Origin: a virus
Direction: 5' to 3' (one strand)
IMG/VR virus record: IMGVR_UViG_3300047673_000120
Span: 1 to 35,063 of that record
Length of the DNA stretch: 35,063 nt
The position numbers were made by a program, and so were the translations under genes. The notes below the pieces were generated by a model that did no database searches, was not told where the DNA came from, and saw only the letters and a program-made list of their open reading frames with translations. Every line of letters begins with the position of its first letter. Within the stretch, counting starts at the first letter, position 1. This document shows positions 1 through 35,063 of the stretch, in pieces.

Positions 1-127
1 GGAGGGTGCCGTCCCAGTTGTCGGCCTCGCCATTAACCCTGATCTTAATTTCGACTACGAGATTTCTAATGCCTGATCCCATCTTAAATTCTCCGCGGTC
101 TATCGCCGTAACGATGATTACCGACTG
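1..127. repeat. Left copy of the 127-bp terminal direct repeat
   Basis: Bases 1-127 are identical to bases 34937-35063 by direct reading. The gene at the left edge continues in frame into the right end when the copies are merged. The exact length of 127 is a common assembler k-mer size, so I read this as the overlap of a circular assembly and not as a physical terminal repeat. The unique genome is then 34,936 bp. Confidence 0.95.
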
Positions 128-265
128 AACTTCCTGATCCAGAGGTTGATTGTCCCCTCCGATTGCTCCGCCATAGTCGTGCTTCCTGATAGTCTGCTGT
201 TGCAACACCGGATCGCGCTGGAAATCAGCGATGATGGAATCTTCAAGAAGGCTTTCGATGCTCAT
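1..265 (-). CDS. 5' part of a head-tail or tail completion protein that crosses the circle junction
   Basis: The reading frame opens at an ATG at 265 that overlaps the stop of the upstream gene (ATGA, 262-265) and stays open to base 1. It continues in frame through the right-hand repeat and ends at 34734. The joined product is about 155 residues, starting MSIESLLEDSIIADFQ. A shorter start inside the repeat (base 82, or 35018 in the other copy) would miss 61 residues and leave bases 83-261 empty, so the long form is preferred. Position after a gpFII-like gene and before tube-like genes suggests a gpZ/gpU-type tail completion role. This is inferred from gene order only; I recognise no motif. 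Confidence 0.8.
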   Translation of the reverse strand, partial: MSIESLLEDSIIADFQRDPVLQQQTIRKHDYGGAIGGDNQPLDQEVQSVIIVTAIDRGEFKMGSGIRNLVVEIKIRVNGEADNWDGTL

Positions 266-591
266 TTTCCAATGAAGCTGCTGAACGACAAAGCCAAACT
301 CGGATTGGATGGATCATCCACGAACGTGTTCTCCGCGCTCAATCCACCGGGAACGAATTCCTCCGCGGCATTGGCGCGACCGGTTATCTGTCGATCTTTC
401 CCAGCGAGGTTGATAACGTCGCCAGTTTTCGGAAGTCCGTTAGTTGGGAAAAGGTTCTTGTTCGTGACCAAGACATTCTGATCCGCATTCACGACACAAC
501 CGTAGGATTGCCCGTTCCACTTGAACATTGTCCCGGTCACCGAGAAAGCATCCGCAAGCGCTGAAACAATGTCGTCCGAGAGTGCTGACAT
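262..591 (-). CDS. Putative gpFII-like head-tail joining protein (109 aa)
   Basis: The protein has a short N-terminal helix (SDDIVSALADAF) followed by alternating beta segments such as KWNGQSYGCVV and DVINLAGKDRQITGRA. This layout resembles the small head-tail connector gpFII of lambda, which sits on the connector after packaging. It is the first structural gene after the sugar cassette and overlaps the next gene by ATGA. The intergenic gap upstream is 18 bases with no clear Shine-Dalgarno sequence. The family assignment rests on size, fold pattern and order, so it is tentative. Confidence 0.55.
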   Translation of the reverse strand: MSALSDDIVSALADAFSVTGTMFKWNGQSYGCVVNADQNVLVTNKNLFPTNGLPKTGDVINLAGKDRQITGRANAAEEFVPGGLSAENTFVDDPSNPSLALSFSSFIGK

Positions 592-609
592 ACGTTAAGA
601 GAGGATGTG

Positions 610-1326
610 TCAAATCGGCAGCCTAGGTGGAAATTCGGTCTTCGCTTCCACTGTCGCGCGTCCTCCTGCTGCGTTTAGTTTTTCAATAACCTCTTCCAGT
701 GGGAACACCGCAGATCCTTCATGGCGAAGCTGAATGCGTGTGTCGAGCATCACTTTGAACCCTAATGCTCGGGCTTTGTCGCAAAAATACCAGTCCTCTG
801 ACAGAAATTCTTTGTTGACGACTCCAACCTGAAAGAAATCCCATTCATCGTGCCCATGATTGGTGTAATGCTTTGACCAATGCGGATTGTCTTCGCCGCA
901 GTCCTTCATCTTCTCCAGTACTGATCGATGGATGCGAAGGAAGCCTGTGCCAGCGCGGGCGATCTCCTGATATCCTCCGCACTCGGTTTCAATGTGATTA
1001 GGAAGCGTGTTTATGCATGGCTCGATACCCTTGGACTTCTTGCAGTAGATCCCCGCTAGAATTAGCTCATCGCTTTCCATTGCAAGGCCGATGTGATGCT
1101 CGTCAAAAATGATGTCCGAATCGATGAACCAGATGTAATCGCGCTTTGTTTCGCGAAGGAAATGCGCTGCTGCACGGTTGCGCGCACGCGAAGGCAAGCT
1201 GTCGCTGAACCTGTCAATGTGCAGGTCTCTATCCTTAAACCCACGGAGAATCGATAAGAGGAAATTAGCCCGGATCGACCCGTGACCGTTATCGATTAAA
1301 GGTAGGAAGATGCTTTTGTTATCCAT
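610..1326 (-). CDS. GT-A type glycosyltransferase-like protein, last gene of the sugar cassette
   Basis: About 238 residues from the ATG at 1326. An upstream start at 1368 would add 14 residues and overlap the previous gene more deeply. Early in the protein, segments such as SLPSRARNRAAAHFL and YIWFIDSDIIFDEHHIGLA match the nucleotide-sugar fold, with DSD as the metal-binding DxD motif. A later AGTGFLRIHRSVLEKM segment and a C-terminal RHEGSAVFP are usual for phage glycosyltransferases of this type. It probably transfers a sugar in the cytoplasm, to a phage structural protein or a host surface glycan. The acceptor cannot be read from sequence. It overlaps the preceding gene by 31 bases. Confidence 0.75.
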   Translation of the reverse strand: MDNKSIFLPLIDNGHGSIRANFLLSILRGFKDRDLHIDRFSDSLPSRARNRAAAHFLRETKRDYIWFIDSDIIFDEHHIGLAMESDELILAGIYCKKSKGIEPCINTLPNHIETECGGYQEIARAGTGFLRIHRSVLEKMKDCGEDNPHWSKHYTNHGHDEWDFFQVGVVNKEFLSEDWYFCDKARALGFKVMLDTRIQLRHEGSAVFPLEEVIEKLNAAGGRATVEAKTEFPPRLPI

Positions 1327-2042
1327 ATTTCTGCTAGGTCGTCCATGATCTGTTCCTGCTGCGCCCATCTTCGGCTGCCGTCCATGCGATCAGTCGAAAA
1401 CGTCGCCATTAAAGTGTTTTCCACCGTGATTCCGCACATTTGCAGCCAGCCGGACAGCATCGTTTCAGGATGAAATGGGCATCCGTGTTTAAGTAGTCCA
1501 TCGATCCCGCTGTAAAGATTGAAGTAGGTTTCTGCGGCTTCTCGACCCATTACAGCTAATCGATCATTGATGCCGCCGAACTTTCCCCACCAAGGAGCGA
1601 ACACCCATCGCGGGCGCATTCCTAAAACGTCTAAATCAGGCGGTGCAAATCTGTGAATCCAAAGATCAGGCCTGATGCGAATGATTACGTCAAATGATTC
1701 TGTGGCCTCAGAGGAAGCAAAGAAATCCCATACCTTTTTGTTTCCCCAATGTTGCAGCATTAATTTGTCATGAGTGGTTGCGTTGGCGTATGGTGCAAAA
1801 GCCCCTTTATCTGGTGCTATTTCAGGGAGATCGGAAGGGTCATCGTAAAATTCAGCGTGAACATTCTTATAATCAGATTCTAAGATTTGACCGTCATACA
1901 TCTGGTCGTCGCGGCAGACAGAGAGAAAGAAATGAATGTCAGGCTCGTAATGGCGAAAGATGTGCCATTTCTGGGTTGGATAGCATTTCTTGAAGGTCCG
2001 GAGTTGACCTGAGATTAAGACGGCAGTTTTCAAAACAGCCAC
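1296..2042 (-). CDS. Glycosyltransferase-like protein with ISGQLRTF / RIRPDL motifs (248 aa)
   Basis: The N terminus LKTAVLISGQLRTFKKCYP and the central SFDVIIRIRPDLWIHRF are the hallmarks of a poorly characterised glycosyltransferase-like group found in capsule and O-antigen clusters and in large marine phages. RPDL is the likely divalent-metal site. It lies in the cassette between an FkbM methyltransferase and a GT-A protein, overlapping the FkbM gene by 13 bases, which suggests coupled translation. A role in building or decorating a glycan is likely; the sugar and acceptor are unknown. Confidence 0.7.
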   Translation of the reverse strand: MAVLKTAVLISGQLRTFKKCYPTQKWHIFRHYEPDIHFFLSVCRDDQMYDGQILESDYKNVHAEFYDDPSDLPEIAPDKGAFAPYANATTHDKLMLQHWGNKKVWDFFASSEATESFDVIIRIRPDLWIHRFAPPDLDVLGMRPRWVFAPWWGKFGGINDRLAVMGREAAETYFNLYSGIDGLLKHGCPFHPETMLSGWLQMCGITVENTLMATFSTDRMDGSRRWAQQEQIMDDLAEIWITKASSYL

Positions 2043-2596
2043 TCCTCTATTGGAAGACCCTGTTCTTTGAACGTCCGCTCAATCTCCTCGCGCCTTCCGT
2101 ATTTCGCGTCTGAAGGACAGGCATGGAATTCTACCCATAGTTTTTTAATCTTATTTGATCGATTGTTTCGTGACAGGTCTGACAGAATTGCATACTCGGC
2201 CCCCTCGGCGTCGATCTTCATGTGGATAACGTCATTGTCGTTGGTCATGTGTTTGATGAAATCGCATACGCTAAATACCGGAGCCATGATCTCGTAACCG
2301 TTCGACAGGTTGCTCGTTGACCGCATACCGGATAGCCGTTCCTCGAACGAATCTCCAAGTGCATCGTCTTTCTCGAAGAACCGAACGACTGCGCTTCGGT
2401 CAGACAAACCGAATGGGCAAACCTTCACTACAAACCTGTCCCGCATCTGCTGGGATTTGGTGAGTAATGCGGAGTGATGCCGCGGCGACGGCTCAAAGCA
2501 CCAGACTGTCCAGCCGTCGTAAATGTTCGTAGTGCATAGAAATTGGTCGAATGTTTGACCGACATTGGCGCCTACGTCAAAGAAATGACTGCTCAT
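2030..2596 (-). CDS. FkbM family SAM-dependent methyltransferase (188 aa)
   Basis: The SAM-binding motif FFDVGANVGQT is at residues 5-15, right after the start. The second conserved FkbM element, HMKIDAEGAEYAIL, lies around residue 125. FkbM enzymes O-methylate sugars or polyketides. In a cassette of glycosyltransferases the substrate is most likely a sugar hydroxyl. The protein is slightly shorter than usual (about 200-250 residues) but both key motifs are intact. Its ATG at 2596 overlaps the stop of the thiamine-diphosphate gene (ATGA). Confidence 0.85.
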   Translation of the reverse strand: MSSHFFDVGANVGQTFDQFLCTTNIYDGWTVWCFEPSPRHHSALLTKSQQMRDRFVVKVCPFGLSDRSAVVRFFEKDDALGDSFEERLSGMRSTSNLSNGYEIMAPVFSVCDFIKHMTNDNDVIHMKIDAEGAEYAILSDLSRNNRSNKIKKLWVEFHACPSDAKYGRREEIERTFKEQGLPIEEWLF

Positions 2597-3246
2597 CTCC
2601 GTAGATGCCTTTCGGTCGCTCCTTTATCGAACTCAATCTTGAAGCTACAACCGCTGCCAGCGTGCGGGTATGTTGGTGCGTAATGGTAGCGCAGTACGCA
2701 GTTAAAGAGATGCTCTAGCCCCTTTGCAGCCCCGCGGCGGTGTTCTCTGGGCGTGTCTACGCTTCTGTTATTGTCCTCGATTATGAACGAGCAGGGAAGG
2801 TCGTTTGCCTCCACGAACATCGCAGCTTCGTAGAAATGCCCTTCCTCTTCGCCACCGTCTCCGATAAAACACCAGACTTTAGGAAATTCATGTCCTCCTG
2901 GTAGATCCCATTGCTGTTTTATGGCCCACGCAACGCCCGCAGCAATCCCGCAGCATCCGGAAAGGACAGCGGAACATAGGAAATTGTGTTTGCGGGAATA
3001 GACGAACATCGAATCGCCTTCCTTGATGCGCTGAATAAGTAGTTCCGGTTCGATGCCGGCGAGAAGCGCATGATAGTGAGTTCGATGCGTCGAGAATATC
3101 CAGTCGCCTTCTTTGATGTCGCTGAAGATGTCGAGAAGTTGCTGCTCGTTCCCGCCGCACAAATGAACCAGGGACGGGAGCTGCCCCTGTTCCCAAAGCT
3201 CCCGAATCCCTGATTCAAACTCGATTAAAGATTGCGCCGTCATCAT
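2593..3246 (-). CDS. Thiamine-diphosphate-dependent E1-alpha / transketolase N-domain-like protein (217 aa)
   Basis: The cofactor motif GDG at residues 129-131 and NN at 159-160 (spacing about 28) is the standard ThDP/Mg site. STHRTHYHALLAG (52-64) matches the histidine region of 2-oxo-acid dehydrogenase E1-alpha subunits. At 217 residues it is much shorter than E1-alpha (about 330-400) and has essentially only the PP domain. The matching Pyr domain is encoded 3 kb upstream in the same operon (6183-6764), so the pair probably forms one active site. Likely chemistry is transfer or addition of a two-carbon or acyl unit, perhaps to a sugar. It overlaps the preceding gene by 32 bases and the next by ATGA. 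Confidence 0.85.
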   Translation of the reverse strand: MMTAQSLIEFESGIRELWEQGQLPSLVHLCGGNEQQLLDIFSDIKEGDWIFSTHRTHYHALLAGIEPELLIQRIKEGDSMFVYSRKHNFLCSAVLSGCCGIAAGVAWAIKQQWDLPGGHEFPKVWCFIGDGGEEEGHFYEAAMFVEANDLPCSFIIEDNNRSVDTPREHRRGAAKGLEHLFNCVLRYHYAPTYPHAGSGCSFKIEFDKGATERHLRR

Positions 3247-4132
3247 TGTTCCAGGAAGGACTTAAAGTGTTCGTGTGCAGCTCGGTGGACCCACTGTGTA
3301 TTCCTCCGCCGGTGACTGCTTGCGCGAGACTCGGCTTTATGTTCAGCCACGCTCCGAACTTGTCTCGGTCGATCCCGTGTTTAATTGCCCATCGGTTCCA
3401 GACAAGATTGAGTGAGTGACTGAGCATTCCGTCATCGATCATTTGTAGCTGGCGGAAATATCCGCTCTGCGGATAAGCTGGGTTATCCTGCGGGTCGAAA
3501 GCTTGATTTATCATGCCGATAAGTTCCGGAAACTCATTTGCGATCTCGCAGATGCGCTCCCATTTGAGGTAACAGGTCGTCGCTGTGTTGCTTGCCAATT
3601 CAGTAAATCGTCCTTCGGCTCCCGGCTTCCAATCGCTCTTATACAATGCGGATCGGTTCACGTTATCCTCGCCCATCTGCATCTTCATGGATTCAGGGAA
3701 AATCTGGTTGCGATGATAGTCGTCGTATGCATTCGCAGCGTCGTAGCCGACAATCCCAAGACACATTCTGCCGTGTTCCGTGTTTTCGAATACGTCCAAA
3801 ACCGTCTCATAAGCGGTCATCCTGAAGATGTAATCACTTTCTGCGATGAACCAGTATTGAGGCATAAAGGTTCGCGCGTAACCAAGCGCAATCTTTCCGG
3901 AGTGAACCATGCCCATGCTCCGGCTTTTGCTCAGGATGTTGAATGGAACCGAAAAGTTGCTATGCGCTTGCGACTGAGTTAAGCGAAGGACGCGCGCGAC
4001 CTCTGGATTCCAACCGTCATTCGTCGCAAGAACTTCGCAATCGTGCTGGACTGCGTTGCCCATGATCGTCGCAAGGCTATGCCTCAATATGTCTGGCCGA
4101 TCATAGCAAAATATGGTGACGAAAATCTTCAT
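3215..4132 (-). CDS. Family-2-like (GT-A) glycosyltransferase (305 aa)
   Basis: The N terminus MKIFVTIFCYDRPDILRHSLATI is a typical GT-A first strand and helix, and CEVLATNDGWN follows as the second strand. YWFIAESDYIFRM near residue 95 carries an ESD in the DxD-like position. The C-terminal half (DGMLSHSLNLVWNRWAIKHG) is not a motif I recognise. It probably transfers a sugar from a nucleotide donor. Its ATG at 4132 overlaps the stop of the 65-residue gene upstream (ATGA). Confidence 0.75.
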   Translation of the reverse strand: MKIFVTIFCYDRPDILRHSLATIMGNAVQHDCEVLATNDGWNPEVARVLRLTQSQAHSNFSVPFNILSKSRSMGMVHSGKIALGYARTFMPQYWFIAESDYIFRMTAYETVLDVFENTEHGRMCLGIVGYDAANAYDDYHRNQIFPESMKMQMGEDNVNRSALYKSDWKPGAEGRFTELASNTATTCYLKWERICEIANEFPELIGMINQAFDPQDNPAYPQSGYFRQLQMIDDGMLSHSLNLVWNRWAIKHGIDRDKFGAWLNIKPSLAQAVTGGGIHSGSTELHTNTLSPSWNNDDGAIFNRV

Positions 4133-4326
4133 GGAGATTTAACGATGGATATTTTTAGGTGGCGCGTTCCCTTCGGCTCGCTTGCTCTGAGTTGTTTTAG
4201 AGTTTTGTAAACGAGAAGCATCCCATCAGAGTTGCACACAGGTTGTACTTCTACGGGAAAGGGTATATGAGCAGTAAGTTTGTCCCACCGTTGTAATCTC
4301 ATTGCTACGTAAAGCGGACGTTTCAT
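4129..4326 (-). CDS. Small cassette protein of unknown function (65 aa)
   Basis: A basic small protein, beginning MKRPLYVAMRLQRWDKLTAHIP and ending HLKISIVKSP. I do not recognise a family. ATGA overlaps on both sides, with the dehydrogenase upstream and a glycosyltransferase downstream, make it very likely to be a real translated gene. Its position invites the idea of a small accessory subunit of the pathway, but nothing in the sequence shows this. Confidence 0.65.
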   Translation of the reverse strand: MKRPLYVAMRLQRWDKLTAHIPFPVEVQPVCNSDGMLLVYKTLKQLRASEPKGTRHLKISIVKSP

Positions 4327-5225
4327 TTGTCCATCTCAATCATCACGCGACCGGCTTTGCCATCGCGCATGAGCTGGATTCCTTCGTTGATTTGATCGAG
4401 CGGTATTCGATGCGTGATGATCTTCTCGTAACCGTAGAAAGTTCCATGCCTGAACATTTCGACGTATCTCGGAATGTCTTTGGCTGGCTCGAATCCACCG
4501 GCTGATGTACCGTTCTTTTGCAAGGAAATATATCGTGTTCCGATGGGCTCACTACCAATGGTATCGATTACAATATCACTTAGAACTGGCTGCGTAGAAA
4601 AGCGCGTCATGCGCGAATAAAATCGCTCTACGAGTTTTTTTTTGGATTCAACCGAATCAATTCCTACGACTTCCCAAAGTTCAGCCTTTCTCATCGTCAA
4701 AGCGAATATAATCGATAGCCCAAGACCGCCGCACCCGATCACAGAAACGACGTCACCGATTTTAGGTTTGGCTTCGTTTTCAACGATTGAGACTGCTGTC
4801 GATAGAGCGCAACCAAGTAACGCCGCAAAGTCGTTCGGAATGTCGTGAGGGATCGACGTAACTCGATTTTCGCTCACGATTGAGTATTCCGAAAAGGTTG
4901 TTACCGCACCGGATTTAACGTTCCCATAAACCGCGCCATCCACATCACATCCTTCGCCTTTACGCCAGTGCATCACAACTTTGTCTCCGGGTTTAACCGT
5001 CGTCACCACATTATCGACTGCTTCCACTACCCCACAACCTTCATGGCCTAGTAGATGTGGCAGATGAGCGGGATCACCTTTTATCCCGTCTATTTCCTGA
5101 AGCTGTGAACCGCAAATGCCGGTGCAAATAATTTTGACCAGCACCTGTCCAGGCTGCAGTGGAGGAATTTCAAGATCCCGGATCGCCAATGGTTGACTGA
5201 TCTGCTCAAGAACCGCGGCCTTCAT
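4323..5225 (-). CDS. Zinc-type medium-chain alcohol/polyol dehydrogenase (300 aa)
   Basis: The catalytic zinc cysteine C38 (TGICGSQ) and the GHE motif at 60-62 are present, and the Rossmann glycine motif GCGGLG is at 164-169. The four-cysteine structural zinc lobe of classic alcohol dehydrogenases is missing: only C93 remains in that loop. The protein is also about 50 residues shorter than the usual 350. It therefore resembles the compact sugar or threonine dehydrogenase branch of the family. In this operon it follows a radical SAM gene (ATGA), a pairing that suggests oxidation or reduction of a sugar intermediate with NAD(P)H. Confidence 0.88.
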   Translation of the reverse strand: MKAAVLEQISQPLAIRDLEIPPLQPGQVLVKIICTGICGSQLQEIDGIKGDPAHLPHLLGHEGCGVVEAVDNVVTTVKPGDKVVMHWRKGEGCDVDGAVYGNVKSGAVTTFSEYSIVSENRVTSIPHDIPNDFAALLGCALSTAVSIVENEAKPKIGDVVSVIGCGGLGLSIIFALTMRKAELWEVVGIDSVESKKKLVERFYSRMTRFSTQPVLSDIVIDTIGSEPIGTRYISLQKNGTSAGGFEPAKDIPRYVEMFRHGTFYGYEKIITHRIPLDQINEGIQLMRDGKAGRVMIEMDK

Positions 5226-6013
5226 CGCGCTGCCAGCTTTTTCTCTTTGTATTGACGCACCGCTTCAGTCCAAATTGGACTCATCGGTTCATCCGGAGCT
5301 GCGTCCAGCATCGAATGTTTAGGTCCACCGGTTCTGTATTCATCCAGCTTTTCGGGATGCTGGACTCTAGCAAAACCGCAGTTGGCGCAATGCTTATGGA
5401 AACCTGTTGCCAGAAGTTCGGCCGTGACGTCCTTTAACCGGATTGCAAGCGGTTCGTAACCAAATAGACGATTGCCCGCGGCGGCTGGAGAACACTCATA
5501 GAATCCGTGGTTATTGTAAGCGATTCCGCACATCGAACTTTGATAGCAACCAAGCATATAGTCTTCGCCGGTATCAAGTGCGCTCACGGAGAACGGGACA
5601 TGAGAACTGACAAGCGGCTTTCCATCCTTCCGGCTATTCTCGGGCGCGACGTTGTGCTTTGCGGCAATTTCCATTCGCTCCGCTACGATTTTGCTGAATC
5701 CGTTGGTGCAAACGAAAAGTCGGACGGTAGGATTCGATTTAAGCTGATATTCATGCAGCGCGATACAGATCTCTTCGAACTGTGGATGTAGCGTCGGTTC
5801 TCCACCATGCAAGACTAACCATTCCCACGGCCAATTTAACTCCGAGGATTGGTCGAGAAGATCCTGCACTTGTGAAACCGGCATCGTTTCATTACTAGGT
5901 GCCTGGGTTATCAGATTAGAGCAATGGACGCAGCGTAGGTTGCAACGGTAGGTAATGTGGATCTCAAGATGCCGAACGTTCGGGATATGACCTGTAGGAA
6001 TCGCGTTACTCAT
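5222..6013 (-). CDS. Radical SAM enzyme with extra C-terminal cysteines (263 aa)
   Basis: The [4Fe-4S]-binding CxxxCxxC motif is C24, C28, C31 (YRCNLRCVHC). The SAM-binding GGEPT is at 70-74. A C-terminal region holds further cysteines (CYQSSMC, YECSPAA, HCANC), which suggests a second iron-sulfur cluster of the SPASM/twitch kind. Such proteins act on peptides, sugars or nucleosides. Here the neighbours (dehydrogenase downstream, ThDP domain upstream, glycosyltransferases around) favour a sugar substrate. Radical SAM plus reductase pairs are known in sugar deoxygenation (AprD4/AprD3), but that match is only by analogy. ATGA overlaps on both sides. Confidence 0.88.
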   Translation of the reverse strand: MSNAIPTGHIPNVRHLEIHITYRCNLRCVHCSNLITQAPSNETMPVSQVQDLLDQSSELNWPWEWLVLHGGEPTLHPQFEEICIALHEYQLKSNPTVRLFVCTNGFSKIVAERMEIAAKHNVAPENSRKDGKPLVSSHVPFSVSALDTGEDYMLGCYQSSMCGIAYNNHGFYECSPAAAGNRLFGYEPLAIRLKDVTAELLATGFHKHCANCGFARVQHPEKLDEYRTGGPKHSMLDAAPDEPMSPIWTEAVRQYKEKKLAAR

Positions 6014-6186
6014 TCGGATTGAAATATCAGTTCGGAGATGATCTCACCAAGGCCAATCAAAATAACTGCGTTCGCGTCGAAGTATTCGGAATTACCGCCG
6101 AGTGCCTCAATTCCTCGTTTCTCGGCTTCCATTAACAGATCACGACCGTTGCTTTTCGGAAGTTCTGAAAGCTTTTTCGTTTTCAC
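6010..6186 (-). CDS. Small GTG-started cassette protein (58 aa)
   Basis: Found by reading the gap between the ThDP Pyr-domain gene and the radical SAM gene. A GTG at 6186 overlaps the upstream TGA, and the frame runs to a TGA at 6010 that overlaps the radical SAM ATG. The product starts VKTKKLSELPKSNGRDLLMEA and ends in a hydrophobic helix, VILIGLGEIISELIF. There is no recognised family. Tight coupling on both sides supports it as real; an internal ATG would give a 40-residue product. Confidence 0.6.
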   Translation of the reverse strand: MKTKKLSELPKSNGRDLLMEAEKRGIEALGGNSEYFDANAVILIGLGEIISELIFQSE

Positions 6187-6764
6187 ATCAGATCCTTGTA
6201 CTCGACCAGTGCCGTCGAAAATTCGTCGAGATGATCGAGCGCTTTTTCGTATGCCAATCCGATATATTTGGCATCTGGCAAAGAAATCACTGGAAACGAA
6301 ACAAGTTGTCGTAAAGCTGGACTCAAATCCTGCGTATGCGTTTTTCCAGTGAACAAAGGCTTGTTCCTGTTTCCGACCACAATCCGAAGTATCATCGTTG
6401 GGCGAAACTCGCCGTGACTCATGGTTTCGATCTTATCAAGATGATTTACGATTGCGTCGAGAGCGTTGAGGATAAAATCCATGCGCTCAATAAACACCAC
6501 AGGTTTCAGACCTTTAAGGGAGAGGCCGATGGCAAACCCAACCATTAGATTTTCAGCCACCGGCATCTCGATAAGTTGTGAATCTGAAACATTCTTGAGC
6601 GTCCCACCGGCACGCCCGCCAATCTTCACCCCATAACCCACGAACCGAACAAGTGGATCTTGCGCTAGGGATTCCATCGCTTTTGTGAGTTCGTCCCTGT
6701 AGGATAGAGCGACAGGAAATTCAGATGTGATCGGGCAGTTCGGACTATCAACGCTCGATGTCAT
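6183..6764 (-). CDS. Thiamine-diphosphate Pyr-domain protein, E1-beta / transketolase-like (193 aa)
   Basis: The segment EMPVAENLMVGFAIGLSLKG (residues 66-85) matches the Pyr-domain motif of E1-beta subunits and transketolases, with E71 as the glutamate that activates the cofactor. PVVFIERMDFILNALDAIVNH follows as in E1-beta. The family normally has about 330 residues with a C-terminal transketolase domain; here the protein stops after the Pyr domain. It is expected to pair with the PP-domain protein at 2593-3246. No E2/E3 genes are present, so a complete oxo-acid dehydrogenase is unlikely and a transketolase- or synthase-type reaction is more likely. Confidence 0.85.
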   Translation of the reverse strand: MTSSVDSPNCPITSEFPVALSYRDELTKAMESLAQDPLVRFVGYGVKIGGRAGGTLKNVSDSQLIEMPVAENLMVGFAIGLSLKGLKPVVFIERMDFILNALDAIVNHLDKIETMSHGEFRPTMILRIVVGNRNKPLFTGKTHTQDLSPALRQLVSFPVISLPDAKYIGLAYEKALDHLDEFSTALVEYKDLM

Positions 6765-7546
6765 AGCAACCCCTCGCCCTTCAGAACTTCCGCGGCTTCA
6801 TCGATGGTCGCGCAATGCATCGTGTTCGGACTGAGGTTGACCCTCTCCGGCTCCAAAAGGATGATTCGATGCTTAACGCTCTCCTGATTCCAAATGTTGA
6901 ATGTAGGCCAACTAGGGCCCGTGCTGACCATCAGGATTGTGTGGCAATAAAGACTTAGTCCGCCAATTTGCGTCACAGAATATCCGAAGCGTTTCGTACT
7001 CTGAAGATTCTTCGGGAGATCATCTGTTACAACGACTTTGAAACCTTTTGACGCAATACCGTTCGCCAGAATCGCCAATGCGTATTCATCATATCTTTGA
7101 AACTGCCCTGATCCCGGCGGGCTGTTAATTACTAGGACCTCGCAGTCAGTAATTCGGCTTGGACCGAAGCAGGTTTGAATCGCCGGATAATCGAACAGCA
7201 TATCCTTCGCGCATTTAATCGGATTCTCGACGTTCATCCTATCCGACAGATACGGAAACCACGCTTCCACATGGAACTTTACAAAGTCGAGTCTGTCCGG
7301 ATGCGAATACCAGAATTGCTTATCTCCCCGCCAAGCATTGATTGAATCACTCGGAGTCGTGTAGTTAAAGTCCTTTAGCTCGACGTTGGGAACATCAGCA
7401 ACCACGTCCTGAAGCTGTTTCAGGTATTGCCATTGCGCGGCGTGAACGAACTGACGATCAGGATTTGCGAGCGCGACTTTGCGAAGGAAATGCAGATGCA
7501 CAAGATTGTCGCCAAGGTGATAGGCGTTGTGCGTTCTGATTATCAT
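6761..7546 (-). CDS. GT-B glycosyltransferase, family-9-like (about 261 aa)
   Basis: The N-terminal MIIRTHNAYHLGDNLVHLHF is the GxGDxL-like loop typical of heptosyltransferase-type (GT9) GT-B enzymes. A C-terminal STGPSWP segment fits the donor-binding region of that fold. I place the start at the ATG at 7546 because it overlaps the stop of the zinc-ribbon gene (ATGA); a longer frame would need a TTG at 7594. It likely adds a sugar from a nucleotide donor. It is one of four glycosyltransferase-like proteins in the cassette. Confidence 0.75.
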   Translation of the reverse strand: MIIRTHNAYHLGDNLVHLHFLRKVALANPDRQFVHAAQWQYLKQLQDVVADVPNVELKDFNYTTPSDSINAWRGDKQFWYSHPDRLDFVKFHVEAWFPYLSDRMNVENPIKCAKDMLFDYPAIQTCFGPSRITDCEVLVINSPPGSGQFQRYDEYALAILANGIASKGFKVVVTDDLPKNLQSTKRFGYSVTQIGGLSLYCHTILMVSTGPSWPTFNIWNQESVKHRIILLEPERVNLSPNTMHCATIDEAAEVLKGEGLL

Positions 7547-7692
7547 AAGTCTGACATCTTCTCTATGCTTACGACTTTGCCGCAACGTGCGCAAAAAGAT
7601 AACGAGAATACCTGAGTGAATTGGCTAGACCTGCGAACTGGGATGTGTCCGCAAAAAACGCACGCTAACCGGCGTAGCAAGAAATCGATCAT
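7543..7692 (-). CDS. Small zinc-ribbon protein, first gene of the sugar cassette (49 aa)
   Basis: Reading the region upstream of the GT9-like gene shows an ATG at 7692 and a frame ending in a TGA that overlaps the GT9 start. The product has two CxxC pairs, CVFC and CARC, separated by about 25 residues, which is a zinc-ribbon layout. Its function is unknown; regulatory or structural roles are both possible. It is the first gene after the terminator at 7744-7777, so the cassette promoter should lie at about 7693-7745. I see no convincing -35/-10 pair there. Confidence 0.7.
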   Translation of the reverse strand: MIDFLLRRLACVFCGHIPVRRSSQFTQVFSLSFCARCGKVVSIEKMSDL

Positions 7693-7743
7693 CTGGTCTG
7701 CATCTGGTATTACCGCTTTAACGCATGAATTTCATCATGGCAA

Positions 7744-7777
7744 GAAAAAAAGCGCGAAGTCGTTAAACCTCGCGCTT
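7744..7777 (-). terminator. Rho-independent terminator closing the head operon
   Basis: On the minus strand a 10-bp stem (7768-7777 pairing with 7750-7759, one G-U pair, arms AAGCGCGAGG and CTTCGCGCTT) with an 8-base loop is followed by an uninterrupted T run (7751-7745). It sits after the 44-residue gene and before the sugar cassette, so it separates head gene transcription from the cassette. Confidence 0.9.
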
Positions 7778-7802
7778 GTTCGCCCCGGTATGGCAAAGAA
7801 AA

Positions 7803-7937
7803 TTAGTTGGCAGGTTGAACCGGTGGTGGGTTAGGTTGTGGTGTCGGCGGAAGTTGTGTAGCTGGCGAAGGCTTTGGAGCAGGTTTCGGTTTTGCTTTGC
7901 CGTGGATAACCTTAGCCGCTGCTTTTTTCTTCGGCAT
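7803..7937 (-). CDS. Small proline/lysine-rich protein (44 aa)
   Basis: An ATG at 7937 opens a frame ending in TAA at 7803-7805, giving MPKKKAAAKVIHGKAKPKPA followed by a proline-rich tail. It is the last gene of the head operon, 4 bases after the 141-residue structural gene and 25 bases before the terminator. I do not recognise a family. The basic, disordered composition would suit a scaffold-like or DNA-contacting virion peptide; this is a guess. Confidence 0.6.
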   Translation of the reverse strand: MPKKKAAAKVIHGKAKPKPAPKPSPATQLPPTPQPNPPPVQPAN

Positions 7938-7941
7938 AAAC

Positions 7942-8367
7942 CTACGAGCTGTATTTCTTCTGCCCGATGACCCAGCAATCGATTGCTGAATTCGCCGTGG
8001 CTGATCCAGTGATAAGCCAGGTAAGATAGAGAAACTTGTTCGGTCCCGCGGTCGCCCCTGTCGCGCCGAATGCGCTCGAACGCAGATCGATGTTGGCGAC
8101 GTTGTTCGCTGCAGTCGTGGAAAAGTTGGGCAGGTTTAGGACCCAGTTATTAGCGTTGGAAACGTTCGTGTCAGGCCCCGCTTTCAACGATGGCACGATA
8201 ACCGTTCCCCCTACGCCCGTCCCGCAGGTCGTAAGAACCGTGAGGTTGCCCTCGTAATCAGCAACGTTTAAACCGGCCGAGCCGGAATTCGTGTTGATAT
8301 TGGTTACGTTCTGGAGCTGCGAAATGGTTAACGCGCCCGTATAATCGACTGCTGCTGTTGCTGCCAT
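7942..8367 (-). CDS. Putative capsid decoration or minor head protein (141 aa)
   Basis: A small, alanine/asparagine/threonine-rich, all-beta looking protein without lysine-rich regions until its end (GQKKYSS). It lies two genes after the capsid protein, where lambda-like phages place their decoration protein (gpD). A purine-rich AAAGGAAAC lies 7-15 bases before the ATG, one of the better ribosome-binding sites in the window, as expected for an abundant virion protein. No clear homology motif was recognised. Confidence 0.5.
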   Translation of the reverse strand: MAATAAVDYTGALTISQLQNVTNINTNSGSAGLNVADYEGNLTVLTTCGTGVGGTVIVPSLKAGPDTNVSNANNWVLNLPNFSTTAANNVANIDLRSSAFGATGATAGPNKFLYLTWLITGSATANSAIDCWVIGQKKYSS

Positions 8368-8370
8368 AGT

Positions 8371-8568
8371 TTAGTTTCCTTTTGCTGTGACCAAAGTTGC
8401 TCGTGGAAATTCGGGATGGCATTGAGTGAGATGCAACGCCGTCCACTTATCGAATTCGTGAATCTCCCCTGCTTTCCCGATTAGTTGATCTTGCCCGCGA
8501 GGTTCGCTCGCGCCGCGAACTACGGTATCGTGCAGGAGTTTAACTTTAAGCGTGTGTGCGTTTGCCAT
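8371..8568 (-). CDS. Small head-module protein (65 aa)
   Basis: Starts at the ATG at 8568 (MANAHTLKVKLLHDTVVRGA), just beyond the stop of the capsid gene; a longer frame from 8601 would run inside that gene. The sequence looks like a small beta-barrel (KVKLLHDTVV, GKAGEIHEFDKWTALHL), a layout common for small phage proteins next to the capsid gene. The exact role is unknown. Confidence 0.6.
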   Translation of the reverse strand: MANAHTLKVKLLHDTVVRGASEPRGQDQLIGKAGEIHEFDKWTALHLTQCHPEFPRATLVTAKGN

Positions 8569-8569
8569 A

Positions 8570-10474
8570 TTATTGTCCGGCTGAATCGGTGCTGATTTCA
8601 AAAGCGGTGGGATGCCTGATTCCGCAATCTACCCATTGATGCATGGTGACTTCGATCTGCTCGGATTTCTTGAGGCTATAGGGATCTACAACCACATCCA
8701 GACCGGCCCATCGCGCGGCGATAAAGTCACTCCATACGCCATAGATCGATTTGTTGCCGGGAAGATTGTTGCTCATGGTCGCCGGATATCCGATCACCAT
8801 GTTCTGAGCATCCCATAGTGGCGAAGCGGTGTTCGCGTAGGCGACTGTAGCTTTGAGTTTTGCGCGTGCTGCAGGAGAGAACAACCATGCCAGCGCACCG
8901 ATGTCGGCGTTCGCTGTCGCAATGTCGCTTTCCTGAGTCAGAAGCTTGGCGAGGGTAGGAGTGGCCGAATAGGTGATGGTTCCTACTCCGGGAGTATTCA
9001 TTATTCCCTGCGGTTCTCCGGCGATCCCGGCGCCATTAATATAAACGCGGTCGAGTTCGACTGCCATCGCTGCAACCAAGTCTTCGCGGACGAATGCTTC
9101 AACCGATAGACTTGCCTGATTCAAAAGCTGCTTCGTATAGAACGTGTCGGCGCCGAGTCTATGCGGAGTGAGCGTCAACTGCCCGAATGCCTGCGTGCTG
9201 GCCGTGACCGTCGCGCCTTCTGCGAGCCAATAGACCGTGCCGGTACCTGTTACCCTCGGGATGGCAACGTTATTGACCAGACCATCCAGATTGCGAATGC
9301 CCATGTTTGCGACGGTTGTTTTGACCCGCAGATATTCAATCAGAGAACCGGTGAGCAGATCGGTTCCGATCAGATAGCCACCTAGGTTCTGGACGCTGGC
9401 CTGTAATCCTCGCTTCAGAGTCCTGAATTCGCCCATGATGCGGTCCATCGCTCGGCTGTCGAGGTCGTGATCTTCAGCCATACTCGAACGGCTCATGTCC
9501 TCCGGTAGCGTGAAACCTTCGCGGTTATCCAGAACGCTGTCGCCAGCGGAACGAAGTTGTTCTCGCGCGGCGTCGCACGCTTCTTTCTCGATGCCGGTAA
9601 TGCGCCCGTTATTAACGAACGCTTCCAAAATCAGTTTACGAACCGAGAAACGTTTTCGGTCGCCTTTGCTCATCCCGATGGAGTTGTCGGGAATCTCAAC
9701 GTGTTTGACAGGATCGAATGCGTTAAGAGCCTCGGTGCGAAACTCCTCGAAGTTGGCTTCGCCCATCAGATGCTTCTGAGCGACCTTTTGTGATTCCTCG
9801 CGCCATTTCGGGTTCTTGATGGCTGCAACGAATTCGTTGATCTTTTTGCAGCGGGATTGGAAATCTTTTACCGCATCTCTGCGTTCGTTTTCCACATCGA
9901 TATTCGACGTGGGATCAGTTACGGTTGGTTCAGGCATATTCGTCTTCGCTTTCGTGTTTCCGTTTTTGTCAACGGTTCCGACTTCTAAATCTTTGGTTTG
10001 CAGGTCACGACCCATGCCTACGCTCGGATCGGCGGGAACCGTGACCATCGAGACTTCATGTGGCTCCCAATCGGTTGCGGTAAACGTCTTTTCGTCCTTG
10101 GACTCCTCCATCTTATGGATTTCGTAACCGATGGACGCTTCTTGTAGGATTCCGTCTTGAATGTCCTGAAATTTCTCCTTGGCCAGCGGAGAGTTTCCAA
10201 ATTTTACGGTGACGTTGAGTTTCTGTCCGTCAACGCCAGCCGACATTACCCGCCCGATATGAGCGTTGCGGTCGTGATTAAAAAGGAGGGCGCCGGCCCG
10301 GTTAAGGCGATTGAGTCGCACGGCGCCATCCTTGTGAGACAGGATCTCAGTTCCGAAAAAACGTTGATATGGTTGATCGGAGGAAACTGAAAGCGTTGCG
10401 GTCCTTGCTTCAGCGTCGATCGGGCCGAACTCGGCAGATCGAAACATCGCTGCCGGAATCTTGATCGTGCTCAT
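8570..10474 (-). CDS. HK97-type prohead protease fused to major capsid protein (634 aa)
   Basis: Residue numbers count from the ATG at 10474; a TTG at 10495 would add seven. The first ~165 residues are a U35-type prohead protease: LLFNHDRNAHIGRV holds the likely catalytic histidine, EASIGYEIH the likely serine, and EPHEVSMVTVPADPSVGMG the typical end of the domain. A lysine/glutamate-rich linker and helical delta-like region follow (about 165-340). The HK97 capsid fold comes last, with GGYLIGTDL, VYWLAEGATVTAS, and DRVYINGAGIAGEPQGIMN. In vivo the protease probably cuts itself free during head maturation. It is 22 bases downstream of a fibre-like gene. Confidence 0.93.
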   Translation of the reverse strand: MSTIKIPAAMFRSAEFGPIDAEARTATLSVSSDQPYQRFFGTEILSHKDGAVRLNRLNRAGALLFNHDRNAHIGRVMSAGVDGQKLNVTVKFGNSPLAKEKFQDIQDGILQEASIGYEIHKMEESKDEKTFTATDWEPHEVSMVTVPADPSVGMGRDLQTKDLEVGTVDKNGNTKAKTNMPEPTVTDPTSNIDVENERRDAVKDFQSRCKKINEFVAAIKNPKWREESQKVAQKHLMGEANFEEFRTEALNAFDPVKHVEIPDNSIGMSKGDRKRFSVRKLILEAFVNNGRITGIEKEACDAAREQLRSAGDSVLDNREGFTLPEDMSRSSMAEDHDLDSRAMDRIMGEFRTLKRGLQASVQNLGGYLIGTDLLTGSLIEYLRVKTTVANMGIRNLDGLVNNVAIPRVTGTGTVYWLAEGATVTASTQAFGQLTLTPHRLGADTFYTKQLLNQASLSVEAFVREDLVAAMAVELDRVYINGAGIAGEPQGIMNTPGVGTITYSATPTLAKLLTQESDIATANADIGALAWLFSPAARAKLKATVAYANTASPLWDAQNMVIGYPATMSNNLPGNKSIYGVWSDFIAARWAGLDVVVDPYSLKKSEQIEVTMHQWVDCGIRHPTAFEISTDSAGQ

Positions 10475-10495
10475 CGCCTGTAAGGCGAATGTCAA

Positions 10496-11332
10496 TTATC
10501 CTATTGATTTCACTAAAGCCCCTGCTACCCAATAACCAGCGCCAGCGATATGCGGGTCCGAATCAGGGAAGATAGGATTAGCCAGCAACACATCGGCATA
10601 GGTAGGCGTGATCCCAGCGTTATTGTAGACAAGACGTGAATCAACGAGCGTGATTGAGGCAGCGGCATTGAGACTTACAACGCAATTCTTTACCGTTACT
10701 GCACTTCCTGCTGAATCAATCATTACAGGAGTATAATTAGTGCTTGGACCGTTGATGTTAATGGCGAAACCCGGCGCACTGATATTTCCTTGAAGTTCAG
10801 GATTTCCAAAACAGAAAAGAGTGATTGGACCGGCTGAATTTGTAATATCTCCTACTAGAGAACTTATGATTTCCACACTTATTCCGGCCGCTGATGCAGC
10901 CGATATAGCTCCACTGTTGGCGGCAACATGCGTTAGAAAAATCGAGACCTGATTTGTGGGTTCGGTGCAGGTTAGACTGTTGTATGGCGTTGAATTCAAT
11001 CCAGCGCCCAAGAACATTAGTAATTGAAGCGATGTTGTTACGTCCTCAGTGAATGAGTTATCACCTACGTCAATCGTAGGATTACTGAAACTTCCGGCCT
11101 CAATCGCGTCTATAGCTCCCTGAACGGTAAGGAATGGTTTATTGAGGTCGCCAACCGATCCGGTCGAATCACTTCCAGTCGGATCAACGCGCGCGATGTT
11201 GGATGATAGAAATGATCCTACGAAAAGATTTACGTTCGCTTTCTTAGTCGTTCCTCCCTGAACGATTGGCACAACATCCGGAGAAGCGATTGCGGTCGCT
11301 ACTGGCAATTCTGAAATCTTCGTGTCGGCCAT
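10496..11332 (-). CDS. Putative beta-helix fibre or head-decoration protein (278 aa)
   Basis: The N terminus MADTKISELPVATAI followed by DVVPIVQGGTTKKANVNLF is a widespread phage fibre N-terminal module. The rest is a serine/asparagine-rich region with pectate-lyase-like strand repeats (SVEIISSLVGDITNSAGPIT, ELQGNISAPGFAININGPS, AVTVKNCVVSLNAAASITLV). This suggests a right-handed beta-helix, typical of fibres or tailspikes. Its place between portal and capsid genes is unusual for a tail fibre, so a head fibre is possible. Confidence 0.6.
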   Translation of the reverse strand: MADTKISELPVATAIASPDVVPIVQGGTTKKANVNLFVGSFLSSNIARVDPTGSDSTGSVGDLNKPFLTVQGAIDAIEAGSFSNPTIDVGDNSFTEDVTTSLQLLMFLGAGLNSTPYNSLTCTEPTNQVSIFLTHVAANSGAISAASAAGISVEIISSLVGDITNSAGPITLFCFGNPELQGNISAPGFAININGPSTNYTPVMIDSAGSAVTVKNCVVSLNAAASITLVDSRLVYNNAGITPTYADVLLANPIFPDSDPHIAGAGYWVAGALVKSIG

Positions 11333-11551
11333 TTAGTCCAGTTCGATTGCAGCCATAATTAGGAATTCATCTTCGGACTCGAAATCATATTTCGGCCTGA
11401 AATCGTGCGGTGCCCAATATGGATATTGCTTTTTGTAAACTCTGCCGGGACGCAACGTATCGGGAATGAAGCATTCAGTAACGAGAAAAGCATCCCCTGA
11501 TTCCGTGACAAGTGGATCGCCCAATTCGGTGATTAAGCGTCCACATTGCAT
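11333..11551 (-). CDS. Small structural-module protein (72 aa)
   Basis: The start is taken as the ATG at 11551 (MQCGRLITELGDPLVTES), preceded by TGGAATTAAA, because the upstream stop is immediately before it. An ATG at 11593 would extend 14 residues into the neighbouring gene. The protein has a short beta-rich N-terminal half and an acidic C terminus (DFESEDEFLIMAAIELD). I recognise no family. Confidence 0.55.
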   Translation of the reverse strand: MQCGRLITELGDPLVTESGDAFLVTECFIPDTLRPGRVYKKQYPYWAPHDFRPKYDFESEDEFLIMAAIELD

Positions 11552-11552
11552 T

Positions 11553-11804
11553 TTAATTCCATCGCAGCGTTGCGCCAGCGTTTTGAGCTTCAAGATCGAG
11601 CATATATTTGCTATTGAGTTTCAGCGTTCCGCTTCCTGTCTCGACCAGATATCCATAATCCGTTGCAGTGACCAACCATGCGCCTCCAGATCGGCCTCCT
11701 TTGGTTGCTCGAACGGGCTGCGTAGGCGGTACCGGAGCGGTTTGGGACCAGACCTGTTTCCAGACAGGATTCCAAATGTCCTTCCAATTTATCCCAATCG
11801 TCAT
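11553..11804 (-). CDS. Small structural-module protein (83 aa)
   Basis: Begins MTIGINWKDIWNPVWKQVWSQ, a tryptophan-rich stretch with the pattern IW-x-x-VW-x-x-VW, then a beta-rich end. The tryptophan repeat pattern (WKDIWNPVWKQVWSQ) is a common motif of short phage proteins encoded next to fibre genes. Overlaps the upstream fibre-like gene by ATGA. Role unknown. Confidence 0.55.
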   Translation of the reverse strand: MTIGINWKDIWNPVWKQVWSQTAPVPPTQPVRATKGGRSGGAWLVTATDYGYLVETGSGTLKLNSKYMLDLEAQNAGATLRWN

Positions 11805-12607
11805 ACGCCAAACTCAGTTCCCGGTTGTCCGTCGCCGGTAATGGTCGTGCTATTAATGCTTTTCGTGTTCGCATCCACCTGATTAGCGACCGTGAATGCG
11901 AGTTTGTCGGTTTGTGTCTTGATTGATGTGATGTCCGCGTTGTCTGGAGCGGTGTAGTTCACAGCTAGAAGCGCGCTGTCTGTCCCGCGCATGTTGGTAG
12001 CGACCACATTTCCCCCTGATTGAAGTGCGGTCTTTGCTGCGTCATAAGCCGCAGTAAGCGTCATAGCATCTCCGGCCTGTGCCGCAGTCTTTGCGGGATC
12101 ATATCCGCTCACAAGCGAGAATCCTGTCTTGTCGCCAACCAGCACGCTCGCGCCGATGTCGCGCGCTGTTTGCGCTGTTCCGGTTCCTGTTGGTCCGACT
12201 TTAACCATGTTCGAATCGGAGAGGCCTGTTGAATCGATATTGATTGTCCGTCCTGCTGTCGTAGGACGCAGGGCAGACCGATTCTGAATCGAGAAATAGC
12301 CTACGACTTCCCCGACAATCGAAACGCTGTCTGCTGTGCCGGTAGTTACGACAACGGAAAAATCATGGGCGGCAGCGTAGAAAGTTCCATCCTGGGAAGT
12401 GTCGATCTTGACCGAAACTAATCCGGCGACGTTATCAAATCCGGTTGTGAATGTGACCGTAACTCCCGCTGTGCTTTGCGTCGTGTTATCATCCTTGTAA
12501 ACCGAAACCGCCAGATTTGCGGAGGTGATCGGCGCGCCGGTAGAAAACTGTCGGGTTGTAAAATGGAAATAGATGATTTGGCCGACTGCAATATCGCCTA
12601 AATTCAT
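11801..12607 (-). CDS. Putative fibre protein (268 aa)
   Basis: N-terminal half (about 1-110) is a beta-sandwich-like module, with SVYKDDNTTQSTAGVTVTF, VSVKIDTSQDGTFYAA and HDFSVVVTTG, seen in many phage fibre and baseplate-associated proteins. The C-terminal half carries two similar helical units, YDPAKTAAQAGDA and YDAAKTALQSGGN, then IKTQTDKLAF, a coiled-coil-like register typical of trimeric fibres. It overlaps genes on both sides by ATGA and is one of three fibre-like genes in a row. Confidence 0.6.
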   Translation of the reverse strand: MNLGDIAVGQIIYFHFTTRQFSTGAPITSANLAVSVYKDDNTTQSTAGVTVTFTTGFDNVAGLVSVKIDTSQDGTFYAAAHDFSVVVTTGTADSVSIVGEVVGYFSIQNRSALRPTTAGRTINIDSTGLSDSNMVKVGPTGTGTAQTARDIGASVLVGDKTGFSLVSGYDPAKTAAQAGDAMTLTAAYDAAKTALQSGGNVVATNMRGTDSALLAVNYTAPDNADITSIKTQTDKLAFTVANQVDANTKSINSTTITGDGQPGTEFGV

Positions 12608-13332
12608 GCCGCTAACCCTCCATGCCCTGCGGTTCTAATTCCGCCACCGCCTGCTGCTGCTTGGTCGAATGTTACAATCAGCCCAGCGTATCTATTCGGT
12701 CCCAGACTGTGATTTATGTTAGCAATTCTACCGGCGGACGTATTAACAACGGCATCTAGGTAGCATATTCCTTTATCCACATTCGATCCCCCATTGTTGT
12801 TAGTCATAGTCGAATTTACGATGCTAAACGGCGCAACATTATTGAAAGCCCAATTTGTGTTCTGCGTTGAACTGTTTGTCTTTATTCCGATCACTCCTAC
12901 ATAAAGAGCGTTCGCGTTGGAGTTGGTGAGATTTCCCGTGTTCGCCGCATTGGTCGCGATTGTTGCAGCCGGAGTGGGTATGCCATCCGGTAGAATCAGA
13001 GCGCCGCTGTATTCCACCGCTACCGCTGCAACTTCATTCAAATTGCCGCCGGTGAGCAAGGCAATCGTTATTACCGTGTCGGCTCCGGTCATTATCCCAT
13101 AGAAAATTTGGGTCTCCACGGTTGCACCAGTGGCTTCAATCGCACCCGGGCTTGCATTGTAGAATATTCCGTGAGCTGAAGTGACTTTAATCGGGGCCAA
13201 TGCACCGCCGCAGACCCCTACGATCACCGTATTCCCAGCCGTAGTAGCACTTCCGAAAGTGAGGGCTAGTGAAGAGATATTTACCGGCGCTCCGGTGTTG
13301 TTAGATGTAGATTGAACGCGCGCGATTGCCAT
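12604..13332 (-). CDS. Putative virion surface protein (242 aa)
   Basis: A low-charge, beta-rich protein (NISSLALTFGSATTAGNTVIVGVCGG, AAVAVEYSGALILPDG, ANALYVGVIGIKTN) with a glycine-rich tail AAAGGGGIRTAGHG. This composition is usual for secreted or virion surface proteins; the C-terminal glycine-rich loop resembles fibre tips or collar proteins. It directly follows the portal gene (stop and start abut) and overlaps the next fibre-like gene by ATGA. No catalytic motif is visible. Confidence 0.5.
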   Translation of the reverse strand: MAIARVQSTSNNTGAPVNISSLALTFGSATTAGNTVIVGVCGGALAPIKVTSAHGIFYNASPGAIEATGATVETQIFYGIMTGADTVITIALLTGGNLNEVAAVAVEYSGALILPDGIPTPAATIATNAANTGNLTNSNANALYVGVIGIKTNSSTQNTNWAFNNVAPFSIVNSTMTNNNGGSNVDKGICYLDAVVNTSAGRIANINHSLGPNRYAGLIVTFDQAAAGGGGIRTAGHGGLAA

Positions 13333-15435
13333 TTATTCCTTTTCGATGTCCATCCCGCTAAGTTTGCCGTCGCCGTCGCGCTTTACCTTGATCGCCTTCG
13401 TCTTCGGGATCTTGATGTCGTTCTTGATGGCAACGTTTGGAGCGGCCACGTTCACCACGACATCAGCCGGTTTCATTTCAGGCATCATCACTTTGGCGGC
13501 AGCAACGTGAACGACAGGGGATTTCTGTTCTGGGACATTCACGATTGGAGCTTCGACCGTTACCTGCGTTTCTTTTTGCTCGGGAAGATTGATCGTCATG
13601 TTTGGAGCGGGAGTAGGGCGCGACATGGCTAGAAACTCTCTGAAGTCCTCTACCGTTAGCGATTTGGCAGCAGGAGTCGTCGGCGCCGCTGGCTGATTGT
13701 CTGCTGTGTCCTGCGCTGGCTTACTTGGAGGGACTTTTCCTACCGTCGGAACGACGTCGAGTCCCAATTCCTCTAGCAAAGCTTTCTCTTCTGCCAGTTC
13801 GAACACGATCTGCTCGAAATCGGCATCGACGTCACTGTCCTCGATGACGCGTGTTCGGCTTGTGAAGTTGTTTACGACCTGTAGTGCATTGGCTTGAACT
13901 TCTTTCTGTGGATCTACCCATGCCCATCGACGCCCGCGGAAGATTGGTTTGTTGAACTTGTCGAACTTAGCGAGCGGTAGCGGAATCGCTCCCGTCATCA
14001 GCGACATTTCAAGCCAATTCTCGAAGATTGGACGCTCCGCAATCTCGATGTCGAATTTCTGGATGAGTTTCCACAGCTCGCGTTCATCCAGCATCCCCAG
14101 ACGACCACTTGAATAGTTCACGCCTTCAAGATCGTTGGCGATGATATTGTAATTCGCGCCTGGCATACCGGCGCACCACGCGCGCAACATTCCTTTTCGG
14201 AACAGATCGAAATTGCCATTCGGATGCTTTGGATCGAGCAATGTGCCTTCAACACCCCATGGCAGACCGAAAGACCCGCCAGGTTCAGCACTCATCTCGG
14301 ACTCCTTAGTAGGATCAGGTCTATCGCCTACTCCCGTTCCTCCGCTTGGGTCCAGTGTGGAAGTGAATTGGAATACCTTACAAGCTGAAACGCGAGCTGC
14401 TACGACTTCGCCTTCCTCATATTTGTCCAAATGGCGAGATTTAATGATCACCGGTGCGCTCCACGGCGCCGGCCGCGTTGAATCTCCGTCGATATATCGA
14501 GCGTAATGGATGATCTCTTCGGCAGGTATGCGTGTGTAAACCTTGCGATCGCCCATCGATCCCATTGCCGGAGTGCCAAACTGCCAATCCATCGGAGTGC
14601 GGGTGATGAAATAATAAGCCGTGCGCTTACCCCACTTATCCCGCTCGATGCCCATTCGGATTTCGTTGCCGTTTTCGAGCTTCGTATTCAGGAAATAATC
14701 GCACCATTCAGCGTTGATGAGTTGCAGTGAGTAACCGTATTCGTTAGCGGCCGGACTTCGAATATGCCGAAGGAAGAAATCACCATCGCGCGCGGCAGAG
14801 AGCAGTCGGAGTTGGCAGACTTCATTGTAACTGAGCGCACCGGTCATTGTGCAGAACTCGCGCCGCTTCCATCGCGCCCAAGCATCCTCGATTACCTTGT
14901 TGGCGTAAAGGTCGAGGTCGCCAACCTGGATGGTAGCCGACTGGCGTTCGTCCAACTCGGCAAGTTGCCGCGAATAGACGTGTCTGAAGCGTTTGTATTC
15001 TCCTTTGATCTGAGAGAACTCCTTGCCTGCGGAAGCATACACAACGCGGTCCTCAGTTTCCTTAATCCTCAACCTGCAGGTGATTCCTTCCGAACCGAAA
15101 ACGTTCGCCCAAAGCTCTTCACGATACTTTGAGAAATAGCAATCAGTCCTGAATAGATCACGGGATCGGGACCGCAATGCGAAGATATTCTGCCAAACGT
15201 CGGCATCTTCTGAAAGTGCTGAGATTGCCCAATCCGAATTGATACCACCGATTCCGACTACAGATTTGTAATCGCGCTTTGAAAGAGTTGCGGTCGCGGC
15301 CGGCTGTGGGCTTTGAACGGCCAATGCGCGTGAACCGTCCGGAGTTTCAGCCGCGATCCGCAAAGGGTTTTTCTTGCCAAGGCCGCGGCGGCGAGGCGGC
15401 GGCTTCGCTAGTGGCTTAGTCGGCCAAATCTTCAT
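13333..15435 (-). CDS. Portal protein, lambda gpB-like (700 aa)
   Basis: The body matches the lambda-type portal family: DLFRTDCYFSKYREELWANVFG, ARWKRREFCTMTGALSYNEV, LLSAARDGDFFLRHIRS, LINAEWCDYFLN, and IPAEEIIHYARYIDG before the wing. SSGRLGMLDERELWKLIQ matches the stem and clip. Length exceeds lambda gpB (533 residues) owing to a C-terminal extension (from about 580) rich in proline, valine and lysine with repeated VNVPEQK/VTVEAPIVNV-like strands. The protein forms the dodecameric DNA gate of the head and docks terminase. It starts with an ATGA overlap with the gpW-like gene. Confidence 0.92.
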   Translation of the reverse strand: MKIWPTKPLAKPPPRRRGLGKKNPLRIAAETPDGSRALAVQSPQPAATATLSKRDYKSVVGIGGINSDWAISALSEDADVWQNIFALRSRSRDLFRTDCYFSKYREELWANVFGSEGITCRLRIKETEDRVVYASAGKEFSQIKGEYKRFRHVYSRQLAELDERQSATIQVGDLDLYANKVIEDAWARWKRREFCTMTGALSYNEVCQLRLLSAARDGDFFLRHIRSPAANEYGYSLQLINAEWCDYFLNTKLENGNEIRMGIERDKWGKRTAYYFITRTPMDWQFGTPAMGSMGDRKVYTRIPAEEIIHYARYIDGDSTRPAPWSAPVIIKSRHLDKYEEGEVVAARVSACKVFQFTSTLDPSGGTGVGDRPDPTKESEMSAEPGGSFGLPWGVEGTLLDPKHPNGNFDLFRKGMLRAWCAGMPGANYNIIANDLEGVNYSSGRLGMLDERELWKLIQKFDIEIAERPIFENWLEMSLMTGAIPLPLAKFDKFNKPIFRGRRWAWVDPQKEVQANALQVVNNFTSRTRVIEDSDVDADFEQIVFELAEEKALLEELGLDVVPTVGKVPPSKPAQDTADNQPAAPTTPAAKSLTVEDFREFLAMSRPTPAPNMTINLPEQKETQVTVEAPIVNVPEQKSPVVHVAAAKVMMPEMKPADVVVNVAAPNVAIKNDIKIPKTKAIKVKRDGDGKLSGMDIEKE

Positions 15436-15986
15436 TTGAAGCGCGTCACGATTAGACCGTCGTGATTGATTCCACGCATGACCTCTTGTGCTTCACGCTC
15501 GCGGATGACTTCAGCCTGTAAACGGGTCCGCAATGCGATCAGTTCGGTCACCTGATAGCGCGTATAGCTGACATTATTGACCGAAACGCTCTGGAATCCA
15601 CCCGTAGTAAGCTGTGTGATTGCCGTGTTGACGTTATCCAGCATCGTTTGCGCTGTGCTGGCGGCTTGGGTCTGCGAAAGGTCTGGTAAGACGTTCAGAA
15701 CTCCGGTCTTAGCCGTCGCGCGCTGCCCGGAAGCCCGCTCGGTTGTGTATATTGCGAACATATACCTACCCGAGACCTCAAGTGTTGGATTCAGCGTGAA
15801 TAGGAAATCTACGCTGCTATTCGTGACATTCGTTGCATTTGTCGTGTAAGGTGCGCTGCCGGGAATCTGCAAAAGATACTGCGCGGACCATTGGCTATTC
15901 GGAAACTCGCTAAAGCTCTCCGTGAACAGGTAAGTCCCTCCCTGTTCGATCAATTCGGGCGCACCCGTAGCGGTTGGAACTGCCAT
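15432..15986 (-). CDS. gpW-like head-tail joining protein with an extra N-terminal beta domain (184 aa)
   Basis: Residues about 110-184 have a helix, a two-strand hairpin and a second helix (TMLDNVNTAITQL, FQSVSVNNVSYTRYQ, VTELIALRTRLQAEVIRE). This matches the layout of lambda gpW (68 residues), a head completion protein. Residues 1-105 form an additional beta-rich, immunoglobulin-like region (GGTYLFTESFSEFPNSQWSA), absent from lambda. Gene order TerL, this gene, portal equals lambda A-W-B, which supports the assignment. The rightward Mom island separates it from TerL. No Shine-Dalgarno sequence is visible. Confidence 0.65.
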   Translation of the reverse strand: MAVPTATGAPELIEQGGTYLFTESFSEFPNSQWSAQYLLQIPGSAPYTTNATNVTNSSVDFLFTLNPTLEVSGRYMFAIYTTERASGQRATAKTGVLNVLPDLSQTQAASTAQTMLDNVNTAITQLTTGGFQSVSVNNVSYTRYQVTELIALRTRLQAEVIREREAQEVMRGINHDGLIVTRFK

Positions 15987-16068
15987 GCAATCAATTTAGG
16001 GTGTCAATTGGATCAAATTTGCTATTTACCCAGCAATCAATCGCCGTGCCAACTATCTAAAACCGTAG

Positions 16069-16090
16069 AAAATAAAGTTGCGTTTATTTT
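16069..16090. repeat. AT-rich perfect inverted repeat in the divergent intergenic region
   Basis: AAAATAAA (16069-16076) and TTTATTTT (16083-16090) form a perfect 8-bp palindrome around a 6-base centre (GTTGCG), 12 bases before a TTGACA. A direct repeat GCGTTTAT occurs at 16080-16087 and 16113-16120. It could be an operator for either diverging unit or a small hairpin. Nothing else is seen in this 149-base gap (15987-16135) besides the promoter candidate. Confidence 0.6.
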
Positions 16091-16101
16091 CGCATCATCT
16101 C

Positions 16102-16135
16102 TTGACATATAAGCGTTTATCTATCAAAGTGCGGT
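16102..16135 (+). promoter_or_regulatory. Candidate promoter for the rightward Mom/tRNA island
   Basis: A consensus -35 hexamer TTGACA is at 16102-16107. TATCAA (16122-16127, spacer 14) is a weak -10 candidate, so the spacing is poor. The first ATG follows at 16136. Since the island is oriented against all surrounding genes it needs its own promoter, and this is the only plausible position. Confidence 0.4.
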
Positions 16136-16420
16136 ATGAAAAACAAACCCGAAATCATCAGCAAAGCAGAATACGATAATCACTCCTGGTCAGCGGACGA
16201 TATGTGGCCCACCGATGGACGCATTGACCCGAACGCGGGCGAGCGCCTTGGTTATATGCAGATCAAGAACGATAACCCGCACATGACCTCATTCACGGTC
16301 GGATATAACATCGAGAACGGGATCGCACATGCAATCGTAAGCGGGTTTTCACCGAAGTTCGGTAACTGCAGAGCAGATTATTACTTCAAGAATCGCCAGT
16401 GGGTTCTTGGCGCAAATTGA
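16136..16420 (+). CDS. Small protein of unknown function, first gene of the Mom island (94 aa)
   Basis: Soluble, mixed-charge protein beginning MKNKPEIISKAEYDNHSWSA and ending FKNRQWVLGAN. The second half has alternating strands (MTSFTVGYNIENGIAHAIVSG) and could be a small alpha/beta domain. I do not recognise a family. It precedes the 46-residue and Mom-like genes on the same strand with a 3-base gap to the next frame, so they are probably co-transcribed. A partner or regulator of the modification system is possible, by position only. Confidence 0.7.
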   Translation: MKNKPEIISKAEYDNHSWSADDMWPTDGRIDPNAGERLGYMQIKNDNPHMTSFTVGYNIENGIAHAIVSGFSPKFGNCRADYYFKNRQWVLGAN

Positions 16421-16423
16421 CCT

Positions 16424-16564
16424 GTGAATAAGCACGCTTCGATTCTGGGACGATTAGGCAAGGGTAAGCCTAAAACCTACACACAAGCTGAACTGGAGCG
16501 GCGACGAGCGCGTCTGGCGCTCGTCCGAAAACGCAGATGGCTGAAGCGGCAGATTCCTTTATGA
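16424..16564 (+). CDS. Small highly basic protein (46 aa, GTG start)
   Basis: A GTG at 16424 opens a frame to TGA at 16562-16564. The product begins VNKHASILGRLGKGKPKTYT and continues into a helix dense in arginine (ELERRRARLALVRKRRWLKRQ). It fills the gap between the two longer genes, and its stop overlaps the ATG of the Mom-like gene (ATGA at 16561), which supports both. It has no cysteines, so it is not a Com-like zinc finger. RNA or DNA binding is likely from charge alone. Confidence 0.6.
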   Translation: MNKHASILGRLGKGKPKTYTQAELERRRARLALVRKRRWLKRQIPL

Positions 16565-17268
16565 AATGCCATCAGCGAATCATTCGGGAACGCAAATCCT
16601 TGGAGGATGGTAGCGATGGGTTGTTTGGTGCATTCTGGAAAGATTTGGACACGGACATAAAGAAGGCAGAACTGCGCGAGGTTAGCTTGAGGACCGCTGC
16701 TGTGATTATCGAGGAGTACGAATATCTCGGTGTAATGTCAGGCGCAGCAATGAAGGCTTATGGCATTTTCTGGGGTGCTTGCTGTGGAGGTGTCGTAGTT
16801 TTTGGAGTAGTTCATCCAAATTCAGTAGCAGAAAGCGTAATCCTTCCACCGTATTCCGAAAAGGTGATCCAGTTAGCCCGCGGAGCTTGTGTTCATTGGG
16901 CGCATCCGCACTCCGCCAGTAAACTTATCTCGTTCGCTTTGCGAGAAATTGAAAAAGACGGTTGGCGCATCGTAATTGCCTATTCCGACCCAGACGCAGG
17001 AGAAATAGGGACAGTTTACCAGGCGACGAATTGGTTGTATTGCGGATTGACCGCAAAGCGCCCAGATTATTTTAGGAACGGTGAGCGAATAACTGGTCAT
17101 GTTGGAAAAATCACTGAGGAAATGACTATTGCCCCAAGAACCCGAAAAGGGAGATATATTTTTATCTTGGGTAACAAAAAGGATCAACGCGAAATCAGAA
17201 ATCGACTTTTATGGAAATCTCAACCATATCCAAAACGTGCGGCAGAGGTGTCAGAGGTGACACGCTGA
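16561..17268 (+). CDS. mom-like: Mom-like DNA-modifying GNAT-fold protein (about 235 aa)
   Basis: The core carries AYGIFWGACCGGVVVFGVV, then QLARGACVHWAHPHSASKLI, then IAYSDPDAGEIGTVYQATNW. These match the pattern of Mom-family proteins (phage Mu Mom and phage/prophage relatives), which have a GNAT fold and modify adenine N6 in DNA to resist restriction. The known Mu product is a glycinamide adduct of deoxyadenosine. I prefer the ATG at 16561 because it overlaps the upstream stop; an ATG at 16537 adds 8 residues. The last 30 bases overlap a tRNA-Gly-like gene (17239-17310). No Com-like zinc-finger activator is present. Confidence 0.82.
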   Translation: MKCHQRIIRERKSLEDGSDGLFGAFWKDLDTDIKKAELREVSLRTAAVIIEEYEYLGVMSGAAMKAYGIFWGACCGGVVVFGVVHPNSVAESVILPPYSEKVIQLARGACVHWAHPHSASKLISFALREIEKDGWRIVIAYSDPDAGEIGTVYQATNWLYCGLTAKRPDYFRNGERITGHVGKITEEMTIAPRTRKGRYIFILGNKKDQREIRNRLLWKSQPYPKRAAEVSEVTR

Positions 17269-17310
17269 ACGTCCAGTTCAGAAAGTCAGGTTCGATCCCT
17301 GACTGCCGCT
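17239..17310 (+). tRNA. tRNA-Gly(UCC)-like gene overlapping the mom-like gene
   Basis: The 72 bases fold as a complete cloverleaf with only Watson-Crick pairs. The acceptor is 7 bp (GCGGCAG/CTGCCGC), the D arm 5 bp with G18-G19 in the loop, the anticodon arm 5 bp with UCC at 17272-17274, and the T arm 5 bp with loop TTCGATC. The discriminator is U73 and no CCA is encoded. The E. coli glycine identity set is present: G1-C72, C2-G71, G3-C70, C35, C36, U73. Standard decoding and core bases are lost: position 33 is G instead of U, position 8 is A, position 14 is C, and C32-G38 can pair. It overlaps the last 30 bases of the Mom-like gene and 2 bases of the TerL stop on the other strand. It may serve outside translation. 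Confidence 0.85.
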
Positions 17311-19246
17311 AAACCTTACCGAATCCAGCCATCCATTTGCTGCCCATCCGGTTCATTCTGACAGGCGGAATTGGTAAATTGTGGTCTGGACCGGGATGAT
17401 TCAAAGGAGTTTCGTCATCTCCTGAGAACTCTTTTGCGAGCTTTTCGTAGTTCGGACGGTAGATTTGCTCAGCAGCGTTAGCGTAAACTTCGGCATCGAG
17501 CGGCTCATTGCGGTCGTCGCTTGATTTCTTGAAGAAAAACCGGTGAAAGTTGCCATCCCTACCCCGTTGCATGACCGATTCCTCGACGGTCAACCCCTTG
17601 AAATAGCCTTCCGTAAAACTGGAGGTGTCTGGAAAGTGCATATAACCCTGCGCGGCGGGATCGTTAATCTCGAGCTGCTGGTAAATGACGTCCTTTGCCT
17701 CATGCGTTCCAACCTCCCAGACTAATGCCGGCGGAATGCCTCGTTTTGTCGGCTTCTTTGGGATGATCGGCTTAGAAATCGTAGTTGCTCCCTCGCAAGC
17801 GTAGATTCGAAGCCGTTGCATCTTGCGAGTAAACGCAAACACCTCGTCAGGTCGAAACCGCGAGTCAAAAAGACCGATTGAAGGGTGAATCCACTTACCG
17901 CAGGGATGTTTCCACGCTACGTTTTGGAAGACTGCGGCGAGTTTCTCCCAGAATTCCGCTTGGAGGGGCGAGCCACGTACCACTCGATAATCGATTGCCC
18001 AGGATTGCTTGAGATTACCCGAATAGCCCCAGCCTTTGAATTTGATTTCGGCGCGGTTGGACTGAAGATCCGCGCCAAAGCTGATAAAGACCACTTCCGC
18101 GGGCAAGAGATCTCGAGGGTCGTAGTGTTCACGACGCTTGTAGAGGACAGTGTGTTCGATTTTCTGGAGGTGTTCGGGTTCATAGCTTTCGGCATCGCGG
18201 GTATTTACCAAGACGCGCCGCGCGCGCTCCGGATTATCGGCCTGTTCGACTGCGATTTCTTCCAGGGCAAGCATTTGCAGGAATCCGCCGGGATATTTTT
18301 GTCGATCAACAGGATGCGGCCACAGTAGCGCATTAGCATGGAATCCGGCGATTCCCTTAAAATCTGCGGTGGCGTTCCATTTACCGGCCCGCGCCATTTG
18401 ATTTCTTGCCAGTTCACCGTGGTTTTCATGGCAGATTGGACACTGGAGTCGGGCTAATTCTGTTTGCTCACGGTCGTAGCGCAAGTCTTTTCTGTGCATC
18501 ACCCACGGGTCGCCACACTTAGAGCAATGCACTTCCCAGACTCGCTTATCCGACAAATCGTATTTGCTATCGATGTTAGATTGGCCTTTTAATGATGGGT
18601 ATGAGCAGTAGACCTGGATCGTGTCTGGATATTCACTCCCTCGAACAGCGAATTGCCGCAGCTGGTCGCCTTCGTCAGATTCAGCTATTGCGATGGCATC
18701 GATTTCATCAGCATAAAGGAAGTTGCCTTTGGCACGTCGAAAATCTCCTGGGACGTTTGCGCCAAACATTGAGATATATCCGCCGGGGAAAATCTTAGAG
18801 AGAATCGTGTTATTCGCCAGTCGGCGGCCGCGGCCGTCTTGCAGAACACCCTGTAAACATTCCGTAGGATCGACCAGCTCTCCCATCAGATGTTTCTTGC
18901 TCCACTCCTCGGAGTCGCCAATCTTCGGCCACATGACGAGGATCTTGCGCGGGGCTTCCGCGATGCAGTAACCGATTGCCCCGAGAACCGTCATCGTTTT
19001 GGTCAACCTAGAGGCCATCTTGAACACGACTTCCCGATTGCGCGGGTTGAAGATTTCGGTGAACATCTCGCGTTGCGGAGGAAAGAAATCGAACGTGAAT
19101 CGCTTTGTCGATCCGTGGTCACCTGGCATCCTCAGTTTCTTCTCCGCGAATTCCTCCGGAGACATCCGATGCCATCGCGCGAAGTTGGCGATTAAGAGTT
19201 TCGCTACGGCTGCGCGATAGGAAGCGTAGGAAACTGGATCAGTCAT
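17309..19246 (-). CDS. Terminase large subunit, lambda GpA-like (645 aa)
   Basis: Family features appear in order: EVVFKMASRLTKTMTVLGAIGY (ATPase P-loop region of the GpA type), ILVMWPKIGDSEEW, NFLYADEIDAI (Walker B), then a zinc-ribbon-like CSKCGDPW/CPICHENHG. GFHANALLWPH and ISFGADLQSNRAEIKFKGWGYS (start of the nuclease domain, aspartate D384) follow. Length equals lambda GpA (641). It cuts and translocates phage DNA into the head together with the small subunit. It starts with an ATGA overlap to the MT-A70 gene. Two bases of its stop overlap the end of the rightward tRNA gene. Confidence 0.95.
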   Translation of the reverse strand: MTDPVSYASYRAAVAKLLIANFARWHRMSPEEFAEKKLRMPGDHGSTKRFTFDFFPPQREMFTEIFNPRNREVVFKMASRLTKTMTVLGAIGYCIAEAPRKILVMWPKIGDSEEWSKKHLMGELVDPTECLQGVLQDGRGRRLANNTILSKIFPGGYISMFGANVPGDFRRAKGNFLYADEIDAIAIAESDEGDQLRQFAVRGSEYPDTIQVYCSYPSLKGQSNIDSKYDLSDKRVWEVHCSKCGDPWVMHRKDLRYDREQTELARLQCPICHENHGELARNQMARAGKWNATADFKGIAGFHANALLWPHPVDRQKYPGGFLQMLALEEIAVEQADNPERARRVLVNTRDAESYEPEHLQKIEHTVLYKRREHYDPRDLLPAEVVFISFGADLQSNRAEIKFKGWGYSGNLKQSWAIDYRVVRGSPLQAEFWEKLAAVFQNVAWKHPCGKWIHPSIGLFDSRFRPDEVFAFTRKMQRLRIYACEGATTISKPIIPKKPTKRGIPPALVWEVGTHEAKDVIYQQLEINDPAAQGYMHFPDTSSFTEGYFKGLTVEESVMQRGRDGNFHRFFFKKSSDDRNEPLDAEVYANAAEQIYRPNYEKLAKEFSGDDETPLNHPGPDHNLPIPPVRMNRMGSKWMAGFGKV

Positions 19247-19812
19247 GCAAACGCGATGTGATTAAGGCATTCATTACCCCATGTTGACCACCCTAAGCGA
19301 TTGCGCCGCGCGAAAAGCTCCAAGTACTTAGGCGGCGACACGGCCTCAACCATATCGATAAAAGATTCCGGTTTTTGTGAATGCGCGCCGCGCTTGAATC
19401 TAAACCATGTCGAATCCCATCGCTGCAACCGTATGTCACGACCACGGCGAGCAAATAAAACGTGCTCGGTTGTTGGAACGTAGGCTCCGCCAAATCCTAA
19501 CCCCATTGGTTCCTTGCAACCCGTTAATAATGCTGAAGGTTTGAATCCCCACTCGCGCACAATTCGATAGGCATCCTCGATGTAAGGTCCGAACGTCCAT
19601 ACGTAGATATGTGAGTCAGGAAGAGCGAGGGTTGGAATCGGCAATGATGCGATTTCGGAAAGAGTCATCTGAATATATGGCGTAGTGCTTGGAATACCTG
19701 CCATTTTACGGATGCCTGAATCCCAATTTCCGTTGTCGCTGTGTGTGCGCGCGCCCGTCTCGGGTTTCTCCCACGGAGGGTCTGCCACGATTGTCGAGAA
19801 CTTCTCAGTCAT
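19243..19812 (-). CDS. MT-A70 family N6-adenine DNA methyltransferase (189 aa)
   Basis: DPPW at residues 11-14 is the MT-A70 catalytic motif. TTEHVLFARRG, HSQKPESFIDMVE and PPKYLELFARR follow in the family order. It likely methylates adenine in phage DNA to block restriction. Its gene lies between the small and large terminase genes, overlapping the first by 8 bases and the second by ATGA. This is an unusual position that ties the modification enzyme to packaging-time expression. Phage forms of this length are common. Confidence 0.92.
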   Translation of the reverse strand: MTEKFSTIVADPPWEKPETGARTHSDNGNWDSGIRKMAGIPSTTPYIQMTLSEIASLPIPTLALPDSHIYVWTFGPYIEDAYRIVREWGFKPSALLTGCKEPMGLGFGGAYVPTTEHVLFARRGRDIRLQRWDSTWFRFKRGAHSQKPESFIDMVEAVSPPKYLELFARRNRLGWSTWGNECLNHIAFA

Positions 19813-20221
19813 GGCTGCCGTTTCCGTTCAGTCTTCCCGCCCATTGCTTCAATCCATCGAAGATTTCATTCGTCACATCTTCGGTTAGATGTTTGCCAGC
19901 GTTCGCCTTTAACGTTCCAGAGATTGATTGGAAAACCTCGTTGTCGATCGCGAGACAATCTGCGACCGGGATGCGCTCGCCTCGCTTTACCTCCATGTCT
20001 AGATCAATCTCTTCCTTTTTGGCAATCGTGAGCTGCCGAACGGCTTCCGGAGTAGAGATAAATTCACCGGATTGCTCGGACATTCCGCAGTAAATCGCTT
20101 CCAAAGCGGTTGCGCAGTCGATCTTGTCGCGAGTCCGTGGAAGTTTCGCCGTTCGCTTGCTAATCGTCCGCCAATCTTTCCCCGTGTGTCGCGCCAACCA
20201 GTTCACGGTCACAAGTGGCAT
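19805..20221 (-). CDS. Terminase small subunit, Nu1-like (138 aa)
   Basis: The N terminus VNWLARHTGKDWRTISKRTA is a winged-helix DNA-binding start like that of lambda Nu1. QLTIAKKEEIDLDMEVKRGERIPVADCLAI matches the helical body of the Nu1/DUF1441 group. It recognises the packaging site and recruits the large subunit. Its position two genes upstream of TerL agrees. The 146-base region upstream (20222-20367) has a possible terminator and TTGACGAC repeats and could contain the packaging start. Confidence 0.88.
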   Translation of the reverse strand: MPLVTVNWLARHTGKDWRTISKRTAKLPRTRDKIDCATALEAIYCGMSEQSGEFISTPEAVRQLTIAKKEEIDLDMEVKRGERIPVADCLAIDNEVFQSISGTLKANAGKHLTEDVTNEIFDGLKQWAGRLNGNGSHD

Positions 20222-20258
20222 TTCGTATGAGTCGCTAAGCTTAACTCTTATCTACTTT

Positions 20259-20376
20259 TTGACGACAGACAAAAAACCCTCGGCCTGAAAATACTCAGGA
20301 AGGACCCGCTCTCTCGAATAAGCTTGACGACCATCGTTAGGCCTGAGCATAATTAATCTCATTGAATTTAGACGAC
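20259..20376. repeat. Repeated TTGACGAC motifs upstream of terminase
   Basis: TTGACGAC occurs at 20259-20266 and 20324-20331, and the related TTAGACGAC at 20368-20376. They lie directly upstream of the small terminase gene, where lambda-like phages have cos/terminase-binding repeats. With only two exact 8-mers and one variant, chance is not excluded. Confidence 0.35.
20271..20303 (-). terminator. Weak candidate terminator after the early operon
   Basis: On the minus strand a 5-bp stem (CCTGA/TCAGG, arms at 20295-20299 and 20284-20288) can be extended imperfectly by CC/GG and is followed after a few bases by six T (20276-20271). The stem is short and set away from the T run, so this is tentative. 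It lies between the last early gene (ends 20368) and the small terminase gene. Confidence 0.3.
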
Positions 20377-20769
20377 AAACTTCTTGTGTGAACCATTGGC
20401 AATGTAGCCCTTGCGTGCCAGTGAATAGGGCTTGTGTGATGCTGCACTCTTCATGTAAAAGGATGGTGGCAATCCGTTATCAGTCACGAATGATTGCGCC
20501 GTCTTGCTGATAGTGGCGCGTGTTACGCCGACATGCGATGCGCGCTCAGTCATGCTGATGCCAGAGCATATGGATAGACCAAGACCGTATGCACTACCCC
20601 AGAACGCAGTGTTGGCAGAGCGTATATCCCCCGTGCGTAACGCATCCCCCACTCGTGTAGCGAACGCTTCAAGCACACGGATGTAAGACAGGGATGCGGA
20701 GCGTATGTCCAACTCAGGCTCGATGTAGTCGATAGGAGTACGCTGATCGATGGCGATATTCGGACTCAT
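20368..20769 (-). CDS. HTH protein of unknown function, end of the early operon (133 aa)
   Basis: SMTERASHVGVTRATISKTAQSF in the C-terminal half looks like a helix-turn-helix of the sigma-like or LacI-like type. The N-terminal half is helical (SYIRVLEAFATRVGDALRTGD). It could be a transcription regulator; being the last gene before the packaging genes, a switch to late expression is conceivable. The target is not evident. Its ATG overlaps the stop of the DUF3102-like gene (ATGA). Confidence 0.65.
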   Translation of the reverse strand: MSPNIAIDQRTPIDYIEPELDIRSASLSYIRVLEAFATRVGDALRTGDIRSANTAFWGSAYGLGLSICSGISMTERASHVGVTRATISKTAQSFVTDNGLPPSFYMKSAASHKPYSLARKGYIANGSHKKFVV

Positions 20770-21281
20770 TCGAGCATCGACTTTAGCTTATCGTAGAGCA
20801 AAGCAGCTGGTTCGAGTGCTGCGGCAAGACTTTGGATTTTATCACCTTGCCACGTTTCGAGCGGGTGATCCTTGAGTTCATGGTTAATATCACCCATGAG
20901 CCGTTGCGTCAGCTTGATCGAGTGAAAGTAGAAGTTCGATTCGTGGAGTTGCTGGGGTTTATGTTCGCCGTCGCCATTGCTTTGCAGCTTGAGCCGATAT
21001 GCTTCGCTCAGATTGCCAACATTTAGCAATTTCTCACGATTCTCGAATATCCATATGTAATTATCGGCGCTCTGTCGGCTGAATGGTGCGAACTCTGCAA
21101 GCCACGGCAACCATTCGCCATGTTTTACAGCTCCTTTTACATGGATGAGGATTTCACCGATGCGCGCGGCTAATCCGACGCTTTTGACCGCGAGACCGTT
21201 TAGCTCGGTGTTGAGAAAATGAAGATCACGGACTGTCTCAGTCCAGGTATTCGGGTTTGATACCCGCAAAGCTGATCCCAT
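20766..21281 (-). CDS. DUF3102-like protein (171 aa)
   Basis: AARIGEILIHVKGAVKHGEWLPWLAE followed by FSRQSADNYIWIFENREKL has the signature of DUF3102-type proteins found in phages and plasmids. The family is thought to bind DNA through a helical HTH-like element (FSRQSADNYI), but function is not established. It is in the early operon upstream of an HTH gene, overlapping it by ATGA. Confidence 0.65.
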   Translation of the reverse strand: MGSALRVSNPNTWTETVRDLHFLNTELNGLAVKSVGLAARIGEILIHVKGAVKHGEWLPWLAEFAPFSRQSADNYIWIFENREKLLNVGNLSEAYRLKLQSNGDGEHKPQQLHESNFYFHSIKLTQRLMGDINHELKDHPLETWQGDKIQSLAAALEPAALLYDKLKSMLE

Positions 21282-21295
21282 TACGGAATCAGGAT

Positions 21296-21403
21296 TTATC
21301 CTACGTTGACAGCAGAGGCAAGCAAAATCTTCATCAGCGTCTTAATCGACGGTCGCTTGATCTTGCGCCAGCTGCTTTTGATTACGGTTATTGGGTGGTT
21401 CAT
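21296..21403 (-). CDS. Small basic peptide (35 aa)
   Basis: Starts at the ATG at 21403, which overlaps the stop of the 68-residue gene (ATGA). Sequence MNHPITVIKSSWRKIKRPSI is basic, then a short hydrophobic end, LMKILLASAVNVG. The longer frame from 21586 would lie out of frame over the upstream gene and is less likely. No family. Confidence 0.4.
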   Translation of the reverse strand: MNHPITVIKSSWRKIKRPSIKTLMKILLASAVNVG

Positions 21404-21606
21404 ATCGCCATCGCCTCGAGCTGATTCTGCGCCGCCCGAAGTCGCGCTCTGAGTGACAAAACGTATTCGTGATCGTTGTCCGGGTCTGCTTCGTGCGTGT
21501 CGAGCAAATCCTTTAGACCTTGGATGCGCTGCAGTTTGAGAATCCTGCGGGCCTTGCGCTCTTTGTCCTGCTCGTAGTCGTCCCACTGGGCTCCGAATCT
21601 AGCCAC
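21400..21606 (-). CDS. Small coiled-coil protein (68 aa)
   Basis: Two charged helices (YEQDKERKARRILKLQRIQG and EYVLSLRARLRAAQNQLEAM) with heptad-like spacing. Overlaps the upstream gene by 8 bases and the downstream peptide by ATGA. No family recognised. Confidence 0.6.
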   Translation of the reverse strand: MARFGAQWDDYEQDKERKARRILKLQRIQGLKDLLDTHEADPDNDHEYVLSLRARLRAAQNQLEAMAI

Positions 21607-21865
21607 GGCTAAATACCTCTCTTGCGGCGCCGCAGTTGAACGCCCGAACCGCGTCGATTAACGCCCAGTCTCTGCCGGTTGCGTCTTTGGTTAATTGAGG
21701 GCCGTCCTGATTCCACCAGGATAAGAACGCTCGCGGAGGATGAGGATTCCAGTGCTTGTCTACGTGCTGCTTGGAGTGGACTTGCCGGATTTTATCCTTG
21801 CATCCGGCCTGGTCACACAGCTCGTCAATCTCGTCTGCTAACTGTTTCCGTGTTTTAATTGCCAT
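21599..21865 (-). CDS. Early protein of unknown function (88 aa)
   Basis: Starts MAIKTRKQLADEIDELCDQA and contains HWNPHPPRAFLSWWNQDG, then a C-terminal helix. No domain recognised. Its start overlaps the end of the replication-like gene by 28 bases, so it is translated from the same message. The neighbourhood suggests a replication or host-takeover role. Confidence 0.6.
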   Translation of the reverse strand: MAIKTRKQLADEIDELCDQAGCKDKIRQVHSKQHVDKHWNPHPPRAFLSWWNQDGPQLTKDATGRDWALIDAVRAFNCGAAREVFSRG

Positions 21866-22545
21866 AATTTATCGCTCATCAGTTCGTCGGGATCGCGTCC
21901 GTTTTTGGTTGTCATTGGTTTTTCGGCTCGATTCAGCCAGTTGATAAAGCGTCGTCGGGAAGGAGTTAGCTGTCGTATTTTGCACCATTGATGCATCTTT
22001 CCGAGTTCCCTGTCGACGTCGACGCCCGAATAGGTCTTATCTGATTTGAGCGAAGCTACCCACTCAGAATCGACTAATCCATTCCTGCCTGTTGGCATCC
22101 GCCTGACGGATGCCTCTTCTTTCTTTCTGCTTCTGCTTCTGCTTCTGCATGTGTTACTCGGCGTTACGGGTAACGCTTTCGTAACGGTCGTAACGTTACT
22201 CTTCTGACTTTCCCTCCAGCGCTTCTGACGCTCGGCGTTGGTGTAGTCGCGCTCTCGGTATTTCTCGTAATTCAGAACGCGATAGCCTCCGTCAACGCGC
22301 TCGACGCGCTTCCCAGCGTTGTCCGGTGTTCTACTTTCGTCGTCCGGAGACATGAACAAGTCGAGCGCCCGCCTGGCAACCTCGGCGGGTATTCCCGCCT
22401 CGCGAGCTATTGCTGAAGCCGCGGCGCGCACGAATCCGGTGGCGTCGGCCAACAGTAAAAGCGTGATCCAGCATATTTTGGTATCACTGTCCTCAGCCCA
22501 GAGGCTTGAGTGGATAATTCCGCAGTCGAGTTTCACAAAAGGCAT
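21838..22545 (-). CDS. Replication initiator-like protein, lambda O / replisome organiser type (235 aa)
   Basis: N-terminal winged-helix region about 1-95 (HSSLWAEDSDTKICWITLLLLADATG, IAREAGIPAEVARRALDLFMS, RVLNYEKYRERDYTNAERQKRW) has the layout of phage replisome organiser N-domains. The middle (110-150) is encoded by repeated bases and reads VTTVTKALPVT then SRSRSR, a disordered linker. The C-terminal end (TPSRRRFINWLNRAEKP) could contact host replication proteins. A candidate origin sits inside the gene, as in lambda O. It probably recruits host helicase. Confidence 0.7.
   Translation of the reverse strand: MPFVKLDCGIIHSSLWAEDSDTKICWITLLLLADATGFVRAAASAIAREAGIPAEVARRALDLFMSPDDESRTPDNAGKRVERVDGGYRVLNYEKYRERDYTNAERQKRWRESQKSNVTTVTKALPVTPSNTCRSRSRSRKKEEASVRRMPTGRNGLVDSEWVASLKSDKTYSGVDVDRELGKMHQWCKIRQLTPSRRRFINWLNRAEKPMTTKNGRDPDELMSDKLWQLKHGNS
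22094..22199. other. Candidate replication origin inside the initiator-like gene
   Basis: Three structures lie together. GGCATCCG and CGGATGCC form a perfect 8-bp inverted repeat around 5 bases (22094-22114). Four tandem TTCTGC copies run from 22125 to 22148. A cluster of GTTACG/GTAACG motifs is at 22162-22199 (CGTTACG 22162, GTAACG 22170, CGTAACG 22180 and 22189, GTTAC 22195). Such iteron-like clusters within an O-type gene mark the origin in lambda-like phages. Here they encode the linker, so part of the pattern could be protein-level. Confidence 0.5.
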
Positions 22546-23231
22546 GGTTCATTCTGTCGTAACGGTGTTACGTCGTCAAGCGGCAACACCTCTTGAGCCA
22601 TTCTTTTCGCCGCGATCTCGCAATACTTTTCCTCGATCTCGATTCCGATTGCTTTACGGCCAAGGTCCTTCGCGGCTCGTAGCGTTGAACCGCTACCCAT
22701 GAAGGGGTCGAGGAGAGTTCCAAGACAATTCATTTGTTTAATACAAAATTGCATCAATTCGATTGGCTTTTGTGTAGGATGGACATGGAATCCAACTTCT
22801 GAATCTCGATAGAAACCTGTCCACATGTGGGAGAATAATTGCGGTGCGCCCTTCTTGGATAACCAAGCCATTTCACAACCCGTTCCCAGTCCTAATTGGT
22901 GACTTGGAACTCGCTTATCCCATATTATCCAAGAACCTACGGTAAGTTTATCACTGAAGTAGTTCGCACCCCATAAACACGTAGGAACTTTCAACGCTAA
23001 CAGCCACGATGCGTCAAACGGTTTATCGTCGCCATGCACAGGTGGATGATTCTTGCCTCTCCATTTTGCGCCAGTGCTGTCATGTCCTACGATTCCCGAA
23101 TAATCACAGTTGTGGTTTATCCCATACGGAGGATCAGTAAGCACAAGATCAACCTTCGGGAGTGACGGTAAGATTTCACGACAATCTCCGTGATAGATCG
23201 TGACGGATGAATCTTGGTAGTAGGGCTTCAC
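22533..23231 (-). CDS. DPPY-type DNA methyltransferase (N6-adenine or N4-cytosine, 232 aa)
   Basis: DPPY is at residues 33-36, followed by HPTQKPIELMQFCI and the SAM-binding LDPFMGSGST at 175-183. This is the beta-class order (catalytic motif before SAM motif). It methylates DNA, adenine N6 most likely, target site unknown. Phages use such orphan enzymes for protection or regulation. No restriction gene is next to it. Its end overlaps the replication gene start by 13 bases and includes an inverted GTAAC repeat. Confidence 0.93.
   Translation of the reverse strand: MKPYYQDSSVTIYHGDCREILPSLPKVDLVLTDPPYGINHNCDYSGIVGHDSTGAKWRGKNHPPVHGDDKPFDASWLLALKVPTCLWGANYFSDKLTVGSWIIWDKRVPSHQLGLGTGCEMAWLSKKGAPQLFSHMWTGFYRDSEVGFHVHPTQKPIELMQFCIKQMNCLGTLLDPFMGSGSTLRAAKDLGRKAIGIEIEEKYCEIAAKRMAQEVLPLDDVTPLRQNEPCLL
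22558..22572. promoter_or_regulatory. Inverted repeat CGTAAC-N3-GTTACG upstream of the initiator-like gene
   Basis: CGTAACGGTGTTACG is a perfect 6-bp inverted repeat with a 3-base centre, 13 bases before the ATG at 22545. The same half-site, CGTAAC/GTTACG, is clustered in the candidate origin at 22162-22199. The initiator protein may bind both, controlling its own gene and the origin. Confidence 0.5.
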
Positions 23232-23239
23232 AAGAAAGT

Positions 23240-23301
23240 TTTACGCGGAGTTACCCCAGAACATTCTGCCGGGCCTCGCGGTTGCCGGAACTCCGCGTAA
23301 A
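23240..23301 (-). other. 62-base structured intergenic element with a 13-bp closing stem
   Basis: TTTACGCGGAGTT (23240-23252) and AACTCCGCGTAAA (23289-23301) are perfect inverted repeats. Between them lie two smaller possible hairpins, CAGAA/TTCTG and CCGG/CCGG, which gives a three-way-junction shape. It occupies nearly all of the gap between the coiled-coil gene (ends 23303) and the methyltransferase gene (starts 23231). It has no clear T run, so it is not a simple terminator. It could be a processed RNA, a leader or a protein-binding site. Confidence 0.55.
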
Positions 23302-23302
23302 G

Positions 23303-23887
23303 TCATTTCCTCTCCTTCACCCTTGCGAGCAGTAATGCGTCGTCGGTTTCTTGTTTGGCGTGCAGGTATAAAGCGCTTTGTAACACGCGCATTGCTAGTT
23401 TGTGCAGCGCATCCACCATCGGTTGCTGTGCTGCGGCTATGGCTGCGTCGAGAGCGGTGGTGTCGGGCGACATTGCTTTATCGAAGTCATCATCAGCGTT
23501 CCAAAACTCTTTTGCGTGAGCTTCGTGTTGTGTTGAACCGAAAGCATTAAAAGCATTCGCCATGCGGTTACGACAACCATTGAGTTGCTTCATCGCCGCC
23601 TGTGCTTTTGCTAACTGCTCGCGGAGTTGCTGGATTTCCTTTTCGCGTTTGTCGATTACTTCGTCGTAGTGTTCTAAATCTTCACGAAGTTCCTTACTGC
23701 GCTCCCGCTCGGCGGTGATGCTGGCGTTGATGTCGAAAGCTATTGCTTGCATCTGTTCCTTAAAACTTCCGTCCTTGGCTTTCGTGTCCAAATATCCCAT
23801 CAAGTGTTCTGCCGTCCATCCTTCCTGCTCGGTGACTGCTTCGCAAGCGTGAATCTTCCCCTTGTCTGCCGCGTGTTCAGTTTTCAT
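23303..23887 (-). CDS. Coiled-coil early protein (194 aa)
   Basis: A long charged coiled coil spans about 57-103 (SITAERERSKELREDLEHYD, KREKEIQQLREQLAKAQAAM). It is flanked by helical regions and an alanine-rich stretch (ALDAAIAAAQQPMVDALHKL). No enzymatic motif. It starts with an ATGA overlap from the 26-residue membrane peptide. An oligomerising or scaffold role is possible; function unknown. Confidence 0.65.
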   Translation of the reverse strand: MKTEHAADKGKIHACEAVTEQEGWTAEHLMGYLDTKAKDGSFKEQMQAIAFDINASITAERERSKELREDLEHYDEVIDKREKEIQQLREQLAKAQAAMKQLNGCRNRMANAFNAFGSTQHEAHAKEFWNADDDFDKAMSPDTTALDAAIAAAQQPMVDALHKLAMRVLQSALYLHAKQETDDALLLARVKERK

Positions 23888-23964
23888 AAGTTTTTAAGCC
23901 AAACCATTATGACGATCGCTATCCAAGCTGAGAAAAATATCAGCAAACACCACAGTAATTTCAT
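23884..23964 (-). CDS. 26-residue single-pass membrane peptide
   Basis: ATG at 23964 overlaps the exonuclease stop (ATGA), and the TGA at 23884-23886 overlaps the start of the coiled-coil gene. The product begins MKLLWCLLIFFSAWIAIVIM and ends with VWLKNL, a single transmembrane helix. The double overlap is strong evidence of translation. Possible function: inner membrane effector or superinfection peptide, not shown by sequence. Confidence 0.6.
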   Translation of the reverse strand: MKLLWCLLIFFSAWIAIVIMVWLKNL

Positions 23965-24620
23965 GTAGTTTCCAATTCCCTCAGCTTCGTAATGTTTGCT
24001 ATTCGCTCAATTGCGCGGTCAAAGTCGGAGTGAAACTGATTGATCGCCGCGCGGATCATCGACATTGCTTTTTCGTCACGGTAGATTTCAAGAACGAGCG
24101 CGGGGAATCCACGACGATAGCTCACGAAAATCCATTTATGGAATCCGGTGGCGAACATCGAACCGTAAACCTGTGCGACGTATTCCTTGGGAAGCACGCC
24201 CATACAGAGATATTTGCAATGCGTATGTGCCGCTGGGCTTTTAATTTCGAGCCCGCAGTCATTATCGGGAGTTCCACTGTCCTCAATGATACCATCCGGC
24301 GAGCAACCGAAACGTCCATCGTCGGTTGTGATGAAACCGAGCTGCTTAATCTTCTTATCGTATTCGAGCGCATACCAGGGTCTCGCCTCTTCCTCAACGA
24401 TCATGCCTTGATCCAACATGAAACTAGATGCGCTCAAGTCGATCAGCGGTCGCCCTTGCAACTTCTCGGCCACCTTTTTGTAAACGTAGGTTCGCGGAAG
24501 TTCACCTTTTCGCAGTTCAAATTCCGGCGTGAGTAGGTTATCCAACCCGCTCGCTGTCGGGATTCCGAAATGGAGCTTTGTCCATTCGAGTGTGCCTTGT
24601 TCGCAGTCGTGGATTACCAT
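23961..24620 (-). CDS. YqaJ / lambda-exonuclease-type recombination nuclease (219 aa)
   Basis: QGTLEWTKLHFGIPTASGL is the family N-terminal motif, GCSPDGIIEDS the metal aspartate region and CGLEIKSPAAHTH the ExK motif. EYVAQVYGSMFATG follows as in YqaJ enzymes. It degrades one strand of double-stranded DNA 5' to 3' to make substrates for the annealing protein. The neighbouring ERF gene overlaps by 7 bases, the usual two-component recombination pair. Confidence 0.92.
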   Translation of the reverse strand: MVIHDCEQGTLEWTKLHFGIPTASGLDNLLTPEFELRKGELPRTYVYKKVAEKLQGRPLIDLSASSFMLDQGMIVEEEARPWYALEYDKKIKQLGFITTDDGRFGCSPDGIIEDSGTPDNDCGLEIKSPAAHTHCKYLCMGVLPKEYVAQVYGSMFATGFHKWIFVSYRRGFPALVLEIYRDEKAMSMIRAAINQFHSDFDRAIERIANITKLRELETT

Positions 24621-25393
24621 TGCGATTTCTCCGGTGACAGCTTTTCGCGCGCCGTCTTCGCCGCCTCTTTGCGCTTCAGTAGTTCGTCCAGAACCGGCCA
24701 GCGTTCGTCTGAGATTTCAGCGTAATCATTTGATCCCGCGTACTTCAAAAACGCTACCTCATCAGCCCCTACCTCTCCTACCCTACGCTTTAAGTCTAAT
24801 GCTAATGCTTCTCCGATTGGCTTCCCGATCATGCGCGCGTCGTCGTCGTGATCCACAATGATCGAGAAGGCATCAGAGAACGCGCCACGTTTAGCGTAGG
24901 AGTGCGTTGAACCGTCAGCCTGGGAATCATTAGCCTTTGGTGGTGCCGACGTCCTCACGGTGAACGGGTGAACACGCTTATGCCCGCTTGAATGTTGAAC
25001 CGTGCAAATCTTGGTTATGCGTCCGGGTTCGGATGGTCCTTCCGAGAAGCTGTAACTAAATCCGTTGCGCAAAGCCACCGGCCGCACGATTGCCTCGATT
25101 TCTTCAAGTGGTGCGAATCTGTAGCGAACCGTTCCGTCGTTATTAGGAACTGGCTTCGTTGCTTGAATCGGTGGCATTTCGGCCATGAGCCGGTTGAACG
25201 CGACAGCGAAGTCCTTCTCGGCCAGCTTTGCATCCATCCGCTCGTAAAGCCCTACGAACGATTCGATTGCTTTAACGTTGTCGCTTGTGACACCTCCGGT
25301 CTTTACTCCTTCCACTAACGATTGAAGCATCAGCGCAACTGACGGCTCAGCCTTCGCCTCAACTAACTGCATTTGGGGAATTTCTGATTTCAT
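24614..25393 (-). CDS. ERF family single-strand annealing protein (259 aa)
   Basis: FAVAFNRLMAEMPPIQATKP, VRYRFAPLEEIEAIVRPVAL and SYAKRGAFSDAFSIIVDHDD are the characteristic ERF blocks. It binds single-stranded DNA and promotes annealing in recombination or genome circularisation. The exonuclease follows immediately, overlapping. C-terminal residues 190-259 form a helical, charged tail. Length (259) is typical for ERF proteins. Confidence 0.92.
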   Translation of the reverse strand: MKSEIPQMQLVEAKAEPSVALMLQSLVEGVKTGGVTSDNVKAIESFVGLYERMDAKLAEKDFAVAFNRLMAEMPPIQATKPVPNNDGTVRYRFAPLEEIEAIVRPVALRNGFSYSFSEGPSEPGRITKICTVQHSSGHKRVHPFTVRTSAPPKANDSQADGSTHSYAKRGAFSDAFSIIVDHDDDARMIGKPIGEALALDLKRRVGEVGADEVAFLKYAGSNDYAEISDERWPVLDELLKRKEAAKTAREKLSPEKSQW

Positions 25394-25402
25394 GTTTTGG
25401 TT

Positions 25403-25606
25403 TTATTCTTCTTGGTTTTTGCTTTGGTAATAAATTTGGATCTTGCGCTCGTGTCCGGCGCGGAGTGGGTGGTGGGATTGAAAGTGCGCGTCGCATACGG
25501 ATTTGTTGTGGCCTTGAATGTCGATGATGCGCGTTGATGGATAGGGGCCGGAACACAACTCACAATACGGACGGTGCTTCAATAGCCATCGGTGAAATGC
25601 GCTCAT
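25403..25606 (-). CDS. Small zinc-finger-like protein (67 aa)
   Basis: YCELCSGPYPSTRIIDIQGHNKS would supply CxxC, and CDAHFQSHH the second half-site. This is an HNH-like or treble-clef shape without a clear catalytic set. It directly precedes ERF and overlaps the upstream gene by 4 bases. A small HNH endonuclease-like remnant is possible, but the active histidines are not certain. Confidence 0.55.
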   Translation of the reverse strand: MSAFHRWLLKHRPYCELCSGPYPSTRIIDIQGHNKSVCDAHFQSHHPLRAGHERKIQIYYQSKNQEE

Positions 25607-25788
25607 TTCTTTCGATGTTTTGCGGCATTCGGACAGGTCGCAAAATGAGATACGTGGCGTGTCGGATCGTATTCTGAGTCGCCGGTCTCAAACTTTGAGT
25701 CTGCCACATCCACAGGCATAGACTTTCCGAGCTTTGTTTTCATCCATACGATAGGAGCTTGGCAACTTCGGCAGTGTTCGATATTCAT
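25603..25788 (-). CDS. Small zinc-ribbon protein (61 aa)
   Basis: CRSCQAPIVWMKTKLGKSMP, later SHFATCPNAAKHRKK, is a recurring phage zinc-ribbon pattern (CxxC and HFATCPNAxxH). ATG at 25788 shares bases with the upstream stop (TAATG). The longer version from 25941 would run over the previous gene out of frame. Function unknown. Confidence 0.7.
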   Translation of the reverse strand: MNIEHCRSCQAPIVWMKTKLGKSMPVDVADSKFETGDSEYDPTRHVSHFATCPNAAKHRKK

Positions 25789-26072
25789 TATTGCCTCCAG
25801 CCTTCTCCAAGTTCCTTCTCTCCTTGTTCGCTGCTGAGATAATCCAGCGCGCCATTGTCGCTTTGGTTCGCCATTTCGCGGTCGAAGTATTCTCCGATTT
25901 CCTTGAGATCTTTTAGTTCTGCTTCCCATCGCTTTTTCCAACTGTCCGCTGATGATTGGTCGAGGCCAATTTCACGGTCGAATTTCTGGACGTGCGTTTC
26001 ACGGTCGCACAACTGCAAGCGTCCGAAGCGTTGCTGCATTGCTTCCATACGGGTGATGATGTCTGTTTTCAT
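25788..26072 (-). CDS. Early helical protein (94 aa)
   Basis: Charged, helical sequence (KTDIITRMEAMQQRFGRL, KKRWEAELKDLKEIGEYFDR) ending SSEQGEKELGEGWRQ. It is rich in E, K, R and Q, with no transmembrane segment or known motif. It is the second gene of the leftward early operon, downstream of the second palindromic site at 26081-26093. Confidence 0.6.
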   Translation of the reverse strand: MKTDIITRMEAMQQRFGRLQLCDRETHVQKFDREIGLDQSSADSWKKRWEAELKDLKEIGEYFDREMANQSDNGALDYLSSEQGEKELGEGWRQ

Positions 26073-26080
26073 GCGAGCAA

Positions 26081-26093
26081 CCTAACCGTTAGC
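26081..26093. promoter_or_regulatory. Second copy of the CTAAC-N-GTTAG palindrome
   Basis: CCTAACCGTTAGC differs by one base from the reverse complement of the site at 26253-26265. It overlaps the stop of the small basic gene and precedes the next gene by 9 bases. Confidence 0.5.
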
Positions 26094-26231
26094 TTTTAGC
26101 TGTAAAGATTTATTTTTAACTTTCTTTTTGCGCCTCTTTCCGTTGGCTCGGGACGACTCGGCCTTGCGTTCAGTTTTCCTGCTGCCGAGGATCGACATGG
26201 CCGCCTTGATGATTGTCTCTTGATCTGTCAT
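26082..26231 (-). CDS. Small basic protein, first gene of the early operon (49 aa)
   Basis: Start is taken at the ATG at 26231 (MTDQETIIKAAMSILGSRKT). An earlier ATG at 26267 would lie across the palindrome and is less likely. The C-terminal half (ESSRANGKRRKKKVKNKSLQ) is strongly basic, so nucleic acid binding is likely. Two near-identical palindromes flank the gene, one upstream and one at its stop, which makes it a candidate for an autoregulator. No HTH is evident. Confidence 0.6.
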   Translation of the reverse strand: MTDQETIIKAAMSILGSRKTERKAESSRANGKRRKKKVKNKSLQLKANG

Positions 26232-26252
26232 TTGACAACCAATACGGTATAA

Positions 26253-26265
26253 GCTAACGGTTAGC
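26253..26265. promoter_or_regulatory. Operator-like palindrome GCTAAC-G-GTTAGC in the divergent promoter region
   Basis: A perfect 6-bp inverted repeat with a central G, 2 bases before the rightward ATG at 26268 and 21 bases from the leftward start at 26231. TTGACA at 26232-26237 on the plus strand is a possible -35 for the rightward genes, with the operator over the -10 zone. A second copy (one mismatch) is at 26081-26093. Confidence 0.6.
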
Positions 26266-26267
26266 AA

Positions 26268-26390
26268 ATGAAACTATTGATAATCGCACTAATGGCGGGA
26301 GTTTTCGGATGGTTGCTTTGCTACGGAGCGATGAAAACTGCAGAGCAAATCGTAAAGCCTCACAATGATCGAATCGAGGCGATGCAGTGA
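26268..26390 (+). CDS. Small single-pass membrane protein (40 aa)
   Basis: ATG at 26268 opens MKLLIIALMAGVFGWLLCYG, a transmembrane helix of about 20 residues, followed by a short soluble tail. The stop at 26388-26390 overlaps the GTG start of the nuclease gene. Function unknown; translation is supported by this overlap. Confidence 0.6.
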   Translation: MKLLIIALMAGVFGWLLCYGAMKTAEQIVKPHNDRIEAMQ

Positions 26391-26719
26391 ATGAAGTAGG
26401 AAAGTTAGGTCTGCAAGCGCAGATAGCCAAGCTCCTGGATCGCCTTAGAATCGTTTACGTCCGAAGCCGAACGGACAAGCGCAGTACTACGCAAGCTGGA
26501 ACTCCCGATTTCATTTTCTCAGTTTGGGGTCAAGGTGTCCACGGGACTTGCGCCGTGGGATGTGCATGGGAAGTCAAACTACCTAAAGGTAAACTGCGCC
26601 CGAATCAGGAAAAAATGCGGGATAGAATGACGGCCAATCCAAATGCATGGAGATATTCGATAATAACCTCCGTCAATGACGCAACCTCGGAACTTAAGCA
26701 GATAGGATTGATCAGTTAA
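26387..26719 (+). CDS. VRR-NUC family nuclease (110 aa, GTG start)
   Basis: LQAQIAKLLDRLRIVYVRSR, QAGTPDFIFSVWGQG and AWEVKLPKGKLRPNQEKM match VRR-NUC stand-alone phage nucleases. The aspartate of GTPD and the ExK of WEVK form the PD-(D/E)xK site. Known members cut branched DNA such as Holliday junctions. It could resolve recombination or replication intermediates before packaging. It is rightward, against most genes, and its TAA overlaps the stop of the convergent GH75-like gene (TTAA, 26716-26719). Confidence 0.88.
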   Translation: MNEVGKLGLQAQIAKLLDRLRIVYVRSRTDKRSTTQAGTPDFIFSVWGQGVHGTCAVGCAWEVKLPKGKLRPNQEKMRDRMTANPNAWRYSIITSVNDATSELKQIGLIS

Positions 26720-27174
26720 GCTGGCTGCAGGACGTAGCTTTTCCCATTCACGATCGCCGGAACTCCGGGAAAGATCACGTATTCGATAGCGTGTTCGTCA
26801 ATTCCACCGTCAACCGGTGAAGGATTCAAGCCAATAGCCGAGGCGCACGCGCAACTGATCTCGCCCAGCTTCTTATGAGGCCCCACGTCGCCCACTACGG
26901 CCGCTGTGTGCTTTCCGTTCTTCGTGTTGGTCACATTGGCAAGGCAACCAATCACGACGCCTTTAACGCCATTCCTGATCGCTGGGGGCACGACGATATA
27001 GCGATCAATGTCGGCGTTTAGATCCGGCTTATAGGTTGTCTCGTCCTGCGCTGTTCGGTCGCCGTGATGCGGCCCGACTCCGTCGCTGTCGATTGCAGCC
27101 TTGGCCCTGAAGTGAACCGAATCGTCGTCGAACTCGTAAATCGGCTCGCCTTCGATTGTGGCGATTAACCTCAC
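26716..27174 (-). CDS. GH75 chitosanase-like hydrolase, probable endolysin (152 aa)
   Basis: AAIDSDGVGPHHGDRTAQDE, DRYIVVPPAIRNGVKGVVIG and AAVVGDVGPHKKLGEISCACA resemble fungal/bacterial GH75 chitosanases, in which the aspartates of DSDG and GDVG lie in the active site. A phage chitosanase fold at the end of a lysis block most likely cuts peptidoglycan sugar chains. It has no signal peptide, so it would leave through a holin. Start overlaps the previous gene by ATGA. Alternative: a virion-associated polysaccharide hydrolase. Confidence 0.65.
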   Translation of the reverse strand: MRLIATIEGEPIYEFDDDSVHFRAKAAIDSDGVGPHHGDRTAQDETTYKPDLNADIDRYIVVPPAIRNGVKGVVIGCLANVTNTKNGKHTAAVVGDVGPHKKLGEISCACASAIGLNPSPVDGGIDEHAIEYVIFPGVPAIVNGKSYVLQPA

Positions 27175-27416
27175 TTACCAGCGCTTCCACCCTGCGCTGC
27201 AATCGCCGCCGCTAGCGCTTGCGTCTGCTCTTCCATCGCCGTCGATAGATCGCTGACAGGTTGAAGCTGCTCCGCGGTGGCGCCGTTCTCAAGCGCCGCG
27301 GCGACCGCGGCGTCGATGCGGGCTTGAATCCCGCCGATGAATACGATGGCGCTTTGTTCCACTCCGGTGGTTTCGGTGACTTGGGCTGTGAGTTGATCGA
27401 GGATTGGACTAGGCAT
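27171..27416 (-). CDS. Small conserved phage protein in the lysis block (81 aa)
   Basis: Starts at the ATG at 27416 (MPSPILDQLTAQVTETTGVE); an earlier ATG at 27452 falls within the upstream gene. VFIGGIQARIDAAVAAAL and the following alanine-rich helices recur in many metagenomic phages next to lysis genes. Function unknown, possibly a helical bundle working with the hydrolase. Followed by an ATGA overlap. Confidence 0.6.
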   Translation of the reverse strand: MPSPILDQLTAQVTETTGVEQSAIVFIGGIQARIDAAVAAALENGATAEQLQPVSDLSTAMEEQTQALAAAIAAQGGSAGK

Positions 27417-27588
27417 TTTGTTCTTTCTGTGTTGGTGTTGTTTGCTGCGCATTAAGTGCGTCTGAAAGTTCGTCTGTGTTTTGCTTGAGAGTTGCGGTAA
27501 GTTTCTTCTCGGTATCTAGGACGTCAATCAGTCCTAGGAGTCTATCGATTACTCTCAACAGGATTCGGATGATCTTGTCGTTGTTCAT
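27409..27588 (-). CDS. Small protein with amphipathic N-terminal helix (59 aa)
   Basis: ATG at 27588 overlaps the lipoprotein stop (ATGA). The frame ends at 27409 and overlaps the next gene by 8 bases. The N terminus NDKIIRILLRVIDRLLGLID is amphipathic with a hydrophobic face; the rest is Q/T/E-rich. Role in lysis is inferred only from neighbours. Confidence 0.6.
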   Translation of the reverse strand: MNNDKIIRILLRVIDRLLGLIDVLDTEKKLTATLKQNTDELSDALNAQQTTPTQKEQNA

Positions 27589-27782
27589 CTATAGTGTACG
27601 GTGTATTTGAGACCACCCTGAGGATTACCGTTAGTGTCCTTGGCATAGCCCTCAATCGAACGGGAGTCCACGCTTTTTTCGTAGCTTGCGAGCTGTGAAG
27701 TCGTGCAGGAAACCAACCAGCAACCGATAGCAAGAACCGCAAAGATCAAGAACCGAATCAGTTGCCGTTTCCACATCCTCAT
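27585..27782 (-). CDS. Small lipoprotein, candidate outer spanin (65 aa)
   Basis: N-terminal RQLIRFLIFAVLAIGCWLVSC is a signal peptide ending in a lipobox (LVSC) at about residue 26, so lipidation of C26 is likely. The mature part is only about 40 residues. Its place among holin-like genes fits an Rz1-like outer spanin, which helps disrupt the outer membrane. No inner spanin partner was firmly found; the coiled-coil TM protein at 28296 is a candidate. Confidence 0.6.
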   Translation of the reverse strand: MRMWKRQLIRFLIFAVLAIGCWLVSCTTSQLASYEKSVDSRSIEGYAKDTNGNPQGGLKYTVHYR

Positions 27783-27994
27783 AATGCGTACTGCACCAGC
27801 TCAAAAAGCCAGTAAATCAGGATAACGCAGATCACACAGATTAGAACGATCTGAACCGGCCTTGGAATAGCGACGCCAGCCCATTGCAGGAGGGCCCAGA
27901 TGCCCCAAACGACGACGCAAATAATGGCGATCTTGAAAAGCAGTCCGATTACGCCACTTGGAAAAGCAATAGAGGCCAACGCTAATACGCTCAT
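27779..27994 (-). CDS. Two-helix membrane protein, holin candidate (71 aa)
   Basis: Two hydrophobic helices (GLLFKIAIICVVVWGIWALL and PVQIVLICVICVILIYWLFE) separated by a short loop (QWAGVAIPRP). This resembles small Thivi_2564-like phage membrane proteins common near lysis genes. Such a protein may be the holin that opens the inner membrane for the endolysin. ATGA overlaps at both ends. Confidence 0.65.
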   Translation of the reverse strand: MSVLALASIAFPSGVIGLLFKIAIICVVVWGIWALLQWAGVAIPRPVQIVLICVICVILIYWLFELVQYAL

Positions 27995-28299
27995 AACCCT
28001 ATCGCAGTGTCAATTTTGGTTTCTGTCGTCGGCACCGGATCGGATGCCGGATTCATCACCGTCACCGGCGCCGGAGCGTCCGGACTCGGAGCCTTCGCGG
28101 TTTCGGTTGGCGTGGTCTTAACCAGCATGGCCGTGAGCGCACCACAAAGACCGCCAGTGAGCGTATTTAGCTCGGGTGGCACCTTGACCCCAAGATACGA
28201 CAGAACGCAGATTGTGACCACGCAGAGAAGCGCCATGATGGCGATTGTGCCGGTAATCATGGTGATCGCTGTCTGATTCGTGGAAGTGTTGCCGTTCAT
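27991..28299 (-). CDS. Membrane protein, second holin-like candidate (102 aa)
   Basis: An N-terminal helix (MITGTIAIMALLCVVTICVL) and a weaker second one (TGGLCGALTAML) precede a proline/alanine/threonine-rich tail (APSPDAPAPVTVMNPASDPV). It sits between the coiled-coil membrane protein and the 71-residue membrane protein. It may be a holin or antiholin partner. ATGA overlaps on both sides. Confidence 0.6.
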   Translation of the reverse strand: MNGNTSTNQTAITMITGTIAIMALLCVVTICVLSYLGVKVPPELNTLTGGLCGALTAMLVKTTPTETAKAPSPDAPAPVTVMNPASDPVPTTETKIDTAIGL

Positions 28300-28652
28300 C
28301 TATGGAGCATGAAGTACAGCAAGAAGCCGCCGACAATCTGAACAAGCGTAATTAAAACTCCCAATGCGCCAATCCAGCTAACGATTCGCGTTTCAACTGC
28401 TGTCATTCGGTTACGCAGAATATCGACGTCTGCTTGCAATCTGTCGTGCAGCGGGCGCAGGACGAGTTGGTTTCTGTCTTGGAGATTTTCTTCCCTAAAC
28501 TTGTTCATCTCCTCAAGCCGACGATCCATGTCGCGTGTGGCCAACTGCAACGCTTCACGCAACGCGCGAAACTTCTCCTCCATGTAATCACGGAGGGTGA
28601 CTTCTACATGACGCGCCAGTTCTTCGCGCTCGGGTGTCATTTGCTTATCCAC
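28296..28652 (-). CDS. Coiled-coil protein with C-terminal membrane helix (118 aa)
   Basis: A charged coiled coil (EEKFRALREALQLATRDMDR, LHDRLQADVDILRNRM) precedes a single C-terminal membrane helix (WIGALGVLITLVQIVGGFLL). It starts with GTG at 28652; an ATG at 28640 would remove four residues. In phage lysis blocks this layout is often annotated as a holin-like or hemolysin XhlA-type protein. It could also form an inner spanin-like partner. Confidence 0.6.
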   Translation of the reverse strand: MDKQMTPEREELARHVEVTLRDYMEEKFRALREALQLATRDMDRRLEEMNKFREENLQDRNQLVLRPLHDRLQADVDILRNRMTAVETRIVSWIGALGVLITLVQIVGGFLLYFMLHR

Positions 28653-28692
28653 ATCAGGGGAAACATTACAATCTTACTTTAGTTGCGTAATG

Positions 28693-29052
28693 TCACCGAG
28701 TGGCTTTTTCAGGGCGTTGCGTTGATTCATTCAGTTGCACGGTTTGTCGCAGATGAACGCTAAGTCCAATTGTCTGACCTTCGCTAACTTTTGAAACTGC
28801 TTCCTCAATATTTTCGGCTTGGACCGCGATTTGTTTTGTAACGATATATTCCATTGTGTGTTCTATTTTACTGTTTGTTGACCAAAATAAATCGTAAAAT
28901 GCCGCTCCATACTGTCCGCTATTTAGCATTGCTTTTCGCTTAGCACATCCACTTTCTGGACGTAACTGATGAGTGCTAGGATCAACGCACGGAAGGCCCA
29001 GTGTGCGCGCTATTGGCGTTGCGACAGAAGCTATGGCATCACCGATTCTCAT
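28693..29052 (-). CDS. Small phage protein with MRIGDAIASVATPIA start (119 aa)
   Basis: The first 60 residues (RIGDAIASVATPIARTLGLP, PESGCAKRKAMLNSGQYG) match a recurrent small protein placed near phage lysis genes. The remainder, from MEYIVTKQIAVQAENIEEAV, looks like a separate small domain, and an in-frame ATG at 28851 could start it alone. So this may be a fusion or two overlapping products. Function unknown. The start abuts the stop of the cysteine-rich gene. Confidence 0.55.
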   Translation of the reverse strand: MRIGDAIASVATPIARTLGLPCVDPSTHQLRPESGCAKRKAMLNSGQYGAAFYDLFWSTNSKIEHTMEYIVTKQIAVQAENIEEAVSKVSEGQTIGLSVHLRQTVQLNESTQRPEKATR

Positions 29053-29457
29053 CTAACATGGAAATCCAACAGTCTGACAGAAAGGCGGAATATCTCCGAT
29101 TCTCGGACAACAATAGGTGTCCACCGGGCAGCAATCAGGGAAAGTCTCGTCGGTGTCTCCGCAGCAGGTGCAAGGTTCCGGGAAACATCGAAACTGAGGT
29201 AGAGTTGAAGAGCAAATAGTTCCACACTCAATCGTTCCCGGAAAGTCGGCGCAATGCGAAGGATCTTTACACGTGTCGCCAAGATGAAAATTAGAATCTG
29301 GTATGGCTGCGCAGTCAGCCTCAGTCAACCCATCCGCACAGGTGTTAGCGTAGCAGCAGGCTCCAGTTCCTCCTCCGCAATCATCACACGGGCTAGATCG
29401 GCTAGGACAATCGCAACAGTTATCACCGGAGTCCGGCTGTGGCATGTAATTGGGCAC
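29053..29457 (-). CDS. Cysteine-rich protein, 23 cysteines in 134 residues
   Basis: Starts with GTG at 29457 (an ATG is 12 bases later). CC/CxxC pairs run through its length: NCCDC, CDDC, GACCYANTC, EADC, HC, CTCCG, DCC, YCC. The GACCY...GLTEADC motif is like the GACC...EADC repeats known from secreted proteins of Planctomycetota and Verrucomicrobiota. It has no signal peptide. It may be a disulfide- or metal-stabilised virion or tail tip protein, being encoded just after the tail genes. Confidence 0.6.
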   Translation of the reverse strand: MPNYMPQPDSGDNCCDCPSRSSPCDDCGGGTGACCYANTCADGLTEADCAAIPDSNFHLGDTCKDPSHCADFPGTIECGTICSSTLPQFRCFPEPCTCCGDTDETFPDCCPVDTYCCPRIGDIPPFCQTVGFPC

Positions 29458-29460
29458 ACG

Positions 29461-29712
29461 CTAATTGGTAATTACGAAGGTATGTTCAACCGAAGCATTG
29501 TTGACGCAGACATTCAGATTTAGGGTATTGCTTGGCGGAAGGCTTTTCAGGAAGTTATCATCAACTCCAAACTTCACGTAGTCGGTTCCGCGCTCCTCGA
29601 TCTTAAGTCCAGGACCCAGCTTAATCGTTTTCTCGAAACCGTTGTCCCAATCGTCTAGAAGTCTCTTGAGCCGGTCGTAGGTCTCCGCTGACAGCATGAT
29701 CGCGTCGGGCAT
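29461..29712 (-). CDS. Small tail-module protein (83 aa)
   Basis: Begins PDAIMLSAETYDRLKRLLDDW, a helix, then beta segments (GLKIEERGTDYVKFGVDDNF, TLNLNVCVNNASVEHTFVI). No family recognised. The following cysteine-rich gene starts four bases after its stop, so the two may be translated together. Confidence 0.55.
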   Translation of the reverse strand: MPDAIMLSAETYDRLKRLLDDWDNGFEKTIKLGPGLKIEERGTDYVKFGVDDNFLKSLPPSNTLNLNVCVNNASVEHTFVITN

Positions 29713-29718
29713 AATTCG

Positions 29719-30552
29719 TTAGGGAGACTTTCCGATGAACGTAGTAGCAAAAAAGAAATAATAATTTCTCCACTGCTCCTCGACATCAAAGAAACTTCGA
29801 TTGGCTACCGGGTCATACTTGAAATTTATCAGTTGCCATCCGCGTGGGTGAGACTTGTAAACGTTCGAGAAATAATATGTCGAGTTCACGCTCACGAGTT
29901 CTGATATAAAAGTCGTTCCGTTGTAATACGTCACAACTGCGCCCGGTCCTACAGCGAAGGTGACCGGAACCGTTACGTCGCCCACATTCGGAAAATTGAG
30001 TGCCTTTGCACTGCCGGGAAGCGCGTACATATTTGCAAGCGTTCCAGTGAAATCCGGCTCGGTCGTCGAGTTATATTTGACCGTCACTTTCGGTTCAGGA
30101 AATCCGAACTGATTCGGGTTTTGTCCTGTCAGGCCGACATTAGTAATCCCACCCAATCCAACTACCGCGAAGGTCTGTTGATTAAACTGCGAATCGTAAT
30201 TGAGAACCGTGTCTGCGAATACTTGCCTAGAAAGCGTCGCGCCGATTCGGTTCGGGTCCTGTCGCTTAAACTTGAATTTAGCTCTGGCAATCCTGCCCTC
30301 GATGTAATCAATAGCTGGTCCATCTTCGGTCAGGTCGAGAAGGAAAGAGGATGGAATATAACCGGTCGATTCGATAGCCGAGACGCTCGCTCCGGCAGCG
30401 GGTAGGTTGCTAAGAATAGTGCTTCCATCCGGCCAGAGGGCGCTAACCATGCAACTCTGAATTCCGCTGGGCGACGTGCTGATGCTGGTAGCCGCTTCAA
30501 ACGTCCATCCACTTACCGCCGATCCTAACTGAATTGGAGATGTGCCGGCCAT
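29719..30552 (-). CDS. Putative distal tail protein (277 aa)
   Basis: Follows the tape measure gene, where lambda-like phages carry tail tip proteins. It is a beta-rich protein with SSFLLDLTEDGPAIDYIEGR, RAKFKFKRQDPNRI and FTGTLANMYALPGSAKALNF, and an aromatic C terminus, FFDVEEQWRNYYFFFATTFI. I recognise no family. A receptor-contact role is possible because no other large tail fibre is encoded here. Confidence 0.5.
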   Translation of the reverse strand: MAGTSPIQLGSAVSGWTFEAATSISTSPSGIQSCMVSALWPDGSTILSNLPAAGASVSAIESTGYIPSSFLLDLTEDGPAIDYIEGRIARAKFKFKRQDPNRIGATLSRQVFADTVLNYDSQFNQQTFAVVGLGGITNVGLTGQNPNQFGFPEPKVTVKYNSTTEPDFTGTLANMYALPGSAKALNFPNVGDVTVPVTFAVGPGAVVTYYNGTTFISELVSVNSTYYFSNVYKSHPRGWQLINFKYDPVANRSFFDVEEQWRNYYFFFATTFIGKSP

Positions 30553-30553
30553 G

Positions 30554-31732
30554 TTATTGGATGCTGATAGTTAGGCCAGCGAGAGGGGTAAGCCCGCTGA
30601 AATCGTATCGCGATAAGTCCAGAAGGTTAGTGAAATCAGCATTTAGTAACGCTGGAAGTCCGGTCTTCTCCTGCTTCGCTAATCTGTCAGCGTCTCGCAG
30701 TTCAGCGGCTGCTATCGGTCCAAGAGGAATTCCGGCGTCTCTAGCTCTTCTGAATTCTTCGATTTGTTGACGACCGCGTTCTGCGTCCGCTTCTTTCTTT
30801 TGTTCGGCAGCGAAGTTTGAAACAAACCTTCCGCTGCCGACGTCTGCAAAGAATCCAGTTATCGCTTCGGCCGTCTTGATCGACTCCTTGAGTTTTATTT
30901 CCTGCTGCTTCTTTCTGAGTGTTGCATCCGCGATTCTAAAGCGATCGTTTTCAACCTCAAGTAATTCGCTCGCGGCTTCAGTTTGAGCGAGACCTGCTGC
31001 TACTGCAGATTGAGCCAATTTCCCGAGCCTTTCTTTGTGATCGGTCTCTAGTTTATCGAGATCCGCGAGTTCCTCTTCACCGTTAAGCCGCTCGGATTCG
31101 ATCCTATTAAGGTCGTTTTGTTTTGAAGTCAGATCGAATACATCACGCACAGCCGCCTTCCGTAACTGATCTAGCTTTTCTTGATCCGCCGCATTCTGCG
31201 CCGGTATAATCCCAGCTAGCGGCCCCACTCCGCCGGTTCCGAACAGTGTTGCGAGAAGTGAATGAGATCGCGTTACTTGCTGGCCGGTTATTTCCTCAAC
31301 CTTCTTTTTGATCTCGTCGAGGTTTGAACTTATCTGGTCTGTTCCCAGGAAATCGGGATTGCCAGCCCTAACCGAGAATTGCGTGATTTTGAATAATTCC
31401 TCTCGGGCTTTTGATGCTTTTTCAATCATCGCGACAATGGCCGCGCCCGCCGCGACAGCAGCTGCCGTGAAAACCGTAAGCCCTATTGGAATCCTAAATA
31501 CTCTTTCAAGTGACTGCATAGTTATCAGCGTAGCATCTGCGGCATTATTGACGTTGAAAAGACCTTGAGTGATGTTTGCCGTGGCAGTTCGTACAACGCG
31601 GTCGCCACGAATGAATCCAGCTCCGATTCGTTCGCCGCTTGCTCCGAGTCTATCATACCCAGTTCCCAACCTGGCGAGAACATCGAAGCTATTAGTCGGA
31701 TCAGTTCTTAGCGTTAGCGTATCTTCAGGCAT
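30554..31732 (-). CDS. Short tape measure-like protein (392 aa)
   Basis: Gene order after G/GT and composition support a tape measure: long charged coiled coils (KLDQLRKAAVRDVFDLTSKQ, IADATLRKKQQEIKLKESIK) and a hydrophobic segment at about 80-105 (PIGLTVFTAAAVAAGAAIVA). It would set the tail length. By the usual ~0.15 nm per residue the tail would be about 55-60 nm, shorter than lambda's. It begins 8 bases inside the previous gene and stops 1 base before the next. Confidence 0.65.
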   Translation of the reverse strand: MPEDTLTLRTDPTNSFDVLARLGTGYDRLGASGERIGAGFIRGDRVVRTATANITQGLFNVNNAADATLITMQSLERVFRIPIGLTVFTAAAVAAGAAIVAMIEKASKAREELFKITQFSVRAGNPDFLGTDQISSNLDEIKKKVEEITGQQVTRSHSLLATLFGTGGVGPLAGIIPAQNAADQEKLDQLRKAAVRDVFDLTSKQNDLNRIESERLNGEEELADLDKLETDHKERLGKLAQSAVAAGLAQTEAASELLEVENDRFRIADATLRKKQQEIKLKESIKTAEAITGFFADVGSGRFVSNFAAEQKKEADAERGRQQIEEFRRARDAGIPLGPIAAAELRDADRLAKQEKTGLPALLNADFTNLLDLSRYDFSGLTPLAGLTISIQ

Positions 31733-32495
31733 TTAAGGCAGGTGCTTTCCCGGTATGCTGCAATGCGATTTGAATAGACGCTCGCAGTTTATCCATCGCT
31801 ATGCGCACGGCTTCTTGTTTCTGCGCAGAAGAGAGAATCGCGCTGGCGTATGGGACTTGGTTCGTCATCGTGATCGACATCACCGTGGCGCCATAATTCT
31901 CGATGACCGTTCCCGGAGCGTTTTGTCTTGAAATCCATCCTGGTATTCCGCGCGTCCCGCCCAATGCTCTAGCACACGCTGCCCATCCTCCTTTTCCGAA
32001 TCCGACTTTCTTTGTCTCGGTTAGGACATAGGATTTCAGTTTCTGCGCGTCCTTCACAACCATGACTGGCTTCTGCGAAGCAGGGATTCGTCCCTGATTG
32101 TTACGTAACTGCCGGTGTTGCGCGCCGCCGTCAAAGTTGTCAATCAGCGTTCCTTTTAGCCTCGAACCTTCACGATTAAGAATCTTCGCCGCTCGGTCCC
32201 ATGCGCTGGTTTTGACAGCTTTCCAGAATCCGGCCTTAGCGCCATCGTCCGAAATATCGTCGTAGGCTTTGCCCGGAGTCGCATAGACCCTGTAGATGTC
32301 CCGCGTCGTCGCCACGACGCCTAAGGCTTGCGCTTTCTCGTCAATCCCGAATGGTTGTGCCTGAAAAGCGGCAGACACGGCACAGAGCCTTCCAGCTTGA
32401 TGCAATACAGCCGGCATCGACGTCTTTAGATTCAGACCCTTCTCGCGGCAATACTGCGCGATGTGCGACTCATGTTTAACCCGAACGATTGGCAT
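31725..32495 (-). CDS. Unrecognised tail-module protein between GT and tape measure (256 aa)
   Basis: Mostly alpha/beta with repeated basic patches (GSRLKGTLIDNFDGGAQHRQ, TKKVGFGKGGWAACARALGG) and a late helix (QKQEAVRIAMDKLRASIQIA). No recognised family. In lambda the tape measure follows GT directly, so an extra gene here is unusual. It could be a minor tail or head-tail connector protein moved into this place. Weak ribosome-binding site. Confidence 0.5.
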   Translation of the reverse strand: MPIVRVKHESHIAQYCREKGLNLKTSMPAVLHQAGRLCAVSAAFQAQPFGIDEKAQALGVVATTRDIYRVYATPGKAYDDISDDGAKAGFWKAVKTSAWDRAAKILNREGSRLKGTLIDNFDGGAQHRQLRNNQGRIPASQKPVMVVKDAQKLKSYVLTETKKVGFGKGGWAACARALGGTRGIPGWISRQNAPGTVIENYGATVMSITMTNQVPYASAILSSAQKQEAVRIAMDKLRASIQIALQHTGKAPALNA

Positions 32496-32514
32496 TTCAT
32501 TAAAAGCGGGAGTG

Positions 32515-33173
32515 TCACCGACGTGCGAATAATCCCATTATCCTCTTGAATTTGCCCATGAGATTCGCCCTGTCTTTGGGTCGTCGAGTTTCTCGCCCTT
32601 CCATGCAATAAAAGCTGTGAATCATTAGGTTAAGTTCGGTGAGCGGCATAGACCAAAGAACCTCATCGCGCGTGCAGCCTAACTCCCGACGGAGGACGTA
32701 GACGACGAGTGCTTCTTCTGGAGGCGTGTTTTTTTTTGCACGGAGCGTTTACGATCGGGTACGGCTTCGACGCTTGTTTCTGCCGCGGCTTTCATACTTT
32801 CCTCGTAAATCCGTTTAGCTTCGATTTTATCCTCGTTCGTGAATGGTCCCCAATGATCCATCCATCGAGTTAATTCATTTCGGAAAGTCGCCACTTTCCA
32901 GCATTGTTCAATCATCCGGTTTCTGTGCTTATCAATGGTTTCCTCATTCATTGGATGAAGCAGATATACGAACGCTAACCAAGTGTAGAGACCGGTGTCT
33001 TCTGGATCGCGCACTTGGTTAAAAAGCAATTCGTAACCGTAGGTAAACGGGAAAAGCTCCGCACCCTTGAATGAATATGTCGGGCGCGTGAATTCTGATT
33101 TAGGTTTCTCCACGACCGAAAGCGGTGCTGCGATCTGGTCGTCCTGCGTTAAATCTTCTGCTGGTTCGTTCAT
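32515..33173 (-). CDS. GT-type tail assembly chaperone made by -1 frameshift (about 219 aa)
   Basis: Reading through the A9 run with a -1 shift continues the G frame beyond its stop (32679) to a TGA at 32515-32517. The extension reads TPPEEALVVYVLRRELGCTR, then DEVLWSMPLTELNLMIHSFY and a basic end, RIMGLFARR. This resembles T-domains of lambda-like GT chaperones. Without the shift, bases 32515-32678 would be empty. G and GT together keep the tape measure soluble during tail assembly. Confidence 0.8.
32679..33173 (-). CDS. G-type tail assembly chaperone (164 aa)
   Basis: Start at the ATG at 33173, which overlaps the preceding stop (ATGA); a longer frame from 33269 would lie over the upstream gene. 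FKGAELFPFTYGYELLFNQVRDPEDTG and IEQCWKVATFRNELTRWMDHWG give a helical protein. It ends in a basic, serine-rich tail encoded after the slippery run. Its position before the tape measure, with a frameshifted extension, matches lambda gpG. Confidence 0.7.
   Translation of the reverse strand: MNEPAEDLTQDDQIAAPLSVVEKPKSEFTRPTYSFKGAELFPFTYGYELLFNQVRDPEDTGLYTWLAFVYLLHPMNEETIDKHRNRMIEQCWKVATFRNELTRWMDHWGPFTNEDKIEAKRIYEESMKAAAETSVEAVPDRKRSVQKKTRLQKKHSSSTSSVGS
32729..32737 (-). promoter_or_regulatory. Slippery A9 run for -1 frameshift (G to GT)
   Basis: On the message strand the G frame reads GTG CAA AAA AAA ACA; nine consecutive A give an A-AAA-AAA slippery heptamer. A -1 shift leads into the GT extension described above. 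Transcriptional slippage on A9 could add to the effect. I see no obvious pseudoknot, but could not compute one. Confidence 0.8.
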
Positions 33174-33898
33174 AATCTGGCTATCATGTGGTTTCTGTCT
33201 TTTTCGTTCATGTCCCGGCTGATAAGGGCAGAGTGTTCTCCGTCGCGCATCTCGATCATCGGGATGCACTCAGGATCTTTTACCAACTTCGCAAGCCAAT
33301 CCCGGTAGCGAATCCATTCGATCATCCAATCAATACAAAGATCGTTGGACAACGGGCGTTGCTCCTTGGGCTTTCCGCCCTTCTTAATGAGATCCGAGAT
33401 GACTTCTGCTCCCTTAGAGAATATCCATTGGCGGCCGCTCGGATCGTAGCCGATCAATTTAATCTCGCAGGCTGAGAGAATCGACGCGGTGTGTAGTGAG
33501 GTCGTTGCGACAGTGATCTTGCTGGACGGCTTGTATTTCTCTGGTCGCTTTGCCACATCGATCATTCGGGCACGCTCGACGCCTACCCTTCGCATCGCGG
33601 TCAGAGCGTCGTCATATCCAGAGATTGAGTATTTACCGGTTGGAGAATTCCACCACAGATCAACGTCGCTCGCCGTGAATGATCGAATCGCGTTTGTATC
33701 GTGATGATAAAAGGTAACGACCGTGCGATGGGTGTCAGCGTTGATAGTCACCCCAACAGGTTGTGCGTCGAGCCGGAGCGAGAACCCAAGTGGGCAGAGC
33801 GCAGCAGAAAGCCGGATGTCGTGCGTAGCGAAGCGACTGTCGCCAATCGGCATCGAGCCGGATGGAGCGTCGGCTATGGTCCCGAGAGGATCTGGCAT
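33170..33898 (-). CDS. Tail-module protein of unknown function (242 aa)
   Basis: Start chosen at the ATG at 33898 (MPDPLGTIADAPSGSMPIGD), 23 bases after the upstream stop; a longer frame from 34021 would cover the end of that gene. Residues 20-75 (FATHDIRLSAALCPLGFSLR, TVVTFYHHDTNAIRSFTASD) look like a small DUF5659-type beta domain. The rest is helical (DLCIDWMIEWIRYRDWLAKL). Located between tail tube candidates and G, it may be a connector or chaperone. Confidence 0.55.
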   Translation of the reverse strand: MPDPLGTIADAPSGSMPIGDSRFATHDIRLSAALCPLGFSLRLDAQPVGVTINADTHRTVVTFYHHDTNAIRSFTASDVDLWWNSPTGKYSISGYDDALTAMRRVGVERARMIDVAKRPEKYKPSSKITVATTSLHTASILSACEIKLIGYDPSGRQWIFSKGAEVISDLIKKGGKPKEQRPLSNDLCIDWMIEWIRYRDWLAKLVKDPECIPMIEMRDGEHSALISRDMNEKDRNHMIARL

Positions 33899-33920
33899 GA
33901 GAAATATGGTTGCATTTGGT

Positions 33921-34301
33921 TTAGAAGGCTGCGCGTTGCATCCCGTTCCAGGTTGCCTCACGGAGTTGTGCGGCTTGATGTCCGAGCTCGAAACGATCGG
34001 TGTAGAGTGTTCCGCTGGCAACGCCGTTTCCGGTCGATGTGTTCGTGATCGTCTGCGCTACACCGATAGACGCCGCCATAATGCCGGTTGAACCGTTGGC
34101 CGCGCCCTTGATCGTCGTCACGGCTTTGAAATCATGGTAAACGGTGCCGGAAATATAGCCCTTGCTGCCGTCATAGAAATCGAACTTCGATGAATCCACG
34201 ACTCGCGTAAACGAATCGATGATGATGCCCGTTTCGCTGGTCATCAAGAAGACGCCATTGGTTGCGAGTGAACCGAGAAGGATAGGATCTCCAGCGGCCA
34301 T
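33921..34301 (-). CDS. Putative tail tube or virion beta protein (126 aa)
   Basis: Beta-rich sequence (GVFLMTSETGIIIDSFTRVV, GYISGTVYHDFKAVTTIKGA) with a helix at the end (FELGHQAAQLREATWNGMQR). Position (after a small beta protein, before G) corresponds to gpV, the tail tube of lambda. Small size (126 versus about 250) makes this uncertain; a capsid decoration role is an alternative. Confidence 0.45.
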   Translation of the reverse strand: MAAGDPILLGSLATNGVFLMTSETGIIIDSFTRVVDSSKFDFYDGSKGYISGTVYHDFKAVTTIKGAANGSTGIMAASIGVAQTITNTSTGNGVASGTLYTDRFELGHQAAQLREATWNGMQRAAF

Positions 34302-34302
34302 A

Positions 34303-34704
34303 TTATGCAGCTACATTCGAGCCGGTGATGTAGAAGTTAAGTCGGTTAGATCCGATGCCTACCCCAAGTGATGTCACATACCAGCCTGACACTCTGTCTT
34401 CGTAAGGATTAACGTTACCCGGCCCCGTTCCTGCGATCACGACATTCCCAGCTGCGATTGTGTAACCTGGTGCAAAGTTCGGATCGCGCGAACAAATCAC
34501 CATATCCTGCTGGTTCGATGCTCCTACCATAGCGATGCCAGCCACGGGACTATTGGTTAAAGCATTAGCGAGCTTGTAGGTGTTCGTCGTGGAGTCGAGA
34601 TAAAGCGGTTGTCCCTGCGTGATCGTAGTTCCTGCTGTTCCGGTGAATATCGTGGCGGAGGATGAATGCAGGACGTTTGCAGCGGTGATCGAAAACGTAG
34701 CCAT
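34303..34704 (-). CDS. Putative decoration-like virion protein (133 aa)
   Basis: SGITLQ-like strands here read TAGTTITQGQPLYLDSTTNT and SPVAGIAMVGASNQQDMVIC, the pattern of small beta-tulip capsid or tail decoration proteins (DUF2190-like). Followed after 1 base by the tube-like gene. The start (34704) has no Shine-Dalgarno sequence. Assignment is by pattern. Confidence 0.5.
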   Translation of the reverse strand: MATFSITAANVLHSSSATIFTGTAGTTITQGQPLYLDSTTNTYKLANALTNSPVAGIAMVGASNQQDMVICSRDPNFAPGYTIAAGNVVIAGTGPGNVNPYEDRVSGWYVTSLGVGIGSNRLNFYITGSNVAA

Positions 34705-34733
34705 ATTCTCAATGGCTTGATTTTGTCAACGAA

Positions 34734-35063
34734 TCAGATTTGCGCAGCGATGAACGTCGCGGGAACCGTCCTGATGCGCTCAAGTCCCTGCTCCGTTCGC
34801 GTGGTGGCATCTTGATTCGTGATTCCGTAGATTTTAAGATGCTCGCTTGAGAATGGAACCTCGCGACCATTGATTGCGCCCCATACGTTTGGACTTGGCA
34901 TTAACCGGAACCGGACTGTCTCGGTCAAACCGTCCAGGAGGGTGCCGTCCCAGTTGTCGGCCTCGCCATTAACCCTGATCTTAATTTCGACTACGAGATT
35001 TCTAATGCCTGATCCCATCTTAAATTCTCCGCGGTCTATCGCCGTAACGATGATTACCGACTG
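34734..35063 (-). CDS. 3' part of the junction-crossing head-tail protein
   Basis: The frame is open from base 35063 leftward and ends at 34734. It is the continuation of the gene that begins at 265 in the left copy. The part visible here includes MGSGIRNLVVEIKIRVNGEA and ends TVPATFIAAQI. The internal ATG at 35018 would give only 94 residues and is not preferred. See the entry at 1-265. Confidence 0.8.
   Translation of the reverse strand, partial: QSVIIVTAIDRGEFKMGSGIRNLVVEIKIRVNGEADNWDGTLLDGLTETVRFRLMPSPNVWGAINGREVPFSSEHLKIYGITNQDATTRTEQGLERIRTVPATFIAAQI
34937..35063. repeat. Right copy of the 127-bp terminal direct repeat
   Basis: Identical to bases 1-127. Coverage doubling would mean a physical repeat; normal coverage with reads crossing the join would mean a circular assembly. 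Confidence 0.95.

What the first reader, a model, noticed from the sequence alone, without database searches (positions are those of the whole stretch)
16136..17310. Mom-like DNA modifier overlapping a glycine tRNA that looks unable to decode: a possible tRNA-fed DNA modification system
A Mom-like GNAT gene and a complete tRNA-Gly(UCC)-like cloverleaf overlap by 30 bases on the same strand. The RNA keeps G1-C72, C2-G71, G3-C70, C35, C36 and U73, the known E. coli glycine identity set, yet has G33 for the near-universal U33, and A8 and C14 in the core. The Mu Mom base is the glycinamide adduct of deoxyadenosine (Swinton et al. 1983), and some GNAT-fold enzymes use aminoacyl-tRNA. Together this suggests that glycyl-tRNA is the donor of the added group and that the phage brings its own non-translational tRNA.
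Basis: partly seen in the sequence, partly recalled or inferred. Interest (0 to 1): 0.95.

Follow-up and report, generated by a model that had tools for sequence, protein, structure and literature searches.

The report
Phage glycine tRNA beside DNA-modifying Mom
This phage carries, overlapping its DNA-modifying gene mom, an odd glycine tRNA that is probably charged with glycine to decorate phage DNA rather than to make protein, and dozens of other phages carry the same pairing.

Summary
Window 16561-17268 (+) encodes a Mom-family GNAT enzyme (Pfam PF25680, E 8.8e-25; best structural match is crystallised Mu Mom, 8bv8, Z 18.6). A 72-nt tRNA-Gly(UCC)-like RNA at 17239-17310 (+) overlaps its 3' end by 30 nt. 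The glycine identity set is intact; position 33 is G, 8 is A, 14 is C.

The RNA is real and recurrent. The nearest Mom relative carries a homologue with 8 compensatory pair changes. Covariance models found seven more beside distant mom genes: 9 of 85 non-redundant Mom loci fetched by protein alone, all on the mom strand. A Mom-independent scan of viral contigs gave 101 such cloverleafs; 50 share a strand with a mom gene, 42 within 150 nt. A cultured phage (Psychrobacter phage vB_PmaS_Y8A) has mom followed by two. The usual T-loop is GUGC-type, as in extra tRNA-Gly genes of Staphylococcus.

A 2025 meeting report says Mu Mom modification depends on tRNA-Gly for a glycyl group. Best reading: phage-borne, non-translational glycyl donors for Mom. 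Charging, transfer and DNA chemistry are untested here. 'Unable to decode' is uneven: U33 survives in about half of the 7-nt anticodon loops.

The parts
16561..17268 (+). mom-like gene (235 aa, stop included in coordinates; longest ORF from 16537): GNAT-fold DNA modification enzyme
   Evidence: Pfam PF25680 E 8.8e-25; AF2 model pLDDT 90; best PDB match 8bv8 Mu Mom, VIA Z 18.6, next 13.9; R107, S120, D143, Y153 align with Mu R101, S114, D139, Y149, conserved in 41 of 41
17239..17310 (+). tRNA-Gly(UCC)-like RNA, overlaps the last 9 codons and stop of mom
   Evidence: ARAGORN; fold z -4.5; homologue with 8 compensatory pairs; family covariation
17239..17245 (+). 5' acceptor strand GCGGCAG (pairs with 17303-17309 CTGCCGC)
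   Evidence: sequence; pair 1 G-C and pair 2 C-G invariant in 35 distinct family rows
17248..17263 (+). D-arm, 5-bp stem GTGTC/GACAC with 6-nt loop AGAGGT; A8 and C14 atypical
   Evidence: sequence, fold
17265..17281 (+). anticodon arm; loop 17270-17276 CGTCCAG, anticodon UCC at 17272-17274, G33 at 17271
   Evidence: ARAGORN, sequence
17286..17302 (+). T-arm with canonical loop TTCGATC (17291-17297)
   Evidence: sequence, fold
17303..17310 (+). 3' acceptor strand and discriminator U73 (17310); CCA not encoded (AAA follows)
   Evidence: sequence
16424..16564 (+). 46-aa basic ORF whose stop overlaps the mom start (ATGA), probably translationally coupled
   Evidence: inference
16136..16420 (+). 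94-aa ORF upstream in the same direction, function unknown; possibly the same transcript
   Evidence: no family match
17309..19246 (-). large terminase gene (gpA type), convergent; its stop codon overlaps the RNA's last two bases
   Evidence: Pfam GpA_nuclease E 8.4e-51, GpA_ATPase E 2.4e-46

Best explanation
The RNA is a phage-encoded, dedicated glycine tRNA that serves as the amino-acid donor for the neighbouring Mom enzyme. It is made from the mom transcript (inferred), receives CCA from the host where CCA is not encoded (inferred), and is charged by host glycyl-tRNA synthetase through its intact identity set (inferred). Mom then moves the glycyl group to N6 of adenine in phage DNA (tRNA-Gly dependence is reported for Mu Mom; inferred here). 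A glycyl amide could turn into the known glycinamide base if its alpha-amino group displaces the amide at C6 in a Smiles-type rearrangement (a chemical inference of mine). Because the RNA has drifted away from what ribosome, EF-Tu and elbow contacts need (odd anticodon loop or odd T-arm), it would stay out of translation and give Mom its own glycyl-tRNA pool late in infection.
For: Mom identity. RNA is real. Linkage from the protein side: 85 non-redundant Mom loci fetched by protein alone, 484 kb, gave 8 cloverleafs, all on the mom strand, 7 within 70 nt, none elsewhere; L051 is a ninth. Linkage from the RNA side: 101 cloverleafs in viral contigs, 50 with Mom, all same strand, 42 within 150 nt, against one with Mom among 122 places in genomes. 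Covariation: 97.6% cells paired, 209 cells changed on both sides against 18-38 when slid. Conserved: G-C at pair 1 and C-G at pair 2 in 35 of 35, CC in the anticodon loop in 32 of 33, U73; these are the glycine identity elements (PMC9976931). Donor: tRNA-Gly dependence reported for Mu (PMC12908700). RNA-linked Y8A Mom is 38.5% identical to Mu Mom. Precedents: staphylococcal non-proteinogenic tRNA-Gly for FemXAB (PMC4052509); the GNAT TacT reads U73 and G71 of Gly-tRNA-Gly (PMC9976931).
Against: No experiment here shows transcription, charging or transfer. The Mu result is one sentence in a meeting report. About nine in ten Mom loci, Mu included, have no such RNA within about 1.5-3 kb, so Mom in general does not need it. 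The window copy has a canonical T-loop, and about half of the 7-nt anticodon loops in the family keep U33, so a role in translation is not formally excluded. About half of the GUGC-type RNAs in viral contigs have no Mom beside them; some sit next to DruA or among other tRNAs.
Confidence: 0.8

Rival explanations
1. It is an ordinary phage tRNA-Gly that supplements host translation, and sits beside mom by chance or for expression reasons.
For: UCC anticodon and glycine identity set intact; canonical T-loop in the window copy; phages often carry tRNAs; L334 is nearly canonical.
Against: It is the only tRNA in the record; G33, A8, C14 and no 15-48 pair; RF00005 does not detect it. Relatives have 6- or 8-nt anticodon loops, G55, bulged T-stems or no D-arm. 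Linkage to mom, always on its strand, recurs across the family.
Confidence: 0.07
2. It is a tRNA-shaped processing or regulatory element in the mom mRNA: RNase P cuts at G1 and thereby limits Mom translation, with no role as a donor.
For: It overlaps the mom 3' end in the window, L002, L051 and L282, so cutting at G1 would remove mom's stop codon; the overlapped tail is disordered in the model.
Against: The RNA lies upstream of mom in other loci (L186, L268, L321). Processing alone would not conserve C35 C36, U73 and an encoded CCA (6 of the 9 members found without selecting for CCA encode it).
Confidence: 0.06
3. It is a decoy or replacement tRNA that counters host defences that cut or modify tRNA-Gly (anticodon nucleases, TacT-like acetylation).
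For: TacT acts on Gly-tRNA-Gly through U73 and G71 (PMC9976931); the anticodon bases are kept while decoding features drift.
Against: Does not explain the tight linkage to mom; would not need an intact acceptor identity set if only the anticodon were bait.
Confidence: 0.04
4. It is a remnant of an integration site (attP in a tRNA gene) or a chance fold.
For: Temperate phages often use tRNA genes as attachment sites (general knowledge).
Against: The cloverleaf is complete and conserved with compensatory changes, sits between mom and terminase, and recurs beside mom in contigs of very different phages.
Confidence: 0.01

Closest known systems
Phage Mu Mom (PF25680; PDB 8bv8)
   Same: Same family and fold; Arg, Ser, Asp and Tyr shared and invariant; dependence on tRNA-Gly for a glycyl group reported for Mu (PMC12908700).
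   Different: Mu has no such RNA beside mom and so must use host tRNA-Gly; here and in relatives the phage brings its own.
Staphylococcal non-proteinogenic tRNA-Gly with FemXAB
   Same: Extra tRNA-Gly copies kept out of translation feed an aminoacyl-tRNA-dependent transferase; most phage RNAs share the GGUGCAANNCC...CCGCUCCA 3' half with Staphylococcus tRNA-Gly genes (PMC4052509).
   Different: The acceptor is peptidoglycan and the genes are cellular; the window copy itself has UUCGAUC, not the GUGC type.
TacT GNAT toxin on Gly-tRNA-Gly
   Same: A GNAT enzyme that recognises glycyl-tRNA-Gly through U73 and G71 (PMC9976931); both bases are kept in the phage RNAs.
   Different: TacT acetylates the charged tRNA; Mom is proposed to take the glycine off and put it on DNA.
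Ordinary phage-encoded tRNA-Gly (for example Pseudoalteromonas phage J2-1, L160:4993-5066)
   Same: UCC anticodon, U73 CCA, cloverleaf.
   Different: Lies in a 16-tRNA cluster with normal loops; not beside a Mom gene.

Membership tests
Mom DNA modification enzymes (PF25680) | Pfam Mom profile above curated cut-off | tested here: met
   88 bits against 27.1, E 8.8e-25
Mom DNA modification enzymes (PF25680) | GNAT-like fold of Mu Mom | tested here: met
   AF2 pLDDT 90; 8bv8_A Z 18.6, 182 aligned, 3.3 A, next row 13.9
Mom DNA modification enzymes (PF25680) | Serine mutated in the inactive Mu Mom S124A crystal construct | tested here: met
   Window S120 aligns with Mu S114 of the 231-aa record, conserved 41 of 41; that S114 equals S124 in the 241-residue numbering is my inference from the 10-residue offset (chain range ends at 241)
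Mom DNA modification enzymes (PF25680) | Makes N6-carbamoylmethyl (glycinamide) adenine in phage DNA | not testable with these tools
   needs nucleoside mass spectrometry
tRNA-Gly (bacterial) | Cloverleaf detected by a tRNA gene finder | tested here: met
   ARAGORN tRNA-Gly(tcc)
tRNA-Gly (bacterial) | Glycine identity set G1-C72, C2-G71, C35, C36, U73 | tested here: met
   sequence; identity set from PMC9976931
tRNA-Gly (bacterial) | Match to the general tRNA model RF00005 | tested here: not met
   no match up to E 10, none at gathering score
tRNA-Gly (bacterial), translational | Decoding and core features: U33, U8, A14, 15-48 pair | tested here: not met
   G33, A8, C14, A15/G48
Non-translational (staphylococcal type) tRNA-Gly | GUGC-type T-loop (G55) | tested here: not met
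   window T-loop is UUCGAUC; 7 of the 9 members found without selecting for it have G55
Non-translational (staphylococcal type) tRNA-Gly | Weak EF-Tu binding, use outside translation | not testable with these tools
   needs binding and charging assays

The most novel reading that the evidence does not exclude
Phages of many kinds carry dedicated, translation-incompetent glycine tRNAs as the aminoacyl donor of DNA-modifying enzymes. Mom is the main partner, and other enzymes that sit next to the same RNAs (DruA, phage DAM-like proteins) may be further users, making a general class of tRNA-fed nucleic-acid modification.
Probability: 0.4. Interest if true: 0.95.

Novelty: new variant of a known kind. 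Interest (0 to 1): 0.9.

Why it matters
How Mom makes its base has been open for decades, and the donor has only lately been reported as tRNA-Gly in Mu. Finding that many phages encode their own tRNA-Gly-like RNA next to mom gives independent genetic evidence for that donor. It supplies natural enzyme and RNA pairs for reconstitution, including one in a cultured phage, and would put DNA among the end products of aminoacyl-tRNA besides protein, peptidoglycan and lipids. It also means that tRNA finders, which miss most of these RNAs, undercount phage tRNAs, and that not every phage tRNA is there to help translation.

Tried and rejected
Default ARAGORN on the first 80 Mom relatives found nothing; had I stopped there the linkage would have been missed. 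The homologue in L002 was seen only by reading the sequence, because its T-loop is GGCAGUU. Relaxed ARAGORN (-ps85, -ps70) gave thousands of false calls and was dropped. Two CM hits were set aside as ordinary tRNAs: L220 (tRNA-His) and phage Melnitz L580:497-567 (reads as tRNA-Trp). The BLAST hit in Pseudoalteromonas phage J2-1 is a normal tRNA-Gly in a cluster. RF00005 was not sensitive enough. Profile comparison of Mom with the DruA neighbours gave no similarity (probability under 1%), so a shared fold is not claimed. Promoter and terminator scans of 15900-17500 found nothing. Ten cultured Mom loci besides Y8A, Mu included, showed no member of this RNA family within about 1.5 kb. FemX- or TacT-like chains did not appear among the structural neighbours shown, which is not evidence against relatedness. 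Literature searches found no paper on phage tRNAs linked to mom; bioRxiv and most subscription journals are not held.

Full report
OBSERVATION. The window is a whole 35,063-base viral record. A mom-like gene runs from 16561 (or 16537) to 17268 on the + strand, and ARAGORN finds one tRNA gene in the record, tRNA-Gly(tcc) at 17239-17310 on the same strand. The last 9 codons and the stop of mom overlap the first 30 nt of the RNA. The fold has z -4.5. The RNA is unusual enough that the general tRNA model RF00005 does not report it even at E 10.

THE PROTEIN. It matches Pfam Mom (E 8.8e-25) and PHROG 1384. An AlphaFold2 model from 35 relatives has pLDDT 90; the C-terminal tail, which includes the part encoded within the RNA, is the main poorly ordered stretch. 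The best structural match is the crystal structure of Mu Mom, 8bv8 (Foldseek E 6e-15; VIA Z 18.6 against 13.9 for the next row, a GNAT acetyltransferase). Arg107, Ser120, Asp143 and Tyr153 are conserved in all 41 sequences aligned, Mu included. The serine corresponds, by my reading of the two numbering schemes, to Ser124, whose alanine mutant the PDB entry calls inactive.

THE RNA IS CONSERVED. The closest Mom relative in IMG/VR, L002 (63% identical), has a 72-nt RNA at the same place (L002:3682-3753). Aligned without gaps, the two differ at many stem positions, yet 97.7% of cells pair and 8 pairs are changed on both sides, against 0 or 1 if the pairing is slid. Both keep the UCC anticodon and U73; L002 also encodes CCA. 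L002 has a normal U33 but a T-loop of GGCAGUU, so the two depart from a translational tRNA in different ways. The second relative, L003 (59%), has no such RNA.

SEARCH FROM THE PROTEIN SIDE. A covariance model from these two sequences found three more RNAs beside distant mom genes: L051 (E 7.5e-5 in 409 kb), L186 (8e-8) and L187 (2e-4). A model from the five found four more: L334, L321, L268 and L282 (E 1.6e-9 to 1.4e-7 in 460 kb). The RNA may overlap the 3' end of mom (window, L002, L051, L282), follow it (L187) or precede it (L186, L268, L321, L334). As a check that does not use the models, I scanned 85 non-redundant Mom loci fetched by protein alone (484 kb, both strands) for glycine-type cloverleafs. 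There were 8 hits, all on the mom strand, 7 within 70 nt of mom and one at 555 nt, none anywhere else. L051 is a ninth that this stricter scan misses. On a tree of 87 Mom proteins the 9 carriers need 8 changes of state, 7 of them forced by starred branches, so the pairing has been gained or lost repeatedly. That tree also held the two divergent Moms of phage Y8A as non-carriers, although one is a carrier (below); this does not help the count.

SEARCH FROM THE RNA SIDE. Of 121 scored places 101 form a full cloverleaf with CC in the anticodon loop; 50 of these have a Mom gene in the fetched stretch, every one on the same strand, 42 within 150 nt. Near-copies are not removed from these counts. 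Many of the others are Staphylococcus species with up to three copies. S. aureus is known for extra tRNA-Gly isoacceptors thought to feed peptidoglycan synthesis (PMC4052509). So the mark of most phage RNAs is shared with a cellular tRNA-Gly class known for use outside translation; that the Staphylococcus genes found here are those isoacceptors is my inference.

FEATURES OF THE FAMILY. Among 33 non-redundant Mom-linked RNAs (24 of them selected for T-loop, CCGCU and CCA, so those features are biased) all begin GCG, 32 have CC in the anticodon loop, 14 have a 6- or 8-nt anticodon loop, and of the 19 with 7 nt the base at 33 is U in 10, G in 5, C in 3 and A in 1. The 9 found without such selection have G55 in 7 and encoded CCA in 6. 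An alignment of 36 RNAs has 97.6% of cells paired and 209 cells changed on both sides, against 18 to 38 for slid pairings; pairs 1-72 (G-C) and 2-71 (C-G) never vary (the alignment was fitted to the model, which favours the structure). What is kept is what bacterial glycyl-tRNA synthetase reads (PMC9976931); what drifts is what the ribosome, EF-Tu and the tRNA elbow need (general knowledge).

A CULTURED EXAMPLE. Psychrobacter phage vB_PmaS_Y8A (OQ059336.1) was described as having no tRNA genes and one mom (PMC10434257). Its 'hypothetical protein' WBF05279.1 is also a Mom (PF25680 E 1.8e-55), 38.5% identical to Mu Mom over 88% of its length. Immediately downstream are two tandem tRNA-Gly-like RNAs with 7-bp acceptors GCGUGUA and GCGUAUA, no evident D-arm, loops GUUCCCC, GUGC-type T-loops, U73 and CCA.

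MECHANISM. A report of a 2025 meeting states that R. M. B. [quoted passage not shown] Mu has no such RNA beside mom, so it must use host tRNA-Gly. The simplest account of the present family is that many phages bring a private tRNA-Gly that host GlyRS charges and Mom uses, while translation does not. Shown here: the RNA, its conservation, its linkage, the Mom identity. Reported elsewhere: the glycyl donor in Mu. Inferred: transcription from the mom operon, CCA addition, charging, transfer, avoidance of EF-Tu, and the step from glycyl amide to glycinamide. In the window an RNase P cut at G1 would remove mom's stop codon, so one transcript may serve either as mom message or as tRNA precursor (inference).

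OTHER PARTNERS. Of the GUGC-type RNAs without a Mom, some end a few tens of nt after a DruA gene (PF14236, six of 59 scanned neighbours; 10 of 39 records carry DruA) and two adjoin a phage DAM-like protein (PF22555). Mom and DruA profiles do not match. Some others lie among further tRNA-like hits (L380, L383, L369). These are leads, not conclusions.

VERDICT. The claim about decoding should be restated: the family as a whole has slipped away from translational constraints, in different ways in different members. Membership in the Mom family is met; the RNA works like a non-translational tRNA-Gly but the window copy lacks that class's T-loop mark. I rate it a new variant of a known kind: a Mom system with its own donor tRNA.

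Noticed in passing
L364:2-916 and RNA L364:943-1007; also L358, L396, L405, L438, L406: Phage contigs carry a DruA-family (PF14236) gene ending a few tens of nt before a GUGC-type tRNA-Gly-like RNA, with no Mom. DruA may be another user of the RNA.
   Followed up: partly
L387:6657-7112 and L448:6980-8449: Two GUGC-type tRNA-Gly-like RNAs lie beside a Phage DNA Adenine Methylase-like domain protein (PF22555); a further neighbour in the set matches Phage GNAT-like (PF22559).
   Followed up: partly
L340:7077-7148 and 8130-8201: A mom gene (7149-7838) flanked by two identical copies of the tRNA-Gly-like RNA, as if the unit could be duplicated or moved as a cassette.
   Followed up: no
OQ059336.1 39393-40157 and 7125-7778: Psychrobacter phage Y8A has two Mom-family genes; the one annotated only as hypothetical has the linked RNAs, and a ParB/sulfiredoxin-domain gene sits just before it (Microbacterium phages also annotate a ParB-like gene at Mom).
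   Followed up: no
L345, L428, L350 (upstream of mom): The open frame of some mom genes reads through the 3' half of an upstream RNA (GEDGGAIPTSPLQ), so the RNA abuts or enters the 5' end of mom.
   Followed up: no
window 19243-19812 (-): MT-A70 family methyltransferase (E 8.9e-16) next to the large terminase in the same phage, so adenine could be modified in two ways.
   Followed up: no
window 16424-16564 (+): A 46-aa, strongly basic ORF whose stop overlaps the mom start (ATGA); its position recalls Com before mom in Mu but it has no cysteines.
   Followed up: no
L458, L533, L540, L542: GUGC-type tRNA-Gly genes occur in several genomes outside Staphylococcus (some titled as candidate-phylum or Patescibacteria MAGs); whether they are also non-translational is unknown.
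   Followed up: no
L579 (Synechococcus phage DSL-LC03) 828-1998: A Mom-like gene overlaps a gene annotated as a type II restriction endonuclease, suggesting a phage-borne modification and restriction pair.
   Followed up: no
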